Assembly: GCF_000959445.1 (NCBI RefSeq) | Contig: NZ_CP009631.1 | Coordinates: forward strand, 3,100,001-3,164,000 | Reading direction: 5' to 3' | DNA length: 64,000 bases | Source: Burkholderia vietnamiensis LMG 10929 | Lineage (GTDB): Bacteria; Pseudomonadota; Gammaproteobacteria; Burkholderiales; Burkholderiaceae | Shown here: in pieces, positions 1 to 64,000 of the stretch | How the letters are laid out: every line of letters starts with the position of its first letter | Position numbering within the stretch: position 1 is the stretch's first letter | Translations under genes and position numbers: made by a program | The notes under the pieces: model-generated | Database searches by the model: none | What the model was told of the DNA's origin: nothing | The model's input: the letters and a program-made list of their open reading frames with translations, nothing else

Positions 1-1
1 C

Positions 2-334
2 TACTTCTTCGGCTCGGGCCTCGCGATGTACCTGAACTGGCAGGTCTGGACGCTCGCGGGCATCGGCTTCGGCGCGGCGTTCCCCGGCCTGCAGTCGCTC
101 GGCCTCGACTTCGCGATGGCGGCCACCTTCATCTCGATCGTCGTCCCGCAGCTGCGCACGCTGCGCTACTTCGCGGCCGCCGCGACGGCCGGCACGCTCG
201 CGTACTTCTGGCAGGGCTGGCCGTACAAGCTCGGGCTGCTGGGCGCGGTTGCCGCCGGCGTCGCGGTCGGCGTCGCGCTCACGCTCGCGCGCGAGCGCGC
301 GCGGCCCGATTCGCGCACGGAGGCCGCATCGTGA
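2..334 (+). CDS. azlC: AzlC-family amino-acid exporter, C-terminal part (5' truncated by window)
   Basis: This is the 3' end of a membrane protein whose reading frame is open from base 2. It is hydrophobic, with about three membrane segments, ends in a basic tail (ARERARPDS), and is followed at once by an AzlD-like gene. AzlC and AzlD together form inner-membrane exporters of branched-chain amino acids and their analogues. The stop TGA overlaps the next GTG start (GTGA), which indicates translational coupling. The family call rests on the partner gene and on the C-terminal hydrophobic pattern; the N-terminal two-thirds lies outside the window. Confidence 0.8.
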   Translation, partial: YFFGSGLAMYLNWQVWTLAGIGFGAAFPGLQSLGLDFAMAATFISIVVPQLRTLRYFAAAATAGTLAYFWQGWPYKLGLLGAVAAGVAVGVALTLARERARPDSRTEAAS

Positions 335-669
335 GCTACGCGCTGCTGATCCTCGGCATGGCCGCCATCACCTATGCGATCCGCACGACGCTGTTCCTGT
401 TCGGCGAGCGGCTGACCTTCCCGCCGCTGGTGCGGACCGCGCTCGGCTTCGTCCCCGTCACCGTGCTGACCGCGATCATCGTGCCGATGACCGTCGCCCC
501 GCACGGCGGCACGGCCGAGCTCACCTGGCGCAACCCGCAGCTCGTCGGCGCGCTCGCGGCCGTGCTCGTGTCCGCGACGACCCGCCGGCCGCTCGTGACG
601 ATCGCGGTCGGGCTCGCGGTGTTCTTCTTCTGGCAAGGGGTCGTAATCCCCCACTGGCTGCCGGCCTGA
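331..669 (+). CDS. azlD: AzlD-family branched-chain amino-acid transport protein
   Basis: A 112-residue, almost wholly hydrophobic protein with about four predicted membrane segments, the usual size for AzlD. It contains the family-like stretch ITYAIRTTLFLFGERLTFPP near residues 13-32. It starts with GTG, overlaps the azlC stop, and has GGAGG at about 319-323 as its ribosome site. AzlD is the small subunit of the AzlCD exporter, so the two are probably one transcript. The substrate cannot be read from the sequence; branched-chain amino acids are the family's known cargo. Confidence 0.85.
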   Translation: MSYALLILGMAAITYAIRTTLFLFGERLTFPPLVRTALGFVPVTVLTAIIVPMTVAPHGGTAELTWRNPQLVGALAAVLVSATTRRPLVTIAVGLAVFFFWQGVVIPHWLPA

Positions 670-827
670 CGAGCGTCGCCGGCGGTGCTCAAGTTTTCGT
701 CGTACGGGCCGATATAGCGGATGAAGACCCGCCATCGGCCTCGGCGTGAACCGGTCCGCCGACGCCGCACCCGTACCGGCGGACAGTGGCGGCCACCGGT
801 CCGCACGGGCCGCCATCGAGACCATTC

Positions 828-1604
828 ATGGGCCAGATCACTCTTTCCCTCAAGGACGACACGCTTGCGTCCCTGCGCAAGGACTACGACGCATTCGTGC
901 GCGTGTCGCTGAAACTCGACCCGCAATTCGCGACGCCGTCGTTCGAGGACTTCCTGCGCGCCAAGCTGCTCGACAACATGGTGCCGCTGACCGAGCACGC
1001 GGTGCAGCGGATGCTCGAAGGCGGTCAGTACGCGTGGGCGAAACGCACGCTCGACAAGGAATTCCCGGACGTCGTCGCGATCCTGATGCGGCAGGCCGGC
1101 GAGTTCGGCTTCGGCTTCGCGTCGCGCGCCGAATGGACGCCCGACGAACTCGCGAAGGCGTGCCGCGACTGGGCCAAGGCGATCGTCGCCGAGGCGCAGG
1201 GCGATGCGTCGCTGGTCGATCCGATGGCCGCGCAGATCAAGAGCGCGGTGCAGGACATCCAGGCGCTCGAGGAAATGATGCAGACGCCCGCGTGGCGACT
1301 CGCCGAATCGCTGCGGCAGCGCATCTACGAGGCCAAGCTCGCGTGCGAGATGAGCGTCGGCAGCGCGGCGCGCGACAAGCTCGGCGAACTGCGCGGGCTG
1401 CTGCGGCTCGCGCTGTCGCACGGATCGTTCCAGAAACAGGAAGCGCAGCAGCTGATGGAATATCTGCGGCTCCTGAAGCCGGAGATCTTCGTCGAAGAGC
1501 CGTACGACGTGTTCGCGCGGCTCGCCGCGTGGCTGCGCAGCGTCTTCGCGCCGGTCGCCGCGCGCCCGGCACCGGGGCCGGGGCCGGAACAGCGGCGGCC
1601 CTGA
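828..1604 (+). CDS. conserved hypothetical cytoplasmic protein
   Basis: 258 residues from the ATG at 828; an upstream in-frame ATG at 786 would add a Pro/Gly-rich stretch that looks like untranslated leader. There is no signal peptide or membrane segment. The protein is helical, with an N-terminal beta-like start (MGQITLSLKDD) and a long middle rich in Ala, Glu and Leu. The last 25 residues are Pro/Arg-rich. I recognise no domain and no catalytic motif. It stands alone between azlD and a divergent small exported protein, so context gives no function. Coding is supported by length and by strong GC bias at third positions. Confidence 0.7.
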   Translation: MGQITLSLKDDTLASLRKDYDAFVRVSLKLDPQFATPSFEDFLRAKLLDNMVPLTEHAVQRMLEGGQYAWAKRTLDKEFPDVVAILMRQAGEFGFGFASRAEWTPDELAKACRDWAKAIVAEAQGDASLVDPMAAQIKSAVQDIQALEEMMQTPAWRLAESLRQRIYEAKLACEMSVGSAARDKLGELRGLLRLALSHGSFQKQEAQQLMEYLRLLKPEIFVEEPYDVFARLAAWLRSVFAPVAARPAPGPGPEQRRP

Positions 1605-1737
1605 GCGCCGGTCTGCCCGAATGAAGCGCGGCCCGGCTCGCATCAAGCAAACCGGGCCGCGCGAGTGTCGCCGCCACGTCGTCACATCGTCACGCCGCGC
1701 CGTCCGGGGCGAGCGGCGAGCGGCGGCCCGACACCGC

Positions 1738-2094
1738 TTACTGCGTCCCGCCGGCAGCCGAAGCGCCGCCTTCCACGGCTTCGTCGCCGACCTTCGACTT
1801 GGTCGTGCCGGCACGATGCTTGGCCGACTTCGTCGTGTGCTTCATGTGCTTCTTGGTCGAATGGACCGACGAAGCCGCCGTATCGGTCGCGCCGTCGCCG
1901 ACCGCGTTGCCCGACGCGTTCGCGCCGGCACCGCCCTGCATGCCCGCACCGGCGCCCTCGCCCGCGCCCGGCGCCTGGGTCTGCACGCCGGCACCGGCCG
2001 TGCCCTGCGCGGCCGTGCCCGTCTGGGCAAACGCGGCCGAAGTGGCAAACACCGTCAGCGCGGCACCGATCAGCATCGTATGAATCTTGGACAT
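1738..2094 (-). CDS. small exported Ala/Gly-rich protein with basic tail
   Basis: 118 residues from the ATG at 2094, preceded by a strong AGGAGG (2101-2106) six bases away, which settles this start over an upstream in-frame one. Residues 1-23 form a Sec signal peptide ending AFA-Q. The mature part is low complexity: Gly/Ala/Gln-rich to about residue 75, then a Lys/His/Ser/Thr-rich patch (STKKHMKHTTKSAKH) and a Gly/Ala end. No known domain. Burkholderia carries several such short periplasmic proteins of unknown role. The basic patch could bind polyanions, but that is only inference. Confidence 0.7.
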   Translation of the reverse strand: MSKIHTMLIGAALTVFATSAAFAQTGTAAQGTAGAGVQTQAPGAGEGAGAGMQGGAGANASGNAVGDGATDTAASSVHSTKKHMKHTTKSAKHRAGTTKSKVGDEAVEGGASAAGGTQ

Positions 2095-2354
2095 GACTAT
2101 CCTCCTCGAGAAGTTGCGGGCGCGGAACGCATCGATGCGCTCCGTCGCGTGACCTGCCGCAACACGCAGCAGGCACGATGAAAGACCCGCGCCCGGCGGC
2201 ACCGGTTCTCGAATCTCTCAGACTGTTACCCACCGTTTCATTTGCTGACGTCTCGCTCACAGACGCTAACAACAGGCCGGCGCACTCGCGCGGCCCGCGT
2301 TGCTGCCGTATGATGCGGGGCGATTCCTCCCGCGCAGCCCGCGCCACCTTCGTC

Positions 2355-2573
2355 ATGCCCAATCTGGATTTCACGCTGACCGGCGAATACGTCGAGTTGC
2401 ACAACCTGCTCAAGATCACCGGTCTCGCGGACAGCGGCGGAACGGCGAAGATGTTCGTCGCGTCCGGCGCGGTGAAGGTCGACGGCGTGGTCGAACTGCG
2501 CAAGACCTGCAAGATTCGCGCGGGCCAGGTCGTGCTGTTCGGCGACACGCGCATCGCGGTCCACGACGCGTAG
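2355..2573 (+). CDS. S4-domain RNA-binding protein (YbcJ-like)
   Basis: 72 residues, the normal size of the stand-alone YbcJ/YaaA type S4 proteins. Nearly the whole chain is an S4 fold: FTLTGEYVELHNLLKITGLA, then the SGG turn, the GAVKVDGVVELRKT strand-turn and a KIRAGQVV end. S4 domains bind structured RNA, often ribosomal. A longer frame reaches upstream to 2178, but the alignment to the family begins at MPNLDF, so I chose 2355. It is divergent from the small exported protein upstream. The exact RNA partner is unknown. Confidence 0.85.
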   Translation: MPNLDFTLTGEYVELHNLLKITGLADSGGTAKMFVASGAVKVDGVVELRKTCKIRAGQVVLFGDTRIAVHDA

Positions 2574-2701
2574 CGGTGCCCCTGAGCCCGACATGGCCAT
2601 CGGCGCGCGCGTTCGACACCATTCGAAGAAAGCCGTAAGCTAGGCGTCTCTCAAAATAAATACGGACAGCGCCGGCCTGTCGCCGCGCGAGCGCCCATCC
2701 C

Positions 2702-4090
2702 ATGTCGCATTCCGGTCTCACGCGGACGGCCGCCGCGCCGCCGTCGCTCTCCCGCCATGCCGTCGATACCGCGCGCCTCGCCGCACCGCTGGCGATCGCG
2801 CAGCTCTCGCAGATGGCGATGAGCGTCACCGACACCGTGCTGCTCGGCTCGCTCGGCCCCGATTCGCTGGCGGCCGGCGGCCTCGGCGCGAATTTCTTCT
2901 TCGTCATCGTGACCGTGCTGCAGGGCGTGCTGTCGTCCGTCAGCGTGAGCGTCGCGCATGCGCGCGGCGCGCAGGCCGAACATCGCGTGCCGCACATCTA
3001 CTGGACCGGCTTCGTGCTGTCGGTGCTGCTCGCGATTCCGGCGGTCGTCGCGCTGTCGCTGTCGGAACCGCTCCTGCTGATGTTCCACGAGCCGCCGACG
3101 CTCGCGCAGCACGTCGGCGAATACACCGGCATCCTGCGCTTCGCGGCGCTCGGCAGCCTGATCGGCGTCGGGCTGATGCGGGCCTTCCTGCCGGCGATCG
3201 GCGCCGCGCGGCGGCTGCTGTGGGTGTCGATCGGCGGCATCGGCGTCAATGCCGTGCTGAACTACGGCCTGATCCACGGCGCATACGGCCTGCCGAGGCT
3301 CGGCTTCCTCGGCTCCGCGGTCGCGACCACCATCACGATCTGGCTCACCGCGTTCGCGCTGATCTGGCTGCTGCACGGCCGCGCGCGGTTCCGCCACTTC
3401 GTGAGCGCCGCGCGCCCGAAGCTGCCGATGATGGGCGAGCTGATCGGCATCGGCTGGCCGGTCGCGATCACGTACGGCGTCGAATCGACGCTCTTTCTCG
3501 CGACCGGGCTGACCGTCGGCGTGCTCGGCGCGACGGCGCTTGCGGCGCACCAGATCGCGCTGAACGTCGCGTCGGTGGCGTTCATGGTGCCGCTCGCGAT
3601 CGGCCAGGCGGCCAACGTGCGGGTCGGCTACTGGATCGGCGCCGGCGACCCGGTCGCCGCGCGGCATGCGGGCTTCGTCGCGCTCGGCCTCGGCGTCGCG
3701 TTCATGTCGCTGTCGGGGCTCGTGCTGATCCTCGCGCCGCACGCGATCGTCGGCCTGTATCTGCACCTCGACGACCCGGCCAACGCGGCGACCGTGTCGC
3801 TCGCCGCGTCGCTGCTCGGCATCGCCGCGGTGTTCCAGATCGTCGACGGGATGCAGACGGTGGGCTCCGGCGCGCTGCGCGGGCTGCGCGATACGCGCAT
3901 CCCGATGCTCGCGGCGACCTTCGGCTACTGGGGCATCGGCTTTCCGACCGGGTACTGGCTCGCCTTTCACGCGGGGCTCGGCGCACGCGGCCTGTGGTGG
4001 GGCCTCGCGGCCGGCCTCGCGAGCGTCGCCGTGCTGATGGCGTGGCGCTTCCATCTGAAGACGTCGTCGCTGATCGCCGCGCCGCGCTGA
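2702..4090 (+). CDS. MATE-family multidrug/cation antiporter
   Basis: 462 residues with about twelve hydrophobic segments, matching the length and internal twofold pattern of the MATE (NorM/DinF-like) exporters. The N-terminal half contains [20 protein letters not shown], a typical first-helix MATE sequence, and the corresponding second-half helix begins near [15 protein letters not shown] (about residue 242). Such proteins expel cationic drugs or metabolites using a sodium or proton gradient across the inner membrane. It is a single gene between the S4 protein and fumC with no linked regulator, so its substrate is open. Confidence 0.9.
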
Positions 4091-4257
4091 AGCGCGACAC
4101 GACGCGAAATCGCGGCCGGCGCTATGCTTGTCCGCTGGCGCATCCGCGACGCCGCGCCGGCGGCGCGGCTGCCCGATGCCATGCCGCATCACGCCACACC
4201 ACGCCATGCCCGACGCCGCGCGACGCGCGGCCCTTCCCTTTCCGACAGGAGTGCATC

Positions 4258-5652
4258 ATGAACGAAGCAGTTCGGATGGAACGCGACACGTTCGGCGAGA
4301 TCGCCGTGCCCGCCGACCGGCTCTGGGGCGCGCAGACCGAGCGCTCGCTGCAGAATTTCCGGATCTCGACGGAGAAGCAGTCGCCCGAGCTGATCCACGC
4401 GCTCGCGATCGTGAAGCGCGCCGCGGCCGCCGTGAACCAGGCGCTCGGCGTCCTCGCCGACGACAAGGCGCGCGCGATCATCGATGCGGCCGACGAGATC
4501 ATCGCGGGCAAGCATCCGCGTGAATTCCCGCTCGCCGTGTGGCAGACGGGCTCCGGCACGCAGACCAACATGAACCTGAACGAAGTGATCGCGAACCGCG
4601 CGAGCGAGCTGCTCGGCGGCGAGCGCGGCGAAGCGCGCAAGGTTCATCCGAACGACGACGTGAACCGCGGCCAGTCGTCGAACGACGTGTTCCCGACCGC
4701 GATGCACGTCGCGGCCGCCTACGCGATCGTCAACCACCTGCTGCCCGCGCTGCGCACGCTGCGCACGACGCTCGACGCAAAGTCGAAGGCGTTCGCCGAT
4801 ATCGTGAAGATCGGCCGCACGCACCTGCAGGACGCGACGCCGCTCACGCTCGGCCAGGAGTTCTCCGGTTATGTCGCGCAACTCGATCAGGGCATCCGGC
4901 ACGTCGAATCGGCGCTGCCGCACCTGTACGAGCTCGCGCTCGGCGGCACCGCGGTCGGCACCGGGCTGAACGCGCATCCGGAATTCGCGGTGCGCGTGGC
5001 CGACGAGATCGGGCGCCTGACCAAGCTGCCGTTCGTCACCGCGCCGAGCAAGTTCGAGGTGATGGCGGCCGCCGACGCGCTGGTGTTCGCACACGGCGCG
5101 CTCAAGACGGTCGCGGCCGGGCTGATGAAGATCGCGAACGACGTGCGCTGGCTCGCGAGCGGGCCGCGCTGCGGGCTCGGCGAGCTGTCGATTCCGGAAA
5201 ACGAGCCGGGCAGCTCGATCATGCCGGGCAAGGTGAACCCGACGCAGTCGGAAGCCGTGACGATGCTGTGCTGCCAGGTGTTCGGCAACGACGTCGCGGT
5301 AAACGTCGGCGGCGCGAGCGGCAACTTCGAGCTGAACGTGTTCCGGCCGATGATCGCGCACAACGTGCTGCAGTCGGTGCGCCTGCTCGCCGACGGCGCG
5401 CAGAGCTTCAACGACCACTGCGCGGTCGGCATCGAGCCGAACCGGGCGCGCATCGACCTGCTGTTGAACGAATCGCTGATGCTCGTGACCGCGCTCAATC
5501 CGCACATCGGCTACGACAAGTCCGCGCAGATCGCGAAGAAGGCGCACAAGGAAGGCACGACGCTGAAGGCGGCCGCGCTCGCGCTCGGCTACCTCACCGA
5601 AGCGGAATTCGACGAATGGGTGCGGCCCGAGCAGATGATCGGTTCGCGCTGA
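4258..5652 (+). CDS. fumC: fumarate hydratase class II
   Basis: 464 residues, full length for the iron-independent fumarase that interconverts fumarate and malate in the citric acid cycle. Family signatures are intact: GSGTQTNMN near residue 98, [11 protein letters not shown] near 140, and the mobile catalytic loop [10 protein letters not shown] at 318-327 with the conserved serines and lysine. The ATG at 4258 follows AGGAG at 4247-4251. An open frame extends a long way upstream but has no homology-like content. It sits alone, downstream of the MATE gene and convergent with the thioesterase. Confidence 0.97.
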
Positions 5653-5718
5653 TCGCGGGTTTCGCGCGATGTGGCGACGGGCGCGGCGGGCGCGGCGCGA
5701 CGGCTGCGCCCGCAGCCG

Positions 5719-6231
5719 TCAGACCGTGCCGTTCGCCACTTCCTCGGGCTTCATCTCGATGATCTTGTCGAGCGCGGCGCGCACGTCGCTCGCATACTTC
5801 GCGAGCACCTTCTGCTCGGCGGTCTCGGGGACGAACGGCGGCACCGGCACCGGGTTGCCGTTTTCGTCGACGGCGACGAACACGACGAGGCAGTCCGTCG
5901 TCTGACGCAGCACGCCGCCCTTCGGATCGCCGGCGTGCACGGACACGTGAATGTGCATGCTGGTGCGGCCCGTCGCGACGACGCGCGCCTTCAGCTCGAC
6001 CAGATTGCCGACCAGAATCGGCCGCTGGAACCGGATGTTGCCGACGCTCACCGTCACGCAATAGCGGCTCGACCACACGGCCGCGCACGCATACGCGACC
6101 TCGTCGATCCACTTCATCAGCGCGCCGCCGTGCACCTTGCCGCCGAAGTTCACGGACGACGGCTCGGCCAGGAAGCGGAACACGGTTTCGGTGCGGTCGA
6201 GGGCGGCGGGTACGGGGGAAGATTGCGACAT
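5719..6231 (-). CDS. hotdog-fold acyl-CoA thioesterase
   Basis: 170 residues. The hotdog motif NFGGKVHGGALMKWIDEVAY (about residues 28-47) carries the Asp of the YciA/BACH-type acyl-CoA hydrolases, followed by the strand VTVSVGNIRFQRPI. These enzymes release free CoA from acyl-CoAs in the cytoplasm. A C-terminal extension of about 40 residues (from PPFVPETAEQ) is helical. Convergent with fumC and monocistronic. The chain-length preference cannot be read from sequence. Confidence 0.9.
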   Translation of the reverse strand: MSQSSPVPAALDRTETVFRFLAEPSSVNFGGKVHGGALMKWIDEVAYACAAVWSSRYCVTVSVGNIRFQRPILVGNLVELKARVVATGRTSMHIHVSVHAGDPKGGVLRQTTDCLVVFVAVDENGNPVPVPPFVPETAEQKVLAKYASDVRAALDKIIEMKPEEVANGTV

Positions 6232-6491
6232 CGTGGGGGCTCCAGGCTACGGGGTGCTGCGGTCGGCGCATTATACGTTGCACTGCGGCAATGCGTCGCG
6301 GGCGGGCTGGGGGCGTCGGCATCGTGGCAGTGTGCGCTGTGCAGGTGCGCATCGGGTGCGCATCAGGGGACACGTTGGGTCTCACATCAGCCCCTCGCAT
6401 CTGGCCTCGTGTCGGGCTTCCCATCAAACCTCCCACCCAGCCGCGCACCGGCCCGAAAGCGGCTTCGCGAGCGGCATCGACAGCCTCCGCA

Positions 6492-6632
6492 TCAGTGGCG
6501 CAGCGTGACTCCCTGATCGATCGTCCCGTACATCTCGATGCTGCCGCCCCGCCCGCCTGCGGCATCGCTGCCGCCCTGCGCACAGGCGGCGCAGAGGAGC
6601 GCGGCCGCCACCAGGCAAAAAATCGTCTTCAT
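6492..6632 (-). CDS. very small lipoprotein with porin-like C-terminal motif
   Basis: 46 residues from the ATG at 6632. Residues 1-18 (MKTIFCLVAAALLCAACA) are a lipoprotein signal with a plausible lipobox ending at the second or third Cys. The mature part is a short Gly/Ser linker, then SIEMYGTIDQGVTLRH. That ending resembles the first strand of Burkholderia general porins (typically V-T-L-Y-G-x-x-D-x-G). There is a longer in-frame frame up to 6746, but it lacks signal-like sequence. No clear Shine-Dalgarno is visible, so both gene status and start are moderate. Confidence 0.55.
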   Translation of the reverse strand: MKTIFCLVAAALLCAACAQGGSDAAGGRGGSIEMYGTIDQGVTLRH

Positions 6633-6823
6633 CGTCAGATCGCATCCCATGCGGCGGCCCACTGCCGCCGCGTGCGGCCATTCTACGCGGGCGCGGCCGG
6701 CGGCCGCCGCGGTACACGGCGGTACGTCAGCCGTCGCATCCGACATTTCAGCCGAGCCCGAAACATCGAATCGATGCTGCCACTACACTGCAGTGACTCC
6801 ACCCGCTCCGACGAGGCACGACG

Positions 6824-7531
6824 ATGACCGATCAGGACGATCACCACTTTCCCGGCCTGAGCCGGATCGGCGCATTGCTCGCCGATCCCGGGCGCGCGGC
6901 GATGCTGTGGGTGCTGATGGACGGCAGCGCGCGGCCGGCCGGCGAATTGACGATGATCGCGGGGCTGTCGCCGTCCGCGGCAAGCGCGCATCTGGCGCGC
7001 CTGACCGACAGCGGGCTGCTCGCGCTCGACGTCCGCGGCCGACATCGTTATTACCGGCTCGCGTCGTCCGACGTCGCGGCGTCGCTCGAGGCGCTCGCGA
7101 ACGTGGCGCGCGCCGCCGCGCCGAACCGTCCGGTGCCGCCGCCGTCGCGTACGGTGCCGGCCGAGCTGCGCTACGCGCGCACCTGCTATGACCACATGGC
7201 CGGCGAGCTCGCGGTCCGCATCTTCGACGGCCTGACTGCCCGCGGCTGGCTGCACGCGACCGGCGACGCGATCGAGACCACCGACGTCGGCGCCCACGCG
7301 CTCGCGCGCTGGGGCATCGACGTTGCGCAGCAGCGCGCGCGCCGGCGCCGCTTCGCCTGCGGCTGCCTCGACTGGAGCGAGCGCCGCGCGCATCTCGGCG
7401 GCGCGCTCGGCGCGGCACTGCTCGACAGCTTCTGCGCACACGGCTGGATCGAGCGCACCGCGCGGCCGCGCGTGCTGCGCGTCACCGTGTCCGGCCAGCG
7501 CGTTTTCGACGACTGGCTTACGTCCGCTTGA
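6824..7531 (+). CDS. ArsR-like winged-helix transcriptional regulator
   Basis: 235 residues. Residues about 12-95 form an ArsR-type winged helix: ALLADPGRAAMLWVLMDG, recognition-helix region GLSPSAASAHLARLTDSGLL, and wing VRGRHRYYRLAS. The remaining 140 residues are a second domain with a Cys pair (FACGCLDWSERRAHLGG), an arrangement known in longer ArsR relatives. The two cysteines could sense metal or thiol oxidants, but this is inference. No target gene is adjacent in the same direction. A short palindrome, CACTGCAGTG at 6786-6795, lies just upstream and could be an autoregulatory site. Confidence 0.85.
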   Translation: MTDQDDHHFPGLSRIGALLADPGRAAMLWVLMDGSARPAGELTMIAGLSPSAASAHLARLTDSGLLALDVRGRHRYYRLASSDVAASLEALANVARAAAPNRPVPPPSRTVPAELRYARTCYDHMAGELAVRIFDGLTARGWLHATGDAIETTDVGAHALARWGIDVAQQRARRRRFACGCLDWSERRAHLGGALGAALLDSFCAHGWIERTARPRVLRVTVSGQRVFDDWLTSA

Positions 7532-7681
7532 CGCGCACATTGCGCGCAGACGACAACCGCGGCCGCTGGACAGGTTTTGTTACATCGGATGCGGTCGGAC
7601 TTACAAAACACCGAGCACTGAAACAGCCCGAGCGGATATCGTGAGCTGGACGGCACGAATCGACGCGCCGAGACAACGACG

Positions 7682-10234
7682 ATGACGCTCATGATGGACT
7701 CCCTGTTCACGCTCAGGCGTACCGCCCGCTGCGCCCTGCTCGCGTTCGCCGCACTGGCGAGCCTGCCCGCCGCGTTTGCGCAATCCACCGCCGCGCCGCC
7801 GTATGCGGCCGCCGCGCGGCAAGCGGGCGGCGATCCGCCCGGCCGCGTCGCGCGGCTCGATTATTTGTCCGGCGCCGTGACGACCGAGCCGGCCGGCACC
7901 GATACGTGGTCGTATGCGGCCGTGAACCGGCCGCTGACGACCGGCGACCAGCTGTGGAACGACGCCGGCGCGCGCTCGGAGCTGCATATCGGCTCGACGG
8001 CGGTGCGTCTCGGCGAATCGACGAGCCTGTCGGTACTGAACCTCGACGACACGACCACGCAGCTGAAAGTCGGGCTCGGCACGGTGTCGACGCACGTGCG
8101 CAATCTGCCGCCCGGCGGCTCGTACGAGATCGACACGCCGAACCTCGCATTGGGCATCGCCGGCCCCGGCGACTATCGCGTCGACGTCGCGCCGGACGGT
8201 GCGAGCACGACGGTCACCGTGCGCAGCGGCAACGCAACCGTCTACGGCAGCAACGGCCAGTACCCGCTGTCGCCCGGACAGCAGGTCGTGTTCACCGGCA
8301 CCGACCTGCAGGTCGCCCAGCAAGCGGCCGCGCCGGCGCCGGACCCGCTCGACCAGTGGGCCGCGAGCCGCGACGCGGCCGAGCAACGCTCGGTGTCGGC
8401 CCGCTACGTGTCGCGCGACATTCCGGGCTACCAGGATCTCGACGCGAACGGCACGTGGCGCGAAACGCCGAACTACGGTGCGGTATGGGTGCCGAACGAC
8501 ACGCCGGCCGACTGGGCGCCGTATCACGACGGGCACTGGATCTGGCAGGCGCCGTGGGGCTGGACCTGGGTCGACGATGCGCCGTGGGGCTTCGCGCCGT
8601 ACCACTACGGCCGCTGGGCCTACGTCGACGACAGCTGGGCCTGGGTGCCCGGCCCGATGGTCGTCAGCCAGCCGCCCGCCTATGCGCCGGCGCTCGTCGC
8701 GTTCGTGGGCGGCGGCGGCGGGCCCGACTGGAGCGTCGCATTGACGGTCGGCGGCATCGCGGCGGCCGGCTGCGCGTGGTTCGCGCTGGGGCCGGGCGAA
8801 CCGTGGCATCCCGGCTGGGGCGGCTGGAGCCCGCACTACTACGAGCGCGTGAACCGCAACATCGTCGTGAACAACGTGACGGTCAACAAGACGGTGAACA
8901 TCACGAACATCAACAAGACCTACGTGAACTTCCGCGCGCCGCATGCGATCACCGCCGTGCCGGCCGCCGCGTTCGTCCACGGTCAGCCGGTCGCGCGCGT
9001 CGCACAGCACGTCGACCCGCGGCAATGGCGCAACGCACACGTGATGCCGGGTACGCCGGGCATTGCGCCGGTGCGGCAGAGCTTCACCGGCGGTCTGCGC
9101 ACGGCCGCCTACCGGCCGCCGGCGGCGCTCGGACAACACCCGTTCGTCGCGACGCGCAATCCGGCCGTGCCGCCCGCCTATCGCGACCAGGCGGCCGCGC
9201 AGCTCGCGCGCCAGGGAGCGCGCGTGCCCGGTGCGGGTGCGCCGGTCGTGAAGACCAGCGTGCCGGCCGACTACACGCCGCGGCCGGTCCACGTGCCGGG
9301 CAACCCGGCCGGCGGCGCGTGGGCGATGCGCAACGTGCAGCTCGTGAATCCGCACGGGCCGGTCGTGCAGCCCGCGCATGGGGCGACTGCCGGCCAGCCG
9401 GCTGCGGGGATGGCACAAGCGGCCCGGCCCGGCGTGCCGACGCCGAACGCACGTATGCCGGGCGCGCCTGAACCGGGCGCACGGAGCGAACCTGCGCCGG
9501 GCATGCCCAACGGCGAGCGGACGCCGAACGCAGCAGCGCCGAACGCCGCGCACTTCGCGAACGGCGCCGCGGCCCAAGCGCCCGGCCCCGCTCAGCATCA
9601 GGCCGTGGGCGCCGGCAATGGCGTCCCGCATCCGCCGACGGCCGGCAACAGCCCGGCCGCGCACGACGGCGCGCATGCCGCAGCTGCGCCTGCGCCCGTC
9701 TGGATGCAGCCGCATACTCCGATGGACCGGCAGCGCCCGAACCCGCCGACGGCGCTGCACGCTGCCGGACAGAACGCGCTGCCGCCGGTCCGCGCTGCAG
9801 CGCCGACGCCGCGTCCGCAAACCCCGGCCGGCGCGCAACCGGGCGAGCGGCAGCCCACGCCGCACGAAGCACCGCAGCCCCGCTTCGACACGTCCGCGCA
9901 GATGCAGCAGCCGCGTCCGCACGCCGATTTCGCGGCGCCGGCCCAGCATGGGCAACCGCGCGCCGAACGCCCGGCGCCCGCGCCGCAGCCGCGCGCCGAC
10001 TTCGCGCAGCCCGCGCCGCACCGCGAAGTCGCGCCGCCGCATGTGAGCGAGTACCGGCCGCCGGCGCCCGTCGTGCATGAGATGCCGCGGCCGCAACCGG
10101 CGCCGCGCATGGAGCCGCGACCGTCGATGCCCGCGCCGCACGTGGAGCCTCGCCCGCAGCCGGCGCCGCACGTCGAAGCGCCGCATCCGAGCAACCCACC
10201 GCCCGCCGCCCACGAGGAGCGACACCGCCAGTAA
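7682..10234 (+). CDS. exported FecR/DUF6600 protein with long Pro/Ala-rich tail
   Basis: 850 residues; the ATGs at 7682, 7691 and 7694 are all possible starts. A signal peptide ends about residue 34 (AFA-Q). Residues 55-200 resemble a FecR domain (DYLSGAVTTEPAG, GSTAVRLGESTSLSVLNLDD, GIAGPGDYRVDV). Residues about 235-330 carry aromatic repeats such as PWGWTWVDDAPWGFAPYHYG, typical of DUF6600. A Gly-rich hydrophobic patch follows, then Val/Asn/Thr repeats, then about 400 residues rich in Pro, Ala, His and Gln. No FecA receptor or sigma factor is adjacent, so it is unlikely to be an iron-signalling FecR. Envelope localisation is inferred; function is unknown. Confidence 0.85.
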   Translation: MTLMMDSLFTLRRTARCALLAFAALASLPAAFAQSTAAPPYAAAARQAGGDPPGRVARLDYLSGAVTTEPAGTDTWSYAAVNRPLTTGDQLWNDAGARSELHIGSTAVRLGESTSLSVLNLDDTTTQLKVGLGTVSTHVRNLPPGGSYEIDTPNLALGIAGPGDYRVDVAPDGASTTVTVRSGNATVYGSNGQYPLSPGQQVVFTGTDLQVAQQAAAPAPDPLDQWAASRDAAEQRSVSARYVSRDIPGYQDLDANGTWRETPNYGAVWVPNDTPADWAPYHDGHWIWQAPWGWTWVDDAPWGFAPYHYGRWAYVDDSWAWVPGPMVVSQPPAYAPALVAFVGGGGGPDWSVALTVGGIAAAGCAWFALGPGEPWHPGWGGWSPHYYERVNRNIVVNNVTVNKTVNITNINKTYVNFRAPHAITAVPAAAFVHGQPVARVAQHVDPRQWRNAHVMPGTPGIAPVRQSFTGGLRTAAYRPPAALGQHPFVATRNPAVPPAYRDQAAAQLARQGARVPGAGAPVVKTSVPADYTPRPVHVPGNPAGGAWAMRNVQLVNPHGPVVQPAHGATAGQPAAGMAQAARPGVPTPNARMPGAPEPGARSEPAPGMPNGERTPNAAAPNAAHFANGAAAQAPGPAQHQAVGAGNGVPHPPTAGNSPAAHDGAHAAAAPAPVWMQPHTPMDRQRPNPPTALHAAGQNALPPVRAAAPTPRPQTPAGAQPGERQPTPHEAPQPRFDTSAQMQQPRPHADFAAPAQHGQPRAERPAPAPQPRADFAQPAPHREVAPPHVSEYRPPAPVVHEMPRPQPAPRMEPRPSMPAPHVEPRPQPAPHVEAPHPSNPPPAAHEERHRQ

Positions 10235-10254
10235 CCGGCGGCGCAGCAAACGAA

Positions 10255-10282
10255 AAGGCCCGACCGTTCCCGGTCGGGCCTT
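10255..10282. terminator. bidirectional rho-independent terminator
   Basis: Perfect 12-bp stem AAGGCCCGACCG / CGGTCGGGCCTT with a TTCC loop lies between the FecR/DUF6600 gene and the convergent thyA. The minus strand has the better T-run (TTTTCGTTT), so it chiefly ends thyA transcripts. Confidence 0.85.
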
Positions 10283-10335
10283 CGTCATTCCGTCGTGCGC
10301 GCCGCGCTACGCGGCGTACGGCCTTGCGTCGCCGC

Positions 10336-11307
10336 TCAGACCGCCATCGGCGCGCTCAGCGGCTCATGATGCCGATAGCCGACGAGCGAGAAGTCCGACG
10401 GCTCGATCAGCTCGAGCCACTCCGGCGCATAGACGCCCGTCTTCGCGTAGTCGGGCACGCGCTCGGCGATCTCGAGCCGCGGGCTGTCGTACGGCTCGCG
10501 CGTGAGCTGCTGCTGCAGCATGTCGAGCTGGTTCTCGTAGATGTGCGCGTCGCCGATGAAGTACGTGAACCAGCGCGGCGTATAGCCGGTCAGCCGCCCC
10601 ACCAGCGACAGCAGCGCGGCGCCTTCGGTCAGGTTGAACGGCGTGCCGAGCCCGACGTCGTTGCTGCGGATGTACAGGCACAGCGAGATCTCGCGCTTCG
10701 CGGCGTTCGGCAGGAACTGATACAGCAGATGGCAGGCGGGCAATGCGATCTGGTCGAGCACGGCCGGGTTCCATGCGTGAAACAGGATGCGACGGTCGGA
10801 CGGGTTCTCGATGATCGTGTCAAGGCACTGGCGCAGCTGGTCGATCGCCTTGTACAGCAACACCTTCGGCGCACCGTCTTCGTCGAACTGCGTGACGACG
10901 CGGAAGCCGCGGCGCGTCGCGTCGGCGATCTGCGCGTCGGCGCTCGCGTCCAGCACCTTGTAGCCGGGCCATTGCCGCCATTGCACGCCGTACACGTCGC
11001 CGAGATCGTCGACGCCGCGACGGTAAGGATTCGCGAGCCACTGCGCATTGTCGTTCGCGTTCGCGTCCCACACCTTGCAGCCGAGCGCACGGAAATCGGC
11101 CGCGCTGCGCGATGCACGCAGGAACCCGACCAGCTCGCCGATCGCCGACTTGAACGCGAGCTTCTTCGTCGTCACGGCCGGAAAGCCTTGCTGCAGGTCG
11201 AAGCGCAGCATCGCGCCGGGCATGCTGATGGTACGGATTCCCGTGCGGTTCTCCTGCCAGGTGCCGGTGTCGAGGATGGTGCGAACGAGGTCGAGGTACT
11301 GTTTCAT
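10336..11307 (-). CDS. thyA: thymidylate synthase
   Basis: 323 residues, the long form of ThyA with an insert of about 50 residues relative to the 264-residue E. coli enzyme. It methylates dUMP to dTMP using methylene-tetrahydrofolate. The nucleophile is C192 in [10 protein letters not shown], the folate/dUMP region is intact ([15 protein letters not shown]), and the first motif RTGIRT is at 21-26. The ATG at 11307 was chosen on homology; the open frame continues upstream through the antisense of the next gene. Product dihydrofolate is recycled by FolA, encoded 2.5 kb away on the other strand. Confidence 0.97.
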
Positions 11308-11348
11308 GCGGGTTCCTTCGGCCGCGGGGGCGGCCGTACCCGCCAATT

Positions 11349-12755
<1,407 letters not shown>

Positions 12756-13254
12756 GTGCTCACCCCGTTCATCAACCGTCTAACGATTGCCGCACACGTC
12801 AAGCGACGTGCGAAAAGGATCGAATCGGGGCAGCCGAAGCAGCTCGATTCGCCATGCCGATACGCGACCACGTCGGGCCGCGCATGATGGCGCTTATCTC
12901 GCGTCCACTATTTTTCTGATCAACACAGCTTGTTATAGGCGCTGAATACGACAGGTCGGTTGCAGCGCGAAGCGGCGAACGGCCAAATCGCTCGATGGTC
13001 GATGCAAGTCAATCCTCTGCATAAAACCGCTACGCGGCGGCCATCCAATGCATCGACACACGCACTGATTTTCATCCGTGAAGCGAGTCGATTGAATCCG
13101 CAGTATTCCCGAGCCCCGCCGTTTCACGACTGAAACATTTCCCGGCATTTTCGCGCGCCATTCACGATGCATATCGCTCAATCGCAGGCGCGACAACCGA
13201 TCGCGTTCGATGGCATGCATTTCGCTGAATCATTACGAAGCGGAGAAGGTGGCC
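12756..13254. promoter_or_regulatory. intergenic control region of the VpsR-like activator and a secreted protein
   Basis: About 500 bp without a gene. It holds two palindromes with the same core, TTTCA-N4-TGAA: GTTTCA-CGAC-TGAAAC at 13121-13136 and TTTCA-TCCG-TGAAG at 13070-13083, their centres 52 bp apart (about five helical turns). A GG-N10-GC element follows at 13212-13225. A further inverted repeat, CACGTC-AAGC-GACGTG, is at 12795-12810 near the regulator's start. The arrangement fits enhancer sites plus a sigma-54 promoter, but no binding has been shown. Confidence 0.5.
13212..13225 (+). promoter_or_regulatory. candidate sigma-54 (-24/-12) promoter
   Basis: TGGCATGCATTTCGC (13211-13225) has the obligatory GG and GC with exactly ten bases between, and matches the TGGCAC-N5-TTGC consensus at all but two positions. 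Transcription would start near 13237, leaving a leader of about 18 bases with GGAGAAGG ahead of the ATG at 13255. Confidence 0.45.
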
Positions 13255-13566
13255 ATGCGAACACGTTTTTCATTGCCTTGCGTGCGGCTCGTGATTGCGT
13301 TCGCGCTCGCGTGCCCGTTCACATCGGTGTGCGCGCAACAACGCGCGATGCACGAGCGCGCGGTGCCGGCCGGCGACGGCCTGCGGCACGACGGCGCGGG
13401 TGGCTTCGAGCTGGTCGCCGCCGTCGAAGCGCGGTCGACCGACGCGCTGTCGGTGACGTTGTGGGACGAACTCGCGCGGCCGACGCCACCGCCCGCTCCG
13501 TTGCCGCTGCCCGTCGATACGCAGCACGCGATGGCCGGCGGCACGACGCATCGCACGCATCAATAG
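13255..13566 (+). CDS. small secreted protein of unknown function
   Basis: 103 residues from the ATG at 13255, with GGAGAAGG at 13242-13249 as ribosome site. Residues 1-28 are a signal peptide ending VCA-Q. The mature part is about 75 residues, with a Pro-rich stretch (RPTPPPAPLPLPV) and a His/Thr-rich end. No domain is recognised. A central segment, GGFELVAAVEARSTDALSVT, is the only part that looks folded. It is the sole gene behind the candidate sigma-54 promoter and divergent from the VpsR-like activator, which suggests co-regulation. The stretch from its stop to folA (13567-13802) shows nothing else. Confidence 0.65.
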   Translation: MRTRFSLPCVRLVIAFALACPFTSVCAQQRAMHERAVPAGDGLRHDGAGGFELVAAVEARSTDALSVTLWDELARPTPPPAPLPLPVDTQHAMAGGTTHRTHQ

Positions 13567-13802
13567 CCGGTACACGACCTCGCATGCCGGCCACTCGATG
13601 AGCATCCCGTATCGAACGCCCGCTGCAGACCGTGCGACCCGCGTCGCCGTCGCGACGCGCAGCTTTTCTGTGTCCGTCCCCCGGCGGGCACTCTTTTTAT
13701 TCGACGCGCGGCGGCGCCGATGCGCGTGCATCGGCACGGCGCTGACGGCGCCGCCGTTCCGGTAGAATCGGCGCCATTCCGCTTCACTTCTCCCCGACCT
13801 TC

Positions 13803-14303
13803 ATGACGACGTTGACCCTGATCGTCGCGCGTGCCCGCAACGGCATCATCGGCCGCGACAACCAGTTGCCCTGGAAACTTCCCGAAGACCTCGCGTTCTT
13901 CAAGCGCACGACGATGGGCGCGCCGATCGTGATGGGCCGCAAGACCCACGAGTCGATCGGCCGCCCGCTGCCGGGCCGTCGCAACATCGTCGTGACGCGC
14001 GATCCCGCGCGCCGCTTCGACGGCTGCGACACCGTCACGTCGCTCGCCGACGCGCTCGCGCTCGCGTCGCGCGACGGCGCCGCCGAAGCGTTCCTGATCG
14101 GCGGTGCGCAGCTTTATGCGGAAGGCCTGATGCTCGCGGACAAGCTGATCGTCACCGAGATCGATGCGGATTTCGACGGCGACGCGGCGTTCCCGGCGCC
14201 CGACCCCGCGCACTGGCGCGAAGTCTCGCGCGACCCGCATCAGGCCGCCGCGCCGAACACGTTCGGCTACGCGTTCGTCGTCTACGCGCGCAAGCGCGAC
14301 TGA
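13803..14303 (+). CDS. folA: dihydrofolate reductase
   Basis: 166 residues, standard length for chromosomal DHFR, the trimethoprim target that reduces dihydrofolate with NADPH. Motifs in order: [20 protein letters not shown] (14-33, with active-site acid D29), [20 protein letters not shown] (about 38-57) and [10 protein letters not shown] (about 100-109). The start ATG follows CTTCATG closely, with TTCTCCCC rather than a strong ribosome site. It functions with ThyA by regenerating tetrahydrofolate. Confidence 0.97.
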
Positions 14304-14319
14304 CGCGCGGCACACGACA

Positions 14320-14357
14320 AAAAGCCCGACCGGTGCATGCGCGCCGGTCGGGCTTTT
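14320..14357. terminator. bidirectional rho-independent terminator (folA / pmbA)
   Basis: Perfect 14-bp stem AAAAGCCCGACCGG / CCGGTCGGGCTTTT around a 10-base loop. It has T-runs on both strands and lies between the convergent folA and pmbA genes. Confidence 0.9.
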
Positions 14358-14385
14358 CATTTGGTCGCGGCCGACGCCGCGCCGC

Positions 14386-15756
14386 TTACTGCCCTGCGAT
14401 CGTCATCTGCTCGATCAGCACCGAGCCGGTTTCCTTCGTGCCGCGCACGAGCGAATCCGCACCGATCGCGACGATGTGGCGGAACATCTCCTGCAGCGTG
14501 CTCGCGACCGTGATTTCCTCGACCGGATACTGGATCACGCCGTTCTCGACCCAGAAGCCGGCCGCGCCGCGCGAATAATCGCCGGTGACGTAGTTCACGC
14601 CCTGCCCCATCAGTTCGGTCAGCAGCAGACCGGTGCCGAGCTTCTTGAGCATCGCGTCGAAATCGTCGCCCGGCTGCGTGTTCGAGCTGCGCAGCGCGAG
14701 GTTGTGCGAGCCGCCTGCGTTGCCGGTCGTCTGCGTGCCGAGCTTGCGCGCCGAATAGGTCGACAGGAAATACCCCTCGACGACGCCGTCCTTGACGACG
14801 CTGCGCGCGCGCGTGCGCACGCCTTCCTCGTCGAACGGCGCGCTGCCCATCGCGCGCGGCACGTGCGGATCCTCGACGACCTGCACGTGCGGCGCGAACA
14901 CCGGCTTGCCGAGGCTGTCGACCAGGAACGACGTCTTGCGGTACAGCGCGCCGCCGCTCACCGCCTGCACGAAGGCGCCGAGCAGGCCGGCCGCGAGCGG
15001 CGCCTCGAACAGCACCGGAACCTTGCGCGTGTCGAGACGGCGCGCGCCCATCCGCGCGAGCGCACGCTCGGCCGCGTAGCGCCCGACGGCTTCGGGCGCC
15101 GCGAGATCGACGGCGCTGCGCTTCGACGTGTACCAGTCGTCGCGCTGCATGTGCCGGCCGCTGCCGGCGATCGGCGCGCAGGCGATGTAGTGGCGCGAGT
15201 ACGGATAGCCGGCGAGGAAGCCGCGCGACGTCGCGAGCACGAACTGCGAATGCTGCGCCGATACGCTCGCGCCTTCCGAGTTGCGGATCTGCGGGCTGAC
15301 CGCGAACGCGGCGTCTTCCGCGCGGCGCGCGAGCTCGACGGCTTCGTCGGCCGTCAGCGCCCACGGGTGATAGAGATCGAGATCGCGCGGGTCGGTCTCG
15401 AGCAGCTCGGCTTCGGCGAGGCCGGCCGCATCGTCCTCGGCCGTGAAGCGCGCGATGTTGTACGCGGCGGCGACCGTGTCCTTGATCGCGGCCGGCGAGA
15501 AGTCCGACGTGCTCGCGTTGCCGCGCTTCTTGCCGATGAACACCGTCACGCCGACCATCTTGTCGCGGTTGTGCTCGATCGTCTCGACCTCGCCGCGGCG
15601 CACCGACACCGACAGGCCGTCGCCTTCGGAGATTTCGGTCGCGGCGTCGGTCGCGCCGAGAGCCTTCGCATGGCGAAGGATGTCCGAGGCAATTTCTTTG
15701 AGCTGGTCCTGCGTGTGCGGGAAATAGCGCGCTTGTACGTCGAGATTGGCTGCCAT
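14386..15756 (-). CDS. pmbA: PmbA/TldE metalloprotease subunit
   Basis: 456 residues from the ATG at 15756, the family length. PmbA (TldE) partners TldD in a cytoplasmic protease that matures microcin B17 and degrades CcdA-type antitoxins; it is widely conserved. The C-terminal half carries family sequences such as RGAAGFWVENGVIQYPVEEI and FDAMLKKLGTGLLLTELMGQ. As is usual for this subunit, the zinc HExxxH motif of TldD is absent. The frame stays open to 15891, but homology begins at MAANLDVQ. Divergent from darP. Confidence 0.93.
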   Translation of the reverse strand: MAANLDVQARYFPHTQDQLKEIASDILRHAKALGATDAATEISEGDGLSVSVRRGEVETIEHNRDKMVGVTVFIGKKRGNASTSDFSPAAIKDTVAAAYNIARFTAEDDAAGLAEAELLETDPRDLDLYHPWALTADEAVELARRAEDAAFAVSPQIRNSEGASVSAQHSQFVLATSRGFLAGYPYSRHYIACAPIAGSGRHMQRDDWYTSKRSAVDLAAPEAVGRYAAERALARMGARRLDTRKVPVLFEAPLAAGLLGAFVQAVSGGALYRKTSFLVDSLGKPVFAPHVQVVEDPHVPRAMGSAPFDEEGVRTRARSVVKDGVVEGYFLSTYSARKLGTQTTGNAGGSHNLALRSSNTQPGDDFDAMLKKLGTGLLLTELMGQGVNYVTGDYSRGAAGFWVENGVIQYPVEEITVASTLQEMFRHIVAIGADSLVRGTKETGSVLIEQMTIAGQ

Positions 15757-15884
15757 CGTCGTGATATCCGGTGGCGGGCGACACGCCCGCATGATCAAAA
15801 TGTTGCGTATCCCGCGATCATAGCAAGGTCCGCGGCCGCGCACCGACAAGCTTGGGGCATGCGCGCCGCGATACAATGCCGCCC

Positions 15885-16496
15885 ATGACACGCAAAACCC
15901 GAATCCAGCCGATCGAGCATGCCGACGACGACGTCGACAACGGCTACGATCGCCCCAGCAAATCCCAGTTGAAACGCGAGATGCACGCGCTGCAGGAGCT
16001 CGGCCAGGCGCTGGTCGACCTGCCGAAGGACGCGCTCAAGCGGATGCCGATGCCGGAAGCCCTCGCGGACGCCGTGCGCGAGGCGCGCCGGATCACCGAT
16101 CACGAAGGCAAGCGCCGCCAGCTTCAGTACGTCGGCCGCGTGATGCGCTCGCTGACCGACGACGAAACGGCGGCGCTGCGCACCGCGCTCGACGCGCAGC
16201 GCGGCGTCAACAAGGCTGCCACCGCGCGCCTGCACTGGATCGAGCGCACGCGCGAGCAGCTGCTCGTGAACGACGACGCGCTCACCGAATTCCTGCGCCA
16301 GCACCCGGAAGCCGACATCCAGGAAGGCCGCACGCTGATCCGCAATGCCCGCAAGGAAGCGCAGCAAGGCAAGCCGCCGCGCTATTTCCGCGAGTTGTTC
16401 CAGTGGATCAAGACCGCGAGCGGGTCGGACGACGCCGACGCCGATGCGGACGAAGCGGCCGGCGAAGCCGGAGACGACCATGACGACGAAGCGTAA
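15885..16496 (+). CDS. darP: ribosome-associated protein DarP (YjgA/DUF615)
   Basis: 203 residues from the ATG at 15885. The sequence shows the family pattern [20 protein letters not shown] near residues 22-41 and [12 protein letters not shown] near 77-88. The end is acidic ([20 protein letters not shown]). DarP associates with late 50S ribosome precursors. Its last 17 bases overlap mog, so the two are probably co-transcribed. The divergent pmbA next door is a common neighbour in betaproteobacteria. Confidence 0.92.
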
Positions 16497-17088
16497 TCAC
16501 CCGGACGAGCTCGTGGTCGGCCTCGTGTCGATCAGCGACCGCGCGAGCGCGGGCGTCTACGAGGACAAGGGGATTCCGGCGCTGCAGGAATGGCTCGCGG
16601 CCGCGCTGCGCTCGCCGTGGCGCGCCGAGACGCGGCTGATCCAGGACGACGCGCCGACGATCTCCGCGACGCTCGCCGAGCTGGTCGACGTCGCCGGCTG
16701 CGATCTGGTGCTGACGACCGGCGGCACCGGCCCCGCGCGCCGCGACGTGACGCCGGAAGCCACGCTGACCGTCGCGACGAAGGAAATGCCGGGGTTCGGC
16801 GAACAGATGCGGCAGATCAGCCTGAACTTCGTGCCGACTGCGATTCTGTCGCGGCAGGTCGCGGTGATCCGCGAGACCGCCGACCACGCCGCACTGATCA
16901 TCAATCTGCCCGGTCAGCCGAAGTCGATCCGGGAAACGCTCGAAGGGCTGCGCGATGCCGACGGCAAGTCGACCGTGCCCGGCATCTTTGCGGCGGTGCC
17001 CTATTGCATCGACCTGATCGGCGGCCCGTACGTCGAGACCGACGACGCGGTGGTCGCCGCGTTCCGGCCGAAAAGCGCACGGCGCTGA
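16480..17088 (+). CDS. mog: molybdopterin adenylyltransferase
   Basis: 202 residues starting at the ATG inside the end of darP. The MoCF-fold signature [17 protein letters not shown] is at about 79-95, preceded by [20 protein letters not shown] (14-33). Mog adenylates molybdopterin before molybdenum insertion, so it supplies cofactor to enzymes such as the formate dehydrogenase encoded at the window's end. The overlap with darP suggests one transcript. Confidence 0.93.
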
Positions 17089-17113
17089 ACGCGCGCCGCG
17101 TGCGCGGCGCCGT

Positions 17114-17719
<606 letters not shown>

Positions 17720-17833
17720 TCATCCTGGCAAATGGCGGACGGCGCATGGCGCCGCCCGGGCGGCCGGCATCGCGTGAGCGGCCCCGGTCCGCAAGAACAT
17801 ATAATTCTCGCATAGAACCCTTTGGCGCCTTCG

Positions 17834-19093
17834 ATGTCACCCTTTTCGTTCACCCTGCTGTTCGCGATCGCCGTGCTCGCGATGGTCGTCACCAAGCTGT
17901 GGCTCGCGTCGCGGCAGATCCGCTTCGTCGCCGCGCACCGCAACGGCGTACCCGTGCAATTCAGCGCGACCATCGCGCTGAGCGCCCACCAGCGTGCGGC
18001 CGATTACACGGTCGAGCGCACGCGGCTCGCGATGGCCGAGATCGTCGTCAGCGCGGCCGTGCTGGTCGGGCTGACGCTGCTCGGCGGCGTCGGCGCGCTC
18101 GACACGCTGCTGACCGGCTGGTTCGGTCGCGGCTACGGCCAGCAGGTCGCGCTCGTCGCCGCGGTGCTCGCGATCACGAGCGTCATCGACGTGCCGTTCG
18201 AGTACTACCGCCAGTTCGGCATCGAGCAGCGCTTCGGCTTCAACCGGATGACGCGGCGCCTGTTCTTCACCGACATGCTGAAAAACACGCTGCTCGGCGC
18301 CGTGCTCGGCCTGCCGCTGCTGTTCGTCGTGCTGTGGCTGATGAACCAGGCCGGCAGCCTGTGGTGGCTGTGGACCTGGGTCGTCTGGGTCGCGTTCCAG
18401 ATGCTCGTGCTGCTGATCTACCCGACCTTCATCGCGCCGCTCTTCAACAAGTTCGAACCGCTGAAGGACGACGCGCTGCGCACCCGCATCGAAGCGCTGA
18501 TGAAGCGTTGCGGCTTCGCGGCCAAGGGGCTGTTCGTGATGGACGGCAGCCGCCGCTCGGCGCACGGCAATGCGTACTTCACCGGCTTCGGCGCCTCGAA
18601 GCGGATCGTGTTCTTCGACACGCTGCTCGCGCGGCTGTCCGGACAGGAAATCGAAGCGGTGCTGGCGCACGAGCTCGGCCACTTCAAGCGTCGCCACGTG
18701 ATGAAGCGCATGCTCGTGTCGTTCGTGCTGAGCCTCGTGCTGCTCGCCCTGCTCGGCTGGCTCGCGCAGCGCGCGTGGTTCTATACGGGGCTCGGCGTCA
18801 CGCCGTCGCTCGACTCGAGCAACGCAGGCGCCGCGCTCGTGCTGTTCTTCCTCGCGATTCCGGTGTTCCTGTTCTTCGCGACGCCGTTCAGCAGCCTCAC
18901 GTCGCGCAAGCACGAGTTCGAAGCCGACGCGTTCGCGGCGAGCCAGACCGACGCGCAGGATCTCGTCAGCGCGCTCGTGAAGCTCTACGAGGACAATGCG
19001 TCGACGCTGACGCCCGACCCCGTCTACACGGCCTTCTATTATTCGCATCCGCCGGCTTCGCAGCGGATCGATCGCCTGATGCGACACGCATGA
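17834..19093 (+). CDS. M48-family (Ste24-like) membrane zinc protease
   Basis: 419 residues from the ATG at 17834; a TTG twelve bases upstream is less likely. Several N-terminal membrane segments and two more after the active site match the Ste24/CAAX-prenyl-protease architecture. The zinc site is HELGH at 279-283 with the third ligand E363 in [10 protein letters not shown]. Bacterial members process membrane or periplasmic proteins rather than prenylated ones. Its stop overlaps the rsgA start (ATGA), so it is translationally coupled to rsgA. Confidence 0.9.
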
Positions 19094-20031
19094 GCCGACC
19101 GACTTCCCGCAAGCCCGCCGCGCGCGCGTCCGGCGCAGCGCGCGTCGAAGGCCGCGTGATCGCCGCACACGGGCGCCATTACATCGTCGCCCCCGACGAC
19201 GGCGGCCCGATGCTCCAGTGTTTCCCGCGCGGCAAGAAGAGCGAGATCGCGGTCGGCGACCGCGTCGTGTACGAGCATGCGTCGGCCGATCAGGGCGTGA
19301 TCGTCGAGATCGGCGAGCGGCGCAACCTGCTGTACCGCTCCGACCAGTTCAAGTCGAAGCTGTTCGCCGCGAACCTCGACCAGTTGCTGATCGTGCTCGC
19401 GACCGAACCGTACTTCAGCGAGGACTTGCTCGGCCGCGCGCTGATCGCGGCCGAAGCGAACGAACTGAAGCCGCTCGTCGTGCTGAACAAGATCGACGTC
19501 GAGGCGGCGCTGCCGGTCGCGCGCGAGCGCCTCGCGCCCTATCGCGCGCTCGGCTACGACGTGCTCGAGCTGTCGGTCAAGGGCGCGCCCGACGAGGCGC
19601 GCGCGCAGCTGATGCCGCACCTGGCCGGACATTCGACGATCCTGCTCGGCCAGTCGGGGATGGGCAAGTCGACGCTGGTGAACCTGCTCGTGCCGGATGC
19701 CGAAGCCGCGACGCGCGAGATCTCGGCGGCGCTGAACAGCGGTCGCCACACGACGACGTTCACGCGCCTCTATCCGCTCGACGGCGGCGGCGCGCTGATC
19801 GACTCGCCCGGTTTCCAGGAATTCGGCCTGTACCATCTGACCGAAGGGCGCCTCGAGCGCGCGTTCCCGGAATTCCGGCCGTTGCTCGGCGATTGCCGTT
19901 TCTATAATTGTCATCATCTGCACGAGCCCGGATGCGCGATTCTCGCCGCGGTGTCCGACGGCCACATTGCTCCGTCGCGCCATGCGCTGTACGCGCAGCT
20001 GGTGCACGAGGCAAGCCAGATCGTCCGCTGA
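19090..20031 (+). CDS. rsgA: ribosome small-subunit GTPase RsgA (YjeQ/EngC)
   Basis: 313 residues. The order of GTPase motifs is circularly permuted as in all RsgA: G4 NKID, then G1 GQSGMGKST, then G3 DSPG. An N-terminal OB-fold precedes them, and a C-terminal zinc knuckle ([14 protein letters not shown]) follows. RsgA checks late 30S maturation. It overlaps the upstream protease by four bases and is followed by a small zinc-ribbon gene. Confidence 0.97.
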
Positions 20032-20093
20032 CGTCGCGGCGGACGGGAAGACGTCCGGCCCGGAAAGGCCGGCCTTTACCGACAGGAGCCGCG

Positions 20094-20411
20094 ATGCGTT
20101 TCAAGGCCCCCGATCTCGCGACCGCGCAGCACTGGGCCAACGTGCTGCAGGCAGCCGGCATCGGCTGCGAACTGCACAACCGCTATGCGACCGGCGCGCT
20201 GGGCGGCTTGCCCGCCGACGCGTGCGCGCCCGAGCTGTGGCTCGACGACGAACGCGACGACGCGCTCGCGCGGCGGCTGCTCGACGCGGCCGCCGATGGC
20301 CCGCCCGCCGACGCCGCGCCGTGGCGTTGCCGCCAATGCGGCGAAACGCTCGGCGCGCAGTTCACCGCGTGCTGGCAATGCGGCGCCGCCCGCGATCCGC
20401 TCGCCGACTGA
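20094..20411 (+). CDS. small DUF2007-like protein with C-terminal zinc ribbon
   Basis: 105 residues, with ACAGGAG at 20082-20088 in front. Residues 1-60 resemble the DUF2007 (signal-transducing PII-like fold) pattern: ATAQHWANVLQAAGIGCELH, then PELWLDDERDDALARRLL. The end carries two CxxC pairs (CRQCGETL and CWQCGA), a zinc ribbon. Likely in the same transcript as rsgA, 62 bases upstream. The role is unknown; zinc binding is inferred from the cysteines. Confidence 0.8.
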   Translation: MRFKAPDLATAQHWANVLQAAGIGCELHNRYATGALGGLPADACAPELWLDDERDDALARRLLDAAADGPPADAAPWRCRQCGETLGAQFTACWQCGAARDPLAD

Positions 20412-20439
20412 ACGCACCGCACCGCGCCACAGCGAAAAA

Positions 20440-20456
20440 GCCGGCATCGAGCCGGC
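20440..20456 (-). terminator. rho-independent terminator of the CobD/CbiB-like gene
   Basis: Stem GCCGGC / GCCGGC with a five-base loop, followed on the minus strand by five T's. It lies 30 bases beyond the stop of the minus-strand gene and may also slow plus-strand readthrough. Confidence 0.65.
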
Positions 20457-20485
20457 CTTGGTTCATCGCGCAGCGGGGATTACTG

Positions 20486-21424
20486 TCACGAAACCCACAC
20501 GGCCAGCGTCAGCATCAGCAGCAGGATCATCCACAGGATCACCGCGCGCCACACGAGGCCGACCGCCGATTGCAACGTGCGCGGCGTGCAGTCGTCGCCG
20601 ACCGTCACCGGACCGCTGTCGCCGACCGCGAGCGCGTCGAGGCTCGACGGCTCCGCGAGCGGCCCGGCCAGACGCGCGCCCAGCGCGCCGCTGCCGGCGG
20701 CGAGCAGGACGCCGTCGTTCGCATCGGGCCACTGGCGCGTGTGATTGCGCCACGCGTAGATCGCATCCTCGAAGTTGCCGACGATCGCGAAGCCGAGCGC
20801 GGTCAGCCGCGACGGAATCCAGTCGATCACGAAGAACGCGCGTTGCGCGAAGGTCGAGAACGCAGCCGTGCGTTCGTCGCCCGGCGTCGACCAGCTGCGC
20901 GCGAGATATTCGGAGATCCGGTACAGCACGGCGCCCGCGGGACCGAGCGGCAGCACGTACCAGAAGAACACGCCGAACACGTGCCGATGCGATGCAACGA
21001 CCGCATGGATCAGCGTGTGCCGGACGATTTCGCTGACCGGCATGTCGACCGTATCGAGGCCCGTCCACTCGTGCAGGATCTCACGCGCGCGCGGCACGTC
21101 ATCGTTGTTGAGCGCGAGATGGATGTCGGTGAAGTAATGGCTGAACTGGCGAAAGCCGAGCGTGAAATAGACGACGGCGACGTTCCAGATGAAGGCGAGC
21201 ACGAAGCTCACCTTGTACAACAGGAAGTAGACCAGCGCGACGATCAGCACCCACGGCAGCACGACTGCGAGCCATGCGAGCACGCCGTGTTTCTGCTTGC
21301 CGGCGTCGAGGCCATGTGCGACGGTTTCCGCATGAAACTGGAACAGCGCGAACACCGGATTGCTCGGCGACAACGCGCGTACCTGTTCGATGATGAGAGC
21401 GAGGAGAACCGAAAAGAAAGTCAT
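20486..21424 (-). CDS. CobD/CbiB-family membrane protein
   Basis: 312 residues with four or five membrane segments: two at the N-terminus (residues about 47-90), others near 155 and 295-310. The central pattern (FWYVLPLGPAGAVLYRISEY, FVIDWIPSRLTALGFAIVG) matches CobD/CbiB, which attaches aminopropanol to cobyric acid. No other cobalamin gene is near. This is the stand-alone betaproteobacterial branch, also related to AmpE, so a role in B12 synthesis is doubtful. Monocistronic, with its own terminator. Confidence 0.8.
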   Translation of the reverse strand: MTFFSVLLALIIEQVRALSPSNPVFALFQFHAETVAHGLDAGKQKHGVLAWLAVVLPWVLIVALVYFLLYKVSFVLAFIWNVAVVYFTLGFRQFSHYFTDIHLALNNDDVPRAREILHEWTGLDTVDMPVSEIVRHTLIHAVVASHRHVFGVFFWYVLPLGPAGAVLYRISEYLARSWSTPGDERTAAFSTFAQRAFFVIDWIPSRLTALGFAIVGNFEDAIYAWRNHTRQWPDANDGVLLAAGSGALGARLAGPLAEPSSLDALAVGDSGPVTVGDDCTPRTLQSAVGLVWRAVILWMILLLMLTLAVWVS

Positions 21425-21544
21425 GCGTGCGCCGTCTTCGGAGTTATGTCACTTTTTTGCATAACGATAGCACAGCGTAAGCTGCAGCATGCTGTCGGCG
21501 CGGGCTCGCGACGGCGGTGCACGGGCGCGCGGCTAGGCGCGACG

Positions 21545-22231
21545 CTAGCCGGCGGCCAAGAAGCGGTACAGATTGCGCAACATGCCGGCAGTTGCGCCCC
21601 AGATGAAGTAATGCCCGGCCGCTTCGACGCTCGGATAAGGCATCGCAAAAAAACGACGCTCGCCGCCTTCCCATCGGAACACGCGCACCTGGTGGTTCGC
21701 GGGGCTCATCAGGAACGCCAGCGGCACCTCGAAGATCTCGGCGACCTCGAGCGTGTCGGCCTGCACGGTAAACGGCGGATGCACGAGCCCGACAATGGGC
21801 GTCACGCAGAAGCCGGTGCCGGTCAGGTAGTCGGGCAGCGCACCGAGGATCTCGACCGGCTCGGCGGCCAGCCCGATTTCTTCGTTGGCCTCGCGCAATG
21901 CAGTGGCGACCGCATCGCGGTCGTACGGCTCGCGACGCCCGCCGGGAAAGCTGATCTGTCCGGCATGATCGTTCAGGTGATCGGCACGCTGGGTCAGCAG
22001 CACGGTGAGGCCGGTTTCGCGCGCCACGAGCGGCACGAGGACGGCGGCGCTACGCGGGTCGACGCCTTCCTGCAGCCGCGCCTCGCCCGGCTCGACGCTC
22101 CATTCGAGCGTACGCGCGAATCGTTCGCGCAGGCCGGACGGCGTCAGCAACCGTGAATCGATGGACGGCAAGCCGGCGCCGGTGCCTTCGACCGGCAGCA
22201 CTTCGGGATCAATGATGGGGCGGCGATTCAA
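21545..22231 (-). CDS. CoA pyrophosphatase, NUDIX family (NudL-like)
   Basis: 228 residues. The CoA-specific NUDIX signature LLTQRADHLNDHAGQISFPG is at 79-98, and the NUDIX box with REANEEIG at 113-120. Members hydrolyse CoA or acyl-CoA to phosphopantetheine and 3',5'-ADP. The only available start covering the family region is a TTG at 22231 with no strong ribosome site, so the N-terminus is uncertain. It lies downstream of the rplS terminator and divides the ribosomal operon from the CobD-like gene. Confidence 0.9.
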   Translation of the reverse strand: MNRRPIIDPEVLPVEGTGAGLPSIDSRLLTPSGLRERFARTLEWSVEPGEARLQEGVDPRSAAVLVPLVARETGLTVLLTQRADHLNDHAGQISFPGGRREPYDRDAVATALREANEEIGLAAEPVEILGALPDYLTGTGFCVTPIVGLVHPPFTVQADTLEVAEIFEVPLAFLMSPANHQVRVFRWEGGERRFFAMPYPSVEAAGHYFIWGATAGMLRNLYRFLAAG

Positions 22232-22283
22232 TGGGACTCTCGGGTTCGCGTGTCGTATCGAGCATATTGTCGCGCCAGAATGA

Positions 22284-22309
22284 AAAAAGCACCCGGTTGG
22301 GTGCTTTTT
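22284..22309 (-). terminator. rplS operon terminator
   Basis: 11-bp stem AAAAAGCACCC / GGGTGCTTTTT with a GGTT loop, 12 bases beyond the rplS stop. The minus strand continues into T's. It ends the rpsP-rimM-trmD-rplS transcript. Confidence 0.9.
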
Positions 22310-22320
22310 CCTTACAGCTC

Positions 22321-22713
22321 TTACTCTTGGGAAGCGGCTGCCGTGCGATCCTTCGACACCAGCTTTTCCTTGATTCGAGCCGACTTGCCCGAACGCTCGC
22401 GCAGGTAGTACAGCTTCGCACGACGCACATCACCGCGACGCTTCACGACGATGCTCGCCAGCAGCGGCGAGTAGGTCTGGAACGTACGCTCGACGCCTTC
22501 GCCCGACGAGATCTTGCGGACGATGAAGTTCGAGTTCAGGCCGCGGTTGCGAATCGCGATCACGACGCCTTCGTAAGCCTGAACGCGCTTGCGGTTACCT
22601 TCAACCACGTTCACGTTCACGATCACCGTGTCGCCCGGGGCGAATTCGGGGATCGTCTTGCCGGCGAGCGCGCGCTCGATCTCTTCCTGCTCAAGTTTTG
22701 CAATCAGATTCAT
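22321..22713 (-). CDS. rplS: ribosomal protein L19
   Basis: 130 residues from the ATG at 22713; AGGAG sits six bases upstream of it, but only three from the GTG immediately before, so the ATG is preferred. L19 lies at the subunit interface. Family sequence is clear ([43 protein letters not shown]). The C-terminus has a short extra tail, [11 protein letters not shown]. It is the last gene of the rpsP operon. Confidence 0.97.
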
Positions 22714-22846
22714 CACTGACTCCTAAAGCCATCTTGTCGGCGTTTGCGCCCGCCTGCTTCCAGGCCTGGCCCCGATAGAGGATGGATTCACATCAGGTGC
22801 CGCGCACGCATGCCCGGCACCGCCATTTCCCGCCCGCGAAACCGCC

Positions 22847-23641
22847 TCAGGAGGCGTTTTTCGCTTCGCGTGCGAGGTTCGCAAGCCACGCCTCGTCGGC
22901 GCGGCTCAGCAACTTCTCGCGGCGCGCCCGGACGATCAGGTCCGGCCGCTTCCGCAACGTGTTTCTCAATGCTTCCTGGCGCCGCCACTTCTCGATCTCG
23001 GCATGATGCCCGCCGAGCAGCACGTCCGGCACGCGCATCCCCTCGTATTCCTCGGGGCGCGTGTAATGCGGACAATCGAGCAAGCCGTCGACGAAGCTGT
23101 CCTGCACGGCCGACTGCGCATCGTTCAGCACGCCGGGCAGCAGACGCACGACCGCATCCATCATCGCCATCGCCGGCAACTCGCCGCCGGACAGCACGAA
23201 ATCGCCGAGACTGATCTCCTCGTCCACACATCGGTCGAGCAGACGCTGATCGATCGCCTCGTAACGGCCGCACAGCACGACGACGCCCGGCTCCTGCGCC
23301 ATGCGCACCGCACGTTCGTGCGTGAAAGGCGCGCCCTGCGGCGACATCATCACCACGCGCGTGCTCGCGATGCCCTGCTCCGCCTGCGCCGCCTTCGCGG
23401 CGCCGATCGCAGCCTCGAGCGGCTTTGCGAGCATCACCATGCCCGGACCGCCGCCGTACGGACGATCGTCGATCGTGCGGTAGTTGTCCGTCGTGAAATC
23501 ACGCGGATTCCAGGTGCGCAGCCCGAAGCGCTCCTGCTTCACGGCCCGGCTGGTGATACCCCAGTCGGTCAGCGCACGGAACATCTCGGGAAAGAGCGTG
23601 ACGACATCGAACTGCACCGCGCGCTCCGTAGCCTGGTTCAT
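22847..23641 (-). CDS. trmD: tRNA (guanine-37-N1)-methyltransferase
   Basis: 264 residues. TrmD methylates G37 of tRNAs with a G36 to prevent +1 frameshifts. The SPOUT knot region is intact: GGGPGMVM near 64-71, [15 protein letters not shown] near 120-134, and the loop [19 protein letters not shown] near 139-157. Its ATG follows the rimM stop without a gap. A 130-base spacer with no gene separates it from rplS. Confidence 0.97.
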
Positions 23642-24319
23642 TTAGTAATCGGCTTCCCAGTCGACGACGATGCGACGGGCCGCCTGATCCACCGTTTTGA
23701 CATATACGCCGACGAACGGAATCAGCCGCTCGTCGGTGGCCGGCGCACCATCCTTGCCGATCGTCGGATACTCGACGCGCAGAATCGAATGCACGCCGTT
23801 GTCGATCATTCCGCTGACCTTCCCGAGTGACACCGATTGCTCGTTGACCACCTCGAGGCCGATCAGGTCGACCCAATAGAATTCGTCCGCGGCCAACGCC
23901 GGGAAATCTTCCCGGCGCACGAACACGCGAAAGCCGCGCATAGCCAGCGCGGCATCGCGGTCGTCGACACCCGCGGGTTGCGCGACGACCGTGTCGCCGT
24001 GCGTCTTCGACTGCAGAATGCGGACGGACAACCGCTCTCCGCCGCGTTCGAGCCACCAGCGACGCGCGCTGAGCAGCGCATCGCCGCCGCGACCGGCGTC
24101 GGCATGCGCCGCCACCTTGATCCAGCCTTTCAGGCCGTACGCGTCGACCACGGCGCCGACCTCGACTGCATCGTCGGGCCAGTCCTGCGCCGCTTCGAGG
24201 CTACCTTGCTCGGCAGCCGCACCGGTGCTCGCGGCAGCGCCGCGCTCGACCGGCTTGCGGACGAATGCGCCAAACGACGCTCGCCCGCGCCTTGCATTAC
24301 CGGAATCGCGACCGGACAT
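23642..24319 (-). CDS. rimM: ribosome maturation factor RimM
   Basis: 225 residues from the ATG at 24319, with AGGAG five bases upstream; a TTG just before it is less favoured. RimM aids 30S head assembly by binding S19. The RimM N-domain begins at [20 protein letters not shown] (about 52-71), and the PRC barrel includes [15 protein letters not shown]. About 45 residues precede the conserved core, an extension missing in E. coli and rich in Arg, Ala and Gly. Adjacent to trmD with no gap. Confidence 0.95.
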
Positions 24320-24361
24320 CAATGCTCCTTGCAGCCGGTACGACCGGTACGCCGCGCCATG

Positions 24362-24616
24362 TTAGGCAGCCGGCTGCGCCTTTTGCGCTTCCTTCACGAG
24401 ACGCTGGACGGTCGGCGACAGTTGCGCGCCAACACCTTGCCAGTACGTCAGACGATCCTGAGCGATACGCAGCGATTCGCCCTTCGTGGCGACCGGGTTG
24501 TAGAAGCCGACGCGCTCGATGAAGCGACCGTCACGACGGTTGCGCGAATCGGTAGCGACGATGTTGTAGAACGGGCGCTTCTTCGAGCCGCCACGAGCCA
24601 GACGGATGATAACCAT
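24362..24616 (-). CDS. rpsP: ribosomal protein S16
   Basis: 84 residues, standard length; [20 protein letters not shown] is the unmistakable start. It is the first gene of the rpsP-rimM-trmD-rplS operon on the minus strand. The frame is open upstream, but the family begins at 24616, with GAAGGATTT as the ribosome site. Its promoter must lie between 24617 and about 24740, shared with the divergent sugar dehydrogenase. Confidence 0.98.
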
Positions 24617-24769
24617 ATGAAATCCTTCGGGAAAACCGGGTTCGAAACTACTGAAACGTGCGATTATAGCCGGAAACCAACGCCACAACAAACACTTACG
24701 CGCAAAAATTCGACGGACGCGTTGTGGGGCCGGCATACAATCGTCGTGTCCGTGACGCCGCCCGATGCC

Positions 24770-25909
24770 ATGCCGCCCCTTCGCGCCATCCCGGCACACC
24801 GCACGCAGCCCCATCTCGCCGGCTTGCTGGCCGGTCTCGTGCTGTGCGTCGCGTCTGCGACGGCCTGCGCCGCGCCGCCGGTGCGCGAACTGGTCGCGCC
24901 GCCCGGTTTTCGCGTCGAGCTGCTGACCGACGCGGTCCCGGCCGCCCGCGAAATGGCGTGGTCGCCGCGCGGCATTCTATATGTCGGTACGCGGGAAGGC
25001 CGCGTGCATGCATTCGTGATGCGCGACGGCCGGATCGTCGCCCGCCACGTGGTCGCCACCGGCCTCGACATGCCGGTGGGCGTCGCCTATCGGGACGGCA
25101 CGCTGTTCATCTCCGCTGTGTCGCGCATCCTGCGCATCGAACACATCGACGACCGCCTCGCCGCGCCACCCGCGCCGGCGGTCGTGACCGACGCACTGCC
25201 GACCGATCACCATCACGGCTGGAAATTCATCGCGTTCGGGCCCGACGGCAAGCTCTACGTGCCGGTCGGCGCGCCGTGCAACGTGTGCGCCGCCGATCGC
25301 AACCGATACGCGCTCATCGCCCGCATGAACGCCGACGGCAGCGGCCGCGAGGTATTTGCGCGCGGCGTGCGCAATACGGTCGGCTTCGCGTGGCATCCCG
25401 ATTCGGGCGACCTGTGGTTCACCGACAACGGCCGCGACCTGATGGGCGACGACCTGCCGGACGATGAACTGAATCGTGCGCCCCGCGCAGGCCTCGACTT
25501 CGGTTTTCCATACTGCCACGGCGGCGACACCCCCGACCCCGAATTCGGCGGCCCCGACGTGTGCCGCCGCTACGTGCCGCCGGTGCTGAAACTCGGCGCG
25601 CATGTCGCGGCGCTCGGGATGCGCTTCTACACGGGGCCGATGTTTCCCGCGTCGTACCGCAACAACATCTTCATTGCCGAACACGGTTCGTGGAATCGCA
25701 GCACGAAGGCCGGCTACCGCGTGATGCGCGTGGTGGTGTCGGCCGACGACAGCCACGCGCGTCAGACTCCGTTCGTCACCGGCTGGCTGCGCGCGGACGG
25801 CTCCGTATGGGGACGCCCGACCGATGTGCTGCCGCTGCCCGACGGCTCGCTGCTCATCAGCGACGATTACGCGGGCGCCATCTACCGCGTCACCTATGCG
25901 GCACCTTGA
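24770..25909 (+). CDS. exported sorbosone/pyranose dehydrogenase-type beta-propeller
   Basis: 379 residues from the ATG at 24770; GTG at 24752 is an alternative. A signal peptide ends about residue 35 (TACA-AP). The body is a soluble glucose/sorbosone dehydrogenase-like six-bladed propeller: [50 protein letters not shown], and [17 protein letters not shown]. Related enzymes use PQQ to oxidise aldose sugars in the periplasm. A Cys pair (PCNVCAADR) may form a disulfide. No PQQ genes are nearby, so cofactor use is inferred. Divergent from rpsP. Confidence 0.85.
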
Positions 25910-26019
25910 CGCAGGCAACCAGTGACCGCACCCGATCGCGCATCGTAGAATGCGTGCCGGGCCGCGCGCCCAGGCCGGTACGCCGGCCACCGATCCCCAC
26001 GATAATTCCGCCGCCGCCC

Positions 26020-26487
26020 ATGTCCAGCAGCACCGCCCCGTCCCGCCGCTTTCGCTCGAAGACGCTCACCGCCGCCCTCGCGTTCCTGTTCGGCTCGCTC
26101 GGCGCGCACCGCTTCTATCTGTACGGCTTTCGCGACGTGTACGGCTGGGCGCATCTGCTCGCGACGATCATCGGAATCCCGGGGTTCATGCTGCTCGCCG
26201 CGACTCAGCGCAGCGCGGGCCTCGGCTGGTGGCTCGCCGTGCCCGGCGCGATCTCGCTGCTGGCCGCGTTTCTCGCCGCGCTGGTATACGGCTTGCGCCC
26301 CGACGAAAAGTGGGACGCGCAATTCAATGCCGATACGGGCAAGCACAGCCGCTCCGGCTGGACGGTGATCTTCGTCGTGATCTTCTCGCTGCTGATCGGC
26401 GCGTTCCTGCTGATGACCGCACTCGCCCTGTCGTTCCAGACGTACTTCGAGTCGCAAGTCGAAGCCGCCAAGCAGATTTCGCAATAA
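26020..26487 (+). CDS. TM2-domain membrane protein
   Basis: 155 residues from the ATG at 26020. The TM2 signature is present: ALAFLFGSLGAHRFYLYGFR near residues 19-38, two close helices with a short turn. Two or three further membrane segments follow (GWWLAVPGAISLLAAFLAAL and the 125-145 region). TM2 proteins are small inner-membrane proteins with no agreed biochemical role. It follows the sugar dehydrogenase by 110 bases and is convergent with the radical SAM gene. Confidence 0.85.
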   Translation: MSSSTAPSRRFRSKTLTAALAFLFGSLGAHRFYLYGFRDVYGWAHLLATIIGIPGFMLLAATQRSAGLGWWLAVPGAISLLAAFLAALVYGLRPDEKWDAQFNADTGKHSRSGWTVIFVVIFSLLIGAFLLMTALALSFQTYFESQVEAAKQISQ

Positions 26488-26508
26488 GCGCCGCCGCGCG
26501 CGTTCAGT

Positions 26509-27681
26509 TCAGAACAGATTCAGCTGCGTATCGTCGCGCGGCTTCGCGCGGCTCGCCGCCGCCAGCTGCGCGCTCACGCGCGCGGGCGCCGCAGCGCGAA
26601 ACCGCGACATGTCGAGAACGCCGTTCCCGCGCTCATTCAGCCCGAGCCGCTTGACGGCCTGGCGGAAGCGCTGACGCAACAGATCGGCCCAGATACCCTC
26701 GCCCTTCATCCGCTTCGAGAAATCCGAGTCGTACTCCTTCCCGCCGCGCATGTCGCGCACGCGATTCATCACGCGCTCGGCGCGGTCCGGGAAATGCGCG
26801 GCCAGCCAGTTCTTGAACAACGGCGCGACTTCCCACGGCAGCCGCAGCACAATGTAGCTCGCATGTGTCGCGCCGGCATCCGCACAGGCCTCGAGGACGC
26901 GTTCCATGTCGGGCTCGGTGACGAACGGAATCATCGGTGCAATGCTGACGCCCACCGGCACCCCGGCGTCGCGCAACGCGCGAATCGTGCGCAGGCGGCG
27001 CGCCGGCGTCGCCGCCCGCGGCTCGAGCGTGCGCGCGAGATCGGCGTCGAGCGTCGTGATGGTGACTGCGGCCATGACCTGACCGCGCTCGGCCATTGGC
27101 CCGAGCAGATCGAGATCGCGCTCGATCAGCGACGACTTCGTGATCGCGGCAAACGGCAGCCCGTGATCGTGCATCACCTCGATCACGCTGCGCGTGATGC
27201 GCAGATCGCGTTCGACCGGCTGATACGCATCGGTGTTGACGCCGAGCGCGATCGGCTCGGGCACAAAACGCTTGCGCGCGATCTCGCGCTCGAGCAATTC
27301 GGCGGCATTGACCTTCGCGTAGATGCGGCTCTCGAAATCGAGACCGGGCGACAGGCCGAGATAGCTATGCGTGGGCCGCGCGAAGCAGTAGATGCAGCCG
27401 TGCTCGCAGCCGCGATACGGATTGAGCGACACGCTGAACGGAATGTCCGGCGACTGATTGCGCGTGAGGATGCTCTTGGCCCGCTCCTCGAACACCTGCG
27501 TGCGCAACGGCGCGGGGAGATCGGCATCGTCCGCTTCGTGCGTCCAGCCATCGTCCACCGCCTCGCGCAGCGCCGTCTCGTACCGCCCTTGCAGGTTGTC
27601 GACCGCGCCGCGCCCCTTGCGGGGCACGGGCGGCGCGATCGGAAATTCGTTGTCGGATCGACCGTCCATGCGCTCACCCAT
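26509..27681 (-). CDS. PA0069-family radical SAM protein (SplB-like)
   Basis: 390 residues from the ATG at 27681; the ATG at 27669 is an alternative. The [4Fe-4S] triad is CEHGCIYC (C92, C96, C99), after SVSLNPYRG. The following LGLSPGLDFESRIYAK and the barrel (VTITTLDADLARTLEPRAAT) match the PA0069/Rv2578c group, distant relatives of spore photoproduct lyase. The substrate is unknown. A perfect inverted repeat holding an SOS-box-like 20-mer lies immediately upstream, suggesting damage-inducible expression. Convergent with the TM2 gene. Confidence 0.88.
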   Translation of the reverse strand: MGERMDGRSDNEFPIAPPVPRKGRGAVDNLQGRYETALREAVDDGWTHEADDADLPAPLRTQVFEERAKSILTRNQSPDIPFSVSLNPYRGCEHGCIYCFARPTHSYLGLSPGLDFESRIYAKVNAAELLEREIARKRFVPEPIALGVNTDAYQPVERDLRITRSVIEVMHDHGLPFAAITKSSLIERDLDLLGPMAERGQVMAAVTITTLDADLARTLEPRAATPARRLRTIRALRDAGVPVGVSIAPMIPFVTEPDMERVLEACADAGATHASYIVLRLPWEVAPLFKNWLAAHFPDRAERVMNRVRDMRGGKEYDSDFSKRMKGEGIWADLLRQRFRQAVKRLGLNERGNGVLDMSRFRAAAPARVSAQLAAASRAKPRDDTQLNLF

Positions 27682-27686
27682 TCGCC

Positions 27687-27724
27687 TTCACCCAATACTG
27701 TACATTTATACAGTATTGGGTGAA
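27687..27724 (-). promoter_or_regulatory. LexA-type SOS operator candidate within a 16-bp perfect inverted repeat
   Basis: Arms TTCACCCAATACTGTA and TACAGTATTGGGTGAA flank a six-base spacer. The core, tactgtacatttatacagta (27696-27715), fits the enterobacterial LexA pattern TACTG-N10-CAGTA exactly. The right half ends six bases before the radical SAM start codon. The AT-rich core (TATAAA on the minus strand) could contain its -10 element. Confidence 0.7.
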
Positions 27725-27774
27725 GCATGCCAAGGAGGAGCCGAACGGAACCGACTACGCCGGCGCGGCCGCGG

Positions 27775-28263
27775 TCATTCGCCGACCGGAATCGTCATCG
27801 TCTCCTTGATCTCCTCCATCACGACATAGCTCTTCGACTGCACGGCGCCGGGCAGTTGCAGCAGGATGTCGCCGAGCAGCTTGCGATAGTCGGCCATCTC
27901 GCCGATGCGCGCCTTGATCAGGTAATCGAAGTCGCCCGACACGAGATGGCACTCGAGCACCTCGTCGATCTTCATCACTTCGCGGCGGAACTGCTCGAAC
28001 ATGTTGCCGCCCTTGTGGCCGAGCGTGATCTCGACGAACACCAGCAGCGCCGCGCCGAGCTGGCTCGGATCGACGCGCGCGTGATAACCGGTGATGACGC
28101 CGTCGCGCTCCATGCGCCGCACGCGCTCGATGCACGGCGTCACGGTCAGTCCGACCTGCTCCGCGAGGTCCTTCATCGCCATCCGGCCGTCGTTCTGGAG
28201 CAGTTTGAGGATGCGCCGGTCGAGCTTGTCGAGCGTGCGTACCGGCTGACGTTGCGTTCTCAT
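27775..28263 (-). CDS. dadR: Lrp/AsnC-family regulator, probable dad regulator
   Basis: 162 residues from the ATG at 28263. The N-terminal helix-turn-helix (LDKLDRRILKLLQNDGRMAM, then QVGLTVTPCIERVRRMERDG) is followed by the RAM effector domain (LGAALLVFVEITLGHKGGNM, HLVSGDFDYLIKARI). It is divergent from dadA with 145 bases between, the usual arrangement for DadR, which senses alanine. The gene name rests on that neighbourhood. The intergenic stretch is notably AT-rich, as Lrp sites tend to be. Confidence 0.85.
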   Translation of the reverse strand: MRTQRQPVRTLDKLDRRILKLLQNDGRMAMKDLAEQVGLTVTPCIERVRRMERDGVITGYHARVDPSQLGAALLVFVEITLGHKGGNMFEQFRREVMKIDEVLECHLVSGDFDYLIKARIGEMADYRKLLGDILLQLPGAVQSKSYVVMEEIKETMTIPVGE

Positions 28264-28408
28264 GTGTTTGTGCTGAAAATCTGAAAAATACAATAACAAA
28301 ACCTACATATTCAACAATACCATAGCGCAAACAACTAGATCAGCTAGAGGTTACACGGAGCCGCAGGTGCGCCCGGCCTCGACCTGATTCCTTCCATCTG
28401 GAGCAGCT

Positions 28409-29695
28409 ATGCGAGTCGTCATTCTGGGCAGCGGTGTGGTGGGCGTGGCGAGCGCGTATTACCTTGCGCGCGCCGGTCATGAAGTCACGGTGATCGACCG
28501 GGAGGCCGGCCCGGCGCTCGATACGAGCTTCGCAAACGCGGGCCAGATCTCGCCCGGCTATGCGGCGCCGTGGGCCGCGCCCGGCGTGCCGCTGAAGGCG
28601 GTCAAGTGGATGTTCGAAAAGCATGCGCCGCTCGCGATCCGCCTCGACGGCACGCGCTTCCAGCTGCAATGGATGTGGCAGATGCTGCGCAACTGCACGC
28701 CCGAGCGCTATGCAGTCAACAAGGGCCGCATGGTGCGTCTCGCCGAATACAGCCGCGATTGCCTGCAGGCGCTGCGCGCCGATACGGGCATCGAGTACGA
28801 AGGCCGCACGGGCGGCACGCTGCAGTTGTTCCGCTCGCAGCAGCAACTCGACGGCGCGGCGAAGGACATCGCGGTGCTGCGCGAAGCGAACGTGCCGTTC
28901 GAACTGCTGTCGCCGGCCGAGTTGAAGAATGCCGAACCGGCCCTCGCCGCCGTATCGCACAAACTCACCGGCGGCCTGCGCCTGCCGGGTGACGAAACGG
29001 GCGATTGCCAGTTGTTCACGACGCGCCTCGCGGCGCTCGCGGAATCGCTCGGCGTGAAGTTCCGCTACAACACGCCGATCGACGCGCTCGCGATCGCAGG
29101 CGGCAAGATCGCCGGCGTGCAATGCGGCAGCGAGACGGTGCGCGCCGACGCATACGTCGTCGCGCTGGGTTCGTACTCGACCAACTTCGTGTCGAAGCTG
29201 ATGAAGATCCCGGTCTATCCGCTGAAGGGTTATTCGATCACCGCGCCGATCGTCAACGAGGCGGCCGCGCCGGTGTCGACGGTGCTCGACGAGACCTACA
29301 AGATCGCGATCACGCGCTTCGACCAGCGCATTCGCGTCGGCGGGATGGCCGAGATCGTCGGCTTCGACAAGAAGCTGCGCGCCGCGCGCCGCGAAACGCT
29401 CGAAATGTGCGTGAACGACCTGTTCCCCGGCGGCGGCGACACGTCGAAGGCGACGTTCTGGACGGGCCTGCGCCCGATGACGCCGGACGGCACGCCGATC
29501 GTCGGCCGCACGCCGGTGTCGAACCTGTTCATGAATACCGGCCACGGCACGCTCGGCTGGACGATGTCGTGCGGTTCGGGCCAGCTGCTCGCCGACCTGA
29601 TCTCGGGCAAGAAGCCGGCGATCCAGGCCGACGACCTGTCGGTGCATCGCTACCTGAACGAAGTGGCCGGCCAGACGCGTCCCGCATACGCGTAA
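28409..29695 (+). CDS. dadA: D-amino-acid dehydrogenase small subunit
   Basis: 428 residues. An FAD Rossmann motif opens the protein ([20 protein letters not shown], 3-22). The DAO fold follows, with [11 protein letters not shown] near 270 and [15 protein letters not shown] near the C-terminus. DadA oxidises D-alanine and other D-amino acids to keto acids and ammonia and passes electrons to the respiratory chain. In E. coli and Pseudomonas it works with a racemase (DadX); none is adjacent here. A strong terminator follows. Confidence 0.96.
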
Positions 29696-30021
29696 GCCGG
29701 AACGGCCCGTGGCGATACGGGCCCGCTGCATCGGCAAGAAAGGCGCCCTCGGGCGCCTTTCTCGTTTCGGCGAGCGAAAATGGCGGTGCGAGCGGCGACC
29801 CGCCACGAGGCTACAGCCAACCGGCGCATGCGCTCGTCGCCCGTCGAGCGCGTCGACGCCGCCAATTGCGCGTGCACGACGATCCGTTCCACACGGCACC
29901 ATACGATCGCGGTCCTGCCCGGCCAACGACAACCGCTCGTCTCGAGCGACACCACAACAAAAAAGGGGCGCTCATCGCGCCCCCTCTTCGAACATGCACA
30001 CCGCCGCAGCGGCGCGCAGCA
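29696..30021. terminator. gene-free spacer with dadA and etfA terminators
   Basis: About 325 bp with no credible gene. A dadA terminator at 29739-29760 is a perfect 9-bp stem AAAGGCGCC / GGCGCCTTT with CTCG loop, then TCTCGTTTC. The etfA terminator on the minus strand is stem GGGGCGC (29965-29971) / GCGCCCC (29977-29983), followed by six T's. The 200 bases between show nothing recognisable. Confidence 0.85.
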
Positions 30022-30957
30022 TCAGCCCAGCGCGCTCACGAGCTCCGGCACGAGCGTGAACAGATCGCCGACGAGGCCGTAGTCGGCCACGCTGAAGATC
30101 GGCGCTTCCGGATCCTTGTTGATCGCGACGATCACCTTCGAATCCTTCATGCCGGCCAAGTGCTGGATCGCACCCGAGATGCCGACCGCGATGTACAGCT
30201 GCGGCGCGACGATCTTGCCGGTCTGGCCGACCTGATAGTCGTTCGGCACGTAGCCGGCGTCGACCGCCGCGCGCGAAGCGCCGAGTGCTGCCGACAGCTT
30301 GTCCGCCAGCGGCTCCAGCACCTTCGTGTAGTTCTCGCCGCTGCCCAGACCGCGGCCGCCCGACACGATGATCTTCGCGCTGGTGAGCTCCGGACGGTCC
30401 AGCTTCGTCACTTCACGGCTCACGAACTGTGACTTGCCGGCGTCTGCCGCCGCGTCGATCTTCTCGACCGCTGCGCTGCCGCCTTCGGCCGCCACCGGGT
30501 CGAAACCGGTCGCACGCACCGTGATGACCTTGATCGGATCGCTCGACTGCACCGTCGCGATCGCATTGCCTGCGTAGATCGGACGCTCGAACGTATCGGC
30601 CGAATCGACGGCCGTGATGTCCGAGATCTGCGCGACGTCCAGCTTCGCGGCGATACGCGGCGCGACGTTCTTGCCGTACGCGGTCGCCGGCGCCAGGATG
30701 TGCGAGTAATCCTTCGCGATGTTCAGCGCGGTGGCTTCGACGTTTTCCGCCAGGCCAGCTTCCAGCTGCGGCGCGTCGGCCAGCAGCACCTTCGACACGC
30801 CTGCGATCTTCGCTGCCGCGTCCGCCGCGCCCTGCGCGTTGTGGCCTGCGACCAGCACGTGGATGTCACCGCCGATCTTCGCTGCCGCTGCGACCGTGTT
30901 CAGCGTCGCGGCCTTGATCGACGCGTTGTCGTGTTCTGCAATCACCAGAATCGTCAT
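30022..30957 (-). CDS. etfA: electron transfer flavoprotein alpha subunit
   Basis: 311 residues, full length for ETF alpha (FixB). The FAD-binding C-terminal domain has the signature [20 protein letters not shown], then [23 protein letters not shown] accepts electrons from acyl-CoA and other dehydrogenases and hands them to ETF-quinone oxidoreductase. It lies 16 bases after etfB in one transcript. Confidence 0.97.
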
Positions 30958-30973
30958 TTCTTTCCGCTCCCTC

Positions 30974-31723
30974 TTACAGCACCTTGGCTTCGGTCTTCAG
31001 CTTCTCGACCAGCGTCTTCACGTCCGGCACCTTCACACCGGCCGCGCGCTTCGGCGGCTCGGCCACCTTCAGCGTCTTCAGACGCGGCGTCACGTCCACG
31101 CCGAGGTCTTCCGGCTTGACCGTTTCCAGCGGCTTCTTCTTCGCCTTCATGATGTTCGGCAGCGTCACGTAACGCGGCTCGTTCAGACGCAGGTCGGTCG
31201 TGACGACCGCCGGCAGCGTCAGCGACAGCGTTTCCGCACCGCCGTCGACTTCACGTGCGACCGTGGCCTTGCCATCGGCGACCGTGACCTTCGAAGCGAA
31301 CGTCGCCTGCGGCAGACCTGCCAGCGCAGCCAGCATCTGGCCCGTCTGGTTCGAGTCGTCGTCGATCGCCTGCTTGCCGAGGATCACCAGCTGCGGCTGC
31401 TCCTTGTCGACCAGCGCCTTCAGGATCTTCGCGACGGCCAGCGGCTCGACGCCGTCGGTCGACTCGACCAGGATCGCGCGGTCCGCGCCGATCGCCAGCG
31501 CCGTGCGCAGCGTTTCCTGCGCCTGCGTCACGCCCACCGAAACCGCGACCACTTCGGTCGCCACGCCCGCTTCCTTCAGGCGCACCGCCTCTTCAACGGC
31601 GATTTCGTCGAACGGGTTCATCGACATCTTCACGTTCGCGATGTCGACGCCCGTGTTGTCCGACTTCACGCGGACCTTCACGTTGTAATCGACCACTCTT
31701 TTCACTGGCACCAGGATTTTCAT
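30974..31723 (-). CDS. etfB: electron transfer flavoprotein beta subunit
   Basis: 249 residues from the ATG at 31723 ([14 protein letters not shown]); an ATG two codons upstream is also possible. The ETF beta signature is seen in [20 protein letters not shown] (about 34-53) and [20 protein letters not shown] (about 118-137). It binds AMP and forms the heterodimer with EtfA, the next gene. Serves beta-oxidation and related dehydrogenases. Confidence 0.97.
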
Positions 31724-31874
31724 GCACACGCTCCAAAGTTACGAATACGACCAGAGGCCATTCTATAGCGAGGCCCCGTGATTGCGCGGCCAAGCGGGCC
31801 CATCATGGCCGCCGAGGATAGCGCTCCTCGACGGCGCGCCGGTAATAGCGAACGATCGTTCTATTTTAAAAGAG

Positions 31875-31899
31875 AAAAAACCCGGGCGCAAAGCCCGGG
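31875..31899 (-). terminator. metNIQ operon terminator
   Basis: Stem CCCGGGC / GCCCGGG with loop GCAAA, followed on the minus strand by six T's. It is placed about 60 bases after the metQ stop. Confidence 0.88.
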
Positions 31900-31956
31900 A
31901 TTTGGATCATCGACTCTAATCGGCACCGGGCGCGCCCTGCATCTCGCGCTGACTGC

Positions 31957-32751
31957 TTACCAGGCGGCGATCACCGCGCCGCCGAACTTCTGTTCGATGA
32001 ATTGCTTCACTTCCGGGCTCCGATAGGCCGCGACGAGCTTCGCCACCCACGGTCGCGCGCGGTCGGCTTCGCGAATCGCGAGGACGTTCGCGTACGGACC
32101 GTTCGGGCCCTCGATCGCGATCGCGTCCTGCTTCGGCTTCAACCCGGCTTCCATCGCGTAGTTGGTGTTGATCGCGGCCGCGTCGACGTCGCCGAGCGAG
32201 CGCGGGATCTGCGCCGCATCGAGCTCGACGATCTTCAGCTTGCGCGGATTGTCGACGATGTCGAGCGGCGTCGCCTTCAGCCCCGCATCCGCGCGCAGCT
32301 TCAGCAGCCCCTGCTTCTGCAGCAGCAGCAGCGCGCGGCCGCCGTTGGTCGGATCGTTCGGTACCGCGACGCGCGCACCGGGCGCCAGCTCGGCCAGCGA
32401 CTTCACGCGCTTCGAGTAGATGCCCATCGGGAACGTGACGGTATCCGCGACCTTGATCAGCTTGTAGCCACGGTCCTTCACCTGCGCCTGCAGATACGGG
32501 TCGTGCTGATAGCTGTTCGCGTCGAGGTCGCCCGCGGCGAGCGCCGCGTTCGGCTGCACGTAGTCGGAGAATTCGACGATGCGGATGTCGAGGCCGCTTC
32601 GCGCCGCGACCTTCTTCACGTATTCCATGATCTGCGCGTGCGGGCCGCCCGTCACGCCGACCTTGATCGTTTCGGCCTGCGCATGCGCGCTCGCGAACAG
32701 TGCAGCCGCGCTAATGGCGGCCGCGAACTTGAGCATGAAGCGTCGTTGCAT
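31957..32751 (-). CDS. metQ: MetQ/NlpA-family methionine-binding protein
   Basis: 264 residues. The signal peptide ends about residue 26 (AHA-QAE). The mature body shows the NlpA pattern: IKVGVTGGPHAQIMEYVKKV, then YVQPNAALAAGDLDANSYQH and RVAVPNDPTNGGRALLLLQK. It captures D- or L-methionine for MetNI. Unlike the E. coli protein it has no lipobox cysteine, so it should be a free periplasmic protein. Last gene of metN-metI-metQ. Confidence 0.93.
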   Translation of the reverse strand: MQRRFMLKFAAAISAAALFASAHAQAETIKVGVTGGPHAQIMEYVKKVAARSGLDIRIVEFSDYVQPNAALAAGDLDANSYQHDPYLQAQVKDRGYKLIKVADTVTFPMGIYSKRVKSLAELAPGARVAVPNDPTNGGRALLLLQKQGLLKLRADAGLKATPLDIVDNPRKLKIVELDAAQIPRSLGDVDAAAINTNYAMEAGLKPKQDAIAIEGPNGPYANVLAIREADRARPWVAKLVAAYRSPEVKQFIEQKFGGAVIAAW

Positions 32752-32778
32752 CGTCTCCCCCGAAGGATGAAGGTCTTT

Positions 32779-33432
32779 TTACTTGTGGCTCAGCCGGCGT
32801 ACGAGCCAGTCGCCGAACGATTGCACGATCTGCACGAACACGATGAGGATCGCGACCACCGTCCACATCACTTCCGGCAGATAGCGCTGGTAGCCGTAGC
32901 GGATCCCGAGATCGCCGAGCCCGCCGCCGCCGATCGCGCCGGCCATCGCCGAATAGCCGACCAGCGACACGAACGTGATCGTCAGACCCGCGACAATGCC
33001 CGGCAGCGACTCGGGCAGCAGCACCTTGAAGACGATCTGCGACGTCGTCGCGCCCATCGACTGCGCGGCCTCGATCAGCCCGCGATCGACTTCGCGCAAC
33101 GCCGTCTCGACGAGCCGCGCAATGAACGGCGCCGCCGCGAGCGTCAGCGGGACGACGGCCGCGGCCGTGCCGATCGACGAGCCGGTGACGAGCCGCGTAA
33201 ATGGAATGACCGCGACCAGCAGAATGATGAACGGCGTCGAGCGCACCGCGTTGACGAGGCCGCCGAGCACGCGATTCACGCCGAGGTTCTGCAGCACGCC
33301 CTGGCGGTCGGTCAGATAGAGCAGCACGCCGAGCGGCAGCCCGACGAGCGCACCGACCGCCCCGGAGATGCCGACCATGATCAGCGTCTCCCAGAACGAC
33401 TGCACGAACATATCGAACATCTCACTCAACAT
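32779..33432 (-). CDS. metI: methionine ABC transporter permease
   Basis: 217 residues with five membrane segments, the MetI norm. The permease coupling motif is at [20 protein letters not shown] (about 113-132), followed by [13 protein letters not shown]. It overlaps metN by 11 bases and precedes metQ by 27. The three genes encode one methionine importer. Confidence 0.95.
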
Positions 33433-34456
33433 ACGAAAGCTCCTCTACCACGACACCTTGCTCGCGCAGGAACGCGAGCGCCTGCCCGACCTTGCCCGGC
33501 TCGCCGCCGGCGAGCACCGCGAGCGACCCGAACGCCTGACCCTGGATCTCGTCGATCTGGCCGTGCAGGATGTTGAAATCGAGCTCGTAGCGGCGGATCG
33601 TTTCCGACAGGATCGGCTGGTCGACGCCCGTGCCGGTGAACGCGAGCCGCAACAGATGCCCGCTGCCGGTCTTCATCCGCTCGGCCACGCGCGCCTTCAG
33701 CGCCGGCGGCAGCTCCTGCGCGATCACGTCGCCGATCAGCGCGCGCGTCACTTCGTGATGCGGTTGCAGGAACACGTCGATCACGCGCCCCTGCTCGACC
33801 ACGCGGCCCGCGTCGAGCACCGCGACGCGATCGCATACCTGCTTGATCACTTCCATCTGGTGCGTGATCAGCACGATCGTGAGGCCCAGCTCGCGGTTGA
33901 TGCGCTTGAGCAGATCGAGGATCGAACGCGTGGTTTCGGGATCGAGCGCCGACGTCGCTTCGTCCGACAGCAGCACCTTCGGCTTGCTCGCGAGCGCGCG
34001 CGCGATGCCGACACGCTGCTTCTGGCCGCCGCTGATCTGGGCCGGATAGCGGTCTTTCTGCGCGGACAGCCCGACGAGCTCGAGCAGCGGCAGCACGGCG
34101 GCTTCGATCTCGGCACGGCTCGCGCCGGCCAGTTCGAGCGGCAGCGCGACGTTGTCGAACACCGTGCGCGACGACAGCAGGTTGAAGTGCTGGAAGATCA
34201 TGCCGATTTCGCGGCGCGCCTCGCGCAGTGCGCCGGCCGGCAGCACCGTGAGATCGCGCCCGCCGACGACGACGTTGCCTTCGGTGGGCCGCGTGAGCAG
34301 GTTGATGGTGCGCACGAGCGTGCTCTTGCCGGCGCCGCTGCGGCCGATGATGCCGAACACCTCGCCCTGCGGAATCGACAGGTTGACGTTGTGCAATGCG
34401 TCCACCCAGCCGGACGGCCCGGGAAAACGCTGCGACAGATTGCGTAATTCGATCAT
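33422..34456 (-). CDS. metN: methionine ABC transporter ATP-binding protein
   Basis: 344 residues from the ATG at 34456. Walker [10 protein letters not shown], signature [15 protein letters not shown] and Walker [15 protein letters not shown] are all present. The C-terminal NIL domain (about 265-344; [20 protein letters not shown]) binds methionine and inhibits transport when the cell is replete. The frame extends to 34510, but family similarity begins at MIELRN. I looked for a SAM riboswitch upstream (34457-34620) and did not see one. Confidence 0.96.
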
Positions 34457-34672
34457 GTAAACAAAACGGCGGCCGGCAGGCGAGGGTCGCCGGTCAGCCG
34501 CCAGATGCATCTGGAATAGCCGGCGATTTTACCGCAAACACCTCATTCCCCTTAATAATCAATTTCGCTCTTTTCATAACCCAGTGAAATTAGAGGCGCG
34601 CCGCGGCTCCCGCGCGCGAAGGCCGCGACTATGATCCGGAACACCAATATCAATCGACAAGGAGACCGCCAG

Positions 34673-35602
34673 ATGAGCGCCATCACGCCGCCCGACGCTG
34701 CAGCCGCCGCAGCCGCCATCGCAGCCGGGGATCCGGCCGCGTGTCCCCCGGCGCGAATGGGCCGGCTGCGCACCGCGGACGGGCTCGAACTGGCGTCGTA
34801 CCGCTGGCCGGCCGCGGACGGCAGCGCGCCGCCGCGCGCGTCGGTCGCGCTCGTACACGGCCTCGCCGAACATGCGGGGCGCTACGAGCGGCTGGCAGCA
34901 CGGCTGAACGCGGCGGGCATCTCGGTGCTGGCGATCGACCTGCGCGGGCACGGCCGGTCGCCGGGCAAGCGCGCGTGGGTCGAGCGCTTCGACGATTACC
35001 TGAACGACGCGGATGCGCTGGTTGCCGAAGCCGCGCGCGGCAATACGCCGCTCTTCCTGATGGGGCACAGCATGGGCGGCGCCATTGCGGCGCTGTATGC
35101 GATCGAACGCCTGCCGGCCAGTGGCCACACGCTCGCTGGCCTCGTGCTGTCGAGCCCGGCGCTCGCGCCAGGGCGCGACGTGCCGCGCTGGATGCTGGCG
35201 ATGAGCCGCTTCATCAGCCGCGTGTGGCCGAGCTTCCCCGCGATCAGGATCGATGCGGCGCTGCTGTCGCGCGATCCGGCGATCGTCGCGGCCAATCGGG
35301 CCGACCCGCTCGTGCACCACGACGCGGTGCCCGCGCGCACCGGCGCCGAACTCCTCGACGCGATGGCGCGCATCGAACGCGGCCGCGGCTCGCTGCGCGT
35401 GCCGGTGCTCATCTATCACGGCACCAGTGACAAGCTGACGGAACCCGACGGCAGCCGCGCGTTCGGCGCGCACGTCGGCTCGCCCGATCGCACGCTGACG
35501 CTCTACGAAGGCGGATTCCACGAAACGATGAATGATCTCGAGCGCGAGCGCGTGATCGATGCGCTGATCGCGTGGATTCACGCGCACGCGCCGGCCGGCT
35601 GA
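34673..35602 (+). CDS. alpha/beta hydrolase, monoacylglycerol-lipase type
   Basis: 309 residues from the ATG at 34673, which has AAGGAGA at 34659-34665. The oxyanion region VHGLAEHAGRYERLA begins at 61, the nucleophile is S133 in GHSMGG, and the acid and His lie in HGTSDKLTEPDGS and GGFHETMND. This is the Hydrolase_4 pattern of monoacylglycerol lipases and lysophospholipases. No signal peptide. The first 25 residues are Ala-rich and probably disordered. Divergent from metN. Confidence 0.9.
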   Translation: MSAITPPDAAAAAAAIAAGDPAACPPARMGRLRTADGLELASYRWPAADGSAPPRASVALVHGLAEHAGRYERLAARLNAAGISVLAIDLRGHGRSPGKRAWVERFDDYLNDADALVAEAARGNTPLFLMGHSMGGAIAALYAIERLPASGHTLAGLVLSSPALAPGRDVPRWMLAMSRFISRVWPSFPAIRIDAALLSRDPAIVAANRADPLVHHDAVPARTGAELLDAMARIERGRGSLRVPVLIYHGTSDKLTEPDGSRAFGAHVGSPDRTLTLYEGGFHETMNDLERERVIDALIAWIHAHAPAG

Positions 35603-35726
35603 GGTCGCGCGGGCTGCGTGGACGCGCTGCGCCCGCCGGTAGCCGCGCAGGTCGCGCGGCGCGGTCGCGGCCGGCAAGCTGCGCAGCCGCGACCGCTTGC
35701 CGATGCGCGGCAGCTCGCCGCGCGCG

Positions 35727-36650
35727 TCAGACGCCGGCGAGCGCGCGCAGATGCGCGACGACGCTGCGCCCGAGCGCCGACAGGTTGTAGCCGCCCTCGA
35801 GGCAGCTGACGATGCGGCCCTGCGCGTGCCGGCGCGCGACCTCGACGATCTGCGCGGTCAGCCATTCGAAATCGGCCTCGACGAGCCCGAGATTGCCGAT
35901 GTCGTCCTCGCGATGCGCGTCGAAGCCGGCCGACACGAACACCATCTGCGGCTTGAACGCATCGAGCCGCGGCAACCAGAACATGTCGACCGCTTCGCGC
36001 ACCGCCATCCCGTTGCTGCGCGCGGGCATCGGCAGGTTGACCATGTTCGGCGCCTGATGGTCGGCGCCCGAGAACGGGTACAACGGATGCTGGAAGAAGC
36101 TGCACATCAGCACGCGCTCGTCGTTCGCGAACGCCGCTTCGGTGCCGTTGCCATGATGCACGTCGAAATCGATGATCGCGACGCGTTCGAGGCCGTGGAC
36201 GTCGAGCGCGTGCCGCGCGGCGATCGCCACGTTGTTGAAGAAGCAAAAGCCCATCGCGCGCGCAGGCTCCGCGTGATGACCGGGCGGCCGCACGCTGCAG
36301 AACGCATTCGCGTAGCGGCCCTCGATCACCGCATCGGTCGCCGCGATCGCGGCGCCGGCCGCGCGCAACGCGGCGCGCCAGGTGTCGCGATTCATCAGCG
36401 TGTCGGGATCGATTTCGACGTAGCCGTCGACCGGCGTCATGCTGCGGATATAGTCGATATGAGCCTGCGTATGCACGCGACCCAACGCGACCTCGCTCGC
36501 GAACGGCGCGGATTCGTGCACGATCAGGTCGTCGATGCGGCTCGCGATCAGCTGATCCTGGATCGCCGACAATCGGGCCGGGCATTCCGGATGCCACTCT
36601 CCCATCTCGTGCAGCATGCAGTCGGGGTGCGTATAGAAGGCGGTTGCCAT
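35727..36650 (-). CDS. histone-deacetylase-family amidohydrolase
   Basis: 307 residues. All class II-like HDAC motifs are intact: HPECPARL (20-27), RPPGHHAE (121-128), GFCFFNNVAIAA (134-145) and DFDVHHGNGT (161-170), giving the zinc ligands D163 and H165. Bacterial members deacetylate acetylpolyamines or small amides rather than histones. Substrate is not evident. It is convergent with the lipase-like gene and divergent from mltB. Confidence 0.92.
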   Translation of the reverse strand: MATAFYTHPDCMLHEMGEWHPECPARLSAIQDQLIASRIDDLIVHESAPFASEVALGRVHTQAHIDYIRSMTPVDGYVEIDPDTLMNRDTWRAALRAAGAAIAATDAVIEGRYANAFCSVRPPGHHAEPARAMGFCFFNNVAIAARHALDVHGLERVAIIDFDVHHGNGTEAAFANDERVLMCSFFQHPLYPFSGADHQAPNMVNLPMPARSNGMAVREAVDMFWLPRLDAFKPQMVFVSAGFDAHREDDIGNLGLVEADFEWLTAQIVEVARRHAQGRIVSCLEGGYNLSALGRSVVAHLRALAGV

Positions 36651-36820
36651 AAGCTGTCATCCGCGGCGTCGGGTGCGCCGCAGGTCTCCATCAATGATGT
36701 CCATCGTCTTGCCGCGAATTCGCCGCTAACTTACCACAACGCTGCGCCGCCACGTCCCGGCGCGCGGGATGCGTCGGGTATACTGCACCGTACCCCACCG
36801 CCCTGTCCGCCCGCTTCGAC

Positions 36821-38044
36821 ATGAATTCCAGCAAGCCCGCCGCCCTTCTCTCCACGCTGTTGCACGTTCGCGCTCCACTCGTCGCCGCTGCGCTCGCCGC
36901 CGCGGCCGCGGTCTCGCCCGCGCACGCGCAGACGCAGCCGACGAAGCCCGCCGGCATGCTCGTCGCGCAGGCCCAACCGCAGCAGCCGGCGCCGCAAGGC
37001 CAGACCTTCGAAGAAGAAATCGTTCCGCAGCGCTACGCGAACAACGCGAAGGTCGATGCATTCATCGACGAGATGGTGAGCCGCAACGGCTTCGACGCCG
37101 CGAGCCTGCATGCGCTGTTCTCGCGCGTCAGCTATTCGGCGACCGCCGTGAAGCTCGTGAAGCCCGCGCCCACGCCGTCGGTGAAGAATTGGCGCGTTTA
37201 TCGTTCGCGCTTCATCGAGCCGATCCGCATCAATGCCGGCGTGAAATTCTGGAAGGCGAACCGTGCGACGCTGCAGCGCGCGTCGCAAGAGTTCGGCGTG
37301 CCGCCCGAAGTGATCGTCGGCATCATCGGCGTCGAAACGATCTACGGGCGCTACATGGGCAACTTCCGCGTGCTCGATGCGCTGACGACGCTCACGTTCG
37401 ATTATCCCGACACGCCGAATCGCGACAGCCGCCAGGCGACGTTCCGCAAGAACCTCGAGGACTTCCTCGTCTGGACGCGCGACAGCCAGCTCGACCCGAC
37501 CACCGTGCTCGGCTCGTACACGGGCGCGATCGGCATTCCGCAGTTCCTGCCGAGCAGCATCCGCGAATACGCGGTCGACTACGACGGCGGCGGCCACGTC
37601 GATCTGCGCAGTAGTCCTGCCGACGCGATCGGCAGCGTCGCGAACTACCTGAAGCAGCACGGCTGGGAAACCGATCGCCCGGTGGTCTGGCGGATCACGC
37701 CGGACACCGGCAGCCTCGGCATCGCGCAAGCCGCCGCCGACGGTCAGCCCGAACCGCACTGGGCGCTGTCGCAGTTGCTGCGCGCCGGCATGACGCTCAA
37801 CGAGCCGACCGTCAACATCACGACCGAAGCCGGTACGCCGGTCACCGTGGTCGACCTGCCGTCGCCGGGACACGCGACCGAGTACATGCTCGGGCTGAAG
37901 AACTTCTACGTGCTGACGCGCTACAACCGCAGCTTCTTCTACGCGCTCAGCGTGTATCAGCTCGGCGAAGCGGTGAAAGCGCAAATGGAGGCGAGCGGCG
38001 CACTGCCGCTGCCGCCCGCCGACACGGACCCGTCTGCGCAATAA
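36821..38044 (+). CDS. mltB: lytic murein transglycosylase B
   Basis: 407 residues. A signal peptide spans about residues 1-36 (ending AHA-Q), with no lipobox Cys, so it is soluble or loosely attached in the periplasm. The catalytic Glu is in VIVGIIGVETIYGRYMG (about 165-181), followed by GSYTGAIGIPQFLPSSIREY, both MltB-type (SLT_2). It cleaves peptidoglycan strands to anhydromuropeptides. The linker after the signal is Gln/Pro-rich. Confidence 0.94.
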   Translation: MNSSKPAALLSTLLHVRAPLVAAALAAAAAVSPAHAQTQPTKPAGMLVAQAQPQQPAPQGQTFEEEIVPQRYANNAKVDAFIDEMVSRNGFDAASLHALFSRVSYSATAVKLVKPAPTPSVKNWRVYRSRFIEPIRINAGVKFWKANRATLQRASQEFGVPPEVIVGIIGVETIYGRYMGNFRVLDALTTLTFDYPDTPNRDSRQATFRKNLEDFLVWTRDSQLDPTTVLGSYTGAIGIPQFLPSSIREYAVDYDGGGHVDLRSSPADAIGSVANYLKQHGWETDRPVVWRITPDTGSLGIAQAAADGQPEPHWALSQLLRAGMTLNEPTVNITTEAGTPVTVVDLPSPGHATEYMLGLKNFYVLTRYNRSFFYALSVYQLGEAVKAQMEASGALPLPPADTDPSAQ

Positions 38045-38062
38045 GCAGCGTTCGCACAAACG

Positions 38063-38089
38063 AAAAGCGCCGCTCGATGCGGCGCTTTT
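38063..38089. terminator. bidirectional terminator (mltB / cysM)
   Basis: 11-bp stem AAAAGCGCCGC / GCGGCGCTTTT with a TCGAT loop between two convergent genes. The plus strand continues with further T's. Confidence 0.9.
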
Positions 38090-38125
38090 TTCATCGGCTC
38101 GACGGCGTGCGGCCGTGGGCCGCGA

Positions 38126-39028
38126 TCACGCAGGAAACACGCCGGTCGACAGGTAACGGTCGCCGCGGTCGCAGACGATGAACACGATCGTCGCGTTCTC
38201 GACCTGCCGCGCGATGCGCATCGCGACTTCGCAGGCGCCGCCCGACGAGATCCCGGCAAAAATGCCTTCGACGGCCGCGAGCCGGCGCGCCATCGTTTCG
38301 GACGCGGCCTGGCTCACGTTCTCGACGCGATCGACGCGGCTGCGATCGAAGATCGTCGGCATGTAGGCTTCCGGCCACTTGCGAATGCCCGGAATGCGCG
38401 AGCCGTCTTCCGGTTGCGCGCCGATGATCTCGATCGCCGGATTCTGCTCCTTCAGATAGCGCGACGTGCCCATGATCGTGCCCGTCGTGCCCATCGCGGA
38501 CACGAAGTGCGTGACGCGTCCTTCGGTGTCGCGCCAGATCTCCGGACCGGTCGACTCGTAATGCGCGACGGGGTTGTCCGGGTTGCCGAACTGGTCGAGG
38601 ATCACGCCCTTGCCTTCGCGCTGCATCTGCTCGGCGAGGTCGCGCGCCAGTTCCATGCCGCCCTTCACCGGCGTCAGGATGATTTCCGCGCCGTACGCGG
38701 CCATGCTCTGGCGGCGCTCGACCGACAGATCCTCCGGCATGACCAGCACCATCTTGTAGCCGCGGATCGCAGCGGCCATCGCGAGCGCGATGCCCGTGTT
38801 GCCGCTCGTCGCCTCGATCAGCGTGTCGCCCGGCTTGATACGGCCGCGCGCTTCCGCCTTGCTGATCATCGACAGCGCCGGACGATCCTTCACGGAGCCG
38901 GCCGGGTTGTTGCCTTCGAGCTTCGCGAGCACGACGTTGTTGCGCGCGCGAATCTCGTCGTCCGGCAGGCGGACCAGTTGCACGAGCGGGGTGTTGCCGA
39001 TCGTGTCTTCAATCGTTTTGTAAGCCAT
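38126..39028 (-). CDS. cysM: cysteine synthase B
   Basis: 300 residues. The PLP lysine is K47 in NNPAGSVKDRP, with the phosphate loop EATSGNTGIALA near 73-84 and GTTGTIMGTSRYLKE further on. CysM makes cysteine from O-acetylserine and sulfide or thiosulfate. Length and the GNNPAGSVKDRP form favour CysM over CysK. It stands alone on the minus strand, downstream of a ComEA-like gene that has its own terminator. Confidence 0.93.
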   Translation of the reverse strand: MAYKTIEDTIGNTPLVQLVRLPDDEIRARNNVVLAKLEGNNPAGSVKDRPALSMISKAEARGRIKPGDTLIEATSGNTGIALAMAAAIRGYKMVLVMPEDLSVERRQSMAAYGAEIILTPVKGGMELARDLAEQMQREGKGVILDQFGNPDNPVAHYESTGPEIWRDTEGRVTHFVSAMGTTGTIMGTSRYLKEQNPAIEIIGAQPEDGSRIPGIRKWPEAYMPTIFDRSRVDRVENVSQAASETMARRLAAVEGIFAGISSGGACEVAMRIARQVENATIVFIVCDRGDRYLSTGVFPA

Positions 39029-39162
39029 GGGATACCGTGAGTGCGAGGCCGATCAATCGATCGATTGTAAACCAGCACCGACGCTCGCGCGGGCAACCCC
39101 TTCGCGGCGATGGAATACCGGTGCGATGCGATGCGCGATCGCGCACGCGCGACGGGCCACGC

Positions 39163-39186
39163 AAAAAACCCGCGGCATGCCGCGGG
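39163..39186 (-). terminator. terminator after the ComEA-like gene
   Basis: Stem CCCGCGGC / GCCGCGGG with a two-base centre, followed on the minus strand by six T's. It lies about 50 bases after the stop at 39234. Confidence 0.85.
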
Positions 39187-39233
39187 AAGCCGTCCAACGA
39201 CGGCGCCTGAAGGATCTTGTGGTGGCGCGTGCG

Positions 39234-39581
39234 CTACTTCTGTGGGGTGCGGGCGGCCGCGGCGGCCGGCTTCGGTGCTGCCGGCTTGCCGGCAGCAGCC
39301 GTGCCCGCAACGGCCGCGCCTGCCGCGCCGATGGTCAAGCCCTCCTGTTGAAGACGCTCGACCGTATGGCCGCCCATTCCCTTCACGCGCGATGCGAGGT
39401 CGTCCGCGCTCTTGAACGGGCCACGTGCGCTGCGTTCGTCCAGAATCGCCTTGGCCCGCGCCGGGCCGATTCCCCTGATGCCGACGAGCGCGCTTTCGTT
39501 CGCGGTGTTGACGTCGACGGCCGCCCAGGCCGACGCGATCACGCCGGACAGCGCCGCGGCGGCCAACCATTTCCTGATCAT
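39234..39581 (-). CDS. exported ComEA-like helix-hairpin-helix protein
   Basis: 115 residues from the ATG at 39581. The signal peptide ends at about residue 20 (AWA-AVDVN). The mature part opens with VDVNTANESALVGIRGIGPA, a typical ComEA HhH repeat, and a second motif SRVKGMGGHTVERLQQEG follows. A Pro/Ala/Lys-rich tail ends it. Such proteins bind double-stranded DNA in the periplasm during uptake. No other competence gene is nearby. Confidence 0.88.
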   Translation of the reverse strand: MIRKWLAAAALSGVIASAWAAVDVNTANESALVGIRGIGPARAKAILDERSARGPFKSADDLASRVKGMGGHTVERLQQEGLTIGAAGAAVAGTAAAGKPAAPKPAAAAARTPQK

Positions 39582-39654
39582 GTGCTGGATCTCCGATGAA
39601 AGCGGCCGGCGGCTGCCGACCGTGAGACCCAGTCTAGCGATGCGACGCGCGCGC

Positions 39655-40647
39655 TTAAACCTGGCCGGACAGCCAACGCACGTAGCGATCGACACCTTCC
39701 TGCACCGTCAGGAACGGCGCGTCGTAGCCGGCCGCGCGCAGCTTCGTCTGGTCGGCCTGCGTGAAGCACTGGTACTTGCCGCGCAGCGCATCGGGGAACG
39801 CCACGTATTCGATCAAGCCCTGCTCGACCTGCTGCGCGAGCGTGAGCGGCGGCAGGTTGTCGAGCGCACGCAGCGTATTGACGACCGTCGACGCGATGTC
39901 GTTGAACGGCTGCGCGCGGCCCGTGCCGAGATTGAAGATGCCCGACTTCTCCGGATGATCGAAGAAGAACAGGTTGACCTTCGCGACGTCTTCCACCGAC
40001 ACGAAGTCGCGCGTCTGCTCGCCCGGCGCGTAACCGTTGTACTCGCCGAACAGCTTGACCTTGCCTTCCGCGCGGAACTGGTTGAAGTTGTGGAACGCCA
40101 CCGACGCCATGCGCCCCTTGTGCGTCTCGCGCGGACCGTACACGTTGAAGTAGCGGAACCCGGCGATCTGGCTCCTGGCGCTCGGCAGCACGCGGCGGAT
40201 CACCTGGTCGAACAGGAACTTCGAGTAGCCGTACACGTTCAGCGGCGCCTCGACCTCGCGCTCTTCGACGAAGCGCGTCGAGCCGCCGTAGATCGCCGCC
40301 GACGACGCGTACAGGAACTGCGCGCCCTGCGCGAGGCACGCATCGAGCACCGCGCGGCTGTAGCGGAAGTTGTTGTCCATCATGTAGCGGCCGTCGGTTT
40401 CCATCGTGTCCGAACAGGCGCCTTCGTGGAACACCGCGCGCACCTTGCCGAAATCGCCGCGCGCGAAGCGTTCGACGAATTCGGTCTTGTCGAGATAGTC
40501 GTCGATCTCGCAATCGACGAGGTTACGGAACTTGTCCGCGCGCGTCAGATTGTCGACCGCGATGATGCGCGACTCGCCGCGCTCGTTGAGCGCCTTGACG
40601 ATGTTCGCGCCGATGAAACCGGCTGCACCGGTGACGATGAGGGTCAT
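39655..40647 (-). CDS. hldD: ADP-L-glycero-D-manno-heptose-6-epimerase
   Basis: 330 residues from the ATG at 40647; the ATG two codons earlier would leave no space after its AGG ribosome site, so the second is preferred. Short-chain dehydrogenase features are clear: GAAGFIG near the N-terminus and YGYSK (YxxxK) near residue 140. HldD converts ADP-D,D-heptose to the L,D form used in the lipopolysaccharide core. It is followed by the ComEA-like gene and preceded by hldA. Confidence 0.96.
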
Positions 40648-40710
40648 GGTCATCCTGCCTGAAAAATGACGAGACGATCGCGCGGCGCTCGGTCGGGCCG
40701 CGGCGATCGC

Positions 40711-41661
40711 TCAATGAAACAGTTCGTCGTAGTCGACGGTGGCCGTGCCGAGCTTGCCGACCACGATCCCCGCCGCGCGGTTCGCGAGCACCACGGCGTC
40801 GACGAGCGGCACGCCGGCGCCGAGCATCGTCGCGACCGTCGCGATCACGGTGTCGCCCGCACCCGATACGTCGTACACCTCGCGCGCGAGCGCCGGCGCA
40901 TGCAGCTCGCCCGCCGCCGAGAAGAGCGTCATCCCCTCCTCGGAACGCGTGAGCAGCAGCGCGTCGATGTCGAGCTCCGCGCGCAGCTTCGCGACCCGCT
41001 CGCGCAGATCGTCCTCCGACTTCCAGTGCCCGATCACTTCGCGCAGCTCCGCGCGATTCGGCGTGATCAGCGATGCGCCGCGATAGCGCGCCCAGTCGTC
41101 GCCCTTCGGATCGACGAGCACCGGTTTGCCGCCCGCGCGCGCGCGCTCGATCATCGTCGTCACGTGAGTCAGACCGCCCTTCGCGTAGTCCGACATCAGC
41201 ACGACGTTGTGCTGCGGCAGCAACGTGTCGAAATGGGCGAGGCCCGCGAGCAGCACTTCGTGCGTCGGCGTCGCCTCGAAGTCGACGCGCAGCAGCTGCT
41301 GCTGGCGTGCCAGCACGCGCAGCTTGATGGTCGTCGGCAGCGCCGCGTCGCGTTCGAGATGCGGCGTGACGCCGCTGCTGGCCAGCAGTTCGACGATCCG
41401 CTCGCCCGGTTCGTCGCAGCCGACCACGCACAGCAGCCCCGCCTGCGCGCCGAGCGTCACGACGTTGCGCGCGACGTTGGCCGCGCCGCCGAGCCGCTCT
41501 TCCTGACGCTGCACGTGCACGACGGGCACCGGCGCTTCCGGCGAAATGCGGTCGACGTTGCCGAACCAGTAGCGGTCGAGCATCACGTCGCCGACGACGA
41601 GCACGCGCGACTTCGCCAGCTGCGCGCGCGGGACCGGCACCACTTCGCGAAGAGAACTCAT
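40711..41661 (-). CDS. hldA: heptose-7-phosphate kinase (separate HldE N-domain)
   Basis: 316 residues from the ATG at 41661, eight bases after the ugd stop; longer in-frame starts lie inside ugd. A PfkB sugar kinase: GDVMLDRYWFGNVDRISPEA near 22-41, GGAANVARNV near 55-64, and the ATP/base region VSGAGDTVIA near 262-271. It phosphorylates heptose 7-phosphate at C1. The adenylyltransferase half of E. coli HldE is absent, as is normal in Burkholderia, where it is a separate gene elsewhere. Confidence 0.93.
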   Translation of the reverse strand: MSSLREVVPVPRAQLAKSRVLVVGDVMLDRYWFGNVDRISPEAPVPVVHVQRQEERLGGAANVARNVVTLGAQAGLLCVVGCDEPGERIVELLASSGVTPHLERDAALPTTIKLRVLARQQQLLRVDFEATPTHEVLLAGLAHFDTLLPQHNVVLMSDYAKGGLTHVTTMIERARAGGKPVLVDPKGDDWARYRGASLITPNRAELREVIGHWKSEDDLRERVAKLRAELDIDALLLTRSEEGMTLFSAAGELHAPALAREVYDVSGAGDTVIATVATMLGAGVPLVDAVVLANRAAGIVVGKLGTATVDYDELFH

Positions 41662-41668
41662 CGTGCGC

Positions 41669-43069
41669 TCACCCACGGGAAACGGTTTGGGGATCGACAT
41701 ACGGGCGTCCGATCGCGTAGTAGTCGATGCCGATCTCGGCCATCGCATCCGGCTCGTACAGATTGCGCCCGTCGAAGATCACCGGCGCCTTCAGCTCCGC
41801 TTTCAGGCGCGTGAAATCCGGGCTGCGGAATTCCTTCCACTCGGTGACGATCACGAGCGCATCCGCGCCGGCGACCGCCGCATCCTGCGTATCGACGAAG
41901 TGCAGACGCGCGAGCGCGTCGGCGCCTGCTTCGAAATCGAGCGCGAACACGCGGCGCGCCTCGTCGATCGCGACCGGGTCATACGCGCGCACGGTCGCGC
42001 CGCGCGCGAGCAGCGCGGCGATGAGCCGGCGGCTCGGCGCCTCGCGCATGTCGTCGGTATTCGGCTTGAACGCGAGGCCCCACACCGCGAACGTGCGGCC
42101 GCTCAGATCCGCGCCGAAGCGCTGTTCGATCTTGCCGATCAGCACGTCCTTCTGCGCCGAGTTGGCCGCCTCGACGGCCTCCAGGATGCGCAGCGGCTGG
42201 CCGTTCTCGCCGGCCGTGCGGATCAGCGCCTGCACGTCCTTCGGGAAGCACGAGCCGCCATAGCCGACGCCTGCATACAGGAAGTGATAGCCGATCCGCG
42301 GATCGGAGCCGATCCCGCGCCGCACCGCTTCGATGTCGGCGCCGACCTTGTCGGCCAGATTCGACATCTCGTTCATGAACGAGATGCGCGTCGCGAGCAT
42401 CGCGTTCGCCGCGTACTTCGCGAATTCGGCCGAGCGCACGTCCATGTAGATCGTGCGCTCGTGATTGCGGTTGAACGGCGCGTAGAGCTTCTTCATCTTC
42501 TCGCGCGCCACGCTTCCCGTCTCGTCGTGGTCGACGCCGATGATGATCCGGTCCGGCCGCATGAAATCTTCGACGGCCGCGCCTTCCTTCAGGAATTCCG
42601 GATTGGAGACGACCGAGAAGCGATGCGCGACGCTGCCGCCGAGCCCGCGGGCCGCGAGCGCGTCGTCGACCACCGCGCGCACGCGCTGCGCGGTGCCGAC
42701 CGGCACCGTCGACTTGTCGACGATCACCTTGAAGCCCGTCATGTGGCGGCCGATGTTGCGCGCGGCCTCGAGCACGTATTGCAGGTCGGCCGAGCCGTCC
42801 TCGTCGGGCGGCGTGCCGACCGCGATGAACTGGATCTCGCCGTGGGCGACACTCGCCTCGATGTCGGTCGAGAAACGCAGCCGCCCTGCCGCGCGATTGC
42901 GCGCGATGATGTCGAGCAGGCCCGGTTCGTGAATCGGCATCCCGCCGTTGTTCAGGATCTCGATCTTGCGCGGATCGACATCGAGACAGAAGACGTCGTG
43001 GCCGATCTCCGCGAGACAGGAACCCGTGACAAGACCGACATAGCCGGTGCCGATGATGGTGATTTTCAT
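41669..43069 (-). CDS. ugd: UDP-glucose 6-dehydrogenase
   Basis: 466 residues from the ATG at 43069. The NAD site is [20 protein letters not shown] (1-20), and the catalytic Cys lies in [17 protein letters not shown] near residue 260. Makes UDP-glucuronate, precursor for Ara4N modification of lipid A (essential in Burkholderia) and for capsules. The gene lies between lapB and hldA on the same strand, eight bases from hldA, giving an envelope-polysaccharide group. Confidence 0.96.
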
Positions 43070-43158
43070 AGATGTTCCGGTACGTCCCGGTAATTGACTA
43101 ACTTGGCCGCCCGGCCGAAGCCGGCGGCAACCGCCACGCGTCGCGCCGCTCGCCGGGA

Positions 43159-44331
43159 TCAGCCCGGCATCGCAGGTTCGACGCGCCGCGGCGCATAGGT
43201 TTCCCAGCCGCTGCAACCGGGGCACTGCCAGTAGAAGAGCCGTGCCCGGAAACCGCAATTCTGGCACGTATAGCGCGGCAGATTCTTGGTGCGCTGCCGG
43301 ATCAGCGCGCGCATCATTTCAAGCTCCTTACGGCGCGGCTCGTCGGCCGCGGCGATCTGCGCATCCAGCAGGTGCAGCATGCCCGACAGGTTCGGCGACT
43401 TCTCCATCTGCGCGCGCGCGAGTGCGTGCGCAGCGTCCTGGCCGCGCATGCCCGCGATGTGCTGATACGCGATGTCGAGCAGATCGTTCGACGGATAGCG
43501 ATCGACATAGCCCATCAGCAGCTCCGCGCCGTCGACCGGCTTGCCGAGCGCGATGTACGCCTTCATCAGTTTGTCGGCGACGAGCGGCAGGTAGGCGGGG
43601 TTCTGCGTTTCGACGCGCTTCCAGTGACCGATCGCGGCGGCGGGATCGCCGGCCGCTTCGGCCGCGTCGCCCGACAGGATCGTCGCGCGCACGTTCTGCG
43701 GGTTCGCCGCGAGCGCGAGCTTCAACTGCTCGGCCGCCGCCGCGGTGTTCTTGCGCTGCAGCGCATCCTGCGCGATTTCGCAGTGGAACTGCGCGATTTC
43801 GATGCCGAGCGGCTTGTCGCTCATCGACTCGATGCGTCGCGCGGTGTCGATCGACTTGTTCCAGTCCTTTTCGATCTCGTAGATCGTCAGCAACGCCCGC
43901 TGCGCACCGAGCGCGTAGTCGCCGTCGGCGAGGCGGTGGAACGCCTCCTCCGCCCGGTCGAGCAGGCCGGCCTTCAGGAAGTCCTGGCCGAGCTCGTACA
44001 GCGCGTGGTCGCGCTCGTTCACCGGCAGGTCCGTGCGGCTCAGCAGGTTCTGGTGGACGCGGATCGCGCGGTCCGTCTCGCCGCGGCGGCGAAACAGGTT
44101 GCCGAGCGCGAAGTGCAGCTCGACCGTCTCGGGGTCGAGCTTGGCGACCTCGATGAACGCGTCGATCGCCTTGTCCGGTTGTTCGTTCAACAGAAAATTC
44201 AGGCCGCGAAAATACGAGCGCGGCAGGTTGGCGCTCTCCGACAGGAGATTCTTCAGGTCATAGCGTGACGCCGCCCATCCGAGCGCGAACGCGACAGGAA
44301 TCGCGAGCAACCACCAGAAATCCAGATCCAT
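43159..44331 (-). CDS. lapB: lipopolysaccharide assembly protein B
   Basis: 390 residues. One N-terminal membrane helix ([16 protein letters not shown]) is followed by TPR repeats through about residue 340 and a C-terminal rubredoxin-like metal site ([11 protein letters not shown] then [10 protein letters not shown]). LapB with FtsH controls LpxC turnover and so LPS supply. Directly downstream of lapA, 53 bases apart. Confidence 0.95.
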
Positions 44332-44384
44332 GCGAGATATCGAAGCAGAGACGAAAACCGCGCAAAATTCGCGCGGCGTCGGTG

Positions 44385-44678
44385 TTAAATGACGGGCGGC
44401 ATCGGCGGCTGGTCGACGACCGCCGGGGTTTCACGCGCGGCGCGCAGATCCCGCTTGAGACGTCCGTTCTCCAGACGCAGCCGGAAGATCGACGGCAGCG
44501 CAGACAGCAGACCGGCCAGCAGACCGACGACGAAGAACGCGAGACCGATCAGGATCAGCGGCGCCTGCCACGCGTAGCCGGCAACGAAATTCAGCGTCGC
44601 GGTTTGCGTATTGGCCAGCGCGAGCACCAGCAGCAGCACGAACACCAATACCCGGATCAGCCAGACGATAAACTTCAT
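44385..44678 (-). CDS. lapA: LapA-domain inner-membrane protein
   Basis: 97 residues with two membrane helices (residues about 3-20 and 40-62) and a charged C-terminal coiled segment (RLRLENGRLKRDLRAARE), the LapA/YciS architecture. It is normally the partner of LapB in LPS assembly, and lapB follows at once here. Ends with a Pro-rich tail, PPMPPV. Confidence 0.92.
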   Translation of the reverse strand: MKFIVWLIRVLVFVLLLVLALANTQTATLNFVAGYAWQAPLILIGLAFFVVGLLAGLLSALPSIFRLRLENGRLKRDLRAARETPAVVDQPPMPPVI

Positions 44679-44818
44679 GTAGCCCTCTCTTTGTTGAGGT
44701 TTGCCGCGGCGCGCGACTCCCCTTCGCGTCGCCGAATCGACCCGTATTGTAAAGGATGCGTTTCGGCGTCAGCGCAGATCGTTCGGAGTGCGTCGTCCTG
44801 CCGCCGCCGGAAATGAAA

Positions 44819-44841
44819 AAAGCGCCCGCTAGGGGCGCTTT
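44819..44841 (-). terminator. terminator after ihfB
   Basis: 9-bp stem AAAGCGCCC / GGGCGCTTT with GCTAG loop, followed on the minus strand by further T's (TTTTTCATTT). It lies 46 bases after ihfB and separates it from lapA, so lapA probably has its own promoter near 44690-44760. Confidence 0.85.
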
Positions 44842-44886
44842 CTTTTCAGCCTTCGCCGGACAGGTTCCGGGCAAACCGCACGACGC

Positions 44887-45210
44887 TCAACGCTCGTCGT
44901 CCGGATCGTCAGCTTTCAGCGGCTCACCGGCGCGACCGTCGACGCGCTCACGCAATTCCTTGCCGGGCTTGAAGTGCGGCACGAACTTCTCGGGCACCTG
45001 CACTTTCTCCCCCGACTTCGGGTTGCGTCCGACGCGCGCCGGGCGACGGTTGAGGCCGAAGCTGCCGAAACCGCGAATTTCGATGCGATGCCCTTTCGAC
45101 AGAGCGTCGGACATCGCATCGAGCATCGTTTTCACCGCGAAATCCGCATCCTTGAGGACAAGTTGCGGAAATCGCAGTGCCAGCTGTGCGACCAACTCGG
45201 ATTTGGTCAT
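44887..45210 (-). CDS. ihfB: integration host factor beta subunit
   Basis: 107 residues, a little longer than E. coli IHF-beta by a C-terminal acidic tail ([10 protein letters not shown]). The HU/IHF fold is clear: [40 protein letters not shown] and the DNA-intercalating arm [18 protein letters not shown] bends DNA, including at sigma-54 promoters. Follows rpsA, the classical order. Confidence 0.97.
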
Positions 45211-45232
45211 ACTTCAGCAGACCTCGCGAGGC

Positions 45233-46945
45233 TTACTGGTTCTGGCCGTCGAGCTTCGCCTTCAGCAGCGCGCCGAGGTTGGTCGTACCGGTCGCAGCAG
45301 CGCTCGAGTCCGACTGCAGGCCGCGGATCGCTTCCTGTTGTTCAGCCGAGTCCTTCGCCTTGATCGACAGGTTGATGCCGCGCGACTTGCGATCGATGTT
45401 GATCACCATCGCGTTGACCTTGTCGCCTTCCTTCAGCACGTTGCGTGCGTCTTCGACGCGATCCTGCGAGATTTCCGAAGCGCGCAGGTAGCCTTCGATG
45501 TCGCCCGTCAGCGTGATCACGGCGCCCTTCGCATCGACCGACTTCACCACGCCGTCGACGATCGAACCCTTGTCGTTCATTGCAACGTAGTTGCTGAACG
45601 GGTCGCCTTCGAGCTGCTTGATGCCGAGCGAAATACGCTCCTTCTCGACGTCGATACCGAGCACGATCGCTTCGACTTCGTCGCCCTTCTTGTACTTGCG
45701 AACGGCTTCTTCGCCGGCTTCGCTCCACGACAGGTCCGACAGGTGGACCAGGCCGTCGATGCCGCCCGGCAAACCGATGAACACGCCGAAGTCGGTGATC
45801 GACTTGATTGCGCCCGTGATCTTGTCGCCCTTCTTGAAGTTGCGGCTGAAGTCATCCCACGGATTCGGCTTGCACTGCTTCATGCCGAGGCTGATACGAC
45901 GACGGTCTTCGTCGATCTCGAGGACCATGACTTCGACTTCGTCGCCCAGCTGGACAACCTTCGACGGTGCGACGTTCTTGTTGGTCCAGTCCATTTCCGA
46001 CACGTGGACCAGGCCTTCGATGCCCGATTCCACTTCGACGAATGCGCCGTAGTCGGTGATGTTCGTGACCTTGCCGAACAGGCGCGTGCCCGACGGGTAA
46101 CGGCGCGAGATGCCTTCCCACGGATCGTCGCCCAGTTGCTTGATGCCCAGCGAGACGCGGTTCTTCTCTTGGTCGAACTTGAGGATCTTCGCGGTGACTT
46201 CCTGGCCAACCGACAGGACTTCGCTCGGGTGACGCACGCGACGCCATGCGATGTCGGTGATGTGCAGCAGGCCGTCGATGCCGCCGAGGTCGACGAACGC
46301 GCCGTAGTCGGTGATGTTCTTGACCACGCCGTTGACGATCGCGCCTTCCTTCAGCGTCTCGAGCAGCTTCGCGCGCTCTTCGCCTTGCGTTGCCTCGATC
46401 ACGGCACGACGCGACAGCACGACGTTGTTACGCTTGCGATCGAGCTTGATCACGCGGAACTCGAGCGTCTTGCCTTCGTACGGGGTCGTGTCCTTGACCG
46501 GACGCGTATCGACCAGCGAACCCGGCAGGAACGCGCGGATGCCGTTGACCATCACGGTCATGCCGCCCTTCACCTTGCCGGTGATGGTGCCGGTGACGAG
46601 TTCGTTGTTGTCGAGGGCCTTTTCCAGCGACAGCCACGATGCAAGGCGCTTCGCCTTGTCGCGCGACAGGATCGTGTCGCCGTAGCCGTTTTCGAGTGCG
46701 TCGATCGCGACGGACACGAAATCGCCCGACTGCACCTCAACCTCGCCCTGATCGTTCAGGAATTCCTCGATCGGAATGTAAGCCTCGGACTTCAGGCCTG
46801 CATTGACGACCACGAAGTTGTGGTCGACGCGCACGACTTCGGCGGAAATCACTTCGCCGGCGCGCATGTCTTGGCGGGTCAGCGACTCTTCGAACAGAGC
46901 CGCAAAGGATTCGGTATTCGGGGTGGAGGTTTGCAGGTCGGACAT
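45233..46945 (-). CDS. rpsA: ribosomal protein S1
   Basis: 570 residues from the ATG at 46945, with six S1 RNA-binding repeats; the last four share the pattern D-Y/F-G-x-F-V/I (for example [40 protein letters not shown]). It recruits mRNAs to the 30S subunit. No Shine-Dalgarno is visible ahead of the start (CCGATTTTT-ATG), as in E. coli, where S1 represses its own translation from such a leader. An in-frame ATG at 46963 is less likely. Confidence 0.96.
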
Positions 46946-47085
46946 AAAAATCGGATTGTGCATGGATCGCTGTGCCACGCCGGCCGGAATGGCAGGCTGA
47001 AAGAGCCAGATCGAAACCATACGGGGTTAAGGGTTTGAAACACGCTGAGCGCTCGCGCGCCCAGCACCTACTGCTGCCCGCCTTT

Positions 47086-47772
47086 TCAGGCCGGCTGGCC
47101 GAGCGCCCGGTACCACTGCAGCACCTGATCGACCGCTTGATCGACCGAAAGCGCCGACGTATCGAGCAGCTTGGCATCTGCCGCGGGCTTCAGCGGCGCG
47201 GCCGCGCGATTGCTGTCACGCGCGTCACGCTCACGCAAATCCCGGAGCAAGTCATCTATATTAGCAGAAAATCCTTTTTGCATCAATTGCTTATGCCGCC
47301 TCGCCGCGCGAGCCTCGGCGCTGGCCGTCAGAAACACCTTGAGCACGGCGTCCGGGAAGATCACGGTGCCCATGTCGCGGCCGTCCGCAACCAGGCCCGG
47401 CGTCTTGCGGAAGGCCCGCTGGCGCGCCACCAGCGCCACGCGCACCGGCCCGTGCACGGCGATCGCCGACGCGCGGTTGCCGACCGCCTCCGCGCGGATG
47501 TCGTTCGACACATCGACGCCGTCGAGCTGCGCGCAGCCCTCGCGAAACGTGATGTGGAGGTCGTCGATCAGCTTCACGAGCGCGTCGATGTCCTGCGCGT
47601 CGATCCCGTAGCGCACGCTCGCGAGCGCAGCGAGCCGGTACAGCGCGCCGCTGTCGAGCAGGTGAAAGCCGAGGTGCGCGGCGACGAGCGCCGCGACGGT
47701 GCCCTTGCCGGAAGCGGTCGGGCCGTCGATCGTGATGACGGGGGTCGGGTGAAAGGGTCGGGTCGATTTCAT
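47086..47772 (-). CDS. cmk: cytidylate kinase
   Basis: 228 residues. P-loop [20 protein letters not shown] is at about 13-32, with the CMP-binding [13 protein letters not shown] further on. Makes CDP/dCDP from CMP/dCMP. It lies 13 bases after aroA and upstream of rpsA, the usual betaproteobacterial order. Confidence 0.96.
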
Positions 47773-47785
47773 CGGGTACGGTCGG

Positions 47786-49090
47786 TCAGGCCTTGGCGAG
47801 CGCGGCGAAGCGGTCGAAATAGTCGGGGAACGTCTTGCCGACGCACTTCGGGTCGTTGATCCGCACGGGCACGCCGCCCAGGCTGACGAGCGAGAAGCAC
47901 ATCGCCATCCGGTGATCGTCGTAGGTGTCGATCGTCGCGTTCGGCGTGAGCCGCTGCGGCGGCGTGACGACCAGATAGTCGGGCCCCTCCTCGACCACCG
48001 CGCCGAGCTTGCGCAATTCGGTCGCCATCGCCGCGATGCGGTCGGTTTCCTTCACGCGCCAGCTCGCGATGTTGCGCAGCGTGCTCGTGCCGCTCGCAAA
48101 GAGCGCCGCGACCGCGATCGTCATCGCGGCGTCCGGAATCAGGTTGAAATCCATGTCGATCGGATCGAGCTTGCCGTGATCGTGGCCGATGCCGCGCACC
48201 TCGATCCAGTCGTCGCCCATCGACACGTTCGCGCCCATCTGCATCAGCGCGTTCGCGAAGCCGACGTCGCCCTGGATGCTCGCCCGGCCGACGCCCTCGA
48301 CGCGCAGCGGGCCGCCGCCGAGCGCGCCGGCCGCGAGGAAATACGACGCCGACGACGCGTCGCCCTCGACCATGATGCGCCCCGGCGAGCGGTAACGGAC
48401 CCCGGCCGGCACGACGAAGCGCTGCCAGCCGTCGCGCTCGACGGTCACGCCGAAGCGTTCCATCAGTCGAATGGTGATGTCGATGTACGGCTTCGAGATC
48501 AGTTCGCCGTCGACTTCGACGACGATCTTGCCGTCCTTCGCCTTCACGAGCGGCAAGGTCATCAGTAGCGCGGTCAGGAACTGGCTCGACACGTCGCCGC
48601 GCACGCGGATCGGCGCGTCGACCGTGATCGCCGCCGGCTTGATCCGCAGCGGCGGAAAGCCTTCGTTCTGTTCGTAATCGATCTGCGCGCCGATTTGCCG
48701 CAGGCCGTCGACGAGATCGCCGATCGGCCGCTCGTGCATGCGCGGCACGCCGTGCACGCGGTAGTCGCCGCCGTTGACCGCAAGCGCCGCCGTCAGCGGG
48801 CGCACCGCGGTGCCGGCGTTGCCGAGGAACAGATCGGCCGTCCTCGCGGTGAACGCGCCGCGCGTGCCGGCGACGACGCAGGTGTCGGCGTCGCGCGTGA
48901 GACGCACGCCCAGCTTGCCGAGCGCGTCGAGCATCACGCGCGTGTCGTCGGAATCGAGCAGGTTCGTGATCGTCGTTTCGCCTTCGGCGAGCGCCGCGAG
49001 CAACAGCACGCGGTTCGAAATGCTCTTGGAGCCGGGAAGTCGCACGGTGCCGGAGGCACTGGAGTACGGGCCGAGATCGAGATAGTCCAT
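47786..49090 (-). CDS. aroA: 3-phosphoshikimate 1-carboxyvinyltransferase (EPSP synthase)
   Basis: 434 residues from the ATG at 49090. Signature sequences are [20 protein letters not shown] (19-38) and [15 protein letters not shown] near 93-107, the class I (glyphosate-sensitive type) pattern. The C-terminal motif [12 protein letters not shown] is intact. It joins shikimate-3-phosphate and PEP in the chorismate pathway. Thirteen bases separate it from tyrA, so it belongs to the same transcript as tyrA and cmk. Confidence 0.97.
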
Positions 49091-49103
49091 GTGAATCGTC
49101 CTG

Positions 49104-50030
49104 TTATTTCTTGACCGGTTCTGCAGCGGGCTGCGCGCCGCGCTCCTGCCACGCCTTGCGCGCGGCGCGCGAGCGCGTGAATACGGCCTCGAGCGCGGCG
49201 CCGTCGCCGGCGTCGATCGCCGCGCGCAGCCGTGCGAGCACGCGCGTGTAGCCGTCGAGTTCGTCGAGCAGCGCCGCGCGGTTGGCGACGCACACGTCGC
49301 GCCACATTTCGGGGCTCGACGCCGCGATCCGCGTGAAGTCGCGGAAGCCGCCGGCCGCATATGAGAATTTCAGCTCCGCATCGGCCTCGCCGAGGATCTG
49401 CTCGACGAGCGCGAACGACAGCACGTGCGGCAAATGGCTGATCGAGGCGAATACGCGATCGTGCTGGGCCGCGCTCATCGTGCGCACGTCGGCGCCGGTC
49501 GCCTGCCACATCGCGTCGATCCGCGCGACGGTCTCGGGCGCGTTCTCCGCGAGCGGGCACAGCACGACGTTGCGGCCGACGTACAGGTCCGGCAACGCGG
49601 CTTCGACACCGCTCGACTCGCGGCCGGCGATCGGATGGCCCGGCACGAACCGGGCGATCCGATCACCGAGCGCCGCGCGCGCGGCCGCGACGACGTCGGA
49701 CTTGGTGCTGCCCGCATCGGTGACGATCGTCGCGGCGTCCAGCCACGGCGCGATGCGCGCGAGCAACGGCTCCGTCTGCGCGACCGGCGCGGCGAGCAGC
49801 ACCAGATCGGCGCCGGCCAGCGCGTCGCGCAGTTGCGCGTCGTCGTCGAGCGCCGCCGCGCGGTCGATCACGCCGAGCGCCAGCGCGCGCTCGACCGACG
49901 CACGCGACCGGCCCACGCCGACGATCTCGCCCGCCCCGCCCGAGGCACGCTCGCGCAACGCGCGCGCCAGCGATCCGCCGATCAGGCCGACGCCGAAAAT
50001 GACCAGTTTGTTGAATGCAAAGCCTGACAC
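49104..50030 (-). CDS. tyrA: prephenate dehydrogenase
   Basis: 308 residues if the GTG at 50030 is the start ([13 protein letters not shown]); a TTG at 50042 would add four residues, and neither has a good ribosome site. The NAD motif [15 protein letters not shown] opens the protein, and the prephenate-site His lies in [14 protein letters not shown] near 131-144. TyrA oxidatively decarboxylates prephenate toward tyrosine. No mutase domain is fused. Confidence 0.93.
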
Positions 50031-50223
50031 GACATGAGCCAAGTGACGCGCGCGGAACGATGCCCGCGCACGGAAGTCCAGATCCCGGGCACCGGGCGCA
50101 CACCCGGCGCGACCTGCGCCGGATACCGCCCGAACCCGCCGTCGGCAGCGCGGCCCGGCCGGCGCTGCCCCTTCGCCGCCTCGCCGCGTCGCCCGCGCGA
50201 GGCAGGCGACGGGCCGCCGCGCA

Positions 50224-51306
50224 TCAGCGCGCGCGCGGATACGAACCGAGTATCTTCAGGAACGCGGCTTTCTGGCCGAGCTCCGCGAGCGCGGCGGCCA
50301 CCGCCGCGTCGTCCCGGTGCCCTTCGATGTCGATGTAGAAGTAGTACTCCCACGTGCCGACCCGCGCCGGCCGCGATTCGAAGCGCGTCATCGACACGCC
50401 GTGCCGCGCGAGCGGCTCGAGCAGCTTGAACACCGCGCCCGGCTCGTTCTTCACCGAGACGATCAGCGACGTCTGGTCGTGACCGCTCTGCCCCGCCGGC
50501 TGCTTGCCGACGATCACGAAGCGCGTGCGGTTGTGCGGATCGTCCTGGATCAATGAGAACGCGACCTGCAGCCCGTAGTGCGCGGCCGCACGATCGCCGG
50601 CGATCGCCGCGACGCTCGGGTCGGCCGCCGCGAGACGGGCTGCCTCGGCGTTGCTCGACACCGCTTGCCGCTCGAGCTGCGGCGCGTTCGCCGCGAGCCA
50701 CTGCTGGCATTGGGCGAGCGCCTGAGCGTGCGCGCAGACGCGCGTCACGCCGGCGAGCGTGCCGCTTTGCGTGAGCAGGTTGTGATGGATCGGCAGCGCG
50801 AGTTCGCCGCTGATCAGCAACTGTGTCTGCAGCAGCAGGTCGAGCGTGCGCGACACCGCGCCCTCGGTCGAATTCTCGACCGGCGCGATCCCGAAGGCGG
50901 CCGCGCCCGCCTCGACCGAGCGGAATACTTCGTCGATCGACGGGCACGGCAGTCCTTCGATCGACTGGCCGAAATACTCGAACATCGCCTGTTCGCTGTA
51001 CGTGCCCACCGGCCCGAGGAACGCGACGTGGATCGTCTGCTCGAGCGCGCGGCTCGCGGCCATGATCTCGCGCCAGATCGCGCTGATGTGCTCGCCCGCG
51101 AGCGGCCCGGCGCTCATGTCCTGCAGGCGCGCGATGACCTGCAGCTCGCGCTCCGGCCGGAACACCGGCGCGTTGAAGTGCTTCTTGACCTCGCCCACCT
51201 CGAGCGCCACCGCAGCGCGCTGGTTGAGGAGCGCGATCAGCTGCGCGTCGATCGCATCGATGCGGTCGCGCAGCGGTTTCAGGCGGGAATTCAGTTCGTC
51301 GTCCAT
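50224..51306 (-). CDS. pheA: bifunctional chorismate mutase / prephenate dehydratase
   Basis: 360 residues. Residues 1-90 are an AroQ-type mutase (LKPLRDRIDAIDAQLIALLN, KHFNAPVFRPERE). Residues about 95-275 are prephenate dehydratase (VAFLGPVGTYSEQAMFEYFG, GIAPVENSTEGAV, TRFVIVG). The ACT domain at about 285-355 carries the feedback motif ESRPARVGTWEYYFYIDIEG, so phenylalanine inhibition is expected. Downstream of serC by about 30 bases. Confidence 0.97.
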   Translation of the reverse strand: MDDELNSRLKPLRDRIDAIDAQLIALLNQRAAVALEVGEVKKHFNAPVFRPERELQVIARLQDMSAGPLAGEHISAIWREIMAASRALEQTIHVAFLGPVGTYSEQAMFEYFGQSIEGLPCPSIDEVFRSVEAGAAAFGIAPVENSTEGAVSRTLDLLLQTQLLISGELALPIHHNLLTQSGTLAGVTRVCAHAQALAQCQQWLAANAPQLERQAVSSNAEAARLAAADPSVAAIAGDRAAAHYGLQVAFSLIQDDPHNRTRFVIVGKQPAGQSGHDQTSLIVSVKNEPGAVFKLLEPLARHGVSMTRFESRPARVGTWEYYFYIDIEGHRDDAAVAAALAELGQKAAFLKILGSYPRAR

Positions 51307-51338
51307 GCGTTTTGCCGTGCTGTTTGAACAGCGCGCCG

Positions 51339-52421
51339 TCAGGCGTCGCGCCGTTCGAAGTCCTTCATGTACTCGACGAGCGCCTTCACGCCCTCGAGCG
51401 GCACCGCGTTGTAGATCGACGCCCGCATGCCGCCGACGGACTTGTGGCCCTTCAGCTGCAGCAGCCCGCGCGCCTTTGCGCCGGCGAGGAAGTCTTCATT
51501 GCGCGTTTCGTCGGCCAGGAAAAACGGCACGTTCATCCGCGAACGCACCGCCGGCTCGACCTTGTTCAGATAGAAGCCGCTCGCGTCGATCGTGTCGTAG
51601 AGCAGCTTCGCCTTCTCGATGTTGCGGGCCTCGATCGCCGCGAGACCGCCCTGCCGCTTCAGCCACTGGAACACGAGGCCCGCGATGTAGATCGCGTAGG
51701 TGGGCGGCGTGTTGTACAGCGAGTTGTTCTCGGCGACGGTCTTCCATTCGAATGCCGACGGGCAGATCGACAGCGCGCGGTCGAGCAGGTCCTCGCGAAC
51801 GATCACGACGGTCACGCCGGCCATCCCGATGTTCTTCTGCGCGCCGCCGAACAGCACGCCGTACTTCGCGACGTCCATCGGGCGCGACAGGATGTGCGAC
51901 GACACGTCGGCCACGAGCGGCACGTCGCCGAGGTCGGGAATCTCGAACGTCTCGACGCCGTCGATCGTTTCGTTGGTGCACAGATGCACGTAGGCCGGAT
52001 CGTCCGACAGCTGCCATTCGGCGCGCGCGGGGGCGCGCGTGAAACCGTCGGCCGTCTTGCCCGAGGCCGCCAGATGCGGCGTGCAGTACTTCTTGGCTTC
52101 GTTGAACGACTTCTGCGACCACGAACCGGTGACGACGAAGTCGGCGCTCTTGCGCGAACCGAGCAGGTTCATCGGCACGATCGCGTTCTCGGCGATGCCG
52201 CCGCCCTGCAGGAACAGGATCCGGTGGCTGGCCGGCACGTCGAGCAGATCGCGCAGGTCGGCCAGCGCGGTTTCGTGGATCGACATGAATTCCTTGCCGC
52301 GATGGCTCATCTCCATCACGCTCATGCCGCTGCCGTGCCAGTCGAGCATTTCGTCGGCGGCTTGCCGCAGCACTTCCTCGGGGAGCGCCGCTGGGCCGGC
52401 GGAGAAATTAAAGACGCGCAT
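51339..52421 (-). CDS. serC: phosphoserine aminotransferase
   Basis: 360 residues from the ATG at 52421 ([20 protein letters not shown]). PLP lysine is in [15 protein letters not shown]'s equivalent region, and the active-site [12 protein letters not shown] is intact. It acts in serine and pyridoxine synthesis. The transcription unit upstream ends in a strong hairpin, so serC probably has its own promoter at 52430-52490. First of serC-pheA-tyrA-aroA-cmk. Confidence 0.96.
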
Positions 52422-52491
52422 CGTGAATAACCTCGGGACGGACGCGGACCGGCTTGCGGCCGGCTCGCTGCCGGCAGAAAGACCGCGCCAC

Positions 52492-52532
52492 AAAAAGGAA
52501 TGGCCGTTTGCGCTCGCGCGCAAACGGCCATT
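52492..52532 (-). terminator. strong terminator between the DUF2059 gene and serC
   Basis: Perfect 15-bp stem AATGGCCGTTTGCGC / GCGCAAACGGCCATT with TCGC loop, then CCTTTTTG on the minus strand. It is the longest perfect hairpin I noticed in the window. Confidence 0.85.
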
Positions 52533-52595
52533 ATCGCACTGTCATCAGGCTCCCGCCAAACCCGACCGGACGGCCGGGCGGCGCGCCCGGACCGC

Positions 52596-53195
52596 TCACT
52601 TGCCCGGCTTGACCGCGGCGACTTCCTTGTCAGCCTGCGTGCGCGTTGCCTGGATCGCTTGCGGCATGTACTTCTGCATCAGGCCGTTGACGACGTCGCG
52701 GCCAACCTGATCCTGAACCTGGATGAACTTGCGGCCCGTCGGGCTCTTGTAGAACGTCGTCAGATCCTTGATCTCCGACGTGCTGTAGTACTTCGCGTAC
52801 GCGTCGTACTGAGCCGACATCGCATCGTTCTGGAACTGCTGCGTGCCGAACACCTTGCCCGCGCCGTCGACCAGCTTCGGCACTGCGTTCTTTTGCAGCG
52901 TCGGCACGGCGGCCTGCTTCTGCTTGTCGTTCAGCGTCTTGTTTTCCGACAGCGCGTCCGACAGGATCGCCGGAACGAGTTGCTTGGCCTGCATCTCGGC
53001 GCTGTTGCCGATTGCCGACACGAGCTTCGGCGCGTCGATCGCGTCGAGCAGATCCTTGATCGCCGCCTTCTTGTCGGCGTCGATCGGCGCAGCTGCCGCG
53101 GTCGCAGCCGGTGCGGAATTCGACAGCGCTTGCGCCATCGCGAACGTCGGCACCAGTGCAGCCAGCAGAACCAGTTGCTTGAATTGCTTTTGCAT
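52596..53195 (-). CDS. exported DUF2059-domain protein
   Basis: 199 residues from the second of two adjacent ATGs (53195), which is better spaced from GGGAG. The signal peptide ends about residue 21 (FAMA-QA). The C-terminal part (DAMSAQYDAYAKYYSTSEIK, DLTTFYKSPTGRKFIQ) is the DUF2059 helical domain. Periplasmic; role unknown in Burkholderia. It lies between gyrA and serC with its own terminator. Confidence 0.9.
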   Translation of the reverse strand: MQKQFKQLVLLAALVPTFAMAQALSNSAPAATAAAAPIDADKKAAIKDLLDAIDAPKLVSAIGNSAEMQAKQLVPAILSDALSENKTLNDKQKQAAVPTLQKNAVPKLVDGAGKVFGTQQFQNDAMSAQYDAYAKYYSTSEIKDLTTFYKSPTGRKFIQVQDQVGRDVVNGLMQKYMPQAIQATRTQADKEVAAVKPGK

Positions 53196-53279
53196 CATCA
53201 CTCCCTTGTGGAAATATGAATGGTTGCTCGCCAACCGCGGCGCTTCACGCCCGCGGCGGCTCGAGTCTCATCCCGTTGT

Positions 53280-55883
<2,604 letters not shown>

Positions 55884-56421
55884 GTATCCGTATCGTTTCG
55901 GAGCGAAGACGGCGAACGCCTTTCGCGTGGGCGCTGCATGCGCAACGCAACGCGAGATTCTAACATGCGCCCATCCGCAGCCAATTCGCGCCCCCCCAAC
56001 TATATGTAAACAGCAAAAATCGGAGCTGCGGTGCGATGCCCGCCCCGGCCGCGATCGCGCCCTCCTTTGGTGCGCGGGCGAGTCCTGCGACGTGGCGTCG
56101 CGGCAGCGGGTAAACATAGGCGTCGTTTCCCGCAATTTGCCCGCTCCACTCTTGACAATTTCTTAAAGTTGCGGCAGGCGAGTGTTGCGCATGCACCACA
56201 AAGTGGGGGTGATCTTGGGGTGGGGAGGATTTTTTTTCGTAGGAAGGGAACGATATGGCAAAATGCCAACGCACTGAAAGTTAGACGCTGCTCGAAGTCT
56301 ACACAGAGCGGTGCCGCGTTTTTTGTGCCGCACCAATGTTATACTTCGAGCAATGTATGACTTGTCACCGTCAACAGGCTCGCAGTAAACCTGCGGTAAT
56401 CTCAATTTCGAGAGGAGAAAT
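55884..56421. promoter_or_regulatory. shared upstream region of gyrA and the OmpA-like gene
   Basis: About 540 bp without a credible gene. It contains CTTGACA at 56151-56157, a homopolymer-rich stretch (GGTGGGGAGGATTTTTTTTCG around 56220), and TATACT at 56340-56345 as a possible -10 for the OmpA-like gene. A 10-bp inverted repeat, TGCTCGAAGT (56289-56298) / ACTTCGAGCA (56343-56352), brackets that promoter. The leader ends GAGAGGAGAAAT-ATG. Confidence 0.5.
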
Positions 56422-57093
56422 ATGAATAAACTTTCAAAGCTCGCGTTCATTGCAGCTACCGCAGTTATGGCTGCATCCGCTTCGGCACAGTCGGTGCCGG
56501 CGTCGCGTCAAGCCGTCAACGACAACTGGGTGAACGGTACGGGCGAATGGGTGTGGATGAACGGCACGAACGAGCTCTGCTGGCGTGACGCGTTCTGGAC
56601 GCCGGCCACCGCCAACGCAAAGTGCGATGGCGCACTGGTCGCCCAGGCACCGCAACCGCCGGTCGCTCCGGCTGCTGCACCGGCAATTTCGAGCCAGAAG
56701 ATCACGTACCAAGCCGACGCGCTGTTCGACTTCGACAAGGCAACGCTCAAGCCGCTGGGCAAGCAGAAGCTGGACGAACTGGCATCGAAGATCGAGGGCA
56801 TGAACACGGAAGTGGTCGTCGCCACCGGCTACACGGACCGCATCGGTTCGGACAAGTACAACGACCGTCTGTCGCTGCGCCGTGCGCAAGCAGTCAAGTC
56901 GTACCTGGTCAGCAAGGGCATCCCGGCCAACAAGATCTACACGGAAGGCAAGGGCAAGCGCAATCCGGTTACGACGGGCTGCAACCAGAAGAACCGCAAG
57001 CAACTGATCGCCTGCCTCGCACCGGACCGCCGCGTGGAAGTCGAAGTGGTCGGTACGCAGCAAGTGCAGAAGACGACCGTTCCGGCGCAGTAA
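56422..57093 (+). CDS. OmpA-family outer-membrane protein
   Basis: 223 residues. Signal peptide 1-22 (SASA-QS). Residues about 28-70 include an aromatic segment (NDNWVNGTGEWVWMNGTNEL), then a Pro/Ala hinge. The rest, about 92-210, is the peptidoglycan-binding OmpA C-domain (YQADALFDFDKATLKPLGKQ, GYTDRIGSDKYNDRLSLRRA). It has no full beta-barrel; it is the short Burkholderia type. AGGAGAAAT before the ATG and a strong terminator suggest high expression. Confidence 0.93.
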   Translation: MNKLSKLAFIAATAVMAASASAQSVPASRQAVNDNWVNGTGEWVWMNGTNELCWRDAFWTPATANAKCDGALVAQAPQPPVAPAAAPAISSQKITYQADALFDFDKATLKPLGKQKLDELASKIEGMNTEVVVATGYTDRIGSDKYNDRLSLRRAQAVKSYLVSKGIPANKIYTEGKGKRNPVTTGCNQKNRKQLIACLAPDRRVEVEVVGTQQVQKTTVPAQ

Positions 57094-57113
57094 GCCGCGG
57101 TTTCGACTGCTCC

Positions 57114-57140
57114 AAAGCCCCGCTCCGGCGGGGCTTTTTC
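57114..57140 (+). terminator. terminator of the OmpA-like gene
   Basis: 10-bp stem AAAGCCCCGC / GCGGGGCTTT with TCCG loop and T's following. Twenty bases after the stop codon. Confidence 0.9.
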
Positions 57141-57243
57141 ATTGATGCCCGTCCAGGCGCTTGCTGGCCTCGTTGTCCGCCCGCTTATATACTTGCGGCT
57201 GACGTACCGACGCACCGCCCTCCTTCCGTACCCGTTTGCCGAC

Positions 57244-57942
57244 ATGACCAACGCCGATCCGCACGAACTCCAGAAATTCAGCGACCTCGCCCATCGGTGG
57301 TGGGATCCGAACGCCGAATTCAAGCCCTTGCACGACCTGAACCCGGTCCGGCTCGGCTGGATCGACTCGCATGCGCATCTGGCCGGCAAGCGCGCGCTCG
57401 ATATCGGTTGCGGCGGCGGCATCCTGTCCGAATCGATGGCGGGGCTCGGCGCGCAGGTCAAAGGCATCGACCTGTCGAACGAAGCGCTCGGCGTCGCCGA
57501 TCTGCACAGCCTAGAAAGCGGCATCACCGTCGATTACGAGGCGATCGCCGCCGAAGCGATCGCCGAGCGCGAGCCCGGCAGCTACGACGTCGTCACCTGC
57601 ATGGAAATGCTCGAGCACGTGCCGTCGCCGGCCGGCGTCGTCTCTGCCTGCGCGAAGCTCGTGAAGCCCGGCGGCTGGGTGTTCTTCTCGACGCTGAACC
57701 GCAACCTCAAGTCGTACCTGTTCGCGGTGATCGGCGCCGAGTACATCGCGCAGATGCTGCCGAAGGGCACGCACGACTACGCGCGCTTCATCCGCCCGTC
57801 GGAACTGGCCGGTTTCGTGCGCGCGACCGATCTGCACATCGTCGAGCTCAAGGGCATCACCTATCACCCGATCGGCAAGCGCTTTGCGCTGTCGAACGAC
57901 ACCGACATCAACTATCTCGTCGCGTGCCGCCGCGGCGCGTAA
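57244..57942 (+). CDS. ubiG: ubiquinone biosynthesis O-methyltransferase
   Basis: 232 residues from the ATG at 57244; an in-frame ATG at 57142 is not supported. The SAM site is [20 protein letters not shown] (about 50-69), preceded by the family's [20 protein letters not shown] (12-31). UbiG does both O-methylations of ubiquinone. gph follows 13 bases later. Confidence 0.96.
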
Positions 57943-57955
57943 TCCTCGACCCGGC

Positions 57956-58672
57956 ATGACGACCTCCCTTTCGACCGAGCGCACGACGCTCGACGCACCG
58001 CGACTGACGCAGTGCGACGCCGTGCTGTTCGATCTCGACGGCACGCTCGCCGATACGGCGCCCGATCTCGCCGCCGCCGTCCACAAGATGCAGCGCGTGC
58101 GCGGCCTGCCCGAGACGCCGCTCGACGTGCTGCGGCCGCTCGCGTCGGCCGGCGCCCGCGGCCTGCTCGGCGGCGCGTTCGGCATCGATCCGCAGACGCC
58201 CGGCTACGACGCGATGCGCGACGAGTTCCTCGCCAACTATGCGACGGACATCTGCGTGCACACCGCGCTGTTTCCGGGGATCGGCGACGTGCTGGACGAA
58301 CTGGACGCGCGCCGCGTGCGCTGGGGCATCGTCACCAACAAGGTGATGCGCCTCACCGCACCGCTCGCCGACCTGCTCGGCCTCGCGGCACGCGCGGCCT
58401 GCATCGTCGGAGGCGACACGACGCCGCACTCGAAGCCCCATCCGGCCCCGCTGCTGCACGCAGCCGCACAACTGACGCTCGCGCCCGAACGGATCGTCTA
58501 TGTCGGCGACGACCTGCGCGACATTCAGGCCGGCACCGCGGCCGGCATGGCGACGGTCGCAGCCGCGTATGGCTACTGCGGCGACGGCGCTGCGCCGGCC
58601 GACTGGCAGGCGCAGCATCTCGTCGACACGACGCTGCAACTGCGCGAACTGCTGCGCGATGTTGGGCTATAA
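57956..58672 (+). CDS. gph: phosphoglycolate phosphatase (HAD family)
   Basis: 238 residues from the ATG at 57956. HAD motifs: DLDGTLADT near residue 25, VTNK near 128, KPHPAP near 163 and GDDLRDIQAGTAAGM near 186. Removes phosphate from 2-phosphoglycolate formed in DNA repair; related UbiG-linked HADs (MupP-like) act on MurNAc-6-phosphate, which is an alternative. Directly upstream of ssrA. Confidence 0.88.
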   Translation: MTTSLSTERTTLDAPRLTQCDAVLFDLDGTLADTAPDLAAAVHKMQRVRGLPETPLDVLRPLASAGARGLLGGAFGIDPQTPGYDAMRDEFLANYATDICVHTALFPGIGDVLDELDARRVRWGIVTNKVMRLTAPLADLLGLAARAACIVGGDTTPHSKPHPAPLLHAAAQLTLAPERIVYVGDDLRDIQAGTAAGMATVAAAYGYCGDGAAPADWQAQHLVDTTLQLRELLRDVGL

Positions 58673-58688
58673 TGGTCGATCTTATCCG

Positions 58689-59059
58689 CGGGGGCGACCT
58701 GGTTTCGACAGGGGTTGTGAAGCGGCTAGGGCATGTCGAGGACCCGTCACCTCGTTAATCAATGGGAAAAACGTAACTGCAAACGACGATACGTTCGCAC
58801 TGGCAGCCTAACGGCCGCCGTCCTCTGCCTAGTTCACTGACGGGCTAGTGTCGCAAGACCGGTAGCAATACCGACAGAGGTCATATACGTCAGTTAAGCC
58901 TTGGCGGCGTCGCGACGTCCGGGTCGAAAACTTAGCGAATCGCCGTAGTGCAGCGTGTTCGTCCGCGTCGCTGCGGTTAAATCAAATGACTGAACTAAAC
59001 ATGTAGAACTAGTCGTGGAGCGCTTCTGGACGCGGGTTCGATTCCCGCCGCCTCCACCA
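58689..59059 (+). ncRNA. ssrA: transfer-messenger RNA (tmRNA)
   Basis: 371 bases. The acceptor stem pairs GGGGGCG at the 5' end with CGCCTCC-ACCA at the 3' end, and the T-arm GGGTTCGATTCCC is present. The tag frame starts GCA at 58779 and ends TAA at 58809-58811, encoding ANDDTFALAA, the Burkholderia-type tag. tmRNA rescues stalled ribosomes with SmpB. A terminator follows at 59094-59129 (AAAAACCCGCG / CGCGGGTTTTT). Confidence 0.98.
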
Positions 59060-59598
59060 AATACACGGCAACGCAGTTCGGCGCGTTGCCAGGAAAAACC
59101 CGCGACAGCGTCACGCTTCGCGGGTTTTTTATTGCCGTTCGGCTGGTCCGAGCGCCCGCAATCACACGTGCGGAACGAAATTTCGCCGCGCGGCGATTTC
59201 CGTGTCGTGCCCCTGTCCTGCCGGATGTGTCTCGAACTCTTCCAATGCGGGAAGGCGCTCTGCCCGATCGCGGCCCGCGTTGAAACACAGCTGCCCTAGT
59301 ACAGCCAGCCCGCAGCGCCCCGCAAACTTCCCGTCCAGACGAACAAAACCCCGCACGACACGCGTCTGCGGGGTTGCTTGTTGCCAACGAACGATACGTC
59401 ACGCGCCATTTGAAAAAGCGCCCAGCCCCGGACGGGCCGGGCAGAATACCGCCGGTACGCCGGCGGCAGGAGGTGACGGACGTCCGCAGCCGCTCGCGCG
59501 GCGATCGACCGCGCCGAACGGCGTCTGCCCGACGGCGCGGGCCGGGAGCACGACACCTCGTCGCTCCCGGCCCGCGCTTTCGTCGGGCAGTGCGCAGC
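59060..59598. other. gene-free region downstream of ssrA
   Basis: About 540 bases in which I see no credible gene. It holds the ssrA terminator at 59094-59129 and a second terminator-like stem AACCCCGCA (59347-59355) / TGCGGGGTT (59367-59375). No integrase, no repeat of the tmRNA 3' end, and no tRNA was found, so I have no evidence for an integrated element. Confidence 0.6.
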
Positions 59599-59949
59599 TT
59601 AGCTGCCGCGATACAGCGACTTCATTTCTTCAACGCTGGCCGGACGCACGCCGATCGCGCGCGAACCCGATGCCGACGCACCCTGCACTTGCGCACCGTA
59701 GCCGCTCGCATCGGCGCCTTGCGCCTGCGCGACTGCGCGCTGCTGCTCGGCGACGCGGGCGGTCGCAGCCTGGATCGCTTCCGGATAATGCGGATCTTCG
59801 CCGCGGGCGGTGTTGTAACCGGCCTGCTGCAGTTGCACCAGTTCCGCACGAACCTGGGCGCGGGTGAGTGCCGAGCCGGACTGAGCGAACGACACGACCG
59901 GGGCGACGAGAGCGGCAGCAACGACAACAGCTTGAACGAGCGACTTCAT
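59599..59949 (-). CDS. exported DUF4148 protein
   Basis: 116 residues. Signal peptide 1-22 (SFA-QSG). The DUF4148 pattern is clear: LTRAQVRAELVQLQQAGYNT then YPEAIQAATARV. Burkholderiales encode many of these small periplasmic proteins, whose function is unknown. Its promoter probably lies in the AT-richer 60000-60090. Confidence 0.9.
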   Translation of the reverse strand: MKSLVQAVVVAAALVAPVVSFAQSGSALTRAQVRAELVQLQQAGYNTARGEDPHYPEAIQAATARVAEQQRAVAQAQGADASGYGAQVQGASASGSRAIGVRPASVEEMKSLYRGS

Positions 59950-60227
59950 GATGACCTACCTCCGTATTTGTCTGATCTTGCGATGAACACCCGTTCATCG
60001 CCGACAAATGGAAGTGTATGTAGGCAACTGCTTAAGAATAAGGCACGTTTCTGGAAGACATTCTTTCAGGATTACGGGTTAACCCTATAGTCCATTAGTG
60101 CGCCGGCACCCGCCCGGCAGCGCCGCATAAACGCGAGCCCCGCGAAGCGGCAGGCTTCGCGGGGCTCGGCAGACCGGCGCGCTGCGCGGCCATTGTGGCT
60201 ACGCGCGCTGCGATCGGGAAGCGGTGG

Positions 60228-60497
60228 TTACTGCGTATCCATCGGGCACTTCAGGTTGCAGCCGTTCGGATCGCCGATGTCGCCCTTGCGACGCAGCGCA
60301 GACTTCTTGCCGCTCTGATATTTCTGCGACGGCGCCGACGCCGCGAACGGCATCTGCGGATGCTCGTTCAGGCGGAACTGATCGCTCAGAATCCCGCCGG
60401 GCACGCCCGGGGAGTTCTGCGCGAACGCAAACGGCGTGGCGGCGATCAGAAGCCCCGCGGTCAACGCTGCCGCGGAGAGAGGAACGGAAAGTTTCAT
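60228..60497 (-). CDS. small exported protein of unknown function
   Basis: 89 residues from the ATG at 60497. Signal peptide about 1-26 (FAFA-QN). The mature 63 residues include GGILSDQFRLNEHPQMPFAA, a Lys-rich patch (SGKKSALRRKGD) and two cysteines near the end (GCNLKCP), possibly one disulfide. The frame is open far upstream inside the antisense of the next gene. No domain recognised. It lies downstream of, and on the same strand as, the formate regulator. Confidence 0.7.
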   Translation of the reverse strand: MKLSVPLSAAALTAGLLIAATPFAFAQNSPGVPGGILSDQFRLNEHPQMPFAASAPSQKYQSGKKSALRRKGDIGDPNGCNLKCPMDTQ

Positions 60498-60598
60498 GGC
60501 GGGATGACGCCTGAACGGCGTGCTTGTTGGAACGTTGATCAAGCGGCAAGCGTAGCGCAAATCCCCTGCTGCTGCAGCGCGCGCCGCACGCGCGTGCA

Positions 60599-61702
60599 TT
60601 ACCTTCCGTTGCCGCCCGGCACGGTGGCAGCGTCCCCGTCGAGCCCCGCCGCAACGCCGATCAGCGTGCCGCATGCTGCTGGATCGTAGCCGTCGAGATG
60701 CGCGACGCGCTCGACGAACGCCGAATCGCGCAGCAACGCGAGCACGTCGGCGAGCGGCCGCGACGCCAGCCGCGCGCGCTCGCATGCGAAGTAGTAATCC
60801 TCGTCGACGACCGGAATGAAATCGAGCCCGAAGTGATGGGCGGCCGGCTCGACGCCGAAGCCGAGATCCGCCATCCCGCTCGCGACGAACGCCGCGATCG
60901 CCGAGTGCGTGAGCTCGGCCGACGCATAGCCGTCGATCCGCTCCGGATCGACGCCGATCGAGCGCAGCGCGAGATCGAGCAGCATTCGCGTACCGGACCC
61001 CGGCTGCCGATTGACGAAGCGGATATCGTTGCGCGCCAGATCGGCCAGCCCGCGCACCTGCTTCGGGTTGCCGCGCGGCACGAACAATCCTTGCTGACGG
61101 CGCGTCAGATGAATCAGCACATGGCGCGTGTCGTCGAGCCACGGCCGGTAGATCTGCGCGCATTGTTCGCGAAACGCGCCACGCGGCAGATGAAAGCCGG
61201 CCAGCTCGCATTCGCCGCGTGCAAGCGCGCGGACGGCCTCGACGCTCTCGCGGTACTTGATGTCGACGGCCGCGTGCGCGTCGACCAGCGCGGCCACCAG
61301 CGCCGCGACCGCATAGCCGTGCGACGCGTGGATGCGCACCGCACCGTCGCGCTGCGCGAGCCGGCGGTTCAGGTCGCTCGCCACCTCGGCGGCGAGCGAC
61401 CGCAGATTCCCGTCGAGGCGCGTGTGCGCGAGGCGCTGCGCGTCGACGACGGCCCGCCCCAGTTCCGACAACGTCGAGCCCTTGCCGCGCGCCGTCTCGA
61501 TCAGCTCGCCGCCGATGCACGCCTCGAGCGCGCGCAGCATGCCCCACGCGTGCCGGTAGGACAGCCCTTTCGCCTGCGCCGCCTGCGCGATGCTGCCCGT
61601 CTCGGCCACCAGCTCGAGCAACGGCGCGACGTCCGACAGGCTCGCCGAACGGCCCGCCGTGTCGCGCACGGTCAAATACGCGTCGCATTCGATTCGAATC
61701 AT
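60599..61702 (-). CDS. fdsR: HTH regulator with substrate-binding domain, probable FdsR
   Basis: 367 residues. The N-terminal helix-turn-helix is of the ModE/LysR type (LLELVAETGSIAQAAQAKGL, SYRHAWGMLRALE, about 28-60). The rest is a periplasmic-binding-protein-like effector domain (VRGLADLARNDIRFVNRQPG, SGTRMLLDLAL). It is divergent from fdsG with 131 bases between, which supports the name FdsR, the formate dehydrogenase regulator known in Cupriavidus. The ligand (formate, molybdate or another) is not shown by sequence. Confidence 0.8.
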   Translation of the reverse strand: MIRIECDAYLTVRDTAGRSASLSDVAPLLELVAETGSIAQAAQAKGLSYRHAWGMLRALEACIGGELIETARGKGSTLSELGRAVVDAQRLAHTRLDGNLRSLAAEVASDLNRRLAQRDGAVRIHASHGYAVAALVAALVDAHAAVDIKYRESVEAVRALARGECELAGFHLPRGAFREQCAQIYRPWLDDTRHVLIHLTRRQQGLFVPRGNPKQVRGLADLARNDIRFVNRQPGSGTRMLLDLALRSIGVDPERIDGYASAELTHSAIAAFVASGMADLGFGVEPAAHHFGLDFIPVVDEDYYFACERARLASRPLADVLALLRDSAFVERVAHLDGYDPAACGTLIGVAAGLDGDAATVPGGNGR

Positions 61703-61833
61703 TTATGTACTCCGATTTCCTATTGCGGCCACGAAATCTTCCGCTTATCGTTGTTGGAAATCAATCAGAACGAAGTCACGGTGTGCGTTATATGAATTAC
61801 CGGCACATATGAGACTTTGGAGGAGCACAAGCG
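61703..61833. promoter_or_regulatory. fdsR-fdsG divergent control region
   Basis: GATTTCC (61714-61720) and GGAAATC (61756-61762) form an inverted pair 42 bp centre to centre, about four helical turns, with another GAAATC at 61733-61738. These are candidate regulator sites. GGAGGAG at 61818-61824 is the fdsG ribosome site. Confidence 0.45.
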
Positions 61834-62334
61834 ATGTCCCCGAATTCCCCTGCGCCCGACGCGCTGGTCGAGCGTCACGCGCGCGCCGGCCGCTCGCTCG
61901 TCGCGATCCTGCATGCGATCCAGGACGATGCGGGCTACGTGCCGGCCGGCTGCGTCGCGCCGCTGGCGAAGGCGCTCAACCTGTCGCGCGCCGAAGTGCA
62001 TGGCGTGCTCACCTACTATCACCACTTCCGCACCGCGCCGCCCGCCCGCGTGACGATCCAGATGTGCCGCGCCGAAGCGTGCCGCAGCATGGGTTGCGAA
62101 GCGCTGGCCGAGCATGCGCAGGCGCGCACCGGTTGCCGGTTCGACGCGGCGCACGGCGATGCTGCCGACGCACACGCGCCGCCCGACGTCGCCCTCGAAT
62201 CGGTGTACTGCCTCGGGCTGTGCGCGCAATCGCCGTCGATGACGATCAACGGCGTGCTGCACGCGAAGGTCACGCCGGAGAAATTCGACGCGCTGCTCGC
62301 GCAGGCCGCCGCCCACACGCCGGAGGCCGCATGA
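61834..62334 (+). CDS. fdsG: NAD-dependent formate dehydrogenase gamma subunit
   Basis: 166 residues, similar to NuoE. The [2Fe-2S] ligands are C78 and C83 (CRAEAC) and C126 and C130 (CLGLC), with the family's LSRAEVHGVLTYYHHFR before them. It passes electrons within the soluble, molybdenum- or tungsten-dependent formate dehydrogenase. The stop overlaps fdsB by four bases (ATGA). Confidence 0.95.
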   Translation: MSPNSPAPDALVERHARAGRSLVAILHAIQDDAGYVPAGCVAPLAKALNLSRAEVHGVLTYYHHFRTAPPARVTIQMCRAEACRSMGCEALAEHAQARTGCRFDAAHGDAADAHAPPDVALESVYCLGLCAQSPSMTINGVLHAKVTPEKFDALLAQAAAHTPEAA

Positions 62335-63908
62335 CGACCCGCATCTACGTGCCGCGCGATTCGTCCGCGCTCGCACTCGGCGCCGACGCACTCGCCGCCG
62401 CGATCGTCGCGCACGCGCAGCAGCGCGGCATCGACATCGAGCTGATTCGCAACGGCTCGCGCGGCTTGCTGTGGCTCGAGCCGCTGGTCGAAGTCGGCAC
62501 GCCTGCCGGACGCGTCGGCTACGCGAACCTGTCGGCGGCCGACGTGCCCGCACTGTTCGATGCGAACTGGCTCGACGGCGGCGCGCATCCGAGCGGCGTC
62601 GGCCTCGTCGACGCACTGCCGTATCTCGCGCGCCAGCAGCGCCTCACGTTCGCCCGCATCGGCCTGACCGATCCGCTGTCGATCGACGACTACCTCGCGC
62701 ACGACGGCCTCGCCGGCTTGAAAAACGCGCTCGCGATGGACGGCGATGCCGCGTGCGACACGCTGATCGAATCGGGGCTGCGCGGCCGCGGCGGCGCGGC
62801 CTTTCCGGCCGGCATCAAGTGGCGCACCGTCCGGCAGGCGGCCGCGACGCAGAAGTACATCGTCTGCAACGCGGACGAAGGCGACTCGGGCACGTTCTCC
62901 GATCGTCTGATCATGGAAAGCGACCCGTATTGCCTGATCGAAGGGATGATCATCGCGGGCATCGCGACGGGCGCGACGCTCGGCTACATCTACGTGCGCA
63001 GCGAGTATCCGCACGCGATCAAGACGCTCGAAACCGCGCTCGAGCGCGCCCGCGAAGCCGGCTGGCTCGGCGCGCACGTGCTCGGCTCCGCGCATGCGTT
63101 CGACCTGCACGTCGCGAAAGGCGCCGGCTCGTACGTGTGCGGCGAGGAAACGGCGCTGCTCGAATCGCTCGAAGGCAAGCGCGGCGTGGTGCGCGCGAAG
63201 CCGCCGCTGCCCGCGCTCGCCGGTCTGTACGGCAAGCCGACCGTGATCAACAACGTCATCACGCTCGCCACCGCGCCGGTGATCTTCGCGCGCGGCGCGG
63301 CGTTCTATCGCGACTACGGAATGGGCCGCTCGCGCGGCACGCTGCCGTTCCAGCTCGCGGGCAACATCCGTCACGGCGGCCTCGTCGAGCTGGCGTTCGG
63401 CGTCACGCTGCGCGAGCTGCTGTTCGATTACGGTGGCGGCACGGCGAGCGGCCGGCCCGCGCGCGCCGCGCAGGTCGGCGGCCCGCTCGGCACCTACCTG
63501 CCCGAGCATCAGTGGGACGTGCCGCTCGACTACGAGGCGTACGCGGCGATCGGCGCGGTCGTCGGTCACGGCGGCATCGTGCTGCACGACGACACGTCGA
63601 ATCTCGCGGAACTCGCCGAGTACGCGATGAAGTTCTGCGCGATCGAATCGTGCGGCAAGTGCACGCCGTGCCGGATCGGCTCGACGCGCGGCGTGGAGAC
63701 GATCGCGCGGATCCGCAACGGCGATACGTCCGAACGGCAGATCACGCTGCTGCGCGACCTCTGCGACACGATGCTCGCAGGCTCGCTGTGCGCGATGGGC
63801 GGGATGACGCCGTATCCGGTGCTGTCCGCGCTCGACCATTTCCCCGAAGATTTTGGGCTCGCCGCCGGCCAGCCGGCCGCGTCGGGTCCGGTCAAGGCTG
63901 CGGCCTGA
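62331..63908 (+). CDS. fdsB: NAD-dependent formate dehydrogenase beta subunit
   Basis: 525 residues, NuoF-like with an N-terminal thioredoxin-like region. The NADH/FMN glycine-rich loop is GLRGRGGAAFPAGIKWRTV (near 146-164), and the [4Fe-4S] cluster motif is ESCGKCTPCRIGSTRG (near 440-455), with a further Cys in GSLCAMGGMTP. This subunit holds FMN and reduces NAD+ with electrons from formate. Downstream is fdsA. Confidence 0.96.
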   Translation: MTTRIYVPRDSSALALGADALAAAIVAHAQQRGIDIELIRNGSRGLLWLEPLVEVGTPAGRVGYANLSAADVPALFDANWLDGGAHPSGVGLVDALPYLARQQRLTFARIGLTDPLSIDDYLAHDGLAGLKNALAMDGDAACDTLIESGLRGRGGAAFPAGIKWRTVRQAAATQKYIVCNADEGDSGTFSDRLIMESDPYCLIEGMIIAGIATGATLGYIYVRSEYPHAIKTLETALERAREAGWLGAHVLGSAHAFDLHVAKGAGSYVCGEETALLESLEGKRGVVRAKPPLPALAGLYGKPTVINNVITLATAPVIFARGAAFYRDYGMGRSRGTLPFQLAGNIRHGGLVELAFGVTLRELLFDYGGGTASGRPARAAQVGGPLGTYLPEHQWDVPLDYEAYAAIGAVVGHGGIVLHDDTSNLAELAEYAMKFCAIESCGKCTPCRIGSTRGVETIARIRNGDTSERQITLLRDLCDTMLAGSLCAMGGMTPYPVLSALDHFPEDFGLAAGQPAASGPVKAAA

Positions 63909-63925
63909 CCCAGAAGGAGCCCTGC

Positions 63926-64000
63926 ATGTCCCTCGACACTCAGAACGTCCGCCAAGGCGGCTGCGGCTCGGGCCAATGCGCGTGCAAGAGCGCCGCAGCG
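63926..64000 (+). CDS. fdsA: formate dehydrogenase alpha subunit, N-terminal fragment
   Basis: Only 25 codons are in the window (MSLDTQNVRQGGCGSGQCAC then KSAAA). AAGGAG precedes the ATG at good spacing. Position after fdsG-fdsB identifies it as the catalytic subunit carrying the bis-MGD cofactor. The N-terminal stretch holds three cysteines in GCGSGQCAC. The rest lies outside the window. Confidence 0.8.
   Translation, partial: MSLDTQNVRQGGCGSGQCACKSAAA

Follow-up and report, generated by a model that had tools for sequence, protein, structure and literature searches.

In the late genes of phage T4 and in IS10, promoters lie within an RNA hairpin, and the hairpin silences read-through transcripts. 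In the SOS response, LexA control of splB was predicted in beta-Proteobacteria including Burkholderia (Sanchez-Alberola et al. 2012, PMC3323433), and splB (COG1533) has been counted among the SOS genes (PMC8565304). In the parts of the former report cited here, SOS control of this gene class in Burkholderia is already known by prediction (PMC3323433). Quasipalindrome template-switch mutation, as described in the cited part of the work on Escherichia coli, turns imperfect repeats into perfect ones in a single event, with the polymerase copying the nascent strand (PMC7202029). Template switching has also been reported to create and maintain RNA hairpins (PMC8794818), and homogenisation of arms together with inversion of the spacer has been reported in yeast coding DNA (PMC8604942), again according to the cited parts of these papers. 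By title and abstract, no paper in the open-licence literature was found to treat the combination described below, whether in work on LexA boxes and hairpins against read-through, on LexA and cruciforms, palindromes or template switching, or on template switching and concerted evolution at promoters or operators.

This combination is proposed for a predicted LexA operator in front of a radical SAM gene, in a 64-kb window (the whole stretch of DNA analysed) of the Burkholderia vietnamiensis LMG 10929 genome (Table 1).

Table 1. Features of the predicted SOS operator and the neighbouring genes, in window positions
Feature	Position	Strand	Basis or remark
PA0069-family radical SAM gene	26509..27681	-	start 27681, or 27669, which is conserved in more loci
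Complete palindrome (arms of 17 bp, spacer of 6 nt)	27686..27725	.	repeat search; arms 27686-27702 and 27709-27725, 100% complementary
Outer ten bases, gene-sense downstream arm (leader side)	27686..27695	.	covariation with 27716-27725
LexA box TACTGT-N8-ACAGTA (predicted)	27696..27715	.	core CTGT-N8-ACAG at 27698-27713
Putative -10 hexamer TATAAA, inside the LexA box	27705..27710	-	by eye; 17-nt spacer to -35
Outer ten bases, gene-sense upstream arm (promoter spacer side)	27716..27725	.	covariation with 27686-27695
Putative -35 hexamer TTGGCA	27728..27733	-	by eye; CTTGGC invariant in 63/63 loci, A in 60/63
Lrp-family regulator gene, upstream, co-directional	27775..28278	-	possible source of read-through RNA

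The radical SAM gene was assigned to the PA0069 family in a preliminary description, and this assignment was upheld by a match to NF033668 at 468.8 bits (cut-off 360). Its translation contains CEHGCIYC, which fits CxxxCxxC, the cluster motif of radical SAM enzymes, and matches PF04055 at 62.3 bits. The kinship to spore photoproduct lyase that had also been proposed found no support in a PDB search, which at an E value of 0.01 returned six chains, all of them pentatricopeptide-repeat proteins. According to the preliminary description, the Pseudomonas homologue PA0069 belongs to the LexA regulon; no paper naming PA0069 together with LexA was found in the open-licence literature. Among the 63 Burkholderia loci compared (two of which, L044 and the named B. 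ubonensis locus L073, show no difference in the lrp and radical SAM DNA that was compared and probably represent one genome), an ATG is present at the position of 27669 in 49 and at that of 27681 in 34, and 27669 may therefore be the real gene start.

On the strength of its sequence and context, the site before this gene is very probably a LexA operator-promoter. The count of the core motif was rejected as proof of LexA on its own: the bare CTGT-N8-ACAG occurs once in the window against 0.23 expected (at least once in 19 of 100 shuffles), and its 31 places in the 6.93-Mb genome (G000, with the window on contig 3) are no enrichment over the 29 of the reversed pattern. Recurrence of the complete 20-mer before SOS genes had been suggested as a check. 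The exact 20-mer does not recur, and since only two other sites lie within 3 mismatches of it, it was dropped as a regulon probe in favour of the core motif, which does stand before recA, lexA (two tandem boxes), a DinB/IMS-type polymerase gene, a UvrA-like gene and a FAN1-like gene. Moreover, a box scoring at least 11/12 lies upstream of the radical SAM gene in all 63 Burkholderia loci, while two scrambled control motifs reached this score in none of them, nor in any of the other locus sets. The corresponding numbers are 10/12 for the named Burkholderiaceae, 32/60 for the other loci of the family, many of the remaining ones having CACTGT-N8-ACAGGT with a score of 9, and 35/66 for more distant named loci (L119 was left out as too short). 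Orthologues throughout the Burkholderiales have the core motif upstream, as do two named loci of Pseudomonas (L141 and L146). The reading as a LexA operator is thus borne out by both context and conservation; the invariance of CTTGGC at the putative -35 element and the published prediction for splB also speak for it. The minus strand reads TTGGCA-N17-TATAAA, as called by eye, placing the putative -10 element within the box; the consensus promoter scan found nothing, because it demands a final T in this hexamer.

Some of the other places with the core motif have peculiarities of their own. The 16-mer CTGTAGGCGAAAACAG accounts for six of the 31 (L007, L015, L016 and three more), and is apparently part of a repeated element and not a LexA site. 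The LexA-type box at L059 (G000 contig 4, 1058130-1060149) precedes the UvrA-like gene, a very long open frame of 1994 aa in which UvrA-like segments are repeated, and the one at L010 (G000 contig 2, near 1126792) lies 7 bases before the FAN1-like nuclease gene.

The unusual part of the site is not the operator itself, it is the extension of the palindrome beyond the LexA box. The inverted repeat consists of 17 + 6 + 17 bp around an AT-rich centre, with the middle TACTGTACATTTATACAGTA. Its perfect pairing and six-base spacer had been recognized correctly, but the arms had been put at 16 bp, running eight bases past the box and ending six bases before the ATG at 27681; they measure 17 bp, run 10 bp past the 20-mer and 12 past CTGT...ACAG, and leave a gap of four bases (27682-27685). 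Eight perfect repeats with arms of at least 11 bp and loops of 3-8 are present in the window, the SOS palindrome being the longest, while five first-order Markov windows yielded one in total, with an arm of 11. As long arms are rare in 64 kb, which the bare core motif is not, the SOS palindrome is more than chance. Flanks were read at 28 of the 31 places with the core motif, the remaining three being further copies of the repeat CTGTAGGCGAAAACAG, and only the palindrome before the radical SAM gene extends 12 bp from the core. The outward run is 0-3 bp at the recA, lexA, polymerase, UvrA-like and FAN1-like boxes, and the second longest, at another of the places read, is 8 bp. No known RNA family reached its gathering score (the best was mir-101, 23.9 bits against 60), and a scan for intrinsic terminators found none in the window. 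Another inverted repeat, with perfectly matched arms of 15 bp and a loop of 5 nt, lies at 60134-60168.

Similar extensions recur in related genomes with other letters. In the other Burkholderia, the outer arms differ in sequence yet remain paired (43 distinct rows among the 63 loci), and palindromes of different letters are found in the Paraburkholderia-like loci L084, L208, L226 and L229 and in the single distant loci L096 and L125. Many Paraburkholderia-like loci have a bulged version. In four or more of the 63 Burkholderia loci, the palindrome has decayed in whole or in part. Caballeronia-like loci mostly have a bare box; the idea that the extension is missing there because another gene lies upstream was rejected, as lrp is present. 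Several of these loci, among L174-L194, have an outer stem of their own (e.g., TTGCGG/CCGCAA), in which a stretch preceding the box pairs with the bases directly in front of the start codon; the inner arms are unpaired.

Because the box alone folds, whole-segment fold z-scores were replaced by a test in which the box was held fixed and only the 30-nt flanks were shuffled. The distinct sequences with a box numbered 57 for the 63 Burkholderia loci, 58 for the 60 loci L173-L232 and 40 for the 67 loci L086-L152. The median flank z-score was -3.55 in Burkholderia (49/57 below -2) and -0.85 in the distant loci (8/40). It was -1.81 in L173-L232 (26/58) and -2.35 in L074-L085 (7/12), two groups that overlap (e.g., L183/L075, L184/L078 and L189/L077) and are not independent. 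At the control boxes, it was 0.20 for recA (2/24), -0.99 for lexA (6/26) and 0.12 for the uvrA-like gene (0/14), with boxes scoring below 17 omitted (6/30, 0/26 and 7/21, respectively). The extension hence belongs to the radical SAM gene within Burkholderia and some of the sister genera, and in distant loci it is no stronger than in the lexA control.

The two outer arms change in concert. Over the ten outer pairs in Burkholderia, 92.6% of the 430 cells are paired, compared with 73.7% in shuffles and at most 45.8% with slid partners; the covariation of the outer arms is 0.522, against 0.171 when shuffled and at most 0.142 when slid. All ten pairs include two-sided changes, and 22 further Watson-Crick pair types are found over them, or 28 when G-U is counted. 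The changes were placed on a tree built from the lrp and radical SAM DNA (approximately 730 bases) of the 129 loci with lrp upstream. Among the 63 Burkholderia loci, there were 82 outer-pair changes, of which 46 led from one Watson-Crick pair to another on one branch, a count that interspecies recombination or tree error can inflate; slid partners gave 1-5. With the original tree and 11 bootstrap trees, this two-sided count ranged over 46-50, and over 42-47 without four decayed rows.

Nevertheless, the letters themselves are not conserved. The arms show 7.0 and 6.2 changes per site, compared with 5.1 at 63 fourfold sites of lrp, and this near-neutral rate argues against stems kept by selection alone, which should change more slowly. 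A functional RNA hairpin is expected to show both covariation, which was found, and arms slower than neutral sites, which were not. A template-switched quasipalindrome is expected to have homogenised arms and more two-sided than one-sided changes, and this is what was observed. Among disjoint sister pairs of less than 3.5% divergence, the 11 with intact palindromes (one pair being identical throughout) show four two-sided and no one-sided differences, while the two with decayed palindromes, a label assigned in this analysis, show none and nine, respectively, a contrast that is small in numbers. The pattern matches the prediction for a self-correcting palindrome, in which the arms change in concert while intact and independently once broken. 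Candidate inversions of the spacer were seen in L165 and L085, and 2-4 point changes would also yield them.

Selection and copying were compared by simulation on the Burkholderia tree, with sequential fixation, one transition bias, one G-U credit and 12 runs for each setting. Observed pairing was 0.938, with 46 doubles, 22 further types, 82 pair changes and 6.60 changes per site. Under selection with point mutation, settings with a mean pairing of at least 0.89 gave at most 15 doubles and 11 further types. When arms were copied 20 times as often as they mutated, with no selection and the fourfold calibration, pairing came to 0.95, with 44 doubles, 21.2 types, 76.3 changes of pairs and 6.05 changes per site. 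With either of the two higher neutral calibrations, however, copying strong enough for the observed pairing overshoots (e.g., 63.7 and 83.2 doubles at copying 20), so that the fit, being near at one of three calibrations, depends on the calibration. Within this simple model and at one neutral calibration, selection acting on point mutations would not attain the observed rate.

Copying is not fast at every hairpin, as three others in the genus lack the concerted pattern (30 loci out of 62-63 matching genomes were used for each). The rplS terminator shows no change in its arms across 30 genomes. Across as many genomes, the dadA terminator has 20 G-U against 4 A-C cells and, over 11 pairs, three further types. 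No further types occur in the 15-bp hairpin at 52499-52532, which has a single mismatch, G-U in the minus-strand RNA, in 28 of 30 genomes; it is perfect in the LMG 10929 window and lies between two minus-strand genes, with a terminator-like form on that strand. As guesses, its length, its AT-rich centre, bound LexA or replication geometry might set the SOS palindrome apart.

Taken together, the explanation that we consider probable is an SOS operator of a known kind, situated inside a palindrome that is kept perfect by template switching. LexA would cover the -10 element and block RNA polymerase until DNA damage occurs. The extra ten bp on each side do not form part of the LexA sequence, and their letters are not conserved; instead, a change in one arm would be copied into the other. 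The copying would most likely be template switching by the polymerase when the hairpin forms during replication (quasipalindrome correction), and it may keep the palindrome perfect while its letters drift near-neutrally.

An alternative, which we regard as doubtful, is that selection on RNA pairing seals the gene against read-through. RNA entering from lrp would fold a hairpin of 17-20 bp before the start codon and hide it (in some Paraburkholderia, with a U-rich tail, it might terminate transcription), whereas RNA from the SOS promoter, beginning in the downstream arm and lacking the upstream one, would stay translatable. The presence of a co-directional lrp upstream in all 63 Burkholderia loci fits this, as does the folding of the segment at -49.1 kcal/mol (z -6.9) compared with -8.3 (z +1.3) for RNA from 27708, and among the SOS operators tested the pairing of the flanks is specific to the radical SAM gene. 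Yet the change rate and the two-sided count exceed what selection alone achieves in the model. One-sided changes lean towards G-U when the four decayed rows are left out (5 against 2-3 A-C), but over all rows there is no clear bias (7 against 6), unlike at the dadA terminator. In several loci, the start codon lies well past the hairpin (e.g., 47 nt after the box in L164 and L165), and the palindrome has decayed, at least in part, in some Burkholderia loci and is mostly absent from Caballeronia-like loci despite their lrp.

Interspecies recombination could have spread a few palindrome alleles, in which case many of the doubles on the tree would be a few old events. Along the tree, pair 16 indeed switches back and forth between A-T and G-C many times, as transfer would give. 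However, the further Watson-Crick types are counted independently of the tree and each needs an origin, which transfer leaves unexplained and selection-only runs do not supply in such numbers; we consider this account quite improbable. A DNA cruciform switch, in which supercoiling extrudes the palindrome and tunes the promoter, with selection acting on DNA pairing and not on letters, would suit arms that both overlap the promoter, an AT-rich centre and one-sided changes that over all rows show no strand (wobble) bias; it seems very improbable, since selection on pairing of any kind fails in the same simulation and the literature search found no natural precedent. Finally, the idea that an ordinary LexA box was lengthened by chance in a single genome, which the single occurrence of such arms among the places read might suggest, can be dismissed, as the extension recurs through Burkholderia and Paraburkholderia with other letters.

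Against the template-switching explanation stand the recA, lexA and uvrA-like boxes, most of which lack the extension, and long palindromes at the radical SAM gene in several lineages (L084, L096 and L125), which hint at a function. It is conceivable, though unlikely, that the cell uses a letter-indifferent hairpin around the SOS promoter, kept by template switching, so that only the damage-induced start makes the gene product and read-through from the upstream regulator gene makes none. If this joint reading were true, the insulator of a damage-response gene would owe its upkeep to a mutational process that is tied to fork stalling. If template switching is indeed responsible, compensatory covariation, which is often taken as proof of an RNA stem, can arise in a bacterial promoter when one DNA arm is copied onto the other, and this would bear on covariation-based RNA searches in bacteria. 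The 63 Burkholderia loci, including the decayed ones, would then offer natural replicates in which template switching could be measured at a single place in the chromosome, and they would raise the testable question of why it affects this operator when the SOS operators of recA, lexA and the uvrA-like gene are spared.

Compared with the described systems, the locus shares its anatomy with the T4 late genes and IS10, namely a promoter in a hairpin whose own transcript lacks one arm; silencing is established there, whereas here it is putative and the change rate misfits selection alone. With the LexA-regulated splB (COG1533) of alpha- and beta-Proteobacteria, it shares a predicted LexA box before a radical SAM gene named for spore photoproduct lyase in several Burkholderia (PMC3323433). 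This splB is very likely the same gene class, matched by name and family and not locus by locus, and relative to the cited part of that report, the extended palindrome and its co-changing arms are described only here. The quasipalindrome mutations of E. coli, in the part of that work cited, were observed in engineered reporters (PMC7202029), whereas here the process would be deduced from a comparison of species, at a natural SOS operator and over many events. Two-sided changes without intermediates, attributed to copying and not to selection on pairing, are common to our locus and to the cases reported in the cited parts of PMC8794818 and PMC8604942; those concern RNA genes and yeast coding DNA, while the present case concerns a bacterial promoter-operator.
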